64,000 nucleotides of DNA from the NCBI GenBank assembly GCA_030141605.1, contig JAQGDQ010000018.1:906501-970500 (forward strand), written 5' to 3'. A program made the translations under genes and the position numbers. The notes under the pieces are model-generated. The model was not told the DNA's origin. It did no database searches and was given only the letters and a program-made list of their open reading frames with translations. Of this stretch, positions 1-64,000 are shown piece after piece (the stretch's first letter is position 1; each line of letters opens with the position of its first letter). Source of the DNA: Tubiluchus corallicola (taxonomy: Eukaryota; Priapulida; Priapulimorpha; Priapulimorphida; Tubiluchidae).

Positions 1-1
1 C

Positions 2-1122
2 CATTTGAGCAAATGAAATTCAAATGCAATAATTACTAGCATATTATATACTTCATAGTCAATTATACTCCATGCCTCACTATACAAAATTCAAAGTGCC
101 CATTTGTCTGAAATGGCAATAAATGAGACTTTGGTAGAAAATTAGTAATATTACCACAGAATGTTCTATTGAAGGTTTATAGTATGCTTTCATTTATTGT
201 ATGCCAAATGTGTTACATTATATTTTTCAAGAAAGGGTAAAAGTTATGATTTCTGTGAAATCTGAGCAGTCAGCACGTTTTACACAAATAATATGCATTC
301 TGACTGGCTTTCATATTTTTTTGCGATCTGAAGTGTACTTCTGACTGTGGAGATTTGGTAAACCTTGTTTTATTAAGCAGCGCCTACTGAATAAGTGAAT
401 GGGAAGCCAATTGTTATACACATATAGAATGCGTCTTTTACAATGTGGAATACACATATTCTGGAATGAGGTGATGATGTGGAAGAGCCTCGTGTAACAA
501 GTTATCTCGATCAATCGTGAGTTGGTTTTTCTGACTCGGGTTATAGACTTATAGTCAGATTTCTGCAGAAAAGCTTTCATTGTAGTATTAGGCAGAATCA
601 TTGGTTACATGACAGACAAGTTGCCCTGACAGTCTCACTTGCATTTGATTGCCATAATGCATAATCCTAAAATGTTTGTTGAAAGCCTTATAACAAAAAA
701 TATAAGTCACTAAATATAACATTCGTTTTAATTAACCATAAAGCTGCATTCTATGGTGGAAGTTTACCAAATCTCCACAGTCAGAAGTACACTTCAGATT
801 GCAAAATATGAAAACCAGTCAAAATGCATATTATTTGTGTAAAACATGTGCTGACTGCTCAGATTTCATAGAAATCATAACTTTTACCCTTTCTTGAAAA
901 ATATAATGTAACACATTTGGCATACAATAAACGAAAGCATACTATAAACCTTCAATAGAACATTCTGTGGTAATATTACTAATTTTCTACCAAAGTCTTA
1001 TTTATTGCCATTTCAGACAAATGGGCACTTTGAATTTTGTATACTGAGGCATGGAGTATAATTGACTATGAAGTATATAATACGCTAGTCATTATTGCAT
1101 TTGAATTTCATTTGCTCAAATG
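2..1122. repeat. Large foldback (inverted-repeat) element
   Basis: Two arms of about 360 bp, roughly 2-363 and 762-1122, are near-identical reverse complements around an unrelated spacer of about 400 bp. The outer ends read CATTTGAGCAAATG and its complement, and this end motif is itself nearly palindromic. The left end sits on the window edge, so a target-site duplication cannot be tested. The layout is that of a foldback or long-TIR non-autonomous DNA transposon. The open frame at 311-601 (minus) lies across the arm and spacer and looks like no protein family, so I do not call it a gene. Confidence 0.85.
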
Positions 1123-1124
1123 CT

Positions 1125-1196
1125 TAAGATCAATAAAATAGCTAACAGCCACTTAAAACATGACAGTAGTTACTATAGCTATTTTATTTATCTTAA
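1125..1196. repeat. Short hairpin next to the foldback
   Basis: Arms of about 20 bp at 1125-1144 (core AATAAAATAGCTA) and 1176-1196 (core TAGCTATTTTATT) are reverse complements with about one mismatch and a 31-nt loop. The hairpin starts within 3 bases of the end of the 1.1-kb foldback. It may be a separate mini-element or part of the target region. Function unknown. Confidence 0.6.
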
Positions 1197-1198
1197 AG

Positions 1199-2316
1199 TA
1201 AAGATCTTTAGTGATATATTTATAGTCAAGTATTATTAAGATGACATGTTGAATAAGGAAGGCCTTGATTGTCTTGTGCCAAACCTATGGCATACATTTA
1301 GTAATTTGTTCCAAAAAGCAAAAAGCTGCAGATGAACATAGAAGTTGAAAAGACTTGCTTAAGTGTGTACTGTAACAAGCGTTATGTAGAAACTTTTTTG
1401 GTACCTGAGATCAGGACAAAATGGAAATAAAGGTAAAACTTAATTTTTGAAATGCTTAAATAAATCGTATTTGGTACATATTCTTAAAAAAATTGGAGCT
1501 GTTAACACACATTAACATAAATACATGAAATTTCCAACTGACCTAACTTACCGTTGAGTGTTGTGTAACTGTTTGTCTCAAAGTATAATTATTTGGATAG
1601 GTCATTGTGAAGCAGGGATTTTTATCTCAAAATTTTGGAATTTTTACTGTCGTCAAGTGTGTGAAACATTTCAGTTGCTCCTTTTATATTTTCATAGTGA
1701 ATTTTGTTGAAATTTTTGGTATCTTTTATAATTACATCATCTTACACAGTATTGTGGATTTTATAATTCTGTTTTAGTACTATAACTTTTCTATATTACT
1801 TTGCATTTGCAAGCAACATTTTGTTTGTAAGCAACCAGCATAGGTATACTGCCAATGAGTTTTTACTGACTAACATGTATAGGCATTATTTTAGCATTCT
1901 TGGTGGGTAGTAAAATTGTTGTCATCATTGCGTTCTTTCAGCACAAAATTTGGTAAAACTGGAATAACTATATTAGTAATATTTAACAGTATCAACAAAA
2001 CTCTGTAACTATTATTAGTCAGAGTTTTAATTATAGTTTTGCTCATTGCCAAAGATCATTTTGCCTCATTCTGAGCCATGTTTTATATGAGTTTAAAAAT
2101 AATTGTAAATTTATTATAGTTCTGTGTGCAAGTTATTGAAGTTTAATAAATAAAAGAAACTTGTATCATGTTAAGAGTTGATCTAGTCTGGCCTGTGCCA
2201 AAAATATTCAATATTAAAAAAAATTCATAATTAACTTGAGACACCTCTCTAACCCAGGCAAATTATGGAGAAAAATGTCTACATTACAGTGAACAAAGCT
2301 GCTTAATTCATCTTGA
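1199..2316. other. AT-rich intergenic sequence
   Basis: I see no coding exon, long repeat or RNA gene here. It lies downstream of the NOP9 3' end and is plain AT-rich sequence. Confidence 0.5.
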
Positions 2317-2322
2317 TTTATT
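2317..2322 (-). terminator. NOP9: Candidate poly(A) signal of NOP9
   Basis: TTTATT on the plus strand reads AATAAA on the coding strand, about 270 nt after the NOP9 stop codon. This is a normal distance for a 3' UTR. Other AATAAA-like hexamers occur further downstream, so the site actually used is not proven. Confidence 0.45.
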
Positions 2323-2594
2323 TTGTAATGCACACGAGCCAAAAAAATTCAGTAAAACAGAAAATATGAGACAGCTCTCTAACCTACGCCAGTGAACTTG
2401 GCTTTTCTTTCACAATGCAGTTAGTTATAGTCTTAAGCTAGCAAATTTATACTGAAGTTTACTAATCGAGCTACGAAACTGTTCCTATGTGATGTTGGTT
2501 AATATTTTTAAAACATTCATTGTGTGATAAATTGCTCATTATGGATGATTTAGAGCCAGTATTTTTACAATTACATACTTTAAATTCCACTTTG

Positions 2595-5500
2595 CTATGT
2601 ATTTTTCTTTTTTTTCTTTCTGATTATTTGAGTACTCTTTTCCACTACTGCACTAAGTTCAGCTGAATCTGTTTTGCTGCTCCAGTCCACTTCTGATATC
2701 GAAGATTGCGGAGTCTTTCGCTTCCTTTTCCTCCTAATTTCTTGAGTACTTTTTTCTGCTACTGCGCCACATTCACCTGAAGCTAATCTGCTGCTCCAGT
2801 TCACTGCTGGTTTCAAAGATTGCATTTTATCACAGTGCTTATTTCTGACTGTCTGTGAAGATTCTGCACTCTTTCTCTTGGCTCCTAGTACAGTTATAAA
2901 AAATAACCAGCAGTTAGAAAACACAACTAGAAAATCGTTTATGAGAGAGTCATAAACTGAAGATTCTGCAATAAGTTCTGCAAATGTAATGCAATGATGT
3001 AAAATAGTGAGTATACAGATTTTGCCATGCTTGCTTACATACGAATTACACTTTGGGTCAATGAAATCTGTTATTCTACAATTTTACCTTAAAAGTAACT
3101 TCTAGTTAGATTCGATGAAGTTCTTTAAAGTTAATTTAATTGAATTTACCATGCTTGTGTAATTAGTAATTGCATTTTGTCTCAGTGAAATCTAATACTT
3201 AATTACCTAGGAAATGCATTTTATTTCAATGATTTAGAAACTTGTCACTCACTTTTTAACCTGTGACCCCCATATCAGTGTCAACCTATATCATTCAATT
3301 TGTCTCATTGAGTCTTTTCATCTGATGTGCTACAAGCTACTCAATAATGTAAAAATGTCAGTGTCGTACTAACCCATTTTCGGTTTTTGGCGCCTAGTGA
3401 AAATACTTTTCAAATCGAAATGACATATACTTAGCTATGTACAAGAACTCGATGCCACCTAGCCACATGCCAAAAATTGTCCTTGTTCCAAAACTGTAGG
3501 AGAAGCTGAAGCTTAACGAATAAATGGTCTCCTGGTTTTCACTCAAGGTCATTTCAAGGTCTCAGGTCCCAACCCTGCAAGTGTCATGACTGACTAACTT
3601 GTCTATTACTTTTCTAGTTATTGATAAAAATCTGTTTTAACACTCCTGCACATGTCACAACCACTTTTGGAAAAAAATTCACAGCACATCTGCCATGACC
3701 TGGCTTCCCAATATGTGCAAACTGCTAGTCCAAGACTATCATAGGATTTGAACTACAAAGCAGTTTGTCCTGTTTTTCAAGTTTTGGCTTTTGTCTTGGA
3801 ACTTTTCCATACCCTAATTCCTGAACTGTTTAATGAGCACCACACAAGATCAAAGCACTTGTGAAAAAATGTTAAATTTAACTCAAAACTCTCGGAGGAG
3901 TTGATGAATAATAGAAAAATTAACTGATGTCCATTGTCCTTGAACTTTTAACCTAAAGTCAAATGTCACTATGCAGATGTCTAGGGCGCTTACCCCTTGT
4001 AAGTTGGTGACTCTACGAAGTGTGGTTTTTGAGTTATTCAGTGTCATAGTGGAGAATAAGTCAATAAGGTTTGAAAATGAGAACAACTGGCATGTGTTGC
4101 AGAATCTTACTAACTAGTTTCAGACGAAATCACACTTGCTATATGGGTTATTATCTGAGACACTCATAGAACTGCAAAGATATTCCTTTTCTAGTTCATA
4201 AACCCTTGGGAATAATTCATAGAATGCGAGACAGGATATTGTTACAAGATTATAATGATGCTTACCGCAATTACTTGTAAAGACAAACAAGGCTATGAAA
4301 TAGCATTTAGGCAACATAGCCATCCTTAAAAATTGTGCTGATAACAGCAACATCTAAGCAAAATATTGTTTTTGTGTTGATTATTTTAAGGTAGATATAC
4401 AGATGATCAAACTGAAATTCACACTACATACATTTACATAATGACTTACTTGCATGTGTTCAGGCACTGTTAATAGTGTTCATGAAAAAACTGATTGCAA
4501 TCACAAACATCAAAAAATTTAGATTGCAATCACAATCTCGATTGGGATAAAGTAATAGTAATTTTGGCTTAATGTATATAAATTCAGAAGTTAAAAAGAA
4601 CCCTGTAGTCCCTGCATGTACAACTGTACACCATGTATAGCCTAATAGATTATCAGAAACTTCATACTGAGATTCTGACAAAGAATAACACATTGGTGTT
4701 TGGGATTTATTTATTTTAAATTAAATTAAGTGTAATAAAATTTAATAAGAAAGTGAGCAGGAATTCTGAAATTTTGGTGAAGGTTAGAAAGAAATAATTG
4801 TTCAGAATTATGATATAATCATGATCAATGATCACATTTTGAGAAAATGATTGCAATCATTTGCGCGATCACAGAATTTGATCTCATCACTGTTATGATG
4901 TACATCAAATACTTGTCTTCTCGAAAATACCCGAGTATTTTGCAGTTTGCACTTCTACAGAAAAGATAATTTCACATGCACATCAAATGAAATAGAATTT
5001 CTCGAGCTCTTTAGCAAATAGTTTACAGGTATAACATTACAATACTATTGAAATACAACAATACACACCTTTGCGGGCATTTTCATCTCCCAAAATATCA
5101 TAAAACAGTTTCTGCTTTTTATGTTTTTCCAAATAAACTGCCTCCCAGTCTTGCCTTCGATGCAGAAAATGATTTAATGCAAAATTTCTCACAGCGTGAC
5201 ACCCAAATCTATGCAACAATTAAACTTATTAAATAAGCAATTGAGTTTGAATTGCACATTACTGTTCAAACCACAATAATGGGGACAGGCCAGTTGGTTG
5301 CTAGACTCTTGGGCATAAACATTTTGACGCTTTCGCTGATGCACACTGCGCTGGGTAACATGACTCAATCAAGCAAGAATACATCACATGTATTTCTGGG
5401 ATGTTCCAAAAATCATGCTGGGTAATTGACTAAAACTATTGGAATCCTCATCTGTTAAATTTAGTGAAGCTATCTAAAAAATGTTGTGAGCATTAGGAAA

Positions 5501-8500
5501 ATAGTAAATCACTATTGGGAAAATGAATTATTAGGAATCTAGGAATACATTTGGTACACCATTAAATTTTAACTGTGCCCAAATGTCTCATGCTCAAGTG
5601 TCCCATGTCCAAATGTCATGTACCACAAAATAAATAATCACTGCAGAAATCAAGGTTTATGATGAAAGCTATGAAAGAGATTTCAGTTTCTCAAAGTCAC
5701 ACTGAAATCTGCAGAAGTGACGATGTGATATAGCAGCTGAAATTTTTATCAAGAATATATTATACCTGTGACCAGACAATTGCGATTCCTTTGCTGACAG
5801 TTCAGTGGCAATACAAATTTTTTGTTTAATCGTTGCACAGTTCCATATATTTTCCAGGCACCTACTGCCATATTTGTCTTGAGCAATATGTACATAACAA
5901 CCCTAAAATAACAAAATAATATCTGCAGCAGAACAGAATAAATCAAAAATAAGAAAATTTCCTTTAGATAATTTTGTAATTAAACATACCATATACATTA
6001 CGATTTCTACAATCCTTTATGATAATTCTTTAATTTGTGGTTTGCTTGAGCAAACACTGAGACAGGAACACTATAATAGCTATGTGCGGATCATAAAATA
6101 ACTAACTTTTGTCGATCACAAAATACTTAAATTTTGTGATCCACTATTGTTTATGCCATGTTTTAACAACAGCTGTGATAAACGAAAATGTTGCTTTTCA
6201 TTTATACATATTAAGTTATTTGTTTATTCTGTGCAAATTTGCAATAGACTATTAGTTTACGCACAGCAATGGAAAGCCGACAATGGCATTTTTATAATCA
6301 AAAAGCAAAAAGTACAGTGTACAATCCTTGAGTTCAACAGTACCTTAAATTTCTCAATCAGGGAATCTTTATTTTTCACTCCCACGCTCATGCTTTTCAT
6401 AAAGGCATCAATTATGTGACTACCTGACTGATCGCACGCCACTACTGCTAAATCAGGAGGCTGCATTTCTAGGATGCTTCTCACTATAACTGAGGTATTC
6501 TCAAATGTTAGAAGGTGCTGCACAAGCACACTTCCATGCAGAGTAATGTTATTCAATTTACTGTCCTAAAAAAGAGAAAAGGTGAATGTAATATAAACAA
6601 AATTAACACACAAGTTGAAACAACTGCAGTTGAACTTGCATCAATGTTTGTTTTTCTTTTTCATGCACTTGACAACAACTTTGCAAACAAGAGTAAGTGA
6701 GGTTGCCCATTCTTGAAGGTTCATCATAACAGCCTGACAGCCTGTTTAACTATACGTGTGTCTCATCATACTTTTGGCTTATAATGAATTTTATTATTAC
6801 AGTTTTTATGCAGTTTGGCACTCTATAAGAATACAACAAACAGTGGCATGCCTAACCGCTTACCTGCTTGTTTGGCACCAATTGTTTTTCTTTACCTTCA
6901 CCATAATCAAAGTATACATCGTATGTGGTGAGAGTAGCTAACAATTGCACGAGATAAATTCTGGACTCTGGTTCATCGCAATGGAATGCTTTCATCAGAT
7001 GCTGAAAAATAAATGCTTTGTAACCAATGAGACCTTATTATAAAATAGTGGAAAAAGTAACTGCAATTAAACCTTAATTAATTTCCTTGGCGTTATCACA
7101 GAACAAAAATACAAATAAGTGCTGTAACTAAATGCATTAAACTTGTATGTGGCCATGTAACTGGTTTAGATAGCAGATCGTAGTCCGAGGATTAGGATTT
7201 AGGAGTATGAGACTAACTGTTCTGCTAGTATCGTTTTTTTAACAAGGTGGCTAACTGGTTTGTTTGGAGGCTCTTGGAGCCAAAAAGGATCCTGTGATAA
7301 GCAGTGAAATATATTGTCCAAATTTAAACCAGGGTGCCTGTACATGGCTGCTGGATTTACATGCTCAGTCACAAAGAGTTGATGTTTGAATAACTACATC
7401 CAGGGATTAATAAAGAAAAATATGGATTTGGTTATTAATAGAATAGCATATATTTGCGTGCGAGCCTGTACAGCTTATTTTGCCATACGCTAATATTTAT
7501 TTATCATTAATTAGCTAATCACTAATTATTATTGTTTTTACTTGTGAATAACACACACAAATACATATATAAGATACTGGAATAGTGGTGATAAATCATT
7601 GTGTTCTACTATTACATCTTAATAACATAATAATGTCATAGTTTCCTGATCATAAATGCCATATTTAAATAACCTATATATATATATCACATATGTATAA
7701 TTAGTCTCTGTTCTAAATATGTACCCGTAAGAACTTCTTCTGCCTTATACGAAATTTAGCACAGGCTTCAGCAAGACTAGTTATAACTCCCAAATGATTT
7801 TCAGCCAAAATGGCTTCCAGAATGTCAACCAGATCATCAAATATTGATTTTAACTGCAAATAATCATATATGTTAAAGTTCTATAAAATCAAGTTAAACC
7901 ACACAAGCAAAATACATGTAGCAGTAAATATAGAATACAATGCAATAGAGTTGGTTAGACCAGCATGAAACATAAATAGTAATTGTCATTATTAAAACTA
8001 TTATTGTCATCATGTAAACATTAGTAACTGTCTATATTATTTCAAGTGATATTGTAACCAACAGTAAACTTTAGAAGGAAGACAGCTCTGAAAACTGCGA
8101 GTCAACCAGGATTCAAACCCAGACCTTTGAGAATCCATTTGAGCTGTCAAACTGCACAACAAAAGTCGGTTTGAATTCCCGTACTATTTAGCAGCAATCA
8201 GTCAGAGCAACATGTACAGTAACTAAATGACTAATCAACTCATAATTAAATAGCAGAGGAGCAACAATCAAATTTACCGTTATTAGCTTCTTAAATTTTC
8301 GTAAAAAAGGATGCATTAATCACAGACTTTTTATATATTTTCAGCTGGGCAATCAGAATAATGTTATATACACACCAAGCATAACAAATAACAATAATGT
8401 TAACTATGCCTGTTTTCATTAATAATTTAGCAAATAAGCATTTTCTTAAATGTGTGATTATACTTACTAAGTCACCAACTGCTTGTCTTATGAGAGTTTG

Positions 8501-11500
8501 CACAACAAAATTTCCTATTTGATGCAGTGTCAGATCGCATATACAACCAGAAATGTGTTGACAATAAAGTTGCTTAAATAAATCTTCTGGTAAAACCATT
8601 ATCAAGCATTGAACAACGTGTGAGGAAATGCTGTCACAACAATAGTGGAAAAAACCTTTTGAGCTGGAAAAAATTAGTTCAGTTAACAATTACACACACA
8701 GACACACACACACTCATATCCAACATAAATTACATAGTTTAACAAAAAATGAAAAATATGTAGCAATAATTACATAACAAAATTTTAAATATTTAAATTT
8801 TATCAATGTATGATTGTCCTTACCTTTTACTTTTTGTCATTAGCACTAAGAGCTTAGTACAAATCTCTTGGCATTTTTCTTCATTTGATTTATGTAAAAC
8901 ATGAAGTAAAGTCTGTATGACAGGAGAAACTGTGGCACTCGTAAAACACCCTAATTTAGTAAAAAAAAAACAATAAGATGACGCATGTATGTTATATCGA
9001 ACGATTTAGAAAATTCTAGCTTTACGTACAATACAAATAACTTCAACACTTCAAATCTGGAAATTTTGAGAAGAGGCTAACTTTTGCACTTGAATAGTAA
9101 GTTAAAGAAAAACATTTCGAAAATTTGGTGCTATAGCTTTTTCATAGCTAAAAACCTAAAAATAGTTTTCATCATCACTATATTGATATTGTGCCAAGTA
9201 CATTTGATGAGTGTGGAGTATGTCGATTCATGACTGATTTTTGACAACATTTTTTGCTTTAAAAATAATATAAAATATGACATCCATTTCTGTAATTTGT
9301 TAGATACAGCAGGTTAAATCATTTGGACTTATTCTGGCACAGTATAGAAGGGCTTAGCTATTTAAACAAAGTTATTTCTGCAAGTAGCTGTAATTAGTAT
9401 ATCGTGTGGAACAACAGAAATGTGGAACAATAGTTAAAATCAGTTGTTTTTCTGTTGCAATTAGCTACTTTAAACTTCACAAGCTATGTACAAAAATAGA
9501 ATGGTCTGAGAGAATTTCAAATCAATTAATGCATTAAAATGACAATTGTTCCTAGTGCTTCTTGTGACGGTTTCATGATGGTTTTTCAAAAAATAAAATT
9601 ATTATAAACTTCTAAATAATAGTCATTTACAAATTATGCTAAAAGACATTTAATGTAATGTAAATGGGCACCTTGTATGAAAGACATATATTAATCATAT
9701 CGTATTTTCTAGTTTCACTATTAAATTTGATTTCAATTTTCGCATACATTAAATCTGTAGAGACTATGCTTTACTGCTAAAATCTTAGTGATTACATTGT
9801 GTACTTTTTTTATGATATGATATCACAAAAATACTAAATTCATACGAACTACTAACACTAATTCTAAATTATATTAATTATTAGTTACTGGACACTCTCG
9901 AATGACCGCTCAGTATAGTTGATAGTTTGATAGTTATGAATGATAGAGATATTAATATATGTCTTCGTGCCTATTTACATTACATTAAACATCTTTTAGT
10001 TATTAATTGTAAATGACTATTATTTGTGAATTTGCTTTAAAAAAACCATGAAATCGTCACAGAGCACTAGAATAATTGTTGCTTTTCTAATGCATTAATT
10101 GATTTTTCAGACCATTTTAGCGCTTAGAGCGAAAGAAGCAATTGCAACAGAAATGTGGAACAATAGTTAAAATCAGTTGTTTTTCTGTTGCAATTAGCTA
10201 CTTTAAACTTCACAAGCTATGTACAAAAATAGAATGGTCTGAGAGAATTTCAAATCAATTAATGCATTAAAATGACAATTGTTCCTAGTGCTTCTTGTGA
10301 CGGTTTCATGATGGTTTTTCAAAAAATAAAATTATTATAAACTTCTAAATAATAGTCATTTACAAATTATGCTAAAAGACATTTAATGTAATGTAAATGG
10401 GCACCTTGTATGAAAGACATATATTAATCATAATGTCTTCTATCATTCATAACTATCAAACTATCAACCAATCATAACTATCTCTGAGCTTGTCATTCAT
10501 TATGAAGGTGTCTTTTTCGTAGATCAAGTGTATAATATTGTATAATTTAGAATTAGTGTGGGGTTGTAGCAAATTGTATGGTAATATTTTACAGTGTTAT
10601 TATCATATCACTTAAAAAAGTACACAATTGTATCACTAAGATTTTGCTTTGTATCATTTTTAATATCAACACTGGTCTCATCCTTACATGCAAGATTTAA
10701 TGGCAAAATGCAATGCAGCAAAGCTTGAAATCAAAAAGGTAAGATTAAAAACTGCATTGCCGAAAAGATAAGCAAATAAAAAGTTGAAAGTAGGAGTTTA
10801 CCTTGAAGGAGATCCGGCAGAGACAATTCGGTCACAAATTGATCAAGTGCTTGTTTAAACTCTTTTGGGGGAGCTGCATTAGCTTCGTCTATATGAGCAA
10901 CATAATAAAGATACTCATTTTAAAGCAACCCTGAAGGCAAAAAGTGATTGCATATGAAGATGTAGTTTGGACATTTCTGATGATCATATAACATTTTAAA
11001 AACTGGCAAAAAGCTTTGTACAGACAAGAATATTGCACAGATCAAGTAATAATTTTGCCATGACATCAATGTATATCTTCAACAAAGCATATGCAATAAA
11101 ACACAAACAAAATACTAAGGTATCAGAGCCTTTCTTGCTGAATTTAAAAATGACATCATCACAGACTACACATCACAGACACCCAAAAATAATTTCTGAT
11201 AAATCAAGTAAGGCAGTAATCAATTTAGTTATTAAACAGTCGCTGTAAGAAAACTATGAGGTCTGTATATTTGTGATATTCCATTAAGCTATATAAGCAG
11301 TAGTGTGTGAAAGTACTCCCGAAAATCAAATCATGCTGCAAGGAAGGTGCTAGCCAAAACTTTCTGGGTTAATACATCACAACATTAAGGTAATAACTAA
11401 CCTTTCTGGTTAAATTTCATAAAAGCTATAATAGAAACAAAAAAAATGTGGGTGAGGTGTGTGACTGCACAAAAATTAAATCGGAACAAAACTTTGAACA

Positions 11501-14500
11501 TATCACGAGCAATCTTTTTGTAATTTTAAAGATTTAAAACAATCTTTCTTCCATGGGACCTCATTTGTACATTTGAAAAAACGCCAGAAAGGTTTCTCTA
11601 AGTAGATAAAAATGTAGAGGACACTCTTTTAAAGAGTTAGAAAGTGCTGTTTCAAAGGCATTTCTACTTAGTTTTCAGTTTTCTTTTCCTGCTGACCCAC
11701 ATGTTAAGTCAGACAGTATGCCTGCTCGGGCTCAAAACTGTAATTGGTAAAGTGTAGGAAACAAACTCTGTCACTGTTCAGTTTTTTCTTGTCGAAGTTC
11801 TGTTACAATTTTATGTATTGAAAACTGTAAAGATTACCACTCTTTGTCAGATGCATTGTCTAAGCAACACAAGGCAATCTGGCAATGAAACATTTCAAAA
11901 GCAGAAATGACCAGAAAACAGGAAATTAACTACGGTGCAATAACAAAGCAGCCCAGCACGAAATACCAGTGACGCCATGCTAAAACTTTTGTACACTGAA
12001 CCTCGTTACTAATATTCTTTTTAACTATCACACATAGTGCACAGAAGAAGGTATGGACAAAACTATGATTTAAGCCTTCAGCAATGCTTTAGGTTTAATT
12101 TTCAAATGAGTCTGGCACAATTCTTGACATGCTATGCATCTAAAATCTCATAACTCTAACATAGTTATTTCATTTAATAATGTTTTAACAAAATACAGGT
12201 CATAATATCTTCTGCAAATTAGATTCTGACAAACTTACTGTCAACTATCATAATTCATCATTTTATGAACATTTTGACTAAACAAACTAAACATGTTAAT
12301 AAAAACTAGCAAGGCACTGTGAAAAAATTTTGTGTCAAGATGTAACTGTGTAGAACTATAACATGACAACTGACTATTGGATCTACTTGTCAATGAATAA
12401 TAATTCATAAATAAGTTTTGCTTGAGCAGAAACAATGGCTATCAAAAATCTGACTGCAAAGCAATATACGACCTGCATTTCTTAGTAGGAAATCATGAAA
12501 TTCAAATAAAAAAATTACGCCATTGAAATTTTCTTATGTGCAAGAGCTTTTTAAACAAAAGTTTTACACCTTATACTGTTTCTGCCTAGTTTATACAGTG
12601 TGCTTTCTTTTCAAGACTCCCAAATAGCTTAAAAGTGAATTACTTCTGGAAGCTATTTGTGTAAAGTTTTACAAAATTCAAACACAAAGACTGACCTAGT
12701 ATGACAATAGGAATATTTAATTATTTAACTAATTGTATCATAGTATATGTATGTCTATCATAGTATATGCATATGTACACACCTGCACGCACTCACACGC
12801 ACGCACACACACATACACACACACACAATGGCATTGTGGATATAGTACTGTAGATATATGATATATGATATGTATTCCACAATACTTCTACGCGCTGCTT
12901 ATTGACACATATCTGCAATATCGTCACTAGTCAACATGCACCAGCATGTAAAAAAAGCTGCTATAAATCATGCAAAATCTTTTTCAGTGGGTTGTTTTAT
13001 AATAATAACAATAACTTACTAAAGTTCACTGATTTTTCTTGTTGTTGATATGAAGAACTTTGAAGTAACCTGTTCATCACTTTTACTCCAGAAAGTATTT
13101 CTAGCACTGTGCGAACAATGTGACTTGCATACGGATTATTTATGTGTTCCCATAAATTTTCGAGCAGTGAGTCACAGATCGATAAAATAGTCTGCATTTA
13201 AAAAACACATGTCATAAGCAGTGAATAATAAAGTTAATTCATTTTCTGTATACGTAGTAGGAGGTACAAATAGTTGAAAATATCTACTGACTGCTACATG
13301 ACATCAGGATAAACCACCATAAAATATTGCCTATAAGAAATATGCATAGAAAACATTACCCCAGCTGTCATAGCTAAACAGTAATTTCCAGTGAAGCCTT
13401 CCATACTTAAAAAATAATGCAAGCAACCGACGATTATAAAAAAACACAAGTAAATTATTGTTGCTCACACAAAAGTTTTGCAGAGGACAGGGAGACCTTT
13501 CAGTTTACAGGTTAAATGAAATAATAGCAAAATACAAGCTTATTCATTTTTAATTAACTATTTTATACTATACTGCCATAACGACAGAATAATACTAATT
13601 AGCCAGGTATTTGGTTACTAATCTAATTACTAACTGTATCTAATTACTTTTATGCAGTTAAACATGTGTCATCACTGCCCTGTATGGTAAACTTTCTTTA
13701 GCAAATTTAGCAAAACTTTTTTTGTCATCAACACCTACAAAAAGAACCTGTATCTAGATTCATGACTTAAATTCCATGAAGAAATTATAAGTGATAGTGC
13801 AGGACTGACAGTCTGTAATAGTTTTTGCCACATGAAGTAAAACAATTTTTTTGATTAATTTTTAACTACACCAAAACAATCTGTTAAGTGAATGTGCATG
13901 GTTACCTTTATCAAAGAATTTGCAACTGATCGGTCTGCAGTCAATGTATAAAGTGCCGTAGCAGCTGAGCTAAGGGCAGTTTGTGTAACATGACTAGCAA
14001 ATCTGTCAGAAAAAGCAATTGCCGGATTCCTAGAAAGGCCTGACAAAAACCTGAAAATATAATGTCCTGAACTTAAAATAGCTCATACAATAAAATTTTA
14101 CCATTATCTTACATAATAGTCAAACAAAATGCTAGTGCAACATGGTATCTCATAATTTTTAGTACATTACTGTCAAAAGTTTTAATGTTGCAATTTTGTG
14201 CACGTCGTCATCACTTGTAAAAATGCACTATTACAGCATGCAAATTTTTAAGACTAATGTATTTGATTTGGTGCAAATAGTTACTTACAAATGTAAATGT
14301 AAATCATATATCTCTGATCTGTTAAAAATAGTGATGTAATATCAAATCCAAATTACTGATATCACTAATGGTAAATTTTAAACAGTAGGAAAAAACTTTA
14401 TTTATGCATAAGGTGAATCATAAAATGTCAAAAAATGCAATACTCACACAGATACTTGGCTTGCTTTTGCTAGTTTGAGTATCTTTTCAAGAACACTACT

Positions 14501-16226
14501 AATGAGCTGATTTTGACTCAGCTCAAGTTCTTCGTTTTCAGTTCCATCAAGAACATTGCTAATAAATATCTCTGGAAAATACGTGCAGAATTAAAAAGTA
14601 GTAATGGCAGCTATGATGAGCCACTCAACCAAGAAATGTGGATCAGCTAATCTGAGAAAGTGAATGATAATTTAAATAGACAGTTTGATGCCCAAGAAAT
14701 TTTGAAATGAACTAAGTTTTCTGTAACATTAACATAACACAGGCCAACCTTAGTACTTGGAAGAAATTTTTTTTCTCAAATTAAACATTGTACTTGCTTA
14801 CTTTTTAAAACTTCTTTGATGCTGAAAAGTTTTTAGGATTTCAAGTATGGATTTAAGTAATAAATATAACCCGTTAGGGTCTCTATACGATTTTTCATGT
14901 TACATCAGTGGTTTATTGGCTCCACTTCACTTTATTTAAATGAGTTAATGGTAGCTGTTAATTCTACAGAGTGGGCATAGCAAAAACCAAGAAATTCTCT
15001 ATTATTGGGACATAGTAAAGCTCCCACTTTTTACTATTGCATTTCAGTTCCATCATTCAAAGGATTGGAGCAGGATTTCGAGGGGCATGAAGTTGATGGA
15101 AGCACGGTGAACCAGTATATATTATTACTGTTGGGCGCTGAGTAACCCACTAGCCTAAGTAGGACAATTGCCGTACATGGGCTAGCTGAAATAGGACGCG
15201 TCGTACATGGGCTAGCCCAAATAGGATGTGTCATACATGGGCTGCCCAAGTAAGACACTAGAGACAGGTCGCGAATTGAGTTGTTTAGCATACTGGCACC
15301 ATCCGTTGTCCTTTTTTATGTAATAATAACAATAATTAAAAACGTCAATACACATCAAATAATTTATTATAAAATTATTCTGATGAAATAAAAGAATTTT
15401 ATTCTGAGCTGGTTGAACAGACAGTATTAAATTTGGCTTCGATATTAATGTTGTTGAAGTGAAATAAACCCACTTTTTAGGCGATTTCAACATTTGTTTA
15501 AGGTACATCATTTTTATTTCGTCTCGCTTCACAGACATCCGGGTGATCCGTTTCATTACTTCTTGGACAAATAATTGTTTTCTCCTAAGTAAACGTGCTA
15601 GCGACCTATGTGCCCTACATGCGCTAGCGAGCCATGTACGACTGTACCCTAGATGTTACAATACTATTCATATTATTGTCTTTGCTTTTTCTAAGAAGTA
15701 AAAAATTACATTTTCATGTTGTGAAGGTTTAGCAGTATCTGTCTTATTTTTAAACTTGCAATTATTTCTGTAATAACTGTGTGTATAGTTTCTTTCTTTA
15801 AAGCATTAGATACTTGGTTTAATGTTATGATGATTTCAATGGAGCTAATATAGTAATAATACTGATGATACTATTGTAAATTTTGTAAATTATCATCCAT
15901 CATTATTATAATATAAAGTTACTTTTTCTGTAAAACAAATTCAGTTTTATGTTTTAAACTTTTATCATAATTCTCAATTCTCCTCAAAAATCGCTAGTGC
16001 CCTACTTCGGCTTCTCATGTACGACACTGCTTTTCCGCAAATTTAGCACATGCGTTTTACCGGAAGTGTCCTATTTCGGCTAATGGGTTAGTCAACACCC
16101 TATATTACCTTTTAATTCAGCAGAAGCAAACGATTCGACATCATCAAGTTGATGATTGACTTCAGAATAATAGGTAAACACTGAATTGTCTAGCAATGTA
16201 CGTTCTCTCATACGTACTGATTTCAT
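2595..16226 (-). CDS. NOP9: Nucleolar protein 9 (Pumilio-repeat RNA-binding protein)
   Basis: NOP9 is a nucleolar RNA-binding protein built of Pumilio repeats; it is needed for 18S rRNA maturation in the small-subunit pathway. Coding exons, 5' to 3' on minus: 16226-16109, 14571-14448, 14050-13906, 13191-13020, 10888-10802, 8950-8824, 8663-8468, 7853-7725, 7001-6864, 6565-6344, 5902-5766, 5208-5069, 2884-2595. All phases agree and give 674 aa (human about 636). Family landmarks in order: FASHVTQTAL, NPYASHIVRTVLEIL, CDSISSHVVQCL, HQIGNFVVQTLI, KAFHCDEPESR, QSGSHIIDAFM, KYGSRCLENIW and RFGCHAVRNFALNHFL, each matching a helix of a Pumilio repeat. The last exon is a basic tail (IRRKRKRK, IRKKKKK), probably a nuclear or nucleolar signal. 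ATG 16226 is the first Met after an in-frame stop, but an upstream coding exon joined at an AG just before it is possible, because vertebrate NOP9 has a longer basic N-terminus. Confidence 0.9.
2598..2825 (-). repeat. NOP9: In-frame tandem duplication in the NOP9 C-terminal tail
   Basis: Two copies with a period of 114 bp (38 codons) lie inside the last coding exon. Each encodes WSS, a variable stretch, AV-EKSTQ-I, and then a run of Lys/Arg. The first ends EIRRKRKRK and the second IIRKKKKK. The duplication doubles a putative basic nucleolar-targeting motif. Divergence between the copies suggests it is not very recent, and the frame is preserved. Confidence 0.8.
4480..4910. repeat. Possible degraded MITE with GATTGCAATC motifs
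   Basis: The palindromic word GATTGCAATC (or TGATTGCAATCA) occurs several times near 4492, 4522 and 4849, with loosely inverted GATCAC/GTGATC words around it. This resembles an old inverted-repeat element, but I cannot define clean ends. It lies in the last NOP9 intron (2885-5068), which otherwise shows no exon. Confidence 0.25.
5552..5625 (-). repeat. CCCAAATGTC-family repeat, copy 1
   Basis: This stretch is bounded by GGTAC and GTACC and is filled with variants of the words GCCCAAATGTC and CTCAAGTGTCCCATG. Its reverse complement aligns with 59812-59947, which is longer and has more internal units. The pair defines a dispersed family with simple internal tandem units. It sits in a NOP9 intron. 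Confidence 0.6.
8090..8170 (-). mobile_element. tRNA-related SINE-like remnant
   Basis: Read on the minus strand, this holds GGGTTTGAATCCTGG, a good match to the tRNA B-box (GGTTCGAATCC), preceded by a CAGTTTGACAGCTC-like arm. I see no complete cloverleaf, so it is better read as a tRNA-derived SINE head or pseudo-tRNA than as a working tRNA gene. It is in a NOP9 intron. Confidence 0.35.
8691..8713. repeat. CA-dinucleotide microsatellite
   Basis: A short run of ACACACACAGACACACAC-type sequence sits in a NOP9 intron, just upstream of the exon ending at 8663. Confidence 0.8.
9412..10740. repeat. Complex nested foldback with a 286-bp direct duplication
   Basis: The segment at about 9412-9698 recurs in the same orientation at about 10146-10431, with no difference that I can see. 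Between them, about 9965-10145 is a diverged inverted copy of the same segment. A second module (about 9700-9960, with the CTTAGTGATTACATTGTGTAC region) recurs inverted at about 10432-10740. The order is therefore S1, T, inverted S, S2, inverted T. It lies wholly in the NOP9 intron 8951-10801. The perfect direct copy implies recent duplication or gene conversion. No coding capacity is seen. Confidence 0.8.
12780..12828. repeat. CA/CG-rich microsatellite
   Basis: Runs of CACGCA and CACACA units occur in the large NOP9 intron (10889-13019). The rest of that intron shows no exon or recognisable element. Confidence 0.8.
15129..16102. mobile_element. MITE family A, copy 1 (in NOP9 intron 1)
   Basis: Terminal inverted repeats of about 35 bp: the left end reads TTGGGCGCTGAGTAACCCA and the right end, reversed, AGGGTGTTGACTAACCCA, both running into TAGCC-AA-TAGGAC. 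The left subterminal part has internal repeats of GTACATGGGCTAG with AAATAGGA. A related copy lies at 62007-62725. The hexamer TATTAC flanks both sides (15123-15128, 16103-16108) and may be a target-site duplication. The open frames at 15034-15556 lie wholly or mostly inside the element and resemble no transposase. Confidence 0.85.
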
Positions 16227-17389
16227 TTCACGGTCTGTGCAGTGTTTAATATAATTAACACAATAAATTTCATGTCAATTTATTATTATTATATCAACAT
16301 GAGGTGTGTGGAAGGAATCAGGAAACAATACAAACACTGGCATCATGATAGACAACTGTCATACTGTTTGCCAATATCTTCTGTTAAGAAATTTCGAAAC
16401 AAAAACGCATCATTCCGCATATTACTTCAGCACTGTTCTACATGTTATTTGCTGATGATTGAGCAACGAGTTGAATACGGCAAGAAACACTAAGCACGTT
16501 ATTCCTTCAAGATTCTGTTTAGTTTTGACACTTTGGAATTTTGTAGTGTTTGTAACAGCGTCATCATTCAATGAACCATACGTCCAGTGACATGATTCTG
16601 TTCACATCTTTATGCCAGGACTCGCTGCAATGTCCCAAGTTCATTTATCATTGAGGATCAATTCTGAAGTGTTTAAATATTTCTGTGCAAAATCTAAATG
16701 ATTTTTTATCTTAACATTTGCCCCCCTGCAGGTTTTCTAGATCTTCCCTGGATTATCAACAGGCAGTCTAAGCATATGCCCATCACATCGTAGACGGCAT
16801 CTTTCTATTTTTGCTGTCCAAGGTTCTGCTTTCTTTTTTCAATACAGATCTTTATTTGAGATTTTCTTTGGCTATCTGATACCCAAAATGATTCTATTCT
16901 TTCGCATTTGAAAAGATCAGTTTCAGTTTTATGACTTTTTCAACTAAGGTTGAGAATATTCTAATTTTTATTTCCTAACAAAACTTGTTACTTTCAAAAG
17001 CTTTTGCGAGTCTTAGTGGTCCACTCCAGTTTCAGCAATATTATTTATTATGCCTGCAACTGCATTATGAAGCTTAGTAATGCTACGTTTTAGTATCTCT
17101 GCAGTGAGATTGTTAATTTGAAAACATCAATTGCCTACAGAGATTTTATTACTTAAAATTTTTTGTCTGTTGTAAAAGGTTCCAAATTTGCAGTTGGTGA
17201 AATATGTCCCAATGCTTCTTATAAAATTCCCAAATTCAATAAAAAGAATTCTTAAAAGAATTGGTAATTAGTTTAGCTTTTTGGAGCTTTCAATATCTAA
17301 TATATGAGACATATCTATTATATCCACCATGATAACACTGAAGAATTGAAAAACTTGGGGATAATATTTTACGGAGAAACAATGCATGC
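16227..17389. other. Upstream flank of NOP9, no gene seen
   Basis: This should hold the NOP9 5' UTR or promoter, but no TATA box or CpG-rich promoter can be picked out by eye. The plus-strand open frame at 16242-16493 has no family resemblance. Confidence 0.4.
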
Positions 17390-17785
17390 ATATGCTGAAA
17401 ACAGGGTCAGATGTGATGGAAGATTATTGAGCAAAGGAGACTGTGGGAGGCAGAGTTAATGATAAAAGCAAGAGTGTGTGTGCAGTTGAATTGAATGGTA
17501 AAAACCTGTTTAAATGGAAAAGCAATGATGGTATGAGAATTTGTGTATGTACCATTTGAGCATGTTCTACTGTATTGTGAATTACTTGAAATTGAAAGGA
17601 ATAATGTAAATGGGAATGACATAAATGAGAGTGAACGATTAGGTCGGTTTTTGTTTTGTGATGGTACAAAGGAAGGACAAATTGTCCTGGGTGAAGTTAT
17701 GAAAAAAAAGATGGCAGTCAACAAAGAAAACTTCAACAATATCTACAGGATGGTCGAGTGGAGGAATCTCTTGCCATGTTAAAAA
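17390..17785 (+). mobile_element. Decayed retroelement C-terminal fragment
   Basis: The plus frame from about 17543 reads VPFEHVLLYCELLEIER, which resembles the E-HVLLYC-Y-ER tail downstream of many non-LTR reverse transcriptases. It continues to IVLGEVMKKK and then stops. The upstream frame is broken. The family is not resolved. Direct repeats and an AATAAAGATAC-like end (about 18643-18653) further downstream may be its 3' UTR. Confidence 0.45.
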
Positions 17786-17954
17786 GTTTTGAGACCTACG
17801 TTTGAGACATAAGGATGAAAATGAAGAAATCCACGGCGAGATGATGCTTGCAAGATATCCCATATTCACAAGCGCTGCTCAGGTCCTGAGTTGTCCTTTC
17901 GTTGTCAGGTTAAGTGTTCCGATGCTTTCATCGTTTCTCGAGAGTAAAACTCCA

Positions 17955-18110
17955 GTTAAATGACTTAAATCTGTCTGCATTTCTCCGCTGTGAAGATTGG
18001 CGAGTTAATTAATATAATGTAAGTGTCAATTTAAATCTGTCTGCATTTCTCCACTGTGAAGACCTGACGAGTTAATTAATATTAATAATAATATAATGTG
18101 TCAATTCTCT
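17955..18110. repeat. Two-copy tandem repeat of about 75 bp
   Basis: The segment containing TTAAATCTGTCTGCATTTCT, then CTGTGAAGA and CGAGTTAATTAATAT occurs twice in a row. It probably belongs to the 3' part of the retroelement fragment upstream. Confidence 0.7.
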
Positions 18111-18657
18111 ATTTACATCAAATTTGCTTCATCCATCATTCATTGTCCAGTGTCTGGTTCTCTGATATCAATGTGAGCAGTCAATACTGCTACATGTATT
18201 TGGCTCAAATAAGTCCTGTATCTTGACTTTTCATTATATCAACATTATAACATATATGTATTTATTATGTCTTTATGTCCTTGATATTTATGTTCAAATT
18301 TAAACCTAAATCCCAATAGTTTTATCTTAATGCACTCACCATTCCTTTACTTACTGAAGCAACTTGGTATGCTCCATCTGTAAACTTCATGCTCTATTTA
18401 TCACACCTTATTCTGAAATCTTCGTCAAGATAATTGCGCATATCACTGATACACACAGTAATAGCAACATTTCTTACAGGGTGGTTGACTTTGGTAACTT
18501 TTAGTTTTTCGCCACCCTTTCACCAATCAATTGAATATCATTAACTCATATAATTTACTCATTTAATAATCTTGTCACTTTGTATTATACTATCTTATTA
18601 TCGTTTCATGCTTTGTGTTTTTCTTGTAAAAAAAGGTGATAAATAAAGATACTTACT

Positions 18658-20520
18658 TATATCACTACTGTTACCATCTCAAAATAGATACTAAGCTGAT
18701 GGCTTATGTGCACTAAGAACGTTTTTTCTTTAATCAATATTTGGAAGAATATCTCGCACGATCTTCGTGTGAAACTCGTTTCCCACATTTCTTTCATTTT
18801 CATAATACACGTAGTGCAGTAAAATAAGTTGTAAATCCTCCAAGTCCAAGCCACACAAAATCTATCACGTTCAGCTATCTTCAATCTAAATAATGGTTTT
18901 CTAATAATTTCCCTGCTCACTAATTGTGCGTTCACCATATATATATATTGTATAAAAAAATTGTATATATAACTCAGCATTGTACATATTATTCATCCAG
19001 CTTTCAAAATAAGATTGTGGTTTATTATTCAAATACTTACTAGCCGTAGAACATGCTTCAAGTTTTTTCTGCCATAGTTGTTAACATTTTCCTTTGCCTT
19101 TTGTTCAAATAATTGCAACCTTTTAAACTAAGGTTTACACTTAGTTATTTTCTTCAATCCAGCCTATGAAAGTTCTCTTAAAGCAAAGATGTTCCCAAAC
19201 ACTTCTAAACTTGATTCCTCTTCAAAATATGGTGGTAATAAATAAAATACCTGATCCACATAAATAATGTGTTTTAACATTTATTGTAGAAAGTAATAGT
19301 TTTAACAGAAAATATTTTCCAGAATCTTTCATCCCGTATTGTGCTCTATCTTCTAGTTAAGTAATTATGTAATCAGTAATATATATGATGCATACAGCAA
19401 ATTCAAGGAAGTGTGCCACACCAGCTAGGGCTACTACAGCCCTCCCCTTCCAACAGATTTTTTTCTCACAAATTCAATACACCATGTTGAAGGAACGCAG
19501 GTACTATCTATGCAGTCATTTATACATGAATTCACTTCTCCAAATTATCTCAAAAAGTGCAACTCTGACTACTTGAGCTATGAAGCAAGCATAATCAATA
19601 TTTATACAACACATTATGATAATTTTTTTACATCAATTCAATACTTTATGCCAGGCTGGGTGTTGGCCACTCCTGCCAGATTGCCACTCAAAGTGCTGAC
19701 AGAACGAATTTTTTCAGTCGGAATAACAAAATAGCTATAATCGGGTTTTGGGGAACAATACATCATCAACAACAATAATAGCAATGACACCAACAACAAC
19801 ACACAAGCCCACCACAAGTAAACACAAAAAACAATAAACAGTTATTATACCTGCACTAAAAAGAACTAAAGGGATGGGAAGCACAAAAACAATAGTCAGA
19901 TAAAAACACCTCTGGTCGCAAGATAATGATCAAATGTCAAAGTCAAAAACTGTAAATTTGGATTCCTAATTCCCTCTCCCACCCGACTAGGACAAGCAAA
20001 CCTCCACCTCCTCGAACATGTACCCTACTTCATTGTGTTCTATTGTGATCATTGTGATCTAAAGAATACTTAAGTCTTGGGAACATCGGTTCAGATTGAA
20101 AAGGCCAAAAACAAAAGGTCTCAGAAAGCTAAATAAATGTAATAAAGAAACTTAGAAAAAATTGAAACTAAAAATTGAATTGAAACGTATATATACAACA
20201 AACAAGTTTTTGCTTACATAACCACATATTCCCGTAATTATACACATTCTAAATAGTGCTAGAAACCTAAATACCTCTTTCGCAAGGTGTTTCTGCTTTC
20301 TGTTAATAAGTATAACCCTAGTATGCATTACAGATGCTATAGCATTATTGATGATTTGGACATGCCAAATCCTAGCTCATGTATGTGTTCCTCATTGGGT
20401 CTACCTGTTATAATTATGTGCTTTCATTGTCAGCTATTCAGTCTGCATTGTCTATTATCCAAATGGATGAAGCAAGCAGTTGGGGGCAAAAAATAGCTGA
20501 ATTGTTATGAATTATTTTAG
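18658..20520. other. Gene-poor intergenic stretch
   Basis: No supported exon. There is a CAA/CAACAA-rich low-complexity patch near 19757-19815 and a C-rich patch near 19975-20015. The 107-codon minus frame at 18657-18980 is low-complexity and unsupported. Confidence 0.4.
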
Positions 20521-20650
20521 GCCTAGTTACTAAATGGATGGGTGACGTCCAAGAATATGAAAACTGTTTTGTGTTTTTTTTTAATGCCTGTGGTACTAAA
20601 TGGACTGGTAACCCCCAAGAACAGGAAAATTGTTTTGTGGTAATTTTACT
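20521..20650. repeat. Two-copy tandem repeat of about 65 bp
   Basis: Two adjacent diverged copies share TACTAAATGGA, then GGT-AC-CCAAGAA and AAA-TGTTTTGTG. No function is apparent. Confidence 0.65.
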
Positions 20651-21309
20651 GCTTCTGGCTACTTATTTTGTTGAGGGATGATGTATACTCTTCCATAAGT
20701 GAATAAATCCATCTCTGCTGGTTTAGTATATCGATCATGAACCACTTGCAATGTAATAAGTATATGCCACTGAGTGTTGGATATCTGCTTCTATTGCACA
20801 TTTGTGCCCTAAGGTCACTGCAAAAACTTGAGAGCTCAAATGCTTGAGAAAGTTTAACAACAATAAGATTTTCACCTCTTTTTTATACCATGTGGAAGGT
20901 GCACATGCCATTGATCATTGGTGGGTAGATAGCACTAGTAGTTGAAAGCCCAGCAGTTACGTAACCACTCCAAATGACTAATGTCCAATAACTGAGATTA
21001 TCATTCATCAGATTATTGTCTATCCTCGGTGTATACCCTGCCAGTTTCATGGCTGTAGACTTCTGTAGTTCCGAATTAATATGAATTAAAGTGGATGCGT
21101 AAGAAACTTCAACGCCAAATATAAATAATGACTATAAGAAATCATTAAGTGGGCTCTTTTAGATCCGCAATTTTCGCAAATAAGGATTACACCAAATTCC
21201 AACAGGAACTTTGTAATTAGCGATTTCCAAGTAGTAGTAGTTTTTCTAATTTCCTTAAGTTTTTGCCAACAATAAACGTTAATTTTTGAACTTCATTTCA
21301 GCCCAAAAC

Positions 21310-21981
21310 ATGGTTGCTAACAGGTCGTCACGAACTGCTATTCATACTGCAATATTTGGCTTTTATGCTTATGCACTGTACTATGATGTGTACACACTGA
21401 CTGCAATAATGCCTCATCGCACAAACTATGGTGGACGTTACAAATACCTTACTCAGTGGAATTTTATGATACAAACTTTTTTCTTTGGTTTATGTTGTTT
21501 GCGCGATTTCTTAAATATTGATTGTCAAAGCAAATTGCACAAATTTTTGGATTTGCTGTTTTCCGTAATAGCATTCCCACTTGGACTATTTGTTGTTGTT
21601 ATATTTTGGGGCTTATGGATAGTTGACAGGGAGCTTATTTATCCCTCTGCTCTGGATAAAATCATTCCCCAATGGATGAACCATGCCTGGCATACATTTG
21701 TATTACCATTCATTATCATAGAAAATTTTATAGTTTATCATCAGTACCCTCGACCAAAGAGAGGAATTCTAGCATTGGCAAGTTTAGCTGGGGTATACGA
21801 AATTTGGTTACTTTGGGTTAAGCATCATGCGGGTCATTGGACTTATCCATTTTTTGAGGTTCTTTCCACACCACAGATTGTTGGATTCTTTGTTATCTGT
21901 AATATCATTATGATATCTTTTTATTTACTAGGAGAAGCTATTACAGGTATAATTTGGGGTACAAAAAGAAAGTCATTGTAA
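21310..21981 (+). CDS. AIG1/ADTRP-family integral membrane hydrolase
   Basis: Members of this family (androgen-induced gene 1 and ADTRP in vertebrates) are multi-pass membrane threonine hydrolases that cleave fatty acid esters of hydroxy fatty acids. The frame gives 223 aa. Family landmarks: YKYLTQWNFMIQ with Thr48 at the nucleophile position (AIG1 Thr43), FPLGLFVVVIFWGLW, DRELIYP, NHAWHTFVLPF with His128 at the catalytic position (AIG1 His134), HHQYP, and a C-terminal hydrophobic helix before GTKRKSL. About six hydrophobic segments are visible. I start at ATG 21310; a TTTCAG acceptor ends at 21301, so a non-coding 5' exon is likely. The coding region has no intron, unlike vertebrate AIG1. 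I cannot say whether it is closer to AIG1 or ADTRP, so no symbol is given. Confidence 0.9.
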   Translation: MVANRSSRTAIHTAIFGFYAYALYYDVYTLTAIMPHRTNYGGRYKYLTQWNFMIQTFFFGLCCLRDFLNIDCQSKLHKFLDLLFSVIAFPLGLFVVVIFWGLWIVDRELIYPSALDKIIPQWMNHAWHTFVLPFIIIENFIVYHQYPRPKRGILALASLAGVYEIWLLWVKHHAGHWTYPFFEVLSTPQIVGFFVICNIIMISFYLLGEAITGIIWGTKRKSL

Positions 21982-22095
21982 AAGCTGCCATTTAAGCCAT
22001 CAGTTTAATTTTAATTACTACACTGACATGTGAAAATGCAACAAAGATTTTAATAGCACTATTTCACAAATTTGGTTTGTTTCACCAGTGATGAA

Positions 22096-22101
22096 AATAA
22101 A
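22096..22101 (+). terminator. Poly(A) signal of the AIG1-like gene
   Basis: AATAAA lies 115 nt after the stop codon and is followed by AT- and GT-containing sequence, as expected for a cleavage region. Confidence 0.65.
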
Positions 22102-22334
22102 GGTTTAATATGAAAAACACAAGCTTGTGGTACTAGCTGATATATGAACTAGTTTGCTAATCATTAATTGCTTTGATGACATGTAGTTCAAATTTTAAAT
22201 TGGTCTAATGACTGTTGGTGATATATGTGCTTTAGTAGCTTTAGTTATGCTTAATTTAATTTTGAATTTGTTGTGCCTTTGAATTAATTTGTTTTAAGGG
22301 CAATACAGCATATCAGTGATTTCTGTATAATGTA

Positions 22335-22525
22335 CAGTCAAACTTCATTATAATGGCCCCCTTTAGAGTGCCATCCTCAGTTAATGCTCAAATTTTTACC
22401 GAAACAAAGTGTCTGTATTTGTACAGACATGAATGTATTAATGCACCTCGTTATAGTGCCAAACTCGCTATAGCGCAAACGTTTTTCTGGAATCCCTATG
22501 TAGGTGGTATAAAGAAGTTTGACTG
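22335..22525. mobile_element. 191-bp MITE with TA target duplication
   Basis: The ends are perfect inverted repeats CAGTCAAACTTC / GAAGTTTGACTG flanked by TA on both sides, as in Tc1/mariner (pogo/Tigger-like) non-autonomous elements. The interior contains ATTATAATGGCCCC and CTCGCTATAGCGC words. It lies 3' of the AIG1-like gene. The open frame at 22353-22568 is an accident of this element. Confidence 0.85.
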
Positions 22526-23932
22526 TAGTTTTTATCAGTTGCTCTTTTGGTTGTGCAAATTCATGTAATTTAACTTGGTATTTAGCTAAAATTTAAATGG
22601 TGTGCTTCTTCTGTGTACATAGTTGTCTCATGTTAGTAGCAATTGTTGTTCTTACTTTTGTTATCTTTGTTATATAACATTTAAATTTCGTTGTTAGGGC
22701 TGTTTTGTACTGTTTGTCTATACTACATGCTCATTTTTTGTATAATGTGATACACTTTTACTGTGAACCAGGTTTTAGAATTGTAATTAATGTTGATTCA
22801 TTAATTTTATTTATTTTAAATCGGTGGTCAAAAGATTACATTTATGTTTTTGTTATGTGTGATTTATGAACAGTATTACAAATATGTAGTTACGTTTTAT
22901 GTATAAAAGATCAAATTTACTTGTAATGAAAAATTGTTTGGTAAAATAAAACGTAGTTGTGTGAATTGTGTGTCAAGTTGTTTTGGATTTATAATTAACA
23001 TTTTTTCTGTGATTTTGAAAATCACCAAGACCAAAACCAATTAATTTGCTTATAAGATATGAGCTAATTAATTAATGCCATAGATAAAATCCTGACCAGT
23101 GAATATGTTGATGAAATTATGAAGTTCTCTTTCATAATCTGAATGCAAAATCATTTAACGTTTTAGCAGTTGTGAAGCGGTTAATAAAATTACCTTGTTG
23201 ACATACTAATACGAACTGTTTGACCGCAACTGATCCTACTGAGACCTAGCACATTGTTAGTGACATAGAAATTAATAAAAACAGTTTATATGGTTTTTTC
23301 AGTAATTTTTTGCAGCAGATGTTCTTCTGTTGTAGTATAGGCTAACAATAAACTGACTATCGATTACATGATAAAAAAATGATTACAAAATAATTAAAGG
23401 CATATTGGTCAGTAGTTATTATTAGAATACTGATCGACTTGTTGACTGTCGAACTAGATTCAAACCGAATTTCAAGATTTCGAATCCGAAATTGACTTCA
23501 GTTTTAAAGATTTCCAAACAAATTTTCGAATCATTAATGAAAAGCAGTCTTGCAGGGATCATGCATATTGCTTCGTTTTGTTCTGCAGTAAAAATGCTAA
23601 TTTGTTTAAAGATTGTGTACGGAAATCACAGCCAAAAAAATTAAGATAATTCATATTGCATGCTTTATCAAACGTAGTAATGGTAAAAAAAGTGTGTAGT
23701 CGAGTTATGCGAATCCATAATTATAGCTTTTAGTTTCAATCGAATTTAAAAAAATCATTCTAAGCAGTTCAAATAACATTCAATGCTCATTGCTCACCCC
23801 TACTTATAACTAACTATATATTATCTATACGATTTATAAGTCATTTTCAGCGGTTCACTGGCTCCACTTCACCTTTTCAAAGGTGAGCACAACCTATTGA
23901 GTGTGCAAGAGTAGATTATTTTCCAGTATGTT
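22526..23932. other. AT-rich intergenic sequence
   Basis: No exon or element with clear ends is seen here. Confidence 0.4.
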
Positions 23933-24093
23933 TTTCCTGTTAATGGTTTAAGAAAGACAATACAGCAAGTGATGTTATAAAACTGATAATTGTTAACTAT
24001 ACATGCAGTCATACAATGCAATCTTGAGTGTGTGTAAAAGGCCTATAAGATTTGCAATAGCAACAAACGAAAATTGACCTAGAAATTCGCGAC
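23933..24093. repeat. Paralogous segment holding an unoccupied transposon target
   Basis: This segment matches the sequence that flanks the hAT-like insert. The left part (GTTTAAGAAAGACAATACAG onward) matches about 24487-24548, and the right part (ATACAATGCAATCTTGAG onward) matches about 25283-25350. Here the two halves are continuous through ATACAAT (24011-24017), so this copy preserves the state before insertion. Confidence 0.85.
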
Positions 24094-24294
24094 TTGCAAT
24101 CACTACAGTACCTATTTTGATTTTCAACATCAGTGTTTCGAAGATTTTGCACATTGATTTATCAGCCGAGCAAGTGAGCCCGTGGTCTCAGCCTCAGTAG
24201 CTGCAGTGAGGTTGTACCGTTGTAGACAGTTTTAATACGGTTACTTGTCAGATGCTTGCAATAGACGTACTGGGCATTCGTTGAAAACGACTTA

Positions 24295-25750
24295 GGTCGC
24301 GTTTCCACTGCGTCCGCACATTCATTGATTTTTCTGTTTGCCCGTTTTACGTCCGCAAAAGTTGTTCCCACACACAACCGTCCTCATTACTCACTATTCG
24401 TATTACGATGCTGCAAAAATTTCAGCGCGTAATCAAGATATGGGACTTTTTGAGGAGACAGAGGCATGTATTTCCTGTTAATTGTTTAAGAAAGACAATA
24501 CAGCAAGTGATATTATACAGCTGATAACTATACACGCAGTCATACAATGGGTGCTATTACACTTTCGCACCGCCTAGTTTTTCCTAGGTTATTACTCGTT
24601 TCTAGGCTCGTACGTCATTATTCTATTATTCTTACGTCATCAGTGAATGTTTCCGCTAATCTAATTGTAATTTAATCATATATTTAGGTATAATTACCAA
24701 TAATTACGCTGTATTCACAGTTCTACACGTATCGCCATCTTGTTTGTGTGTGTAGTCACGTGACGAATTTCGTACTAGTTTATGCATTATCAGGGCCTAG
24801 CTTAAAAGCACGTGACACACTTTCATCTTCACCACATCTACGAAATAAAGAAAAAACCTTTACTTTTTTTATAATCTAATACTATAGTAAATAATACTAC
24901 AGTAATAAATAAAATTAATGATAAATAACTGTAGTCGTCTAAAATAATTCCCTCGTATATGCCAGCTTGGGTCCCGTGGCTGCAACCCTAATAATCATAA
25001 ATTATGCGAAGAAACTAAAAATACGTGTTGAGGGCCACATCGTCACTGCGCGAGAGCGATTGCGCATTAGTGGTGTAAACACAGTTATTCACCTGCAGCT
25101 TTTTGCGCAATGGCGGCGGTAAGTAATGTATGATTTTAATCTGGAATTATAAAGCCTAAAAAGCAATAATATTATGGGAATATGGTGTATATTACGCCTG
25201 TTGGTCTGCTTTCTGGCCTGCAGGCGTGAAAACAACCAATAGGCCAGGAAAAGCTAGGCGGTGCGAAAGTGTAATAGCGCCCATACAATGCAATCTTGAG
25301 AAAGTGCAAAAGGCCTATATGTTTTGCAATAGCTACAAACAAAAATTGACTGAGTAGAAATTCTGAGACAGTAGTGTCTTATACCATAAATTTGACAAAA
25401 TGCATTGAAAAAAGAATTGCAAAATCAAACCCAAGTTTTTGGAAATGCTGAAAAAGCAAAACTAATATCAAAAACTAAATATTTGTTCTTTATTACTGTC
25501 CCTAAAAGCTATTTCAACTCACATCAGTCTTGTGACACCTCTGTGACTGTGACTCTTTAGGGTCCTTTTGTCATATAGGGAGGGTCTAAACTCTACAGCA
25601 TTTGTAGAAACAAACTTTTACGTCCGAAGATGCAATGGAAACGACCAGTGCGAAAAACAATAATTGCAAAAATTCGCTATTGCTTCAATTTTTCCGTGTG
25701 AGTGACGCAGAAAAATTCCGTGTCTGCGCGGACTCAGTGGAAATGTAACC
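24295..25750. mobile_element. Harbinger-like non-autonomous element
   Basis: The ends are imperfect inverted repeats: left GGTCGCGTTTCCACTGCGTC, right (reversed) GGTTACATTTCCACTGAGTC, both continuing into CCGC. TTA flanks both sides (24292-24294 and 25751-25753). A GG-start TIR with a 3-bp TTA/TWA duplication is typical of PIF/Harbinger. About half of its 1456 bp is the nested hAT-like insert. No transposase frame is visible. Confidence 0.75.
24549..25282. mobile_element. hAT-like non-autonomous element nested in the Harbinger-like one
   Basis: The termini are GGGTGCTATTACACTTTCGC on the left and, reversed, GGGCGCTATTACACTTTCGC on the right, a TIR of about 28 bp continuing into ACCGCCTA. The target duplication is ATACAAT on both sides (24542-24548, 25283-25289), or CATACAAT if the last C is counted, which gives the 8 bp usual for hAT. 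The unoccupied paralog at 24011-24017 has the site once. Inside, near 25106-25125, is a GC-rich GCGCAATGGCGGCGGTAAGT, which looks like an ATG followed by a splice donor. Confidence 0.9.
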
Positions 25751-25753
25751 TTA

Positions 25754-26243
25754 AGAGTGCAAACTAGTGCAGAGAAGCTGAAAGTTAATAATCTTAATTT
25801 TTTTTACATTATTAGTTATTATTAACATAACATCTTGATTGCAAAATCTAAGAGACCTAATCGTAGTATGGTTTTTGAGGCTCTGTTCTCAATGATTTTT
25901 GAAACGAGCCGGATTTTATGCTTCAGCAATTTCACTATTAAGTGAATTCCAATGGCCCATGAGAAAAAAAGCAATAGGCTCTGACATTAGTGTGAGAGAG
26001 TGTAGTACAAATGAATTAGAGCTGTATTCATGTATATGACATAGTGCTATAAAATATCACTACATAAAGTTGAATTGCCACTGACGACTTTATAGCAGTC
26101 AAGATCTATAGCTTCATAGCAATTTTTAAAAGAAGAATACTCTGTCTAGGCCAGACTGATACATCTCCATTCAGTTCCTTCTAAAGCATTCTGTAGAGCA
26201 ACACACCGAGGTGACATACAACGCATGCGCCACAAGCACTGAT
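25754..26243 (-). mobile_element. Probable continuation of the LINE remnant below
   Basis: The minus frames past the stop at the end of the 26244-26600 fragment look like frame-shifted remains of the same reverse-transcriptase C-terminal region (for example a VRSVLVAHAL-like stretch just after LYKAS), but they are too broken to define. Nothing else is seen. Confidence 0.3.
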
Positions 26244-26600
26244 CTAACTAGCTTTGTACAGAGGTACAGTAACCTTTGTACTACGTAATGAAATGCAACA
26301 TTTTATTATTCCAGTGCGTCTGTTAGCCTGAGCAGTAATATGCTCAATGTGGGAGTTACATTTGAGGTTATTTGAAATTAATATTCCCAAATCACATGTA
26401 ACTGGTTTTTCTTCAATAACACCATCTCTCATGTAATAAGGCATTGTAGAATTAGAATGAATGTGAAGTGTGCTGCCTTTACTGCGTTTGAGGGACAAAA
26501 ACCACTTGTCACATGATCGCTCAATTTCAGGCAGGCCTGCTTGTAATATCTCTTGAGCAGGGGTACTTCTAATTGGGAGGTTAAGGTTTAATATCATCAA
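26244..26600 (-). mobile_element. LINE reverse transcriptase C-terminal remnant
   Basis: A 118-codon frame on the minus strand matches the end of non-LTR reverse transcriptases: a CDKWFLSLKRSKGSTLHI block (the thumb-side W-L-N--K----HI motif), then CDLGILISNNLKCNSHIEHI, then ANRRTGII and VTVPLYKAS. DLG-LIS--LK--HI followed by NR--G-I and LYK-- is characteristic of CR1/L2/Jockey-like LINEs. The catalytic palm motif is absent and a stop ends the frame early, so this is a 5'-truncated dead copy. Confidence 0.75.
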
Positions 26601-26635
26601 TAATGGTATTTTACCTCGTCATGTATGTATCTCTT

Positions 26636-26690
26636 ATGTATACATAAGGGTATACACATGTATATCCCCTTATGTATCTATGAATACACA
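26636..26690. repeat. Small imperfect hairpin
   Basis: TACATAAGGGTATACA and TGTATATCCCCTTATGTA are near reverse complements about 6 bases apart. Function unknown. The sequence from here to 27484, upstream of CYLD, shows no other feature. Confidence 0.5.
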
Positions 26691-27517
26691 GTGAATAACG
26701 TCATTGATAAAAATGAAAAAACACCACAAAAAAGGCAAATTGATTGTCAGTAAAGTCAATGAATTACTTCAAAATTATTTTATAAATGATTTCAAAATGA
26801 TGATAGTGAATTCATACAAATATGACAATTATATCAGTTGAGAATTGATCAAGCTTCTTTAGTACTTTGATAAAGGCTATGTAAATGTGTGTATAGAATA
26901 CAATAAACAATTATGTAGTTTGAATAAATTTACTAGAATACCAAAAAAATGCTGTGTGCTAAAGATAAGAGTTACACGTGCACAAATTGTAGCTAGCTAT
27001 AATATCTAAACTAAGTTGATATGAGATAAAACTCAGAACACCTGGTTGCTTGCTGACATGCTTTTACTAATTAGATGACGTAATGGTCATGTGACATTAA
27101 ACAGTGAAGATACTATACTAGCTTTAATGGCATATGGTATTGCTGTTTCACCTGTTTGTGTATTCTTGGCATTATAATGGAATTGGTAAATAATTTCCTG
27201 TCTGTTGACAGACCATGCAAAGGGCCAGTTGGCCTCCAAAACTTGATAACTGTTTGCCATGTTCATCAGTTAATTAGATTTTGACTATTGCCAGAGTTTG
27301 TAAACCATTGCTGCTTATTTCATAATCATAGTCATAGTCTAATTAATTAACGATATCATTAATTGATTGCCAGCTAATTTGAGAAAAGTGTTTCCCATTT
27401 TTTATGCTTGATGTCTTTCAGTATGAATGAATTAGTTCCATTCAGTTAGTTGTACATTAACTGCTTTTTAACACTTAAAAACAGGGTCAGTCTCCTGAGA
27501 GTTTTGAAGTAGCTGCA

Positions 27518-30500
27518 ATGGCTAGTAGTACTAGCAGCCCAAGACCAAGAGAAAAGATGCAGCGGTCAGTAACAAACAAGTATCTGTTACTGGAAGATAA
27601 ATATGGCAAAAGGAAAGGCCATAGTAGCATGGCTCGTCAAATCATTGAAAGCGAAATTCAGTTGCTAAAGGTATTAAACTTTTTCATTAGTATAAATATA
27701 TCGTCTAATGGTAAATTGTCATTAACTGGTATAGGTGTACTAATGTTTAACAATGTTTGCCATGTTTGTACGAATATTGTTCAAATCTAGTAATGTTTTA
27801 TGTAAAACAACTGCAAACAACGGCCACTTACGATATCTAAGGCATCTGGCTATTGGTGATGTCTGCTTCATTTACATAGTTCACTGTTGCTAAGGCTAAT
27901 TTTGAATTTGTGACCTCTACATTTGTTGGGGCAACTTGGCGTAATAGTTTCAGTTCTACTGGTCAAATTTTATTTTCTGACATTCTGGATGGTATCATGG
28001 TACTATGATTTTCACTTTGTTCCACACACACTGCTAGCAATAAAGTGCTGCTTTATGTATATATATTATTTATTTATATGCTTTATACTCATTTTATTTT
28101 ATTAAAACATTTAAACTTTAATTTTTCACAAATTTAAATTATCGAACAAGTTTGTATCGGTTCTTTAGAAAAATAAATGGTCTGACAATTTATATACAAA
28201 TGGTACTTTTTAATGACAGAATAAAATGAAAGCAATAAAGATGTATATGAGAAATAACCAGCATTTCGAGTTCATTAACAATTATACTTGTTCACTTTCT
28301 AGGGAAGCCTTTTTGTCGAGTGCAGCAAGTCCGACAACAAGCTAGTTGACAAGAAGTTATTAGTATCAATGGAGAAAGAAGATGTCACACTAGAATGTCC
28401 ATTGTCTGATTTGCTACAGCTTACTACCGAAGAAGCCAATTTGTTATTAGCTGTTACAACTCGGACAGATAGAATGAAGGTAATATACATAAATTTGCAG
28501 GAAGTTTTTTTGAAGCTGCTTCTAATAATTATTGTGAGAAAATTCTTGTAAGGAAAGTCAGTTTACTTGCTGTTGCTGATTACAACCAAATATCAATTCC
28601 AAAGTCAAACCCAAAGAATTGCTGCATCAATTTTGGAGCCACAGTCTCAAAATTTTGGCATTTGAATATTGATTGCTAATTGCTGATAGAATGTTTTCAT
28701 CTGTCTTGATCAACTCCCACCTTTTCTGCTATTTTGAATGATGGTCATCACATGTAAACTTTGATTACATGAAAAAAAGAATTACCGTATATACTCGCAT
28801 ATAAGCCTACATCGCATATAAGCCGACCCCCTAAAACTGCTTTAAAATGGCCAGTTTTTGCAAAAACCCATATATAAGCCGACCATCAACTTGTCTAATT
28901 TTACTACATACCCAATCAACAAAATTGATCCCTTTTTGTCACATTTTGTTACGTTTTCTTTTTTCTCCAGGCATGGTGTATTGCACAAATAATTTTACAA
29001 CTAAAATTATCAAAATTCAGCACACTTTTAAATTCTGTGGCCGCGTGCTCACGTTTGCCTCAGTTTGCCTCATTGGTTTGCTGTTCCTCTATAAGCCACG
29101 TGACCCTCGTCTCCCCACGTGCTGCCTACCAATTGGCTGATGACGTCGGCTTGGTTACGGCTCGCAACTGGTGACACACAGTGGTGTATTGCTAAATAAA
29201 AAGTAGGTGGACGGCTAGTCTTAGGACTTACCATTTTACATTCACAAATTTGAAAGAAATTGACATTATTTAAAACCGTTTTTTGAAAAAATGAAAACAA
29301 GTAGATTTAATATTAAACCCGTATACATTTTTAATATTTTTTATCTAATGAATACAAAGAGCAGACATTTATTGAAATGTGAATTTTTTCTAAAAAAAAA
29401 GTGGGTGGACGGCGATCCCCCTCCAATACACCACTGGTGACACACAACCAAATAAAGAGTCAGATAGCGATGAAAATGTGTGGCTGGAAAATTGGCATTA
29501 GTGTCTGTCCTTGTGTTCATTTTGTTTCATGCGCATATAAGCCGACCCCCTGATTTCAGTATTGTATTTTATAGTTCTAAATTCGGCTTATATGCGAGTA
29601 TATACGGGAAAAGGAAATGTTTAATCAAATTTCTAATCAAATAGAAATTTGTTTACATGAAAAAGAGAATCATTTATTGATTATAGATTCGTTATTTGGA
29701 AAAATGCCGGTTTAGAAATCCTTGGCACGAAAATAATAGCTTTGAAATCGCTTTGAGCCAAATAGGTTCTGTTACAAATAGGTTTTGATGGTTTTTGTTA
29801 TTTCTGGATTGCTGCACTTATGTCGACTTATAATCTCATTTTTGCCGTAAAATCTCATTATTTTATACTTTATATATCAATTGCTGCAAGTTCCGCAAAA
29901 ATAGGATTTGTAAGCGAAAAAATGTCCTCATTTTTAGGTCCCCTGACTTTAGTCAGTAAGGAGACCTATTGCTGTCATGAGGCGTCTGTCTTTCATCGAG
30001 CACCACATTCGACTTAATTTTCTAAAATTAGCCAAAACCTTTTGTCTCAGCTCATAGACTTTTGGTGTGTAGCAACTTTGGCATAAGATGCATGTCAACT
30101 GTCAAAATGAATGACTTAGGGTTGAAAGGTCATGACCCAGAGAACCTTTCAAGTTATGTGGGATTTTGGACATTTTGCTAAAAATTACGTGATGTATGCG
30201 GTAAACAAAAAATGGTTTTATGGCAATTTTGGGCAGTAGATTATATGACATTTTAAAAGTTCAGTAATTGCTAAGGTATACAAGGTTTTATTTTGGCAGT
30301 TGCTTGTGTGTAAAAATGATCAAGTCTTTCAAAACACATAAAGTACATATTCTTTGACAATTTTGGGCCAATTCAGATGTAATACAGAAAACATTGTGAT
30401 GCTAGAATTTTTCACACTGCCAAAATTTGGCCCACCTAAGGTAATCCAAAAGTCATTAATAGGGAATGTCTTAATCATATTGAGTAATATATCCAATAAA

Positions 30501-33500
30501 GCTTGCAGTGAGGAGATTTTGACACTAATAAATGTTGGCCTACCTGGGGTCACCTAAAGGTCACCTACAGGGAATCTCTCAAACATATTGTGTAATATAT
30601 CAACTTAAAGCTTTGGGTAAGGTGGGTTTGACAATGCCACATTTTCGTCCAACTAAACATTAAGGTCGGAGAAATAAAGGCTTCTTTTTCATAAAATAAC
30701 ATTCATAAACTAATTAGGTTTTTGAAACTACTCACTTACTCAAATACATAATTGTTTGGCAATTCACTTATGGACTTACTTAGTCATATAGTTACTTTTG
30801 GTCTCATAGCAATAATAACGCATTGTTGTTTTTATCTATGTTCAACTCACTTAATTGATTACAAAATCAAGTTTTTTTAATAACAAGAAATTTTTAATTC
30901 AATTCAAAATAGTTTCAATGAATTTAATTAAATTTACGTATACAACAAAAACAGAAACCATTATAATGTAACAGTTCTTAACACTGCAAACTTTACCCCA
31001 CAGGGGACCTACACCATCATTGACAGTTAAACTTGAATTTAGCACCAAGCTGTCCATAATTGGAGCCATCCTGGCATGCACTTTATCAATAACTTGACTT
31101 TTAAGCTGCAGACTTCAGAAAAAAATTGCATATATCTCTGTTAGAATTACAAATGTGTTTTGGAAGAGAAATGGAAATTTATGTTTTGCTGTTGGCGATC
31201 TTGCAGTATCTCATTATCACTGCTTTTTTATCAGCTGCACCAGAGACATTGCTTTACAAACAGAAGCAAATCTTCTAATCTGTGTATTTCATTTTATTTA
31301 TTGTACATAATAAATAGTATTAGACAGATTGGTAAATATTTGGTCACTCACTATTACAGTATTTGTTACCGTATATGAAGCAAGAATTATTTTTAGTGCA
31401 AGATTTTATTTTTTATTTGATATGTAAATGTTTTTTGACATTAAAAAATTTTGTCAAATTTATTGTGACAGCTAATGTGTGTTGGTCTCACAGATTCTCA
31501 CAGATGATGAATGGTTAAAAGAAGGAAAAACATTAAGTATAGGAAGTGAGGTTGATGTGTGTCTCAGGGACCATTCTTCCTACCATCATGCTAATGGTGT
31601 TGTTAGATACAAGGGTCCTATATCGGGCTACCATGGAACGATGTTTGGTGTTGAGTTACTGGTACGCTGTTCTTTTATATCTGCTTAACATGTATGACCA
31701 ACAGTTTAATATAACTAGATGACTGTTTAGTCTTAACAAGTTTTTTCAGAAACCAGATTCTGGTTTCTGAAAAACTTGAATACAGCTATTATGTAGTTAT
31801 GTACTGTCACTTTAAAGAACCTTTTGTGTTCTACAATTCCTGTTTCTTGGAAAAAAATAAAGGGAAAATTTTGCATGGTGGTGCTATTCAGCTGCCTTGA
31901 TTTTTTAATTATGTGCGAGCAATATTGATCTAGTGTTTTGTCTGTTGGCTGCAATTATCACTCAGATTCATGCCTTGTCAAAATTTTTAGAATAGCATTA
32001 ATTTTGGAATTGACAATCAACTTTGACGATAGCGGTTAGCTATTTATTGAGACAGTAACATTTCCTGCAGCCACAAAAGCAAATCGGCATTGTATATAAA
32101 ATTTTAAAAAAAATACTCACTTAGTTTAACATGTTCCTAATGCAGACACATAGAAATAGAGGAACAACTGATGGAGTAGTGAAAAAGAAGGAATATTTCA
32201 AGTGTCCACTAAACAGTGGTGTTTTCTTACCATTAAGTCAAGTGCGGAAACGAACAACACGTCGGGCTGAAAATTCAAGTATGTAACCTTTAAATTCCAG
32301 TGACAAATACTGTAAGTTTTTGAAATTATTGCCTAGTAACTGACATGAAGAAGTTTTTTACATTTGAAAATTTTTGTAGTTCCTTAAGTATTGATTATTA
32401 TTGCAGAAAAGCCTCCTCTTGAAGTAAATGATCGGATTGTATGGATGGCGGATGATGGTCCAGAGTATGGTGTTGTGAGGTGGATCGGTGTCATACCTGA
32501 AGAGGGGTCTGACTTGACAGTCGGTGTAGAGTTTGTATGTACATTGCAGTGGGTGCTTAGTTTTAGCAGTAGCTGTGTTCCTTTTTTAATAAATACATTG
32601 AATAGTCTTAAAAACATCCACTACTGTCTTTTTTCTACCAGTGATAAGGATTTGATTAAATTCTTAAATCCTTTTATTCAGTTTGTTTATAGTATCCTAA
32701 AGCTGTTCACAGGTGAGTATAACACGCTTGGTTTCGAAGATTCATTTTCTTCTCATCAGTTGCTAGTTGGAATTAATGTGAAGGAAATACTAATTTTGCA
32801 TCATTGTATCTTTTGTGTGAACAGCTAATCCTTCTGATTAAATAATCTCTTATTTGGAAGAAAGGGTACTTATGCAAATGCTGTTGAAATTAATTAAGAT
32901 ATGAATTATGAATTAAGTTAAATAAAATAGGACGTTTATTGTAGATTTCATTATCTTTGAATTTTAGCTGAATAAAATGCATTTCATTGAAATGATAGTG
33001 CACCTGCGCTCACACCGCTTTGCAATGCTCATTCTTGCAGGATAAGCCAATAGGGACAGGAACAGGAAGATATTTGGATCGACAGTTATTTAAAACTAAG
33101 CCAGGTTATGCATCACTGATTCCTATACTAGGTCTCATGAAAGAAGAAGAATTTCTTCAAATGGCTGGGCCCTCTGAAGTGACAGGTGATTGTTAAATGT
33201 TATAGATATTTTTTTGCATTTTAACAGACAAAAATGTAAAGTAGGTGCAATCTCTGCGTGCCATTGTTGTAGTACTTCGAGTCTGACTCGAGTCACAATT
33301 TGGTTTAGACTTGCTCTCTACTGGGATTTTTGTGCCACCTGATTTGAAGCTTGCCTTGAACTTGTAACAAAATTACTAGTGATTTGACTTGGACTCAAAA
33401 TGATGAAGTACTGACTTTACTAGTGACTCGAACTGCACGTACAGTAAAACAAACAATAATTTCGGGTGTTATAACTAATTACAACATTCTTATTTTTGAA

Positions 33501-36500
33501 AGCGTGTCAATTCCACTTTCGATCGGTGTTTGTGGTCTGTAACCATACACGAATAATATGCCTAAAATGGAATTCTTAAAGCACAGACCAAGGCTCTTGG
33601 GAAGTTGAATTTATTTTAATATTTGCGAAAAATGTTAGTAAGTATCAGATTGTGATAAGCGTCTCGCGTAATTAGTAAGATCAATTTAAAGTCGCTAGCA
33701 AATTTTTTACTGTAGCGGTTACTATTATCATCTACAAACACTCCAAAATGTTAGCGAGAGATTATTAATACTATTTTTTCCTTTTTTATAAATCCTGTTG
33801 CCCAATGTGTATTCAAAACTAGTTACGATGACATTGTATTAAACTCCACGCTAGTTAATGCCAACAAAGCAATAGAGTAATTATTTTAACAAGCTAAAAT
33901 TGAACTTGTTAATTAAATCGCCATGCCCCTTCTTTTTGCTTGCAGCCTCATAGAATTTCATGCTTGCCTGTATATCTTGGTTTGCCGGACAAAAGCGGGA
34001 AGACATCGGTCCGAATTTACCGATTGTGCGTATTTACCAATACTAAGTTAATACAGTAGGCATCGTGTATTAGAGTCACGGCAATGTAGAATCAATTGCC
34101 TAATTGTGTTAAAAACGTCTAGTACAGGCTGCCTCTATGCAAAAGTTTACAAAAACTGTTAGCAATTGACTCAAATAACTCCGCTTAATTGACTCTATAT
34201 TTTTATATATAGAGATATACATGTGGTTACACTGATGTAATGAAGTAAACAATAGTAAACAAAGTGATGGCCTGCCAATTAACAGTCAGCTCGTGAAACA
34301 ACAGACTGTGTCCATAGTATGCAGGACTTTTTAATGGTCCAGATTTTGTCCGATTCTTCCGATGTCTGTAAAAGCGAGGTCTGGCAAACACAGATATGAG
34401 TGTAATTATTATGTGTAGTACTTATGCATTCTGTGGCATAACCTGTGGATTATAGCTGTGTAAGCACTTGGAAGTTGTTGCTAATTGAAACGCCATCTAA
34501 TTTTACATAAACACAATTAAACAGAAAGTTGTGCTAGAAGTAGAATAGAAAAGTTTTGTTACAAGTGCCTTCGTGCCGCTCACCAGCTTACATTTTTTTT
34601 TCAAATATGCCTGCAGCGAGGTTTATTTGGCGGGAGATAAGAATAATTTAAATTTCTTTTGCATTTTATTTGCGTATATTTTGCGGTAACATCAATATTA
34701 TTAAGTGTATATTAAAGTGTTGTTCAAGGGTTGGTTTTTCCTTTAAAGTCTCTTAGTCCACCGCCTATGTTTGTGTCTATGTTGAGTTAAAAACTTTTCC
34801 GTGTTATCACGACGTTAAACATTCACTTAATAGTGCATTAGAAAAATACATCAAACATAGTTTTTTAACAGATGTCTGTTTAAACTGACTGATCAAGTTA
34901 CCCAGGTACTAGTGTGCTTAACTGAACTAATTCAGTAAAAGTGATTCGTTAGTAAAACCACAGAGAGCTCAAGTTGAAAGACAAAAACCTATTTGACATA
35001 GCATTTCTTAAATCTAATTAGTAACTTGAATAACTTCCTGTAGATTGCAATTAGTACTACTGATTGCAATGTCACTTCTAGGTTACGGATACTCAAAATT
35101 GCTGCACTTTTTAGTGTAATCAGTCTATGTGAATAATTAGTTTGCATGGAAAAATGGTCTCACACATAATTTTAAAGTGCATTATTTATGTCTTTTTTCA
35201 GCACTTAATTAGTCTGTGTTTTAAAAATAGTCTGTGTTGTACTGCATAGCGCAGGTCTTGAACGTGTGAAGCAAACGATGGTGAAACTTCAGAATCGACG
35301 GAGATCGGCAGGAGTGGTTTTCTAGACAACTTTTCAAGGCATAATAGTGTTGAGGAACTTCATGTGTTGAATGCCTCCTTGAGGTTTTTCCTCCTAATGC
35401 GACAGATCTGGTGCAACCTGCTGATTTGTTCTTCATTTCTCGGAGAATTTCTTTTTTCATCATTTGTTCATATTCAAGTTACTGGAAAGAAAAAATGAGC
35501 GGGACGAAACTGGAACATGTACGAGACAATCACTGGCAAGATAAAGTCAGCCAGGATGGACGTTGGCTAGGAAAACTTCAGCAGCCAGCAAAGAGTTTTA
35601 TCCTAAACCTGGCAACTGGCTCTGTACATGCAGTGAATGCTTAGTGAGAACAACACGATAGACTTTTGCCAGAAAGACAAGGATATGTGCTGGCCTGGCA
35701 TGGCAAATGAAATGCAACTCATCTGTACCCGGTGTTGTTATAAATCATAGCAAAATACCAAGAAGAGGGTTTAGGTCGATTTCCCAGAAATTTTTTGCTG
35801 CATGTCAAGTTTTTAGGGTGAAATATCTTTCTCAAAGTAATTTGCATTGTATCATTTGCTGCATATAATCACTTCAAATTCAATTGATTTTCATAGGATT
35901 TGAAATAAGATTTAATAAAAATCATCATAAAAAATGAAAAGACCAAGGCTTTGTGAACTAGACAGTTTTGTGAATATCTTGGGGTCGACATTTGTCCAAG
36001 AAATTATGCTCATTCGCAAGATTTTTTACAGATTCTTTTATGGCAGGACCAGACCCTAGTTCATTATCAAGATAATCCTCTGAGATGAGAATATTGAACT
36101 GGTAGAGTCATGGTCAAATTCTGATGCATGTACTTCTCTAGGCACTAAGAAACGAATGAAATAATTTGGAATCACAGCAAAAGTAACTGCCCAAGAGTGA
36201 TATTCCTGAGCTGTCTCCCAACAAATCATTTGCCGGGCTTTGCATTGCTTAACTTTGGTAGCCAGTCACATGCCGTGCTTACTTACTATTGCGTATTTGC
36301 CAAGATCAATATGATTCACTATTTAATTGTACTGACATTACAAATCTGCTTTCTTGCTTTAACAAGTTTGACCGTATGATCCCTATTATTCAATACTGTA
36401 GTTAAAACAAACTACTTTTTATTTCGAATTAACTAACTATGCTTTAAAAATATTTATTACATTTTCTGTGAATTTTATTTTCTATGAAATGACATTTTTG

Positions 36501-39500
36501 GGAACAAATTTTCTGGAAAGTAAATTTTTCTGGCAAAAACTTTTCTGGGAAAAAGCTTTACTGGGAAACGAATCTACTCCCAAGAGGAGTTCAATGGCAA
36601 GCCAGTTGATAGAGAAACTTCTAGCTCCGAGTCTGAGTCAGCTGAAGAAGATTCTGTTTGACAGGCAAAACATTGTTCATGTCATTTGAATTTCATTGAA
36701 AATGAACTTCATATTGGAACGAAAAAGTTCTATGAAATTAGTTTGTGTGCAAAATTAGTTTAACTCAGACTAATTCTGATAGAGCAGGTTGAAAAGTTGG
36801 TTTCAGAATTAGTCTCACACAGACTAATTTCACTAAAATTACTAAAATATAAAACTATTTGCAAAATAACTTCTCTTCTATGGGTAATCTGGTGTACAGC
36901 AAGATTAAAAACATCAGTGTTACTCAATCAAATAAGCAAAATAGCATTAAAACTGACAAGATAGTGTATTATTATTAAACAGAAACTAGAGAATTAGAAT
37001 TTAACCTTGGATTACTTTGACTTGAAACTAGATTTGAAGTTGAACATGATTACATTAACATGACTTAGGACTCGATTCCGACACAGACATAATGACTCGA
37101 GACTCGGCTCATACTTGGGCTTGACTCAGACTTGCGTACTTGCCTTTCTAGCTAACAATATTCCGAGCAAACAGAGTGGAAAATTTACAGTAATGTATAT
37201 AAAGATGTGCCGCAAACGACTACAAATTTCTGAAATTGTAATACAAAAACTTGTTCGTTTATACAGGCTTCATATTTAATTATGCCAAATCAGTTCACGG
37301 ACAATTTTAACATTCTCTCTCTCTAAAAAGTTACATGTGCCTTATCAGTTTTGTGCTGCATTTAAATACAAAATTAAAATAAGCCAAAACTGCATAGAAG
37401 ATGAGGTTATACCCGGATATTGATTTTTTTAAGTTCTGTGTTGCAGTTTTTTGAAAGCTACGTTAAAAAAAGAATATCAGAAAATGCAAAACTTCGTTAT
37501 GAAATCAGTCATAATTTGTCAGAATGACTATTTTGGAGAGCATTCTTTAGTAGTAAGTTTTTTAAGTTTTGATGTTGACGTAGATTTGATAAATTAGCAT
37601 AAGCTTCCTTTGCTTATGTTAACTTGGCAGTCAATCATTGGTGCTTAGATAATTAGTCTGCTTTAGTCACCTGTTTCTTTCTCATTTATTTTCTGTTACC
37701 TCCCAATTTTGGGTCCATATAATGCTTTAATTTTACTTTTATGTGGTAGGTGCAAAGTTAGTTCAAGAACAAGAAGAAATACTAAAACAATTTACTGGTG
37801 AAACAAAGAAACATCAACATTCTAAATCCAGAAATGCAAATGCATTAAACAAGAGCTCAGAACACTCTGCAGATCAAAGCTACGGTAAACTTTAGTCAGT
37901 AGACATTTATATTTGGCCACATGCACTGGCAAAATATGTTAGAGTAATAATATCTGGACAACTAATTTAGAGTAATAGGTTTATGCAAATTTGTTTGTTT
38001 TCTGTAATTTTACGATCATCTCTATTACTATCTCTATATGTCTGTAGTAGGAGACAGTGTGATATAGTATATACATCCACATAGCTAACATACCTCTGCC
38101 AATTCAGTATCATCACTGAGAGGATAATAAAGTGGGTTCACAACCTCCCACAATTGTCAACATAGTAAATAGGCCCTATAATGCATATAATGCTAGATAT
38201 TGGTGTTTAACTGTATAAAAAATAGTTTTTCCCTTTATTTTAGAAGAAGAAGTGAAAGACCAGGAAGCAGTAAGAAATAGTACATCACAGGAGCATCCTG
38301 TTGCTTTTCCAGCTATCAACAGTGACCTTGAAGTTGGTTCAATGGTTGAGGTTAGTATGGGTGGTGTACCAAAATATGGGGTTATCCGCTGGATTGGATA
38401 TGTTCCAGATGCAAGTAAAAGCAAACCAATGGCAGGAGTTGAAATGGTAAGTTTGCTACAGTTCTGACATGTAGACTTATATTTATATTTCAAATTCACT
38501 GGAAATGCAATAAAGAATTAGAACAGACTTCTGATTTGTCTACCAAGAATTCCGTGTTTTTGAAAAAAATAAACACCAATAGCCATTGTTGACAAAAAGT
38601 TATATTAGTCTATTTTGAAATTAGTCAGAGAACAGAGCATTGTCAATGTTCAGTAAAATGTGCTGTTGCAAGTTCATTTCTAAACAGTTTAAAGAACCGT
38701 TTTCATAGAGACAACAGTCGTGATTTGTGAATGGTTTAATGGTTTTAAAAATTACAAAGTACAAGCCTGTTGTTTGAGATACCTTAAAGTAGATAGAGAT
38801 AATTTTTTTAAATATTTATTTCATTATGCCTTACGGATTAATGTTTCTACAGTAACTGGTGGCACTTTTACATGCTGGATAAGTCTTCTTTTTGTCTCGG
38901 ACTCAGTCTCAAAACCTAAAGACTTGGACCTAGACGTTGACTCGAATTTAGATGTCCAGACTCAACTACATTGTTGAACCCTAGATATATTAAAGCTTTT
39001 ACAAAGCACTTTCTAGAAACATTCTACCTGCAGATCAACTTAAAAGTTGGTATTTACCAGCATTTCTAAGCATGCTTGTCTCATAACATGCAGCGGCAAA
39101 CACCTTGTAAATAATATATTGTGATGGCTGGAAAAGTTTAAATGGGTTAATTACAGGTGGAGTTCCATATGACCCCTGAAGCAACTGCTTCTCTTATGGT
39201 ACCTTAAATAAAAGTTTATCTGAGGTCTTAAACACAATTAGTTCTTATGTTGGTAATTTTTTATTATTCAGTTACCAAATTGTATTTAACCTACACCAAG
39301 TACGTCACAAATAGTAATTAATTACTTCTCATGTACCACTTATTCATGTTATTTTTTTTGCACGAACATGGAAACCGGATTGTTTTGTAACGAAATGAAA
39401 CATCTTATATCTAGGCTTTCTGGTTACAGTCTGGTGGCTGAGTGATCTTGATTGCAGATTTGACAGCCCAAATTGTTTGAGTGTAGATCAAATGCCTTCA

Positions 39501-42500
39501 TTAATCATTGTATAGTCCACTATAGAGTATGCCAAGAAATGGCTTTTAATTGACATATACTTAACCAATTGAAATTGCTTTAAAACTGGCTTATAGAGAT
39601 CTCAAGATGGTCTAAATTGTAGCTATCTGGATGTGCAGAAGGAGCTTACAGTGCTGTCATAAACCTATTTGGTAAATGATTAGTTTCATTGGGTTCTTGT
39701 TTTTATAAGATATGTACATCTGCCTCTTTATTATGACGCATCCACCTCCATAAATTACTTTCAGTGTCACCTGTCATGCTGTAACATGAATATTCCTCAA
39801 TTGCAAGTAATTTCATGAAACTTAAATTCAAAAATTCAATATAATTATTTTAATTTTTTTGCACTACTTTAATTTGATAAAAATAGGCACATTATGTATT
39901 ACATACTTTTGTATATGTTACTATGAGCTATGTTTTATTTTCAACTGCAACACTAAAGGACTGGGATTCAGATTCAGACAATTAGGACTCGAGCAGTGAG
40001 GACTATACTACATCACTGGTCCAGATTATTTTTAAGACTACTGTTGTAGGATGAAGAAGATATGGGTTGTACAGATGGATCATTCAATGACAGACGATAC
40101 TTCTCGTGTCCGCCTAGGAAAGCGTTCTTCCTTTACTTACATTTGTGTAAAAAGGATTCAAGGTTTCTTGAAAATCCTAAATCCATTATACAAACACCCA
40201 GCGCAGGTTAGATGCTTTCCACGTAATGTTTTGTTAAGTGATCCACATATTTTGTGTGAATTATGTATCCACATTATTAGTTCTTTAAAAATGTGGCAGA
40301 AATGCAGGTTACAATATGTTCATCTCTATAACAACTTAGTAAGTAAAGCAATGACTCGTAAAACAATAATTGAACATATCCAGTATTGTGGTTATTGTTT
40401 TGCTAATAACCTTTCTCCATCAATTTGAAAATGTTAAATTTCAAGACTTAAAATATGAATGATCTAATATTAGTTAATTACTATTGCATAATGCTAGAAC
40501 ACTTACTCATTCCAGCATTTGGTAATATGGAGAGCCCAGTCATTCCAGGAGATGTTCCGCCCATGGTAATTTCTTCAGTAGACCAAATTTGTGGCAAACA
40601 TCGGGGAATCCAAGGTCACCATAATTCTTGTTATCTTGATGCAACTCTATTTAGTATGTTCAGTTGTACACAGGTTTGTATGATTTATTGGTATTTTACT
40701 GAAGGATGACCTGCATTTGAATATTATATGCTTCATATGTAATCATTCACATATAAAGAAGCCATACTATGTCGACTTTGAAATTTGTTGTGTTTGTCAA
40801 ATTTATAATTGTAGTACATTTAGACTTATTTTCATACAATAAATTTGTTTAACTTTTGTTTTGCTTTATAATTTATTATGTTATAATTTCTTATTGTTGT
40901 AGGTGTTTGACACAATGTTATTTAGACCTAGATATAATGATGACTTAGATAAATATGAAGAAGTTCAAAAGGTCTTGAAAGAAGAAATAGTTAATCCTTT
41001 TAGACTGTAAGTAAAACTTTTGCAGTTTTATGCTTTGATTCTTAGTTTTACTGCTTAGAGAGAATTGATCCTGTAAAACTGTTTGGTTGTTTGCATTTTC
41101 CTTTATTTTTGTTTGACTTAATTACTTCTGTTGATATTTAAAAATTGTAACTGACTTTGTTAAATTGCATTAGATGAATTAATGTTAAGCCAGGTGTGTA
41201 CGTTTATGTTTTTCCTTAATTTGTTCTTTTATCATCTGTGTAATCCGTACTTTTAACATTTGTTATTGCGCTAGGTGACATTAGGTTGTTACAAATTCAA
41301 ACTCAGTTTCAAATTGAGTTTACATAAATTTCATTTTTTATTTTCTTTTACTTACTTTACTTTATATGTTTTTTTGGAACAAATAATTAACAGTTTTATT
41401 TTGCTTTGGTGTGAGTAGTCTGCTATTAAAAAAAATTATTGTTAATTTTTTTGCAGCTCTTATATCTGATTGCTATTTTTTGATTAACAGTGACTCCTTC
41501 GGTGCTTTTGGTTAGATACTTTCTCAACATTCACATACTTAATCTTAGCCCAGCATACTTATAAAAACTAATTTTATTTTATTGATTCTGTTGTGCTTTA
41601 TGTGCTTTCATCTATGTCTTAACAGATTTATTTATTTATTTCAGAAATATGTATGTGAGAGCAGACAGAGTTCTGAAATTACGCACATTACTGGACCAGC
41701 TAACATCAGTTTCTGGTTTGATGAGTGAGGAAAAGGATCCCGAGGAATTTCTTAATTCTTTGAATCAGATATTTAAATGTGAACCATTTCTAAAGCTTAG
41801 GCAAGCTGCATCATATTTTGAGAATAGTGTGCTTTGAAAGTACTTTGAAGTTTATGAACTGTACTATGATTTTGCTTATCTTTTGCAGCTCTGGGCAAGA
41901 ATCACATGTTTACCAAGTGTTTATGGAAAGAGACGACAAGATTGTCCTACCTACCGTCCAGCAACTATTTGAGGAATCATTTTTAACTAATGATCTTAAG
42001 CTAAAGGAGGTATGATTAATGAACCATCAGTAATGAAAACAATAAGTGCTTCAAAACTCTTTGAAGACCATGAACAAAATAATCTGCATATGCAAACTCA
42101 TTGATTTACAAATACAGCTGCTTATTCCTTTAAGAATGTACCTAAGAATCTTCTTTTCTAAGAACGGACGAGACCAGTTTTGCCATCGTAAAATGGAGTG
42201 AGCCCCAAATATTCATGACAAATTCTTATTAGACTTTTCATTCATCAGCAAATTTCATTTGCTTTATAATTAAATAAGGTATTGTATGTATGGTTGTGTT
42301 GCACCTACCATAAGGTGTCATGGTTAGTCAGAAGGAAGGTATTTATTTAAAAAATCGGAAAGAGTTGGAAGAGCTAGGAATCAAAAATTTCACAAGCAAA
42401 GATTATTATTAAATCGTATATACAGTGACTAGTTTACTATAAACAAAGTTCATGTAGGATAGCACGATAATTTTGCAAACACAATAAGGATCCGAGCTTG

Positions 42501-45500
42501 CTACACTAGAATTTAAATGTTTTATGTGCTGCTGTACCCTGTCGCAGAGGTAGAGCTAACAGAATATACCCATTGAGGAATGATCTTCTCGGGACGTGTG
42601 ATTAGTCATCTTCTTACTGGTATTAAAAAAACCCGACAGAAACAAATGAATTCTATTGTCAATAATTCTGCAAAGATAATTTCCCATTGCCTTGTCACGC
42701 AGTTAGTGTTGTTTTTTATGGGGCAAAATTGTAAATTTGTGTTGCGTGAGTACAGTGTTCCCTCACTTATCACGGGTGTTCCGTTCCAGGCTCACCCGCG
42801 ATAAGTGAATTTCCGCGAAGTAGGGACGCTATACTTATTTTAGTAGTTACACATTATTACGACTGGGATACAGAGCAGCATTCTCTGGTTGGTCGCTTTC
42901 CATCAACCAACCAATCATGTGTTGTGTACAATCTCACGTCGGCAAGTAGCATCTCACCCGGGCACAAGTACTGCATTTCGTTTTTGGTATATATTCATCC
43001 GCCGAATAAATACGCTATTTACTGTAAATAGTAATTTTTTATGATTTATAATATTCTTTTAATGTTAGAATTATTATTTTTAATATATTTTTATACATTT
43101 TGTGATTTTTTATGCAAAATTCATTAAATCTATGCATTACTGTACAATACGTACTACGCATGTGCAAAAATACTTTAGACGGAGTACCGCAAAAACCCGT
43201 GAAACAGCGAAAATACCGCGATAAATATTTTACATTAATATTTTTGAAAACCCGCGAAACAGCGAGTTTGCGATAAACGAACCACGAAGTAGCGAGGGAA
43301 CACTGTATATTGTAATTCAGAGAAAAAACCATCTTTCGACTTTTAACTAATGTGATCACTTTCATAGATGGTTTGACTTGGCTTAATTTAAGTTAAATTA
43401 AATGACAATTTTTTAAACTGGAAAATATTAGTTTGCATTTTTGCCTCTCACTTATGAGGCAATATTGTTAATTATCCTTGTATTCACTGGGATTTACTTC
43501 GTAAACAGACATGGGCATAATCATATAATTGATTAATGTGTATATGATGAATAGTAACTTACTTCAGTAACTTGCTTCAATCGATTGAATAGATTGACAG
43601 CTAATAACTTACAAATTTGCTCTGTTGTCAAAGTACAAATAGATTTGAATGGTGTCTTACTTTTTATGCATTAGCATATATGTTTGTCTGGAAGCTGAAA
43701 TAGTAAAAGTTAGATAACTGTTCAGTTTAGCTTGTCACCCGAGCACAAGGTTATATCGTCTAGTCGAGTTTAATTACTAACCAATTGGCTAACTTGAAAT
43801 TTATATCATTGTCCATCTCTGCAAGTAAGCAGAGTGTTTTCCACCATTTGTTTTAACTCTACTGTGGTTCTCAGATTAAATGCATTATCTACTGCCTTGT
43901 TTCTGTTGTACCTATTATAATTCGTTTTTTGTGAATTGTAGATACCTCCATGTTTCATAATTCAAATGCCAAGATTTGGCAAAGATTACAAAATGTATAA
44001 AAGAATTGCACCATCACTGGTTCTGGATATCACCGATGTGTTAGAGAACTGTAAGTCTTTTTCACTTCAGATTTTCTGATTTATTTTGTAACTTGTTAAT
44101 AGCGATAATTAATTGGGCCTGCCTAGAAGATAAACCTATTTGTTTTCATCACTTTTGCCTTGATTTGGCGATCTTTTATTTTTTGTTAAAATACAAATAA
44201 AATTTAGAAAAATCAATATCCTTGCTGCTTAAGACTTCTTAATGCTTTTTTAACTTGATTATTTTGTCCTTCATTCAGCCAAACATTGGACATTAGTGAT
44301 TACAAATTCAATCTTTTCTCCGTTGTCTCTTTTAAAGCGAGGAATATAGGTAATAGGTCATGTATTTAGGAAGTGAAGCCAAGTAGGATGGGAGCTAGGA
44401 TGGGTAGCAGCTGTGCAGGCTGCTTGTTGGCAGTTTTGCAGCCATATTGCTTTTTGCTATTCACCTCGTCATGGAAGACTACTTGTGCATCTAAACGTGG
44501 CTAAAACATATCTGCTTACTCACCATTTTATTTGAAATTATTATCCTTGATAAGGAGTTACATTTCTGTTCAGCTAAATCATCCACATTGAATAGACCCT
44601 GCCATTGGTTTGAACATTCTCCCATCAAATGTAAATTTTGAATAAATGTAGTTAAATAAAAGGCAATTATTGTGCAATGTACAACAATGTTGAATAATTA
44701 TTATAAACTATATACTGTCTCGTATAGTTCCTACACAGTTATTATAAGTTATATATTACTATTTACTATATTATTGTAAATTATACTAAATAATATTTTT
44801 TCTGTGTATTTTAATAATAAATTTCTTACAATGAACTATACAAAAAACAATTCTCAACATTTTTGTTTTAGCTCCTCGGCAGTGCAGTATATGTGGTATG
44901 TTAGCTGAGTATGAATGTAGAGACTGCTTTCGGCAATTTGGCGAAGGTTTGGAAGGCATTTCTTTTTGCAGAAAATGTGTGACACAAGTGAGTGTCACAA
45001 TTTTTTCACATCTGTCACTTCATATAAAGATTTGTACCATTTTCATTATAGTAGTAATCTGTATGCGCAATTTGCATCATACTTACAATTTTGTGCTTTT
45101 TAAGGAGTTTGTACATAAAAGCACAAAATTTTCACTAAAGTTTTTCTGATTTTTTTTTTGTTGTTCTTGCTGTCAGCATTTATAATAATTTTACAACTTA
45201 ACTGTCTGGCCAAAAATCTTTTTTTATATATACTTTTATAATGAAAGGCACACAATTATTAAAAAAATCCTCGTTTGTCTTAAACCTCAGTTTTTGCCTA
45301 AAATTTATCTTTATTCTCGAATTCTAACCTTTCACACATTAAATTATAAAAATGTTTGGCAATTTTCTTGCATAACTAGGGCAAGTTTGTATTTTTTAAG
45401 GAGTTTATACATAAAAGCACAAAATTTTCACTAAAATTCTTCTGATTTTTTTTTGTTGCTGTAAGCATTTATAATAATTTTAAAACCTGCATCATACTTA

Positions 45501-48500
45501 CAAGTTTGTGTTTTTTAAGGAGTTTGTACAGAAAAGCACAAAATTTTTGCTAAAATTTTTCTGATTTTTTTGTTGTTGCTGGCAACATTTACAATAGTTT
45601 TAAAGCTTAATTGACTGGCCAAAAATCTTTTTCTATATATACTTTTATAATGAAAGGCACACACTTATTAAAAAAAGTTCCTCCTTTGTCTTAAACCTCA
45701 TAGTTTTTGCCTAAAATTTGTCTTTATTCTTGAATTCTAACCTTTCACACATTAAGTTATAAAAATGTTTGGCAATTTTCTTGCGTAACTAAGGCAAAGC
45801 TAGATTGTATTGTAAAAAGTCACCAAAAATGTGACTTAAAGTGTTTTAAGGTAGGGCTCTAGGTACATACAATACGTGATGCATAGCTCGTAAATATGAG
45901 TTTGTATTTGAACTCGTGGAAGTGTTTCTATGTATATGTAATGCACAATCCGTAATGCGTGTACCTTATTCATTCAAACGCGATCAACCACATATGCACC
46001 ACACATCAATACACAGACGTTAAACTGCTATTGTCTAGGTGATTTAGTGGGTTTCCAATTTCTGATGACCATTTTTTTCTAATTGGCTTCCTGGTTAGAT
46101 GAGTTTTGGTCAATTCTAGACCTACACATATTAATATTACTTCCATGTGAGCTTTTGAAAAGTGGAAAACGCATATAGTTATATTGTTCTGCATCTAGTT
46201 ACAGTTCTTTCACTAAATGATAGTCTTTCATGCAGTTTTGTTCTCTCCCCTGCAGAGTGTTATATACCCAAAACTGTGCTTTCTTTTGAATTTTTCTGTT
46301 TAATAGTAAAATGGTAAGCTAATAACCGCTATCATTATTTCTTGATCAGTGTTGTGCTGAAATTCAGCATGGCTTCCAAAAATTATCATTTCCAATTTTC
46401 GCAAACAGCAACCAAAAATGTGGGCGAGTGCCAACAACTTTGTTAAAAAAATATGTAGTGTTCATGGGCACACGAAAACAGTTAGAACGCAATACGGATT
46501 ACAGTCACACGTCAAATATTATCTGGAGTCCAACCTATATACATAAAGTCTTTAAGTTTACTGCTTAGCGCTAATCAAAGTGATACCCGAAGCATTGAAA
46601 AATGAAATGGAGACAGTTTAGTTATATGCACTGTTTGTTCTTAACTGTTCTTAAGCCAAAGAGCCCATCGCAGCAGCTGATACTGTGTCTGTGTTTATCC
46701 TAGCTCTCCTGTATGATATGCAATTCTTTTGCATTGTTTGAATATTTCTGTTCCTGTGTGAATCATCATAGTTATTTTGCACCTTTGTACACTCTTACAG
46801 TGATTACAAATAAGAAGAAATGCTAAACACATCATAGTAATTACTATTGTCTTGTTTTGCTTTTGCTAATAGAGCCATAGTCATTCTAAACGGCAAGAAC
46901 ACAAACCACGAGAGATCGGTACTCCAGATGAATTCAAGGAGTTTGTGCGAGAGCAGGCGTCCCATGGCTGGCATCATGCTAAAATTCCAAGAGTTCATCT
47001 CGAACTGTTTGCTGTAGTATGCATCGCCACTAGTCATTATGTTGCCTATGTAAAGTGTGGAAATGGTTTAGAAGCGCCATGGATATTTTTTGACAGTATG
47101 GCTGATCGCAAAGGTAAGTGTTTAAAATGTGTTTAGTCGGGGTGCATTGCATCCATAGTTGCCAGACCCAGATCTTGAGTGGATCCAAATCCAGATCCAG
47201 ATCTAAGGCAAGACACGAAAATTATAATGAATTGTCTCACTTGGCTGTTCAATATATTATTATAAGTTGTAATAACATAGTATAACTTACATAAAACCAT
47301 TGAAAGGTCTGGTCAAATAAAAAAAAAGGATTCAGAATCATTTATTCCAATGCTCATACAGGGACACACATGAAGTTGCTTTAATGAGGCAGATTTTCTC
47401 AGCACAGTGTGACTTGTGTTTTGCCCAGAGTGCAAAGGCAAATGTTTTGTCATTTGTGATCAGGACCTTTGACTTTTTTAGGATTTATTTCGTTAAACTG
47501 TGAAATAAATACCTGTATTTTATTAGGCTTTATTTGTTTACTCTATATAAAAAGCTACTAAGTTATAGCCGGCAAATGATTATTACCGATCATCATTGAT
47601 GACAAGTAGGATTGATGAGCAAAATTTACCAGATTTATAATTTTTGTATTTGGCCCAAATTTTTGCTGGATCCGTTGCAAACGTCACGTGATGTCAGCTG
47701 TCAAAGCTGTCAAGTGGCAGCTTAGTAATGATCGTGAATGGAAAGGGTCTGGTATGATAGATTCGTCTGGTCACCGCATGAATTACAGAGGATGTTAGTA
47801 GATTGTTTCCCTTATGGTTCCAACACTTGTTGCAGAAATGAAACCCTAAATATTGCGATAACATATGATAATATTGATGAAATGACAATATTAAATTGAA
47901 AGTAATCAGATTTAGTAAAGCATCAAAATTTACTACCCAAAATCCAAAACTATGTTAAGAAATAACCAAAGATACCATAATAGTCGACTAGGCATATTAT
48001 GACTGCAAGACATACTAGCCAGCAAAAATCAGTGAACATAACACGAAGCTTAAATAACAAAACTCAAACAAGTTGACCACAAGTTAGTAAACAAAATGAG
48101 GTCAATGGAAATCACAGAGCAAGAGTCATACCACACTAGGAAAACAGACAACAATGCAGCAAATAGGCCTGAGACCTAGCCAAACAAACAATGACAACAT
48201 GAAGCTGAAGCCAGTAGACGCAAATTGTTACAAACAAAGCGAAGTATGTATGTAAGGTGAGGTGATGATTCATTCATCTATGTGAGGTGCAACTCGTTTA
48301 GTTGCTTGTGTGCAAGCACAGAAATGATAAGACTTAGGCTCGTAGTTTCTAGCGCCCTCAAACAATAAATTTTCAGGAGGTCGGTATGTGCTGTGACAGG
48401 TGGATTTTGTCATCCAAATGCAGAATTTTATTTGAAATATACTTAAATATTAAGGAAATAACGGTTTTTGAAATAGAGGCTGCGACTTCTTAGAACAATT

Positions 48501-49119
48501 GATGTGATTCTACTAAAATAATATGACCCACACCATTGGGATTTTAACTCCTACATATTCAATTTTACTTTATAATGCAGCTTTTCTGAATTTCTGGTAT
48601 TTTTAGCTGTGCATTTTGACAAAGACAGACAGCAGTAATATGACACTGAATGCTGAACTAGAAACAAGTATCAGCGTATCCATGTGTGTAGGTATACAGT
48701 TTACAGAAAACTACATTATCTAGTGACTTTCCTGTGACAAAAATGCTGACTTGAGATGACTAAAACAGACGAGATAGCTAGGATCTCAGTTTGAAAATTT
48801 CAGTGGGGCAGTTATGTTAAATACAGTTTTCCTAAACAGAAATACGCCAGTATCGTACTTTTGTTTGTGCACAATATATGTCGTGCCAGATGATGAAATT
48901 TCGTGTTTTCTCGTAGTTAATTGTATCGTTACAGGTGGTTTACACGGTTATAACATCCCAGAAGTCCGTGCTTGTCCTAACCTTACATTCTGGCTTTCAA
49001 ACGAGGGTTACAACTGCATTCTAAAAAATGAGGAGCCACTTCCCAATTATGCACAACGACTGCTGTCTGATGGATATATATGTTTCTATCAAAGTCCTGA
49101 ATTGATGATGTACAGATGA
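27518..49119 (+). CDS. CYLD: CYLD deubiquitinase (CAP-Gly x3, USP with B-box)
   Basis: CYLD removes Lys63- and Met1-linked ubiquitin from signalling proteins; in vertebrates it restrains NF-kappaB and JNK signalling and binds microtubules. Coding exons: 27518-27670, 28303-28479, 31494-31661, 32146-32278, 32407-32534, 33041-33185, 37750-37884, 38244-38446, 40050-40206, 40516-40673, 40903-41006, 41645-41800, 41889-42009, 43942-44050, 44872-44987, 46873-47113, 48935-49119. Every phase closes and the product is 862 aa (human 956). Domains: CAP-Gly 1 about 125-205 ([14 protein letters not shown]), CAP-Gly 2 about 213-290 ([10 protein letters not shown]), CAP-Gly 3 about 365-455 ([10 protein letters not shown]), USP from about 493. 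Catalytic Cys505 ([13 protein letters not shown]), His776 (TSHYVAYV) and Asp795 (FFDSMADR) are present. The CYLD-specific zinc B-box is at about 687-731 (CSIC, CRDC, CRKC, then His residues). The C-terminus is the family's RLLSDGY-C-YQSP motif. The linker between CAP-Gly 2 and 3 is much shorter than in vertebrates. An AG acceptor before 27485 implies a non-coding first exon. Confidence 0.95.
28785..29607. mobile_element. TIR element with 'CCGTATATACTCGCATATAAG' ends, in CYLD intron 2
   Basis: The left end CCGTATATACTCGCATATAA and the exact reverse complement at the right form a TIR of at least 23 bp. Internal direct copies of GCATATAAGCCGACCCCCT occur near 28810 and 29532. No target duplication is obvious. 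It carries a nested 258-bp insert (29179-29436). The open frames at 28847-29300 are part of it, not genes. Confidence 0.85.
29179..29436. mobile_element. 258-bp hAT-like MITE nested in the element above
   Basis: The termini CAGTGGTGTATTG and CAATACACCACTG are perfect inverted repeats. An 8-bp GTGACACA lies on each side (29171-29178 and 29437-29444), the duplication size of hAT elements. Subterminal GTAGGTGGACGG and GTGGGTGGACGG words are direct repeats. Confidence 0.9.
29690..30420. other. CYLD intron 2 sequence without a clear feature
   Basis: AT-rich sequence with one GC-richer word group (CTTTAGTCAGTAAGGAGACC, then GGCGTCTGTC) that looks repeat-derived. I cannot define ends. Confidence 0.3.
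30421..30650. repeat. Two-copy diverged tandem repeat, CYLD intron 2
   Basis: Two neighbouring copies share AGGGAAT-TC, then CATATTG-GTAATATATC and AAAGCTT, with a period of about 115 bp. The sequence from here to 31493 has no other recognisable feature. Confidence 0.6.
31737..31778. repeat. Near-perfect 20-bp-arm hairpin, CYLD intron 3
   Basis: CAAGTTTTTTCAGAAACCAG and CTGGTTTCTGAAAAACTTG are reverse complements apart from one extra T, with a loop of about 2 bases. The transcript would fold into a tight stem inside the intron 31662-32145. Confidence 0.85.
33262..37150. mobile_element. Candidate old DNA transposon with GACTCGAGTC-rich ends, CYLD intron 6
   Basis: The left end, near 33262-33440, has GTTGTAGTACTTCGAGTCTG followed by CTCGAGTC-type words. 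The right end, near 37060-37150, has inverted GACTCGAG, GACTCGGCTC and CTTGACTCAGAC words. Shorter patches of the same vocabulary occur at about 38885-38975 and 39955-40015. The interior includes an open frame at 35411-35644 (IRRISFF..., [12 protein letters not shown]...) that I do not recognise, and a degenerate CTGGGAA-like minisatellite near 36490-36575. Ends and copy number are uncertain; several insertions may overlap. Confidence 0.4.
33963..34400. repeat. Possible inverted-repeat element inside CYLD intron 6
   Basis: Left GTTTGCCGGAC followed by AGACATCGG, and at the right the complement (CCGATGTCT, then GTCTGGCAAAC), make a diverged TIR of about 50 bp at roughly 70% identity. No clear target duplication. 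Confidence 0.4.
39431..39510 (+). mobile_element. tRNA-like SINE remnant, CYLD intron 8
   Basis: TGGTGGCTGAGTGATCTTG resembles a Ser/Leu-type tRNA A-box region. It is followed about 40 bases later by GTGTAGATCAAATGCC in the B-box position. No intact cloverleaf. It is probably a tRNA-derived SINE head. Confidence 0.35.
41801..41888 (+). other. CYLD: GC-AG intron of CYLD
   Basis: The exon ends CTTAG at 41800 and the intron begins GCAAGC. No GT donor with the right phase occurs before the in-frame stop. Joining at GC restores the frame into the next exon ([11 protein letters not shown], matching the CYLD family). GC-AG introns are a known minor class and usually have this AG|GCAAG consensus. 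At 88 nt it is the shortest intron but one in the gene. Confidence 0.75.
42753..43305. mobile_element. Tigger/pogo-like MITE, CYLD intron 13
   Basis: CAGTGTTCCCTCACTTATC at the left and GCGAGGGAACACTG at the right are inverted termini flanked by TA (42751-42752 and 43306-43307). Subterminal CGCGATAAGTGAATTTCCGC and AACAGCGA/ACCCGCGAA words recur near both ends. TA duplication plus CAGTG-CCCTC-type termini fits Tc1/mariner, Tigger class. The minus frame at 43039-43365 lies across it and is not a gene. Confidence 0.88.
45070..45800. repeat. Tandem duplication of a 320-bp unit, CYLD intron 15
   Basis: One full unit (about 45070-45387), a partial unit (about 45388-45487) and a second full unit (about 45488-45798) follow each other, roughly 90% identical. 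Each starts near TGCATCATACTTACAA and contains a hairpin formed by TTTTGTGCTTTT and AAAAGCACAAAA. The remainder of this intron to 46872 shows nothing else I can name. Confidence 0.85.
47114..48934 (+). other. Last CYLD intron, no clear element
   Basis: It contains a GATCCAAATCCAGATCCAG simple stretch near 47180-47200 and an A/C-rich patch near 47995-48240. I see no exon and no transposon ends. Open frames here are short and unsupported. Confidence 0.4.
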
Positions 49120-49247
49120 AGATTTTTAGGGGATGTCCTCTTTGTTCAAGTCATTTTCTTATGCATTGAAAGTTTGGTTCTGCCCTGCAGCTATCTTGCT
49201 TTTTTCATTTATTCAGCAGGACATTTATATGCAGCTAGTTGCATAAA

Positions 49248-49253
49248 AATAAA
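49248..49253 (+). terminator. CYLD: Candidate poly(A) signal of CYLD
   Basis: AATAAA lies about 130 nt after the CYLD stop codon and is followed by TG-rich sequence (TTTGTGTGCACAC). Further AATAAA hexamers occur later, for example near 49930. Confidence 0.6.
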
Positions 49254-52200
49254 TGTATAGTACATGTACATTTGAAAAGTTTGTGTGCACACTTTATTAA
49301 ACTCAGTTTTGAAGACAATAAGATGATTTATTAAAGAATAATTTAACTATACTTTTTTGGTAGCTTTATGTTGTGAAGCAAGTTGTTTTGGAATTAAATT
49401 AATTTCCTTCATGAACCAAGTGGGACTGTAGGTGCTTTAGCATTGTGTTTTAACTGATTTGTGAATGATTTCATCATAACCAACTCAAATCTGCTAATGT
49501 TAGCTTTGTGCTTTTAGAGATTTTGTTAAGTGCTTAAATTTATTTCTTCGAGTAAGGGGGCATGGCTGCGTACTTAAAGGCGGAAGTTAAGGTGTACCAA
49601 GCTCGGTTAGTAAAGAGATGGGTAATCATTAGCAACACTGCTGCTAAACAGTTTTATATGCCATACATGAATACACCCTTACTGGGTCATCTCGTGTTGA
49701 TAATGAGCTAGATCCCACTGCCGCGGAGCTCCCTTCAAGTTACAGAAGTACGTAGTAGAATGAGACAACAAAAAATAGCTTTCTTGATCTGAGGGTTCAC
49801 GCTCTGGTCACTCCAGAATTACATGCAGTTGCAGCCTTTTTATAGATGGTGATGGAGGTTATTGTGAATGCTAACGAGTAACTCTTTTAACTGTATTACT
49901 AGCTTGCTTAGCAACTATTGAACTAATGTGAATAAAACTACTGTGAATATTCTTTCAGAGTAAAAAATAATAATTTCTATGAAGATCTCCCTAATAATCT
50001 AAGTACAGTGTACACGTATGTATGTGTGACCATATGAAGAACAATTTTGGTCTTGATATTTATGTATTTTATGTTGAGAAAGTGTGTTGTAAAATCATGT
50101 ACATTTTCTGTTTCATGAATTTGACTAATATCATTATGTCCTTGAAGCCAGTTGTTTCCAAAAGTCTTTCATGTGGATTTAAAATGTGTATTCAGTGGAT
50201 AAAATGGTTTATCAGAGGTGTGTTGTAAAGTACATTTTATTTATTAATCACAATTTTAAGAAAATCTTTTTAATTGTAGTTTTATTGGTTTGCTTTGCTA
50301 AAATGGTTACTGTGGAATGTAGGATCTGCTGCATAACCTATGGTTCCTGGTAATTTTATGTAAATTAACAAATTTTTATTGTTAATTTTGCTGTACTTTT
50401 TTCGTTGTGCTAACCACGAAAGATTTTGTAATAAACATTGGGTAATTACTTCCATACAAACAATTTGCATTATTTTAGGTTTTCTTTAGTTAACGCAAGG
50501 ACTGTACAGGGTTGTCTATATAACATCCCTCATTTCTGATGCAAATAATGACCTTTCTGGTTAAACTTTTACTCACAAAAAAGGCTAAAACGACTGGTTG
50601 TGTTTTCAAGGTCAATATTACTGACCTAGCATCGAAACCAACTGAGGCATGAACCGAAGAGGAGGCTAGGTAGAAAGCAGACTAACTTAGACCTGTCTCC
50701 TAATGTGTGTAAAAATTTCATTAAGGCCCGTTTTGCACAGAGGAAGCAAGAAAAGTGACACGTAGATTTGCTCTAAAAATCAGAAAATTGTCAGAAAACT
50801 CTGTTTCTCCCTGATGACCCATACAGCAAGGAAGTTCATTTTGTACTGAAATTGTGCAGTTTTTCACGCATTCAGCCAGCTCCAGTATTTAATGCCTTTG
50901 CGGACTGTCATTTATATAAATTACAATTAGCAGACTGTCATTTATATAAATTACAATTAATAGGTTTAATCAACTGATTAAATATTTATTAATTTACAGT
51001 TATTTATTAATTTTTAGGTTCTTACGGAAATTTGTTAATTGCTGTTCGTTAAACATGAAAGAAGGTAAAATTTTAATGTAAATTCCATAAGGAATGCTTA
51101 CGAAAATGGGACATGCTCCATTTCTACTAAACTACAAGCTCACGAAGTGAACACAGCTATTAGCTAGCAGCAGAATGCCTCATTATAAAAACTTAGTAAA
51201 ATTCCATATCAGCCATTTGCATGAAATGCTCTTTTTGAAAGCAAGGAGTTCCATTTCCTTGAGGACCACAAAGAATTTTGGCATGCGTGCTATGTGTGAA
51301 ATGGGCCTAACTGTAATGACGGAAGCAAGAAGTTACTAAGATTAGAAGTAGCATTGTTAAAGAGCATTGTTATTAAAATTAATGCAATGTGTTTTGGGTA
51401 TTCGAGTATGAATTCACTTTTGAATCGTGTAAAATTTGTTACTTAAATCGCAAACGATATTTCCAAACAAAAATATTCATTTAATTAATGAGAGGAGAAA
51501 TGAAATACAATACACTGCCACAATAATTTAGCAATTAAAAGGTTCTGAATTAATAGATCAAATGATTAAAATTAGTGAAATATTAGTCAGACTCATCGTA
51601 CGTCATATCAATAACAGTCGTCAAAAACTTGACTAGGCTATACATGCCAAAAACCTCTTTCTTCACAGTTTTTACTAAATATTTTCGGAGTTATAAATTC
51701 AGTTGTTAGTATTTTTGAAATTGGTGAACTCAGCTGCAGTACTAAAATAAAAATTGGCAACATTTGATGCCTAAGAAAACAATCCAACATTAAAGTTAGC
51801 AAAACATGCATATCAACAATCATTTTATGCTTGCAATTGTCACACTTATAGAATCATGACATATCCAATTATTTTCAACAGGAGTTTATCTATCTAAAGA
51901 AATGATAATCAGTTTTAATCTACCAACTTTTACCCACATTTCAGACCAATCAAAAATGATGAAAATGAAGAAAAATTTGCTACACAGTAATAAATCATGC
52001 TGTTCTAGTCAATGTTCACTTTATAGTTTAAGATAATTTCACTTATTTACAGCGAAAACAGTGAAAAGCAATCTCAGCATTGATAGCATAAATTTTATTT
52101 AATGAATTTGATCCCTGTTGACCTACATGATAATAATGATTATAACTATGCACACAATAGAGAAACTGATGAAGTGTAATACATCAAAGTAAAGAGCACC

Positions 52201-52824
52201 CCAAAAAAGACAAAAAAATAAGCAAGTGTTTCCAGAAATACTGCGGGTCGTTAAACAGCAAACGCACTACAGTGCCACTATTTACGATAATTATTATTTC
52301 CATCCCATGTATATACAATGAAGCATACACAATCATGTCAGCATGGCGTTTTTGTACAATGTCTCGTAAACAAAATCTCAAGCAATATTTGTGAACCAAA
52401 TTGCAAAACCAGATGATCAATTTACTTTAAATATTCACATAAACAGCTAACATTTGCCTATATATGCACTACGTGATTTAATGTATTGACCATTCTCCAT
52501 TCGGTAATACTGAAAACAGCATCATAACCGAAAAAACACCAAATTTAATAACAGCAACGGTTTTTAGTTAAACAGTAAAAAAATTTAGTAAAAAACACAA
52601 AACGACAAATTAAGTTATTAAAATGCACAGACATTAGTTGTGCACCAGTGACTTATGACTGACATCAAACAACTGGACTGCAGGTGTAGGATTTAGCGCA
52701 ACTGTCCAGAAAGGTACTTAATATCGTCCAACTTTGCTCAGCTTCTAACTTCACACTTTTATGCCAGCATACGACTTATTAACATCCACAACACTAAATA
52801 GGGTATTTCCAAGCGAGCACATTG
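49254..52824. other. Sequence between the convergent 3' ends of CYLD and Aurora kinase
   Basis: No coding exon is supported. A 30-bp direct repeat (GACTGTCATTTATATAAATT unit) occurs twice in tandem at 50903-50962. The stretch nearest 52825 is the Aurora 3' UTR; an AATAAA on minus exists at 52094-52099 but is far away, so I do not call it as the site used. Confidence 0.4.
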
Positions 52825-55800
52825 TTACTTAGTCACCTGTGTTAAAGGTGTCCTGGATGCAACTTTGCTTTGACTATAATACAGTGTCGCAGAAGAATTG
52901 GCAACAATCCAAGGGTGCTTAATAGCTTCTTCTAGAGGCATACGAAGTCGAGCATCGTGGCGTAATAACTAGAAATTATTCAAAAATGCATGTTAGTGTA
53001 ACTATTATAACATAGCCACACACTTGACAGTTCCATAAATTACAAAGTAATAGAACTACGAGTCACAAACAGTGAATTCTGGCTGTCCTTTGTGTAGCTA
53101 AAATGCCCCGCCCAAATTGCTCATTTTCGTCCTTCAGCCATGCTATACTATACCTCAAGGAAAATGTCATATCGTAATTATTAAATAATCACCAGCTTCG
53201 TACTATACTTTTGCTGCTGTATAATGGTAAAGTGTGGTTATGAACACGTTATAAACAAGTTGGCCCAATTAATAAAATTGGCCAGGTAAAACCACAAGAT
53301 CTAACATTAAGTTCACGTTCACTTATTATTGTGATGTGGCTCTCGCCAAATTCAGCAATATGTGATCCTGCTTTGGTTTTACATTTTTAGCTCTTTAACC
53401 ATTCTTTTAACTGGATTTTCTGCGGCGCACCAAATAATAACATTAAAACTTCCCAACTTTGGCAAAGAAAAGCAAGATATGCAGCTAATACTTTATTTTA
53501 CAAACGTCTGTGCATAAAAAATGAAAATAGATTACTACAGTATGTGTTCAGCAATACCATGTTATCACTTGCTAGTAATGATCAAAGTTAGCAAGGGCGC
53601 TAACAATGAAGGATTCAAAATTTGCAGACTCAGAGCCACTAAAAATAACCTATTTTGTGTAGTATCCTTTGCAATTGTGTTTACATAAATACACTCGAAA
53701 AACACTATTTAAGATACCAGCGATTTTAAACACCCATAAGTTGGTTTTGCATTTCTTACCTTTGAAAGAAAATCCTTTACTGGTTCTGACATAAATGATG
53801 GAAATCGTAAATCAACCCTTGTAATACGTCGGTATGTTTCTGAATTGCCCTGCGCTTCAAATGGAGGCTTTCCAACTAAAAATTCGTAGCATAAAACGCC
53901 GACACTCCACAAATCAACCTTCTCGTCATGTGGTCTACCCTCAACCATTTCCGGTGGAAGATAGTCCAAAGTGCCACAAAGAGTTGTGCGTCTATAAAAT
54001 AAAGTAGAATTTCACAGCAGCTCATAATGCAAAAATAATTAGCTCGAACCATAGAAAATATACATTTAAAAGCTAGTTTCCTCACTTTATTAATCATTTC
54101 CCAAAGTAAACTCAAGTGAGGCTGCATTATCAAATAATCAACACGCACGCACTTACCTTGATGAAGGAGCATGAACAGACCATCCAAAATCCGCAATTTT
54201 TAAGTCGCCTGTTAAACCAAGCAGCAAATTCTCTGGCTTTATGTCTCTGTGGATAACCTTTTTAGAATGGCAGTACATCAGTGCATCGCTAAGTTGAGCA
54301 ATATACTGAAATTGATGGTAATATGTATATAAAAATTCACACTAAAATAAAGCAAACTGCAACATAGTCACACAGTCATTTATGAACCTTACAACATTTC
54401 ACTTAAAGGCTCTAACAAATAGCCTAATAACACACCTTCTATGCTTGTGTGTGGCCTGTTTCACAATTGCCAGTTGGCAACTGGTCGATTTTCCGCTATT
54501 TCTGAGCAGCTGGCTGCTACATTCTTGTGTATTGTCAATGATTAATATTGTATGTTCATTTGTACTTTGTAAAAATACCTACTACAAGTGCTATAGCATA
54601 TCATTTTTTAAAGAATGATGCAGAAGTGGCCACGTTTGGAAAATGGCCACAAATGCTGGTGATAATTACCTCAGTTATTTCTATTAAGTATAAATTTTTT
54701 TATCAAGTTAAATCTTGTCACTGTAGCACACTTACAGTGGCTGAACGCCGTTCGTCAAAACGGCCGGCTTTTGTCAATTCTTTGTAAAGCTCTCCACGAG
54801 GTGCATATTCCAAAATCAGATACACTCTTGTCTGATCATAGAAGTAACCATACAATCGAAGTATGTTTGGATGCCTAAAATATGCAAAAAGGCACTATGA
54901 GTTATTTGTACTCATTTCCATATCCAAAAAAACATTAAATGTGAATCCCAACTTCAATAAGCCAAAATTAATACATTATAGTTATATATTCACATGAACT
55001 CAATAGTGCTCAAAATCAATCAGTGTCATTACAGTGTATGTCATTTCAACACAGTGAAACAAATTAGTTATTTCTTTAATTAGACAAATGGCACAACTAA
55101 ACAAATTGCTGAAAAATAGAGAACCAGTACTGAATAAAACTCCAAACAAAATTCCTAAGTGTGTTTTTCTTTCACATAAACTGTTAAGGCTATTAATTCC
55201 GGTTTACCGAAGCTAAGATTCTTTTTATGAGTTGCACCAGTTAACTGATTAATGAATGTACATAAATATCAAACAATATTTGCTTATTTGTCCAGAAATT
55301 GCTAGCTAGCAGAAATTCCGGTATGGATAAAAGTAAGTCAGTAGCACACATAGAGCTGATGTGTGGCTTACAACTGGAACTAACTTAAATTGCACAATTT
55401 GGCAGCGACAGAGAGCAACTAGGTGTAACTTTAACCAATTAAACTAGAGTTACTAGATTTACCACAGTGACCACTTGTCGTTTAATATATAGTTAAAAAA
55501 ACTTCAATAGTATTTCTATTGCAAAAGCACATTTATTTAAAAATACATTAAACCTGTTGTGTTTTGCCTATTAGCAAATTCACTTCATTGTTAATTTTTA
55601 CTTTTAACACAATTAGTTTTTGAAAAGTTATTTACCTGCATCTTACAAGTCAGCTTCAAGTAGGTCAGCAAAAAATGTAAAAAGAAAAAAACTTTGCTAA
55701 ACTAATTAAGTGTACTCCAAGTATGCCTGCCTTTTGTCATATACTGTGAGTCTGTTTTTAGTAAAATAGGCATGACTTAATTTTTGAAGATCTAAAGTAG

Positions 55801-58800
55801 TTGTGTCATTTTTAAAGAAATTGGCATTTTTACCAGCAAAATAAAGAAAAGCTGATTGTAGAAAAGTAACTGTGTTTGTGCATGTGTGTGTGTCTATGAA
55901 AAGTCAGTGTTTTTGAAATTGAAAGAAAAAAGGACGATTTTTCAGATTCCACCTCATCTTGAAATATGCTAAAAACATATTAAAAATACATAATATGTTT
56001 CATGATTTATAATAATGCTACAACAATAATTAAATATGAGGGATGCACCAGACTGGGACCATATCCGGACATATAGGCCTATATATAGTTCACGGAAATC
56101 ACCCAGTTGTTGAAACCTTATCCTTTATCCTGGGCAGATTATTAACCACTGGTATAAACCAATTTGTTAATTGACTTGCAGCTTTTACAACAGTAGCACA
56201 CTTATAAATATACCCGCAGAATAACTATAATGTACTATTAATATTTTAATCTTTAAGAAATAAAAAGATGTTATGATTTTAAATCTCTCTAGAAATGTAC
56301 CAAATATTGAAAGTTATAACGTGCGAACCCAAAATTATAAATACTCAAAACTGCAAAACTTAAAATATAATAAAAACAAAATTTAGCTAATAGTTACTGG
56401 CCATTCTATCTAGCTGTATCCATTTGGATTTCTTGCATGGTTATAAATCCAGAAAATAACGAACTTTTCTAACTGGACCCGGACAAGATTTCAGACTTAA
56501 AGCCCATATCCGATGCATCCCTACTAAATATCTGCTTAGAAACTCAACATTGTCTATTTTTGATGTAGTGTTTTCAAGATGTAGGCACTATTGTCCATCT
56601 ATTAGGAATGACAAAACAAGTGCAACAGCAATAAACTAACGAAATTAGACAACAGCCATAATGACTTTTTATATAGGTCACTTAAGAGACAATATTTTTA
56701 TTTTCAATATTTTGTACTTTAGATTATGTACATTTTGATTATGTACAACAAATTGCACAATGCATCAAATAATGAGTTTGTCATAAAAAGGAATGATGTT
56801 TACCTTAGATGTGACTGTATTTCAATCTCTCTCCGAAGTTGATGTTCCACTTGATTTTTCTGTAGTTGGGACTTGAACAAGACCTGAAAAAAGTACAGTA
56901 CAAGTTTGTTTGTATAATTGCATTTCTCAGCCAATATAGAAACCTTAATGAAAGAAAATGCTTTAATTAATAATTATAACCCGAAGCTGTGAAACTGTCA
57001 ATTGTTGAACTGTGTAATTTCTTTACTGTATACACGTATAACTGCTTTTAAAACGACCTGAAATCTCGAATATTTTGATTTATTAAGCATTAACATTAAA
57101 AAAAAAACACGAATCAAGTGTTTGTTAAAACGAAAATAAATTAAATGAATTTAATGAAACAAAACAAGCAAGTCTCGCGAGCTGGGACTGAACATTCTCA
57201 TTGTTTTCCTCAGTAAGCATTTAACTTAGCATAGCAAACAACTATTGTTAGACTAACAACCTTGGCACAAACCTGGAATATATTCTAGTTCTATATGCAC
57301 ATTTAAAATTGGCTTCATGAAAAATGGTGAAATGTTGTCTACAAACAGTGTCACTTTTTGCATGTTTATTTGTTTGTAGAAAAAGGAACACCATAAATTA
57401 AATATGGAATCGCACAAAAAACATGCTTGGATTCACTGCAAAATTCATTACCTTAAGGGCGACTATAAATTTGCTTTTTTTCTCTCTTGCCAAATAGACA
57501 TTTCCGAATTTTCCTTTTCCAAGTGGACGTCCAATGTCATAATCGTTAAGTGTCCAATAACGCCTAAAATATCAACTTGCTTAAATGAGTATTGCATTAT
57601 CTATATATTTGGTTTTTAAGCTTTTGTTAGGTTAGAACTACACAATCGACTTGTTAATGCAAAGTGAATCACAGATACATTTGGATTGTTAAATATACTA
57701 GTTCCAAAACCATAAGTAAGCTACATTCCCAAGATACTATTTGGAACATTTCACGGCATAAATTTTGTAAAACAGAAGAAAACAGAATGGAAACATTTTA
57801 CACATTTTAGACCATAACTCAATTATGGACAATTTACAAAACAAATTGCTATTTCGAAGTCTAACTTAAGTTGATTTTCAATGTTAGACGGTCCTATAGA
57901 CACAGACATCCATACTTAAATGAGCAATAACTGTTTTTAAATACACATGCTTTAAAAACATGCTATACTGACAAAGGTTGGATAACTACACAACATCTTA
58001 ACAACAATATTGTTTCATGAAATCACTGACTCATTCAACAATGAACTTAAAATATTAATTTAGGTTCTCAAAATTTACTCATTTTTGTGGATGCAACCGT
58101 GTGACAGAACAGCACACGGTTGCATACAAAGAATTATCTAAAAATCACCCCACTTTTCTTTAAAAGTTTTCAACTTTGAGTTAAAGATGCTCTTGCTCTC
58201 AGATTTAATATTGTAACAGTAAAGTGCAATGAAATGGAGGTAATTTTTTAAGGTGACGTTCTCGGGCAGTTTTTGTGTGTGGTATAAAGCTATGCAGAAA
58301 TGTGAAAAAAATGGGTGTGTTGATTAATTGTCCTAAGGCTTGATCTCGCTTGCATTGCTGTTTTCTCAGTCTTTAGAGTACAAATATTGCAAATAATGTC
58401 AAAAAATGAGTGACTAGTAGTCTAGTGAGTACACTGTGATTGTAACACACTTGCATGTGCACATGCAAATTTATAAAAGCCAAGTACAAGTAAAATTAAT
58501 AATGTATGATCACTGTGATTCTAAGATAAATTTATATGCTGCATTTGGAAAACACTTAAAAACACTTATACTAAGGTGCGTATGCCAAATTTTTAATTTT
58601 TCAATAATGTAAAAAAAACAAAATTGATACATTCAAACTAATGACTATAAATATTAGTTTATAAATAAAACTACGTTATCAATTGTCATTTTTATCCACC
58701 TTGGTCCTTCTTTTATTTGTTTATCTGTGGTGTTTTCTTTACCATCAGAATCTGATTTTGGAGCCGTTCCGTTCTCCATATAGGATCGTGCAACAAGTGC

Positions 58801-61027
58801 CTTTACGGTGGTTTCTGGTAATACAAGTTTCTAAAATATAAATATTTAACACAAAGTTTCAACTAATTTTACAAGACAGATATTTGACAGTCTAAAATAA
58901 TGAAAGAAATATGAATTTTTCTTTTAATTTTATAACTTATTGCTAGCAGTAGCAAGTTATTTACTTAAATTCAGCACAGAGCTTTAGATTCTTCAGAAAA
59001 AAGGATGAGATTGTCACAACACTGATGTTCAAAGCCAGTTCAAGATTTACATCAAAAATCTGGCCAAAATATGGATCTCTGGCTGAAAGTTATGACACTT
59101 AGAGCCAAATCATGAAATGATGAGTGGTGGCGACCCTAAGCCTAAATTAGTATTATAAAACTGTAACGATTAGTAAAGTACTAGATAGTATATTACTATG
59201 TACTCATAATATAGCCTACCTAACTTTGACGATCCCAAAGTTGCTGAAAGATTCACAAATTTCAACTTTTGAAGACGAGTCTACTACCCACACACAATTT
59301 GAGTTTTTTGCTAAAACATATAACCATAACCAGTTTAAATCGCATAAACAAAACAAAAGTTTTAGCGCCAAGTGCAAACTCGACAGCAAAATCAGCACAA
59401 AAAGGATTTAATTGTTTAATATACAAATTTAACCTACTGTCCTTCCTATTCTTTTGTTTAAATTTCCTAGCGAATCTGATCAAAAGCAACGATTGGCCAG
59501 CAGCAGTTTAACAAAAACTTAGCCAAAGATTCCGAATACAGATCAACAAACACTCGACAGCGTTGGTCACAGTGTTGGCACAGTCCGTGCCATGAACGTG
59601 AAACAAAGGCAAATCCAATGGGTTTTTCATTATTATTAAGTTTTGAGTTACACATATGAGACATCGAGACTGAAAGAAGTACAAATACGTACGCATGCAT
59701 GCAGTCTTTTAGATACAAGAATAAATTGTAAAAACTCAAACAGAAAATGGCTTCATTTATAGGCACATTTCTGAAAACTCTGATTTAATCTTTTATGTGT
59801 AGGCTGCACAGGGTACGTGACATTTGGGCACGGCACTTTGGGTAGGACACATTTCGACGCAGGACACTTGGGCATGAGGAGCATTTAGGCACGGGGACAC
59901 TTGGGCATGAGAAATTTGGGCACCAATAAAATTTTAATGCTGTACCTAGTCTTTAATTTTTGTTTATTGATTTTTCTATGATTCACTATCTTCCTAATTT
60001 TCAGAATTCAATGTCCCTAAACTAAAACCGTAAAAATTACGTAAGAATAAAGATACTATACATAATTTTTTTTTTAGAACATTTTGCCAAATTTAGCATA
60101 TGCTGTAATGACGTGTTATTGTAGTGTATAAGGTGTCTTGGTGAAAGCACACTCACAGATAGGTGACAGATCTTTGATGCTACAATGTACATATCGTTTT
60201 AAATTACTATAAAAAATGTAATATTCACTAGCACAGAGCTCTAGTTAGGACCTGTCCCTACATAATATACACATAGGTCTATTTGTGAGTATACAGCTGT
60301 TTGGCGGCACAACATAAGCTTGAACATTAAACCTATGATAACTATTACATTTATTAAATTACTGATAATAATATCCAAGTATAACAATGTACTAAAATTC
60401 TTGGCTATCTCCAATTGACTAGACTAAATATACATTTAACTTAACGATTCTAACTTTAAAATTCACTCCAGTAAATCGGGTAAACTTAATTGTCTAATTT
60501 GCAAATGAATTTGTAATTATTTTAATCAACATGGACTCAGCTGAGGCTTGTGTTTGCAAATGCATACAACTCTTTCTATTTCTGACAGATTTTATGCATA
60601 AACTTTAACAGTAAAAGTTCTACTGTATAATGCTCATGACATAATTTGCTAACACTGTGCGCCTTTTAGCCAATATTTTGCAATTAAAACGTAATTCATC
60701 TACTGGGCCAACTCAGCAACATTTACTCATGAGAAAAAAATCTGACATAATTGTTAAATAAATTACGTTACTTACATAACTGGCTGCTGATCTTCTTTCG
60801 TCACATATTTCTGTGATTCTGGGCTGAACATAGTGACAATAAATAGATCTTCTTTCTTTTCCAAAACTCACAAATTGCTTTTCTGTTGTGTCTGGCCCCT
60901 CTTCTGCTTGCAAAACCAATGTGTCTCTAATACTGTCCTTTGCTGTCCTTTTACGCTTTAATTCTTCTTTTCTTCCACCACCTTGTACCTCGCGGCTGCT
61001 ATGATCGTGATCATTATGATGTGTAAT
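52825..61027 (-). CDS. Aurora serine/threonine kinase (5' end not resolved)
   Basis: Aurora kinases drive centrosome maturation, spindle assembly and chromosome segregation. Coding exons on minus: 61027-60776, 58830-58700, 57563-57452, 56883-56804, 54874-54736, 54305-54157, 53991-53760, 52968-52825; phases agree and give 412 aa (human AURKA 403) without an initiator Met. Numbering from 61027: Gly loop [12 protein letters not shown] about 142-153, Lys165 (VALK), HRDIKPEN with Asp259, DFG 277-279, activation loop [10 protein letters not shown] with Thr291, LDYLPPEM, C-terminal [22 protein letters not shown] box lies at 115-117. Gly201 (LYGYFYD) matches the Aurora A position Gly198, while [10 protein letters not shown] and [11 protein letters not shown] are Aurora B-like, so no A/B symbol is given. 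The 84-aa first exon is inferred only from an open frame, splice sites and phase. A possible start, ATG-AAG followed by GT, lies at 63080-63075. Confidence 0.9.
56038..56523. mobile_element. hAT-like MITE, Aurora kinase intron
   Basis: The ends are GAGGGATGCACC on the left and GGATGCATCCCTA on the right, a TIR like the GGGATGCACC termini common among hAT elements. Flanks TTAAATAT (56030-56037) and CTAAATAT (56524-56531) agree in 7 of 8 bases as a target duplication. Subterminal TCCGGAC and GTCCGGGT words are also inverted. Confidence 0.75.
58091..58125. repeat. Perfect 13-bp hairpin, Aurora kinase intron
   Basis: ATGCAACCGTGTG (58091-58103) and CACACGGTTGCAT (58113-58125) are exact reverse complements with a 9-nt loop. 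It is GC-richer than its surroundings. No downstream U-run makes it a terminator, and the role is unknown. Confidence 0.85.
59812..59947 (+). repeat. CCCAAATGTC-family repeat, copy 2
   Basis: Bounded by GGTACGTGAC and GCTGTACC, this repeat contains several units of the type GGACACTTGGGCATGAG and ACATTTGGGCACGG. It matches the reverse complement of 5552-5625 but carries extra internal units. It is in the Aurora intron 58831-60775, which has no other clear feature. Confidence 0.65.
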
Positions 61028-61244
61028 CTAAATTTAGGGATGACCGCATTTTCCCATGCACATCACTCACCGTGATAAATGATATATTATCACAATTGAT
61101 ACTGTATTCATTGAGTGGTAGCTTGATGTGATTTAGAAAAATGCTAATGCATTGCTTATGCACACTACCCACTCGAAATCAACCAGCTCAGTTAATGAGG
61201 CAAATGCTTATAATGTATGATTATCAATATCAAAATTTTAGCAA

Positions 61245-61870
61245 CTATAAATGTAAGTTTTCTGCTTTATTTCTTGCAACATAAGTACTACACAAATATT
61301 CGTTGAACAACTCAGCAGAGCAATCCATCCATGTGAGCAGTCTCCTTCCCTTTGGCTTCTTTAATGATTGAATTGATTTATTTACAGCTTTGATAAGTGG
61401 ACTGTCTTCCAGTAATCTCAGAGCATGACCCATCTAGTTAACATTTCTGCATTTTATTTTCCGAATGCATTTTTCTTACTTGCCTTTGTCATACGGATCT
61501 TTGTTACTTATTACTTTGGCCATTTATTTGCAACAATGACCCATATAAATGTCATTAAAAATCATCAACCTTAGCTGCTAATTCTCTGTCAAGTTCCACG
61601 ATTCTGAACTGTACAGAAAAATGGAACAGAAGAAAACGTTGAAGATCCTAATAATTACAGTTAACAGCTTGGTCTAATATTCTTATTAATGAAGATATTT
61701 CTAAGTTTTGAGAAAACTACTAGTGACTTTTTTCCTTCTTTTGAGTTTTGAGGTCTATCTGCAGTGCTCAATAGACTGCCAATGTATTTGCATTTCTTCA
61801 AGGATTCATTACGTTCGTTTTTAATGTGAAATTCCTCAGTTTCTTCGGTTAGAATACTAACACTTAATAA
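61245..61870 (-). mobile_element. Non-LTR retrotransposon C-terminal remnant (different family)
   Basis: Minus-strand frames, with breaks, give in order CKYIGSLLSTADRPQNSKEG, then FSKLRNIFINK, LLTVIIRIFNVFF, YSSESWNLTE, and finally MGHALRLLEDSPLIKA with KPKGRRLLTWMD. This follows the KYLGS-L, R--I--K-----L--YG-E-W-LT, GH-LRM and GRP--W-D series that ends many LINE reverse transcriptases. It differs from the DLG-LIS type at 26244. It is truncated and interrupted, hence dead. It lies upstream of the Aurora exon 60776-61027. Confidence 0.7.
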
Positions 61871-62006
61871 TTATAATAGTAAAGTCAATAAATTTAAAGT
61901 AAATACAATGCGGGCAGCAGTAAGTAATAAACGGCTAATTTTAGGCACTTAACATTATCGTAGGTAAAATGCTGTTATGGGCAGAGAATCAATATAGATA
62001 TTATTG

Positions 62007-62725
62007 TTGGGCGCCGAGTTATCCATTAGCCGAGGTAGGACAATTAGCGTACATAGGCTGCCCAAGTAGGGCACTAAAGACAGGTCACAAATTTAGTCGT
62101 TAACCGTACTGGTAGCACCCGTTGTCCTCCTTGTTTACTTAATAATAATAACTGAAAACGTCAAAAACATTGAATAATTTATTATACGTCTGGTAAAGAA
62201 AGATACTTATTATGAGTTAGATAAATAGCCAATGTTAAATTTGGCTTTGATATTTATCTTTTTGAAGTGAAATAAGCCCACTTCTTAGGCAAATCCAACA
62301 TTTGCTTAAGGTATATCATTTCTTTATTTGTCTCGCTTCACAGACAGGTGATCCGTTTCACTATCTGTTGGACAAATAATTGTTTTTTACGAGTAAACGC
62401 GTAGCGAGCCATGTTCCCTACATAGTTTCTCTCTTTAAAGCATTAGATACTTAGTTCAATGTTATGATGATTTTAATAGACCTAATAATAATGATGATAT
62501 TATTGTAAAAAATGCATTGTAAATTGGCAAGGAGTATCCATCATTATTATAAAGTTTCTTTTTGTAAAACAAATTTAGTTTTACATTTCATTATGTCATA
62601 ATTCTCGACAGAAATCGCCAGTGTCCTACTTGGGCTGCCATGTACGACACTGCTTTTGCGCAAATTTAGCACATGCGTTTTACCGGAAGTGTCCTACTTC
62701 GGCTAGTGGATTACTCGGCACCCTA
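62007..62725. mobile_element. MITE family A, copy 2
   Basis: The left end TTGGGCGCCGAGTTATCCA and right end, reversed, AGGGTGCCGAGTAATCCA make a TIR of about 35 bp shared with 15129-16102. The right 150 bp (through TTTTGCGCAAATTTAGCACA and GCGTTTTACCGGAAGTGTCC) are especially well conserved between the copies. This copy lacks about 250 bp of the interior. No clear target duplication. Confidence 0.85.
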
Positions 62726-64000
62726 CAATGAGTTATGGCGTAAAACTGTCATTTAAAGTTCATGAAATTTTGTATAAATAATCTGTATGCGGTAGCTTTA
62801 ACATAGTAAGTCCAATATGGTTAAAAAAGCTTTTGTATTGGAAATCAGAGATTTATGTTCAGGGTTGGTTTAGCGAAATTCATAGAAATAGACTTTATGT
62901 TAACTATAGTATAGTATAGACTAGTCTAGTATGCAGTATAGGACAGTACGGAAAATTAAATTTCGGTAGATAAAAGACCGACAACAGAGTTTACCTTTAT
63001 TAATTTGATTTTTAATTTACTTTCATATTGTTTGAAAACTGATAACCGAAATATGCCAGAAAATGGTGTTCTACCTTCATCTCCCACAATATGGTGGCGC
63101 GCGTCAGCCACCCTACTACTAGTACTACTTAGTATTCAAACAAAGTTTTGCCTAGAAAGTTATTTGACTTAGTTGAAGCCAGCTGATAGAATTTACTTGT
63201 GTAAGTCCTGGTCCGTCAAGCACGAATTACCTGCTGTGGATAATAATAATTTATCTGCCTTCAAAGTATAAATCACAGAATAGTATGTAACACAAACAAT
63301 ACACTACAAAATTTAAGAGGGGCAGCATAGCGAAAGACCAAATGGTTATCTAGTGTGCCATCCATAAGTAGTGAGTCTACTAATTTCTGCATTGTGAGCA
63401 AATATTATTAGAACATTATTATATATATTTTACTTATCTAGCTAGCAGCTTCTGTTTAGTTGACATTTAACTGTTTAAGTCTAGGCAGCTGTTAAACAAT
63501 AAACACTGCAGCAGAGTCAAAGCCAAGCCCTGGGGCGGCCTTTTGGATTTTATCTAGAAACTTGGTACGTTTTAGACTGGTTGCTATAACAGCAGGTTGC
63601 AGGCAAAATTGTTTCGCATAAAGTTTGCTCCCATGTCTCGCTTGATATGAACGGCTAACATTAAATGTGTGGTCAGTCGGCAATCAAAAACGTATGTACT
63701 TATATAATAATTGCAGTGTTTACATTACTAGTGCATTTTTAGAACAGAATAATGCAGTATGTACTGTTGTTATTGATATAATAAAAATTGACTTTGTGCA
63801 AAACAAAAAGAATTATGGTTAAAACGAAATGGTGCATCATTTAGTGAAGAAAGGTGTCAAATGTTTAGTGTCGTTAAAACAAAACGTCGCTAAACGGGGA
63901 GGGTTAAGCGAGGACTTATTGTAGAAGCAAGGTTGGAAGCAAGAGAGTCTGTGGTATGTGATTTTTCGTGCTTAGGTATTACATGTATAATTGTATACCT
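62726..64000. other. Right-end flank, possible Aurora first exon and MITE terminus
   Basis: A GTGGGAGATGAAG|GTAGAAC on the minus strand at about 63074-63086 would supply ATG-AAG in the right phase for the Aurora model, but this is one short match. Near 63840-63925, the words GTCGCTAAACGGGG and GGTTAAGCGAGGACTTA look like one end of another Tigger-type MITE whose other end I cannot place. The minus frame 63492-63683 is not recognised. Confidence 0.3.

Follow-up and report, generated by a model that had tools for sequence, protein, structure and literature searches.

Introduction

The Merlin superfamily comprises IS1016/IS1595-like eukaryotic DDE transposons together with their MITEs; the target duplications on record are 8-9 bp for Merlin, 5-8 bp for hAT, and a 3-bp TWA for PIF/Harbinger (PMC4482050). 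Merlin elements have TIRs starting with GG, an ISXO2/IS1595-type gene tied to the same terminus, and short, non-coding derivatives present in high copy number. All of this is equally true of the inner of the two elements described here, a likeness that we draw from duplications, termini and gene linkage, and for a family whose two-ended autonomous copy was not recovered. PIF/Harbinger MITEs—non-coding, a few hundred bp in length, starting with GG and flanked by TTA or TAA—in turn resemble our outer element, the differences being that the outer family is known here without a linked transposase and that its interior is poorly conserved. With hAT MITEs the inner family shares 8-bp duplications in about half of its copies; the rest, however, have duplications of 9 bp, the target preference is a different one, and the associated coding sequence is that of Merlin and not of hAT.

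The window, by which we mean the whole 64,000-nucleotide stretch that was analysed (C1937:906501-970500 in a 343.5-Mb assembly), contains open reading frames whose translations resemble what we take to be Aurora kinase, CYLD and Pumilio-like proteins, as would befit an animal genome. Within it lies what is very probably an internally deleted Merlin element nested in an older Harbinger-like MITE, the two representing separate cut-and-paste families. Whilst a nested record of this kind is ordinary transposon biology, without wider mechanistic consequence, it provides a clean insertion-site record for one Merlin MITE family, and the occurrence of 8- and 9-bp target duplications against identical element ends should aid in classing short elements that are easily taken for hAT.

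Results

The inner element, its ends and its target duplications

Working outwards from its centre, the locus consists of an inner element bracketed by a 9-bp duplication and an outer element bracketed by TTA, with a short, uninterrupted relative of the outer interior lying upstream:

24550-25281, + strand: inner non-autonomous Merlin element, 732 bp (ends, target duplications, PF12762 link at C763)
24550-24602, + strand: left TIR of the inner element (window self-comparison)
25229-25281, - strand: right TIR of the inner element (window self-comparison)
24541-24549, no strand: left copy of the 9-bp target duplication CATACAATG (ends of genome copies; sequence read)
25282-25290, no strand: right copy of the 9-bp target duplication CATACAATG (ends of genome copies; sequence read)
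24295-25750, + strand: PIF/Harbinger-like MITE forming the outer element, 1456 bp in its present state (paired termini GGYCGCRTTTCCACTG, TWA duplications)
24292-24294, no strand: left TTA target duplication of the outer element (sequence read)
25751-25753, no strand: right TTA target duplication of the outer element (sequence read)
23928-24088, + strand: empty-site relative, an interior fragment of the outer element (BLAST self-comparison, 85% over 164 columns)

The TIR of the inner element is GGTGCTATTACACTTTCGCACCGCC; in a self-comparison of the window its termini appear as inverted arms of about 53 bp (24547-24601 and 25230-25284) that are 85% complementary, and no coding capacity was seen in the 732-bp element. 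Both flanks of the insertion match the uninterrupted upstream relative (23928-24017 against 24466-24548, E 1e-25; 24011-24088 against 25283-25363, E 1e-20), such that the nested insertion, and the before-and-after comparison which the original prediction built upon it, are real.

Seen once in the upstream fragment (24010-24018), CATACAATG is doubled around the inner element, where the sequence of the window, taken on its own, allows a duplication of 7, 8 or 9 bp to be chosen. The original prediction had read an insertion of 734 bp (24549-25282) with a 7-bp target, ATACAAT, and had held both ends and duplication to be proven from the window by itself. The insertion and the doubled repeat are indeed there; the claim of proof was nevertheless too strong, as the genome copies correct the duplication from 7 to 9 bp, the shorter reading having arisen from one base too many being assigned to the element at each end. 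We place the element at 24550-25281 because other copies in the genome start GGCGC and finish GCGCC directly against duplications of their own.

At least 40 copies of the inner family are present in the genome, and a search with the inner TIR, allowing up to two mismatches, returned 224 + 218 = 442 occurrences (reversed control, 0). From our sample of 39 further genome copies taken with their flanks (about 90-96% identical), both termini could be recognised in 38, the ends reading GGCGCTATTACA...TGTAATAGCGCC with small variations. Perfect target duplications are of 8 bp in 18 of these 38 copies and of 9 bp in 12; a further six show one or two mismatches (two of 8 bp, four of 9 bp), and in the remaining two no target duplication was present. 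Taken overall, the lengths are thus 8 bp in 20/36 and 9 bp in 16/36, with identical element ends; and since, with the ends held identical, the two lengths are mutually exclusive except in repetitive sequence, the 9-bp duplications are genuine and not 8-bp duplications with a chance extra base. Among the 18 perfect 8-bp duplications, position 2 is preferentially A and position 7 preferentially T.

Linkage of the inner family to a Merlin transposase gene

The genome contains seven matches to PF12762 (ISXO2/IS1595-type), the transposase domain of Merlin. A 363-aa open reading frame on the minus strand of C763 (C763:23283-24371) matches it with an E of 4.9e-17; the inner TIR is found on the same contig at C763:22230, where a match to inner positions 1-424 begins, at 91% identity; collinearity with a long family member, L109, extends over 900 bp from this point and stops about 150 bp short of the end of the reading frame. 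Linker and transposase gene occur again on C1923 (91%), at a locus that has lost the left element end, and partial recurrences are found on C2089 and further contigs. Near the reading frame on C763, a search of 22200-26300 (1.9 kb beyond it) did not find the family's right terminus (423-732), nor did it appear within 1 kb of the transposase reading frame on C1923; and no complete autonomous copy, with both TIRs and the transposase gene, was seen among the C763 and C1923 loci.

With target duplications that fall in the 8-9 bp range of Merlin, and with its own left terminus and linker running, in a collinear relative, into a gene for an ISXO2/IS1595-type DDE transposase, the inner family is therefore very probably Merlin. 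At inner position 423/424, four long members (L109, L110, L114 and L115) carry additional sequence of between 180 and 740 bp, from which it follows that the window copy is an internally deleted form, its junction lying at about 423/424 of the element, or about 24972 of the window. One of these long members, L109 (C313:25300-27500), has itself received a 507-bp inverted-repeat insertion (CAGTGGCCGCCGCTTATTATGGACA...) at its positions 1473-1979.

The best PF12762 match in the genome, on contig C2335, was considered as a source of the inner family and rejected; it is bacterial-looking, matches the IS1595-family transposase NF033547 (E 3.5e-48) and lacks the inner TIR. The surrounding locus (L116, C2335:83700-85500) is dense in bacterial-looking open reading frames, and the contig may derive from a bacterial symbiont or a contaminant.

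The original prediction had called the inner element hAT-like, and a hAT MITE would be in keeping with the 8-bp duplications seen in about half of the copies, with the abundance of PF05699 matches in the genome (115), and with a dimerisation domain inside one inner copy, L110 (PF05699, E 2.4e-6). That domain, however, belongs to a separate nested insertion with its own TIRs (T/CAGTGGTTCCCAAA) and its own target duplication (ATTTAGTG, 8 bp): L110 (C542:73880-75730) is a Merlin copy struck, at its positions 955-1618, by a short hAT element that retains a remnant of coding sequence. This is the only hAT sequence that we saw in the family, whose termini are linked instead to the Merlin gene. Furthermore, 16 of the 36 duplications, at 9 bp, exceed the 5-8 bp of hAT, and nTnnnnAn, the hAT-like 8-bp target pattern, is absent from all 18 of the 8-bp duplications that are perfect. 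Together with the linked PF12762 gene, these observations replace hAT by Merlin, and leave the former hardly credible. Equally hard to credit is a Mutator/MULE-type MITE, with which 9-bp duplications and GG-starting termini are certainly compatible, and for which the genome provides seven matches of weak to moderate strength; the family has duplications of 8 bp no less often than of 9 bp, and beside the inner termini it is the Merlin gene that was found, and no MULE gene.

The outer element and its empty relatives

Once the inner element and a single copy of its duplication are subtracted, the outer element measures 715 bp, its termini being GGTCGCGTTTCCACTGCGTCCGC / GGTTACATTTCCACTGAGTCCGC. 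Among distinct copies with paired termini, selected for equal triplets but not for TWA, the target duplications are TTA in six, TAA in five and ATA in one; that is, TWA in 11 of 12, although one locus on C2264 entered the count in both orientations, via near-identical contigs, and the number of independent loci is accordingly slightly below 12. The 3-bp TWA duplication is that of PIF/Harbinger, and by termini and target duplications the outer element fits a MITE of this group, in agreement with the TTA-flanked, Harbinger-like host of the original prediction. The Harbinger transposase domain, PF13359, has eight matches in the genome.

An uninterrupted relative of the outer element is found at C2264:670726-671482, and C399 and C349 contain relatives that are likewise uninterrupted but partial; these, and a second locus on C2264, have neither the insert nor its duplication. 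The search for genome copies with and without the insert, as proposed alongside the original prediction, has in this way confirmed the pre-insertion state.

Contigs C2264, C2138 and C1787 give outer-family matches at equal identities and corresponding coordinates, and look to be redundant (haplotigs). Elsewhere, the terminal region of the outer MITE (about 62-63 bp) occurs in tandem arrays, with about 12 copies in L033 (C2009; positions 1512-2242) and about 8.5 in L034 (C2047; positions 1260-1786); a MITE end turned minisatellite.

Discussion

Order of events

Sixteen substitutions in 726 positions separate the inner copy from the consensus of its family (K2P 0.022), whereas between the upstream fragment and the host segment there are 20 in 156 (K2P 0.14). 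Were the two events of equal age, and assuming equal neutral rates, about seven differences would be expected (Poisson P 3e-5; conditional binomial 0.001). On that assumption the comparison supports an inner insertion younger than the split between fragment and host segment, as the nesting demands and as the original prediction had ordered them: duplication or Harbinger insertion, then the inner insertion.

The history of the locus was very probably as follows. An old Harbinger-like MITE inserted at a TTA target; 161 bp of interior sequence, either from this MITE or from a very close sister, lie 450 bp upstream; and, much later, the 732-bp Merlin derivative entered the MITE, a 9-base staggered cut duplicating CATACAATG. 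The transposase that moved it, presumably acting in trans, would have been a Merlin enzyme (ISXO2/IS1595-like DDE) of the type encoded on C763.

Origin of the upstream fragment

The uninterrupted paralog that had been reported about 450 bp upstream is present, but as a 161-bp fragment of outer interior (23928-24088) and not as a whole paralogous element. Genome-wide the fragment matches only the interiors of the outer family, and its right flank (24085-24294) is single-copy; the direction is therefore settled, in that the fragment derives from the outer family, which did not itself capture sequence from here.

How the fragment reached its position is a matter of weighing three readings. We prefer a local duplication, as suggested by a deletion of about 25 bp that fragment and host segment have in common, relative to C399, C2264 and C349. 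Besides this deletion, clean substitutions grouping the two number only three, and on resampling the host segment is the fragment's nearest relative in 940/1000 replicates, the reverse holding in only 532/1000. A serious rival, to which we would give an appreciable though clearly less than even chance, is that the fragment is what erosion has left of another outer MITE copy that inserted independently; outer copies are scattered, and interiors without recognisable ends exist on several contigs. Against this reading stand the deletion and the three substitutions, which are common to fragment and host segment and not seen in the other copies; nor was any outer-family sequence found flanking the fragment. 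An origin of the fragment by excision, or by duplication of this one locus in the assembly, either of which the original prediction had recognised as fatal to its argument, is exceedingly improbable: we found nothing in support, the fragment has diverged by 12% and has other indels and other flanks, independent outer copies elsewhere are likewise empty, and the locus is present once in the assembly.

Returning to local duplication, one specific form of it, which we put forward tentatively and regard as somewhat doubtful, is that, before the Merlin insertion, a repair event took the outer MITE's interior as its template and left the fragment as a patch nearby. If true, such a patch would amount to an internal reference copy of the transposon left beside the original. 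Just upstream of the fragment, window positions 23433-23790 belong to a very abundant repeat, with some 1,700 first-look candidates in the genome, the best copies being 70-83% identical.
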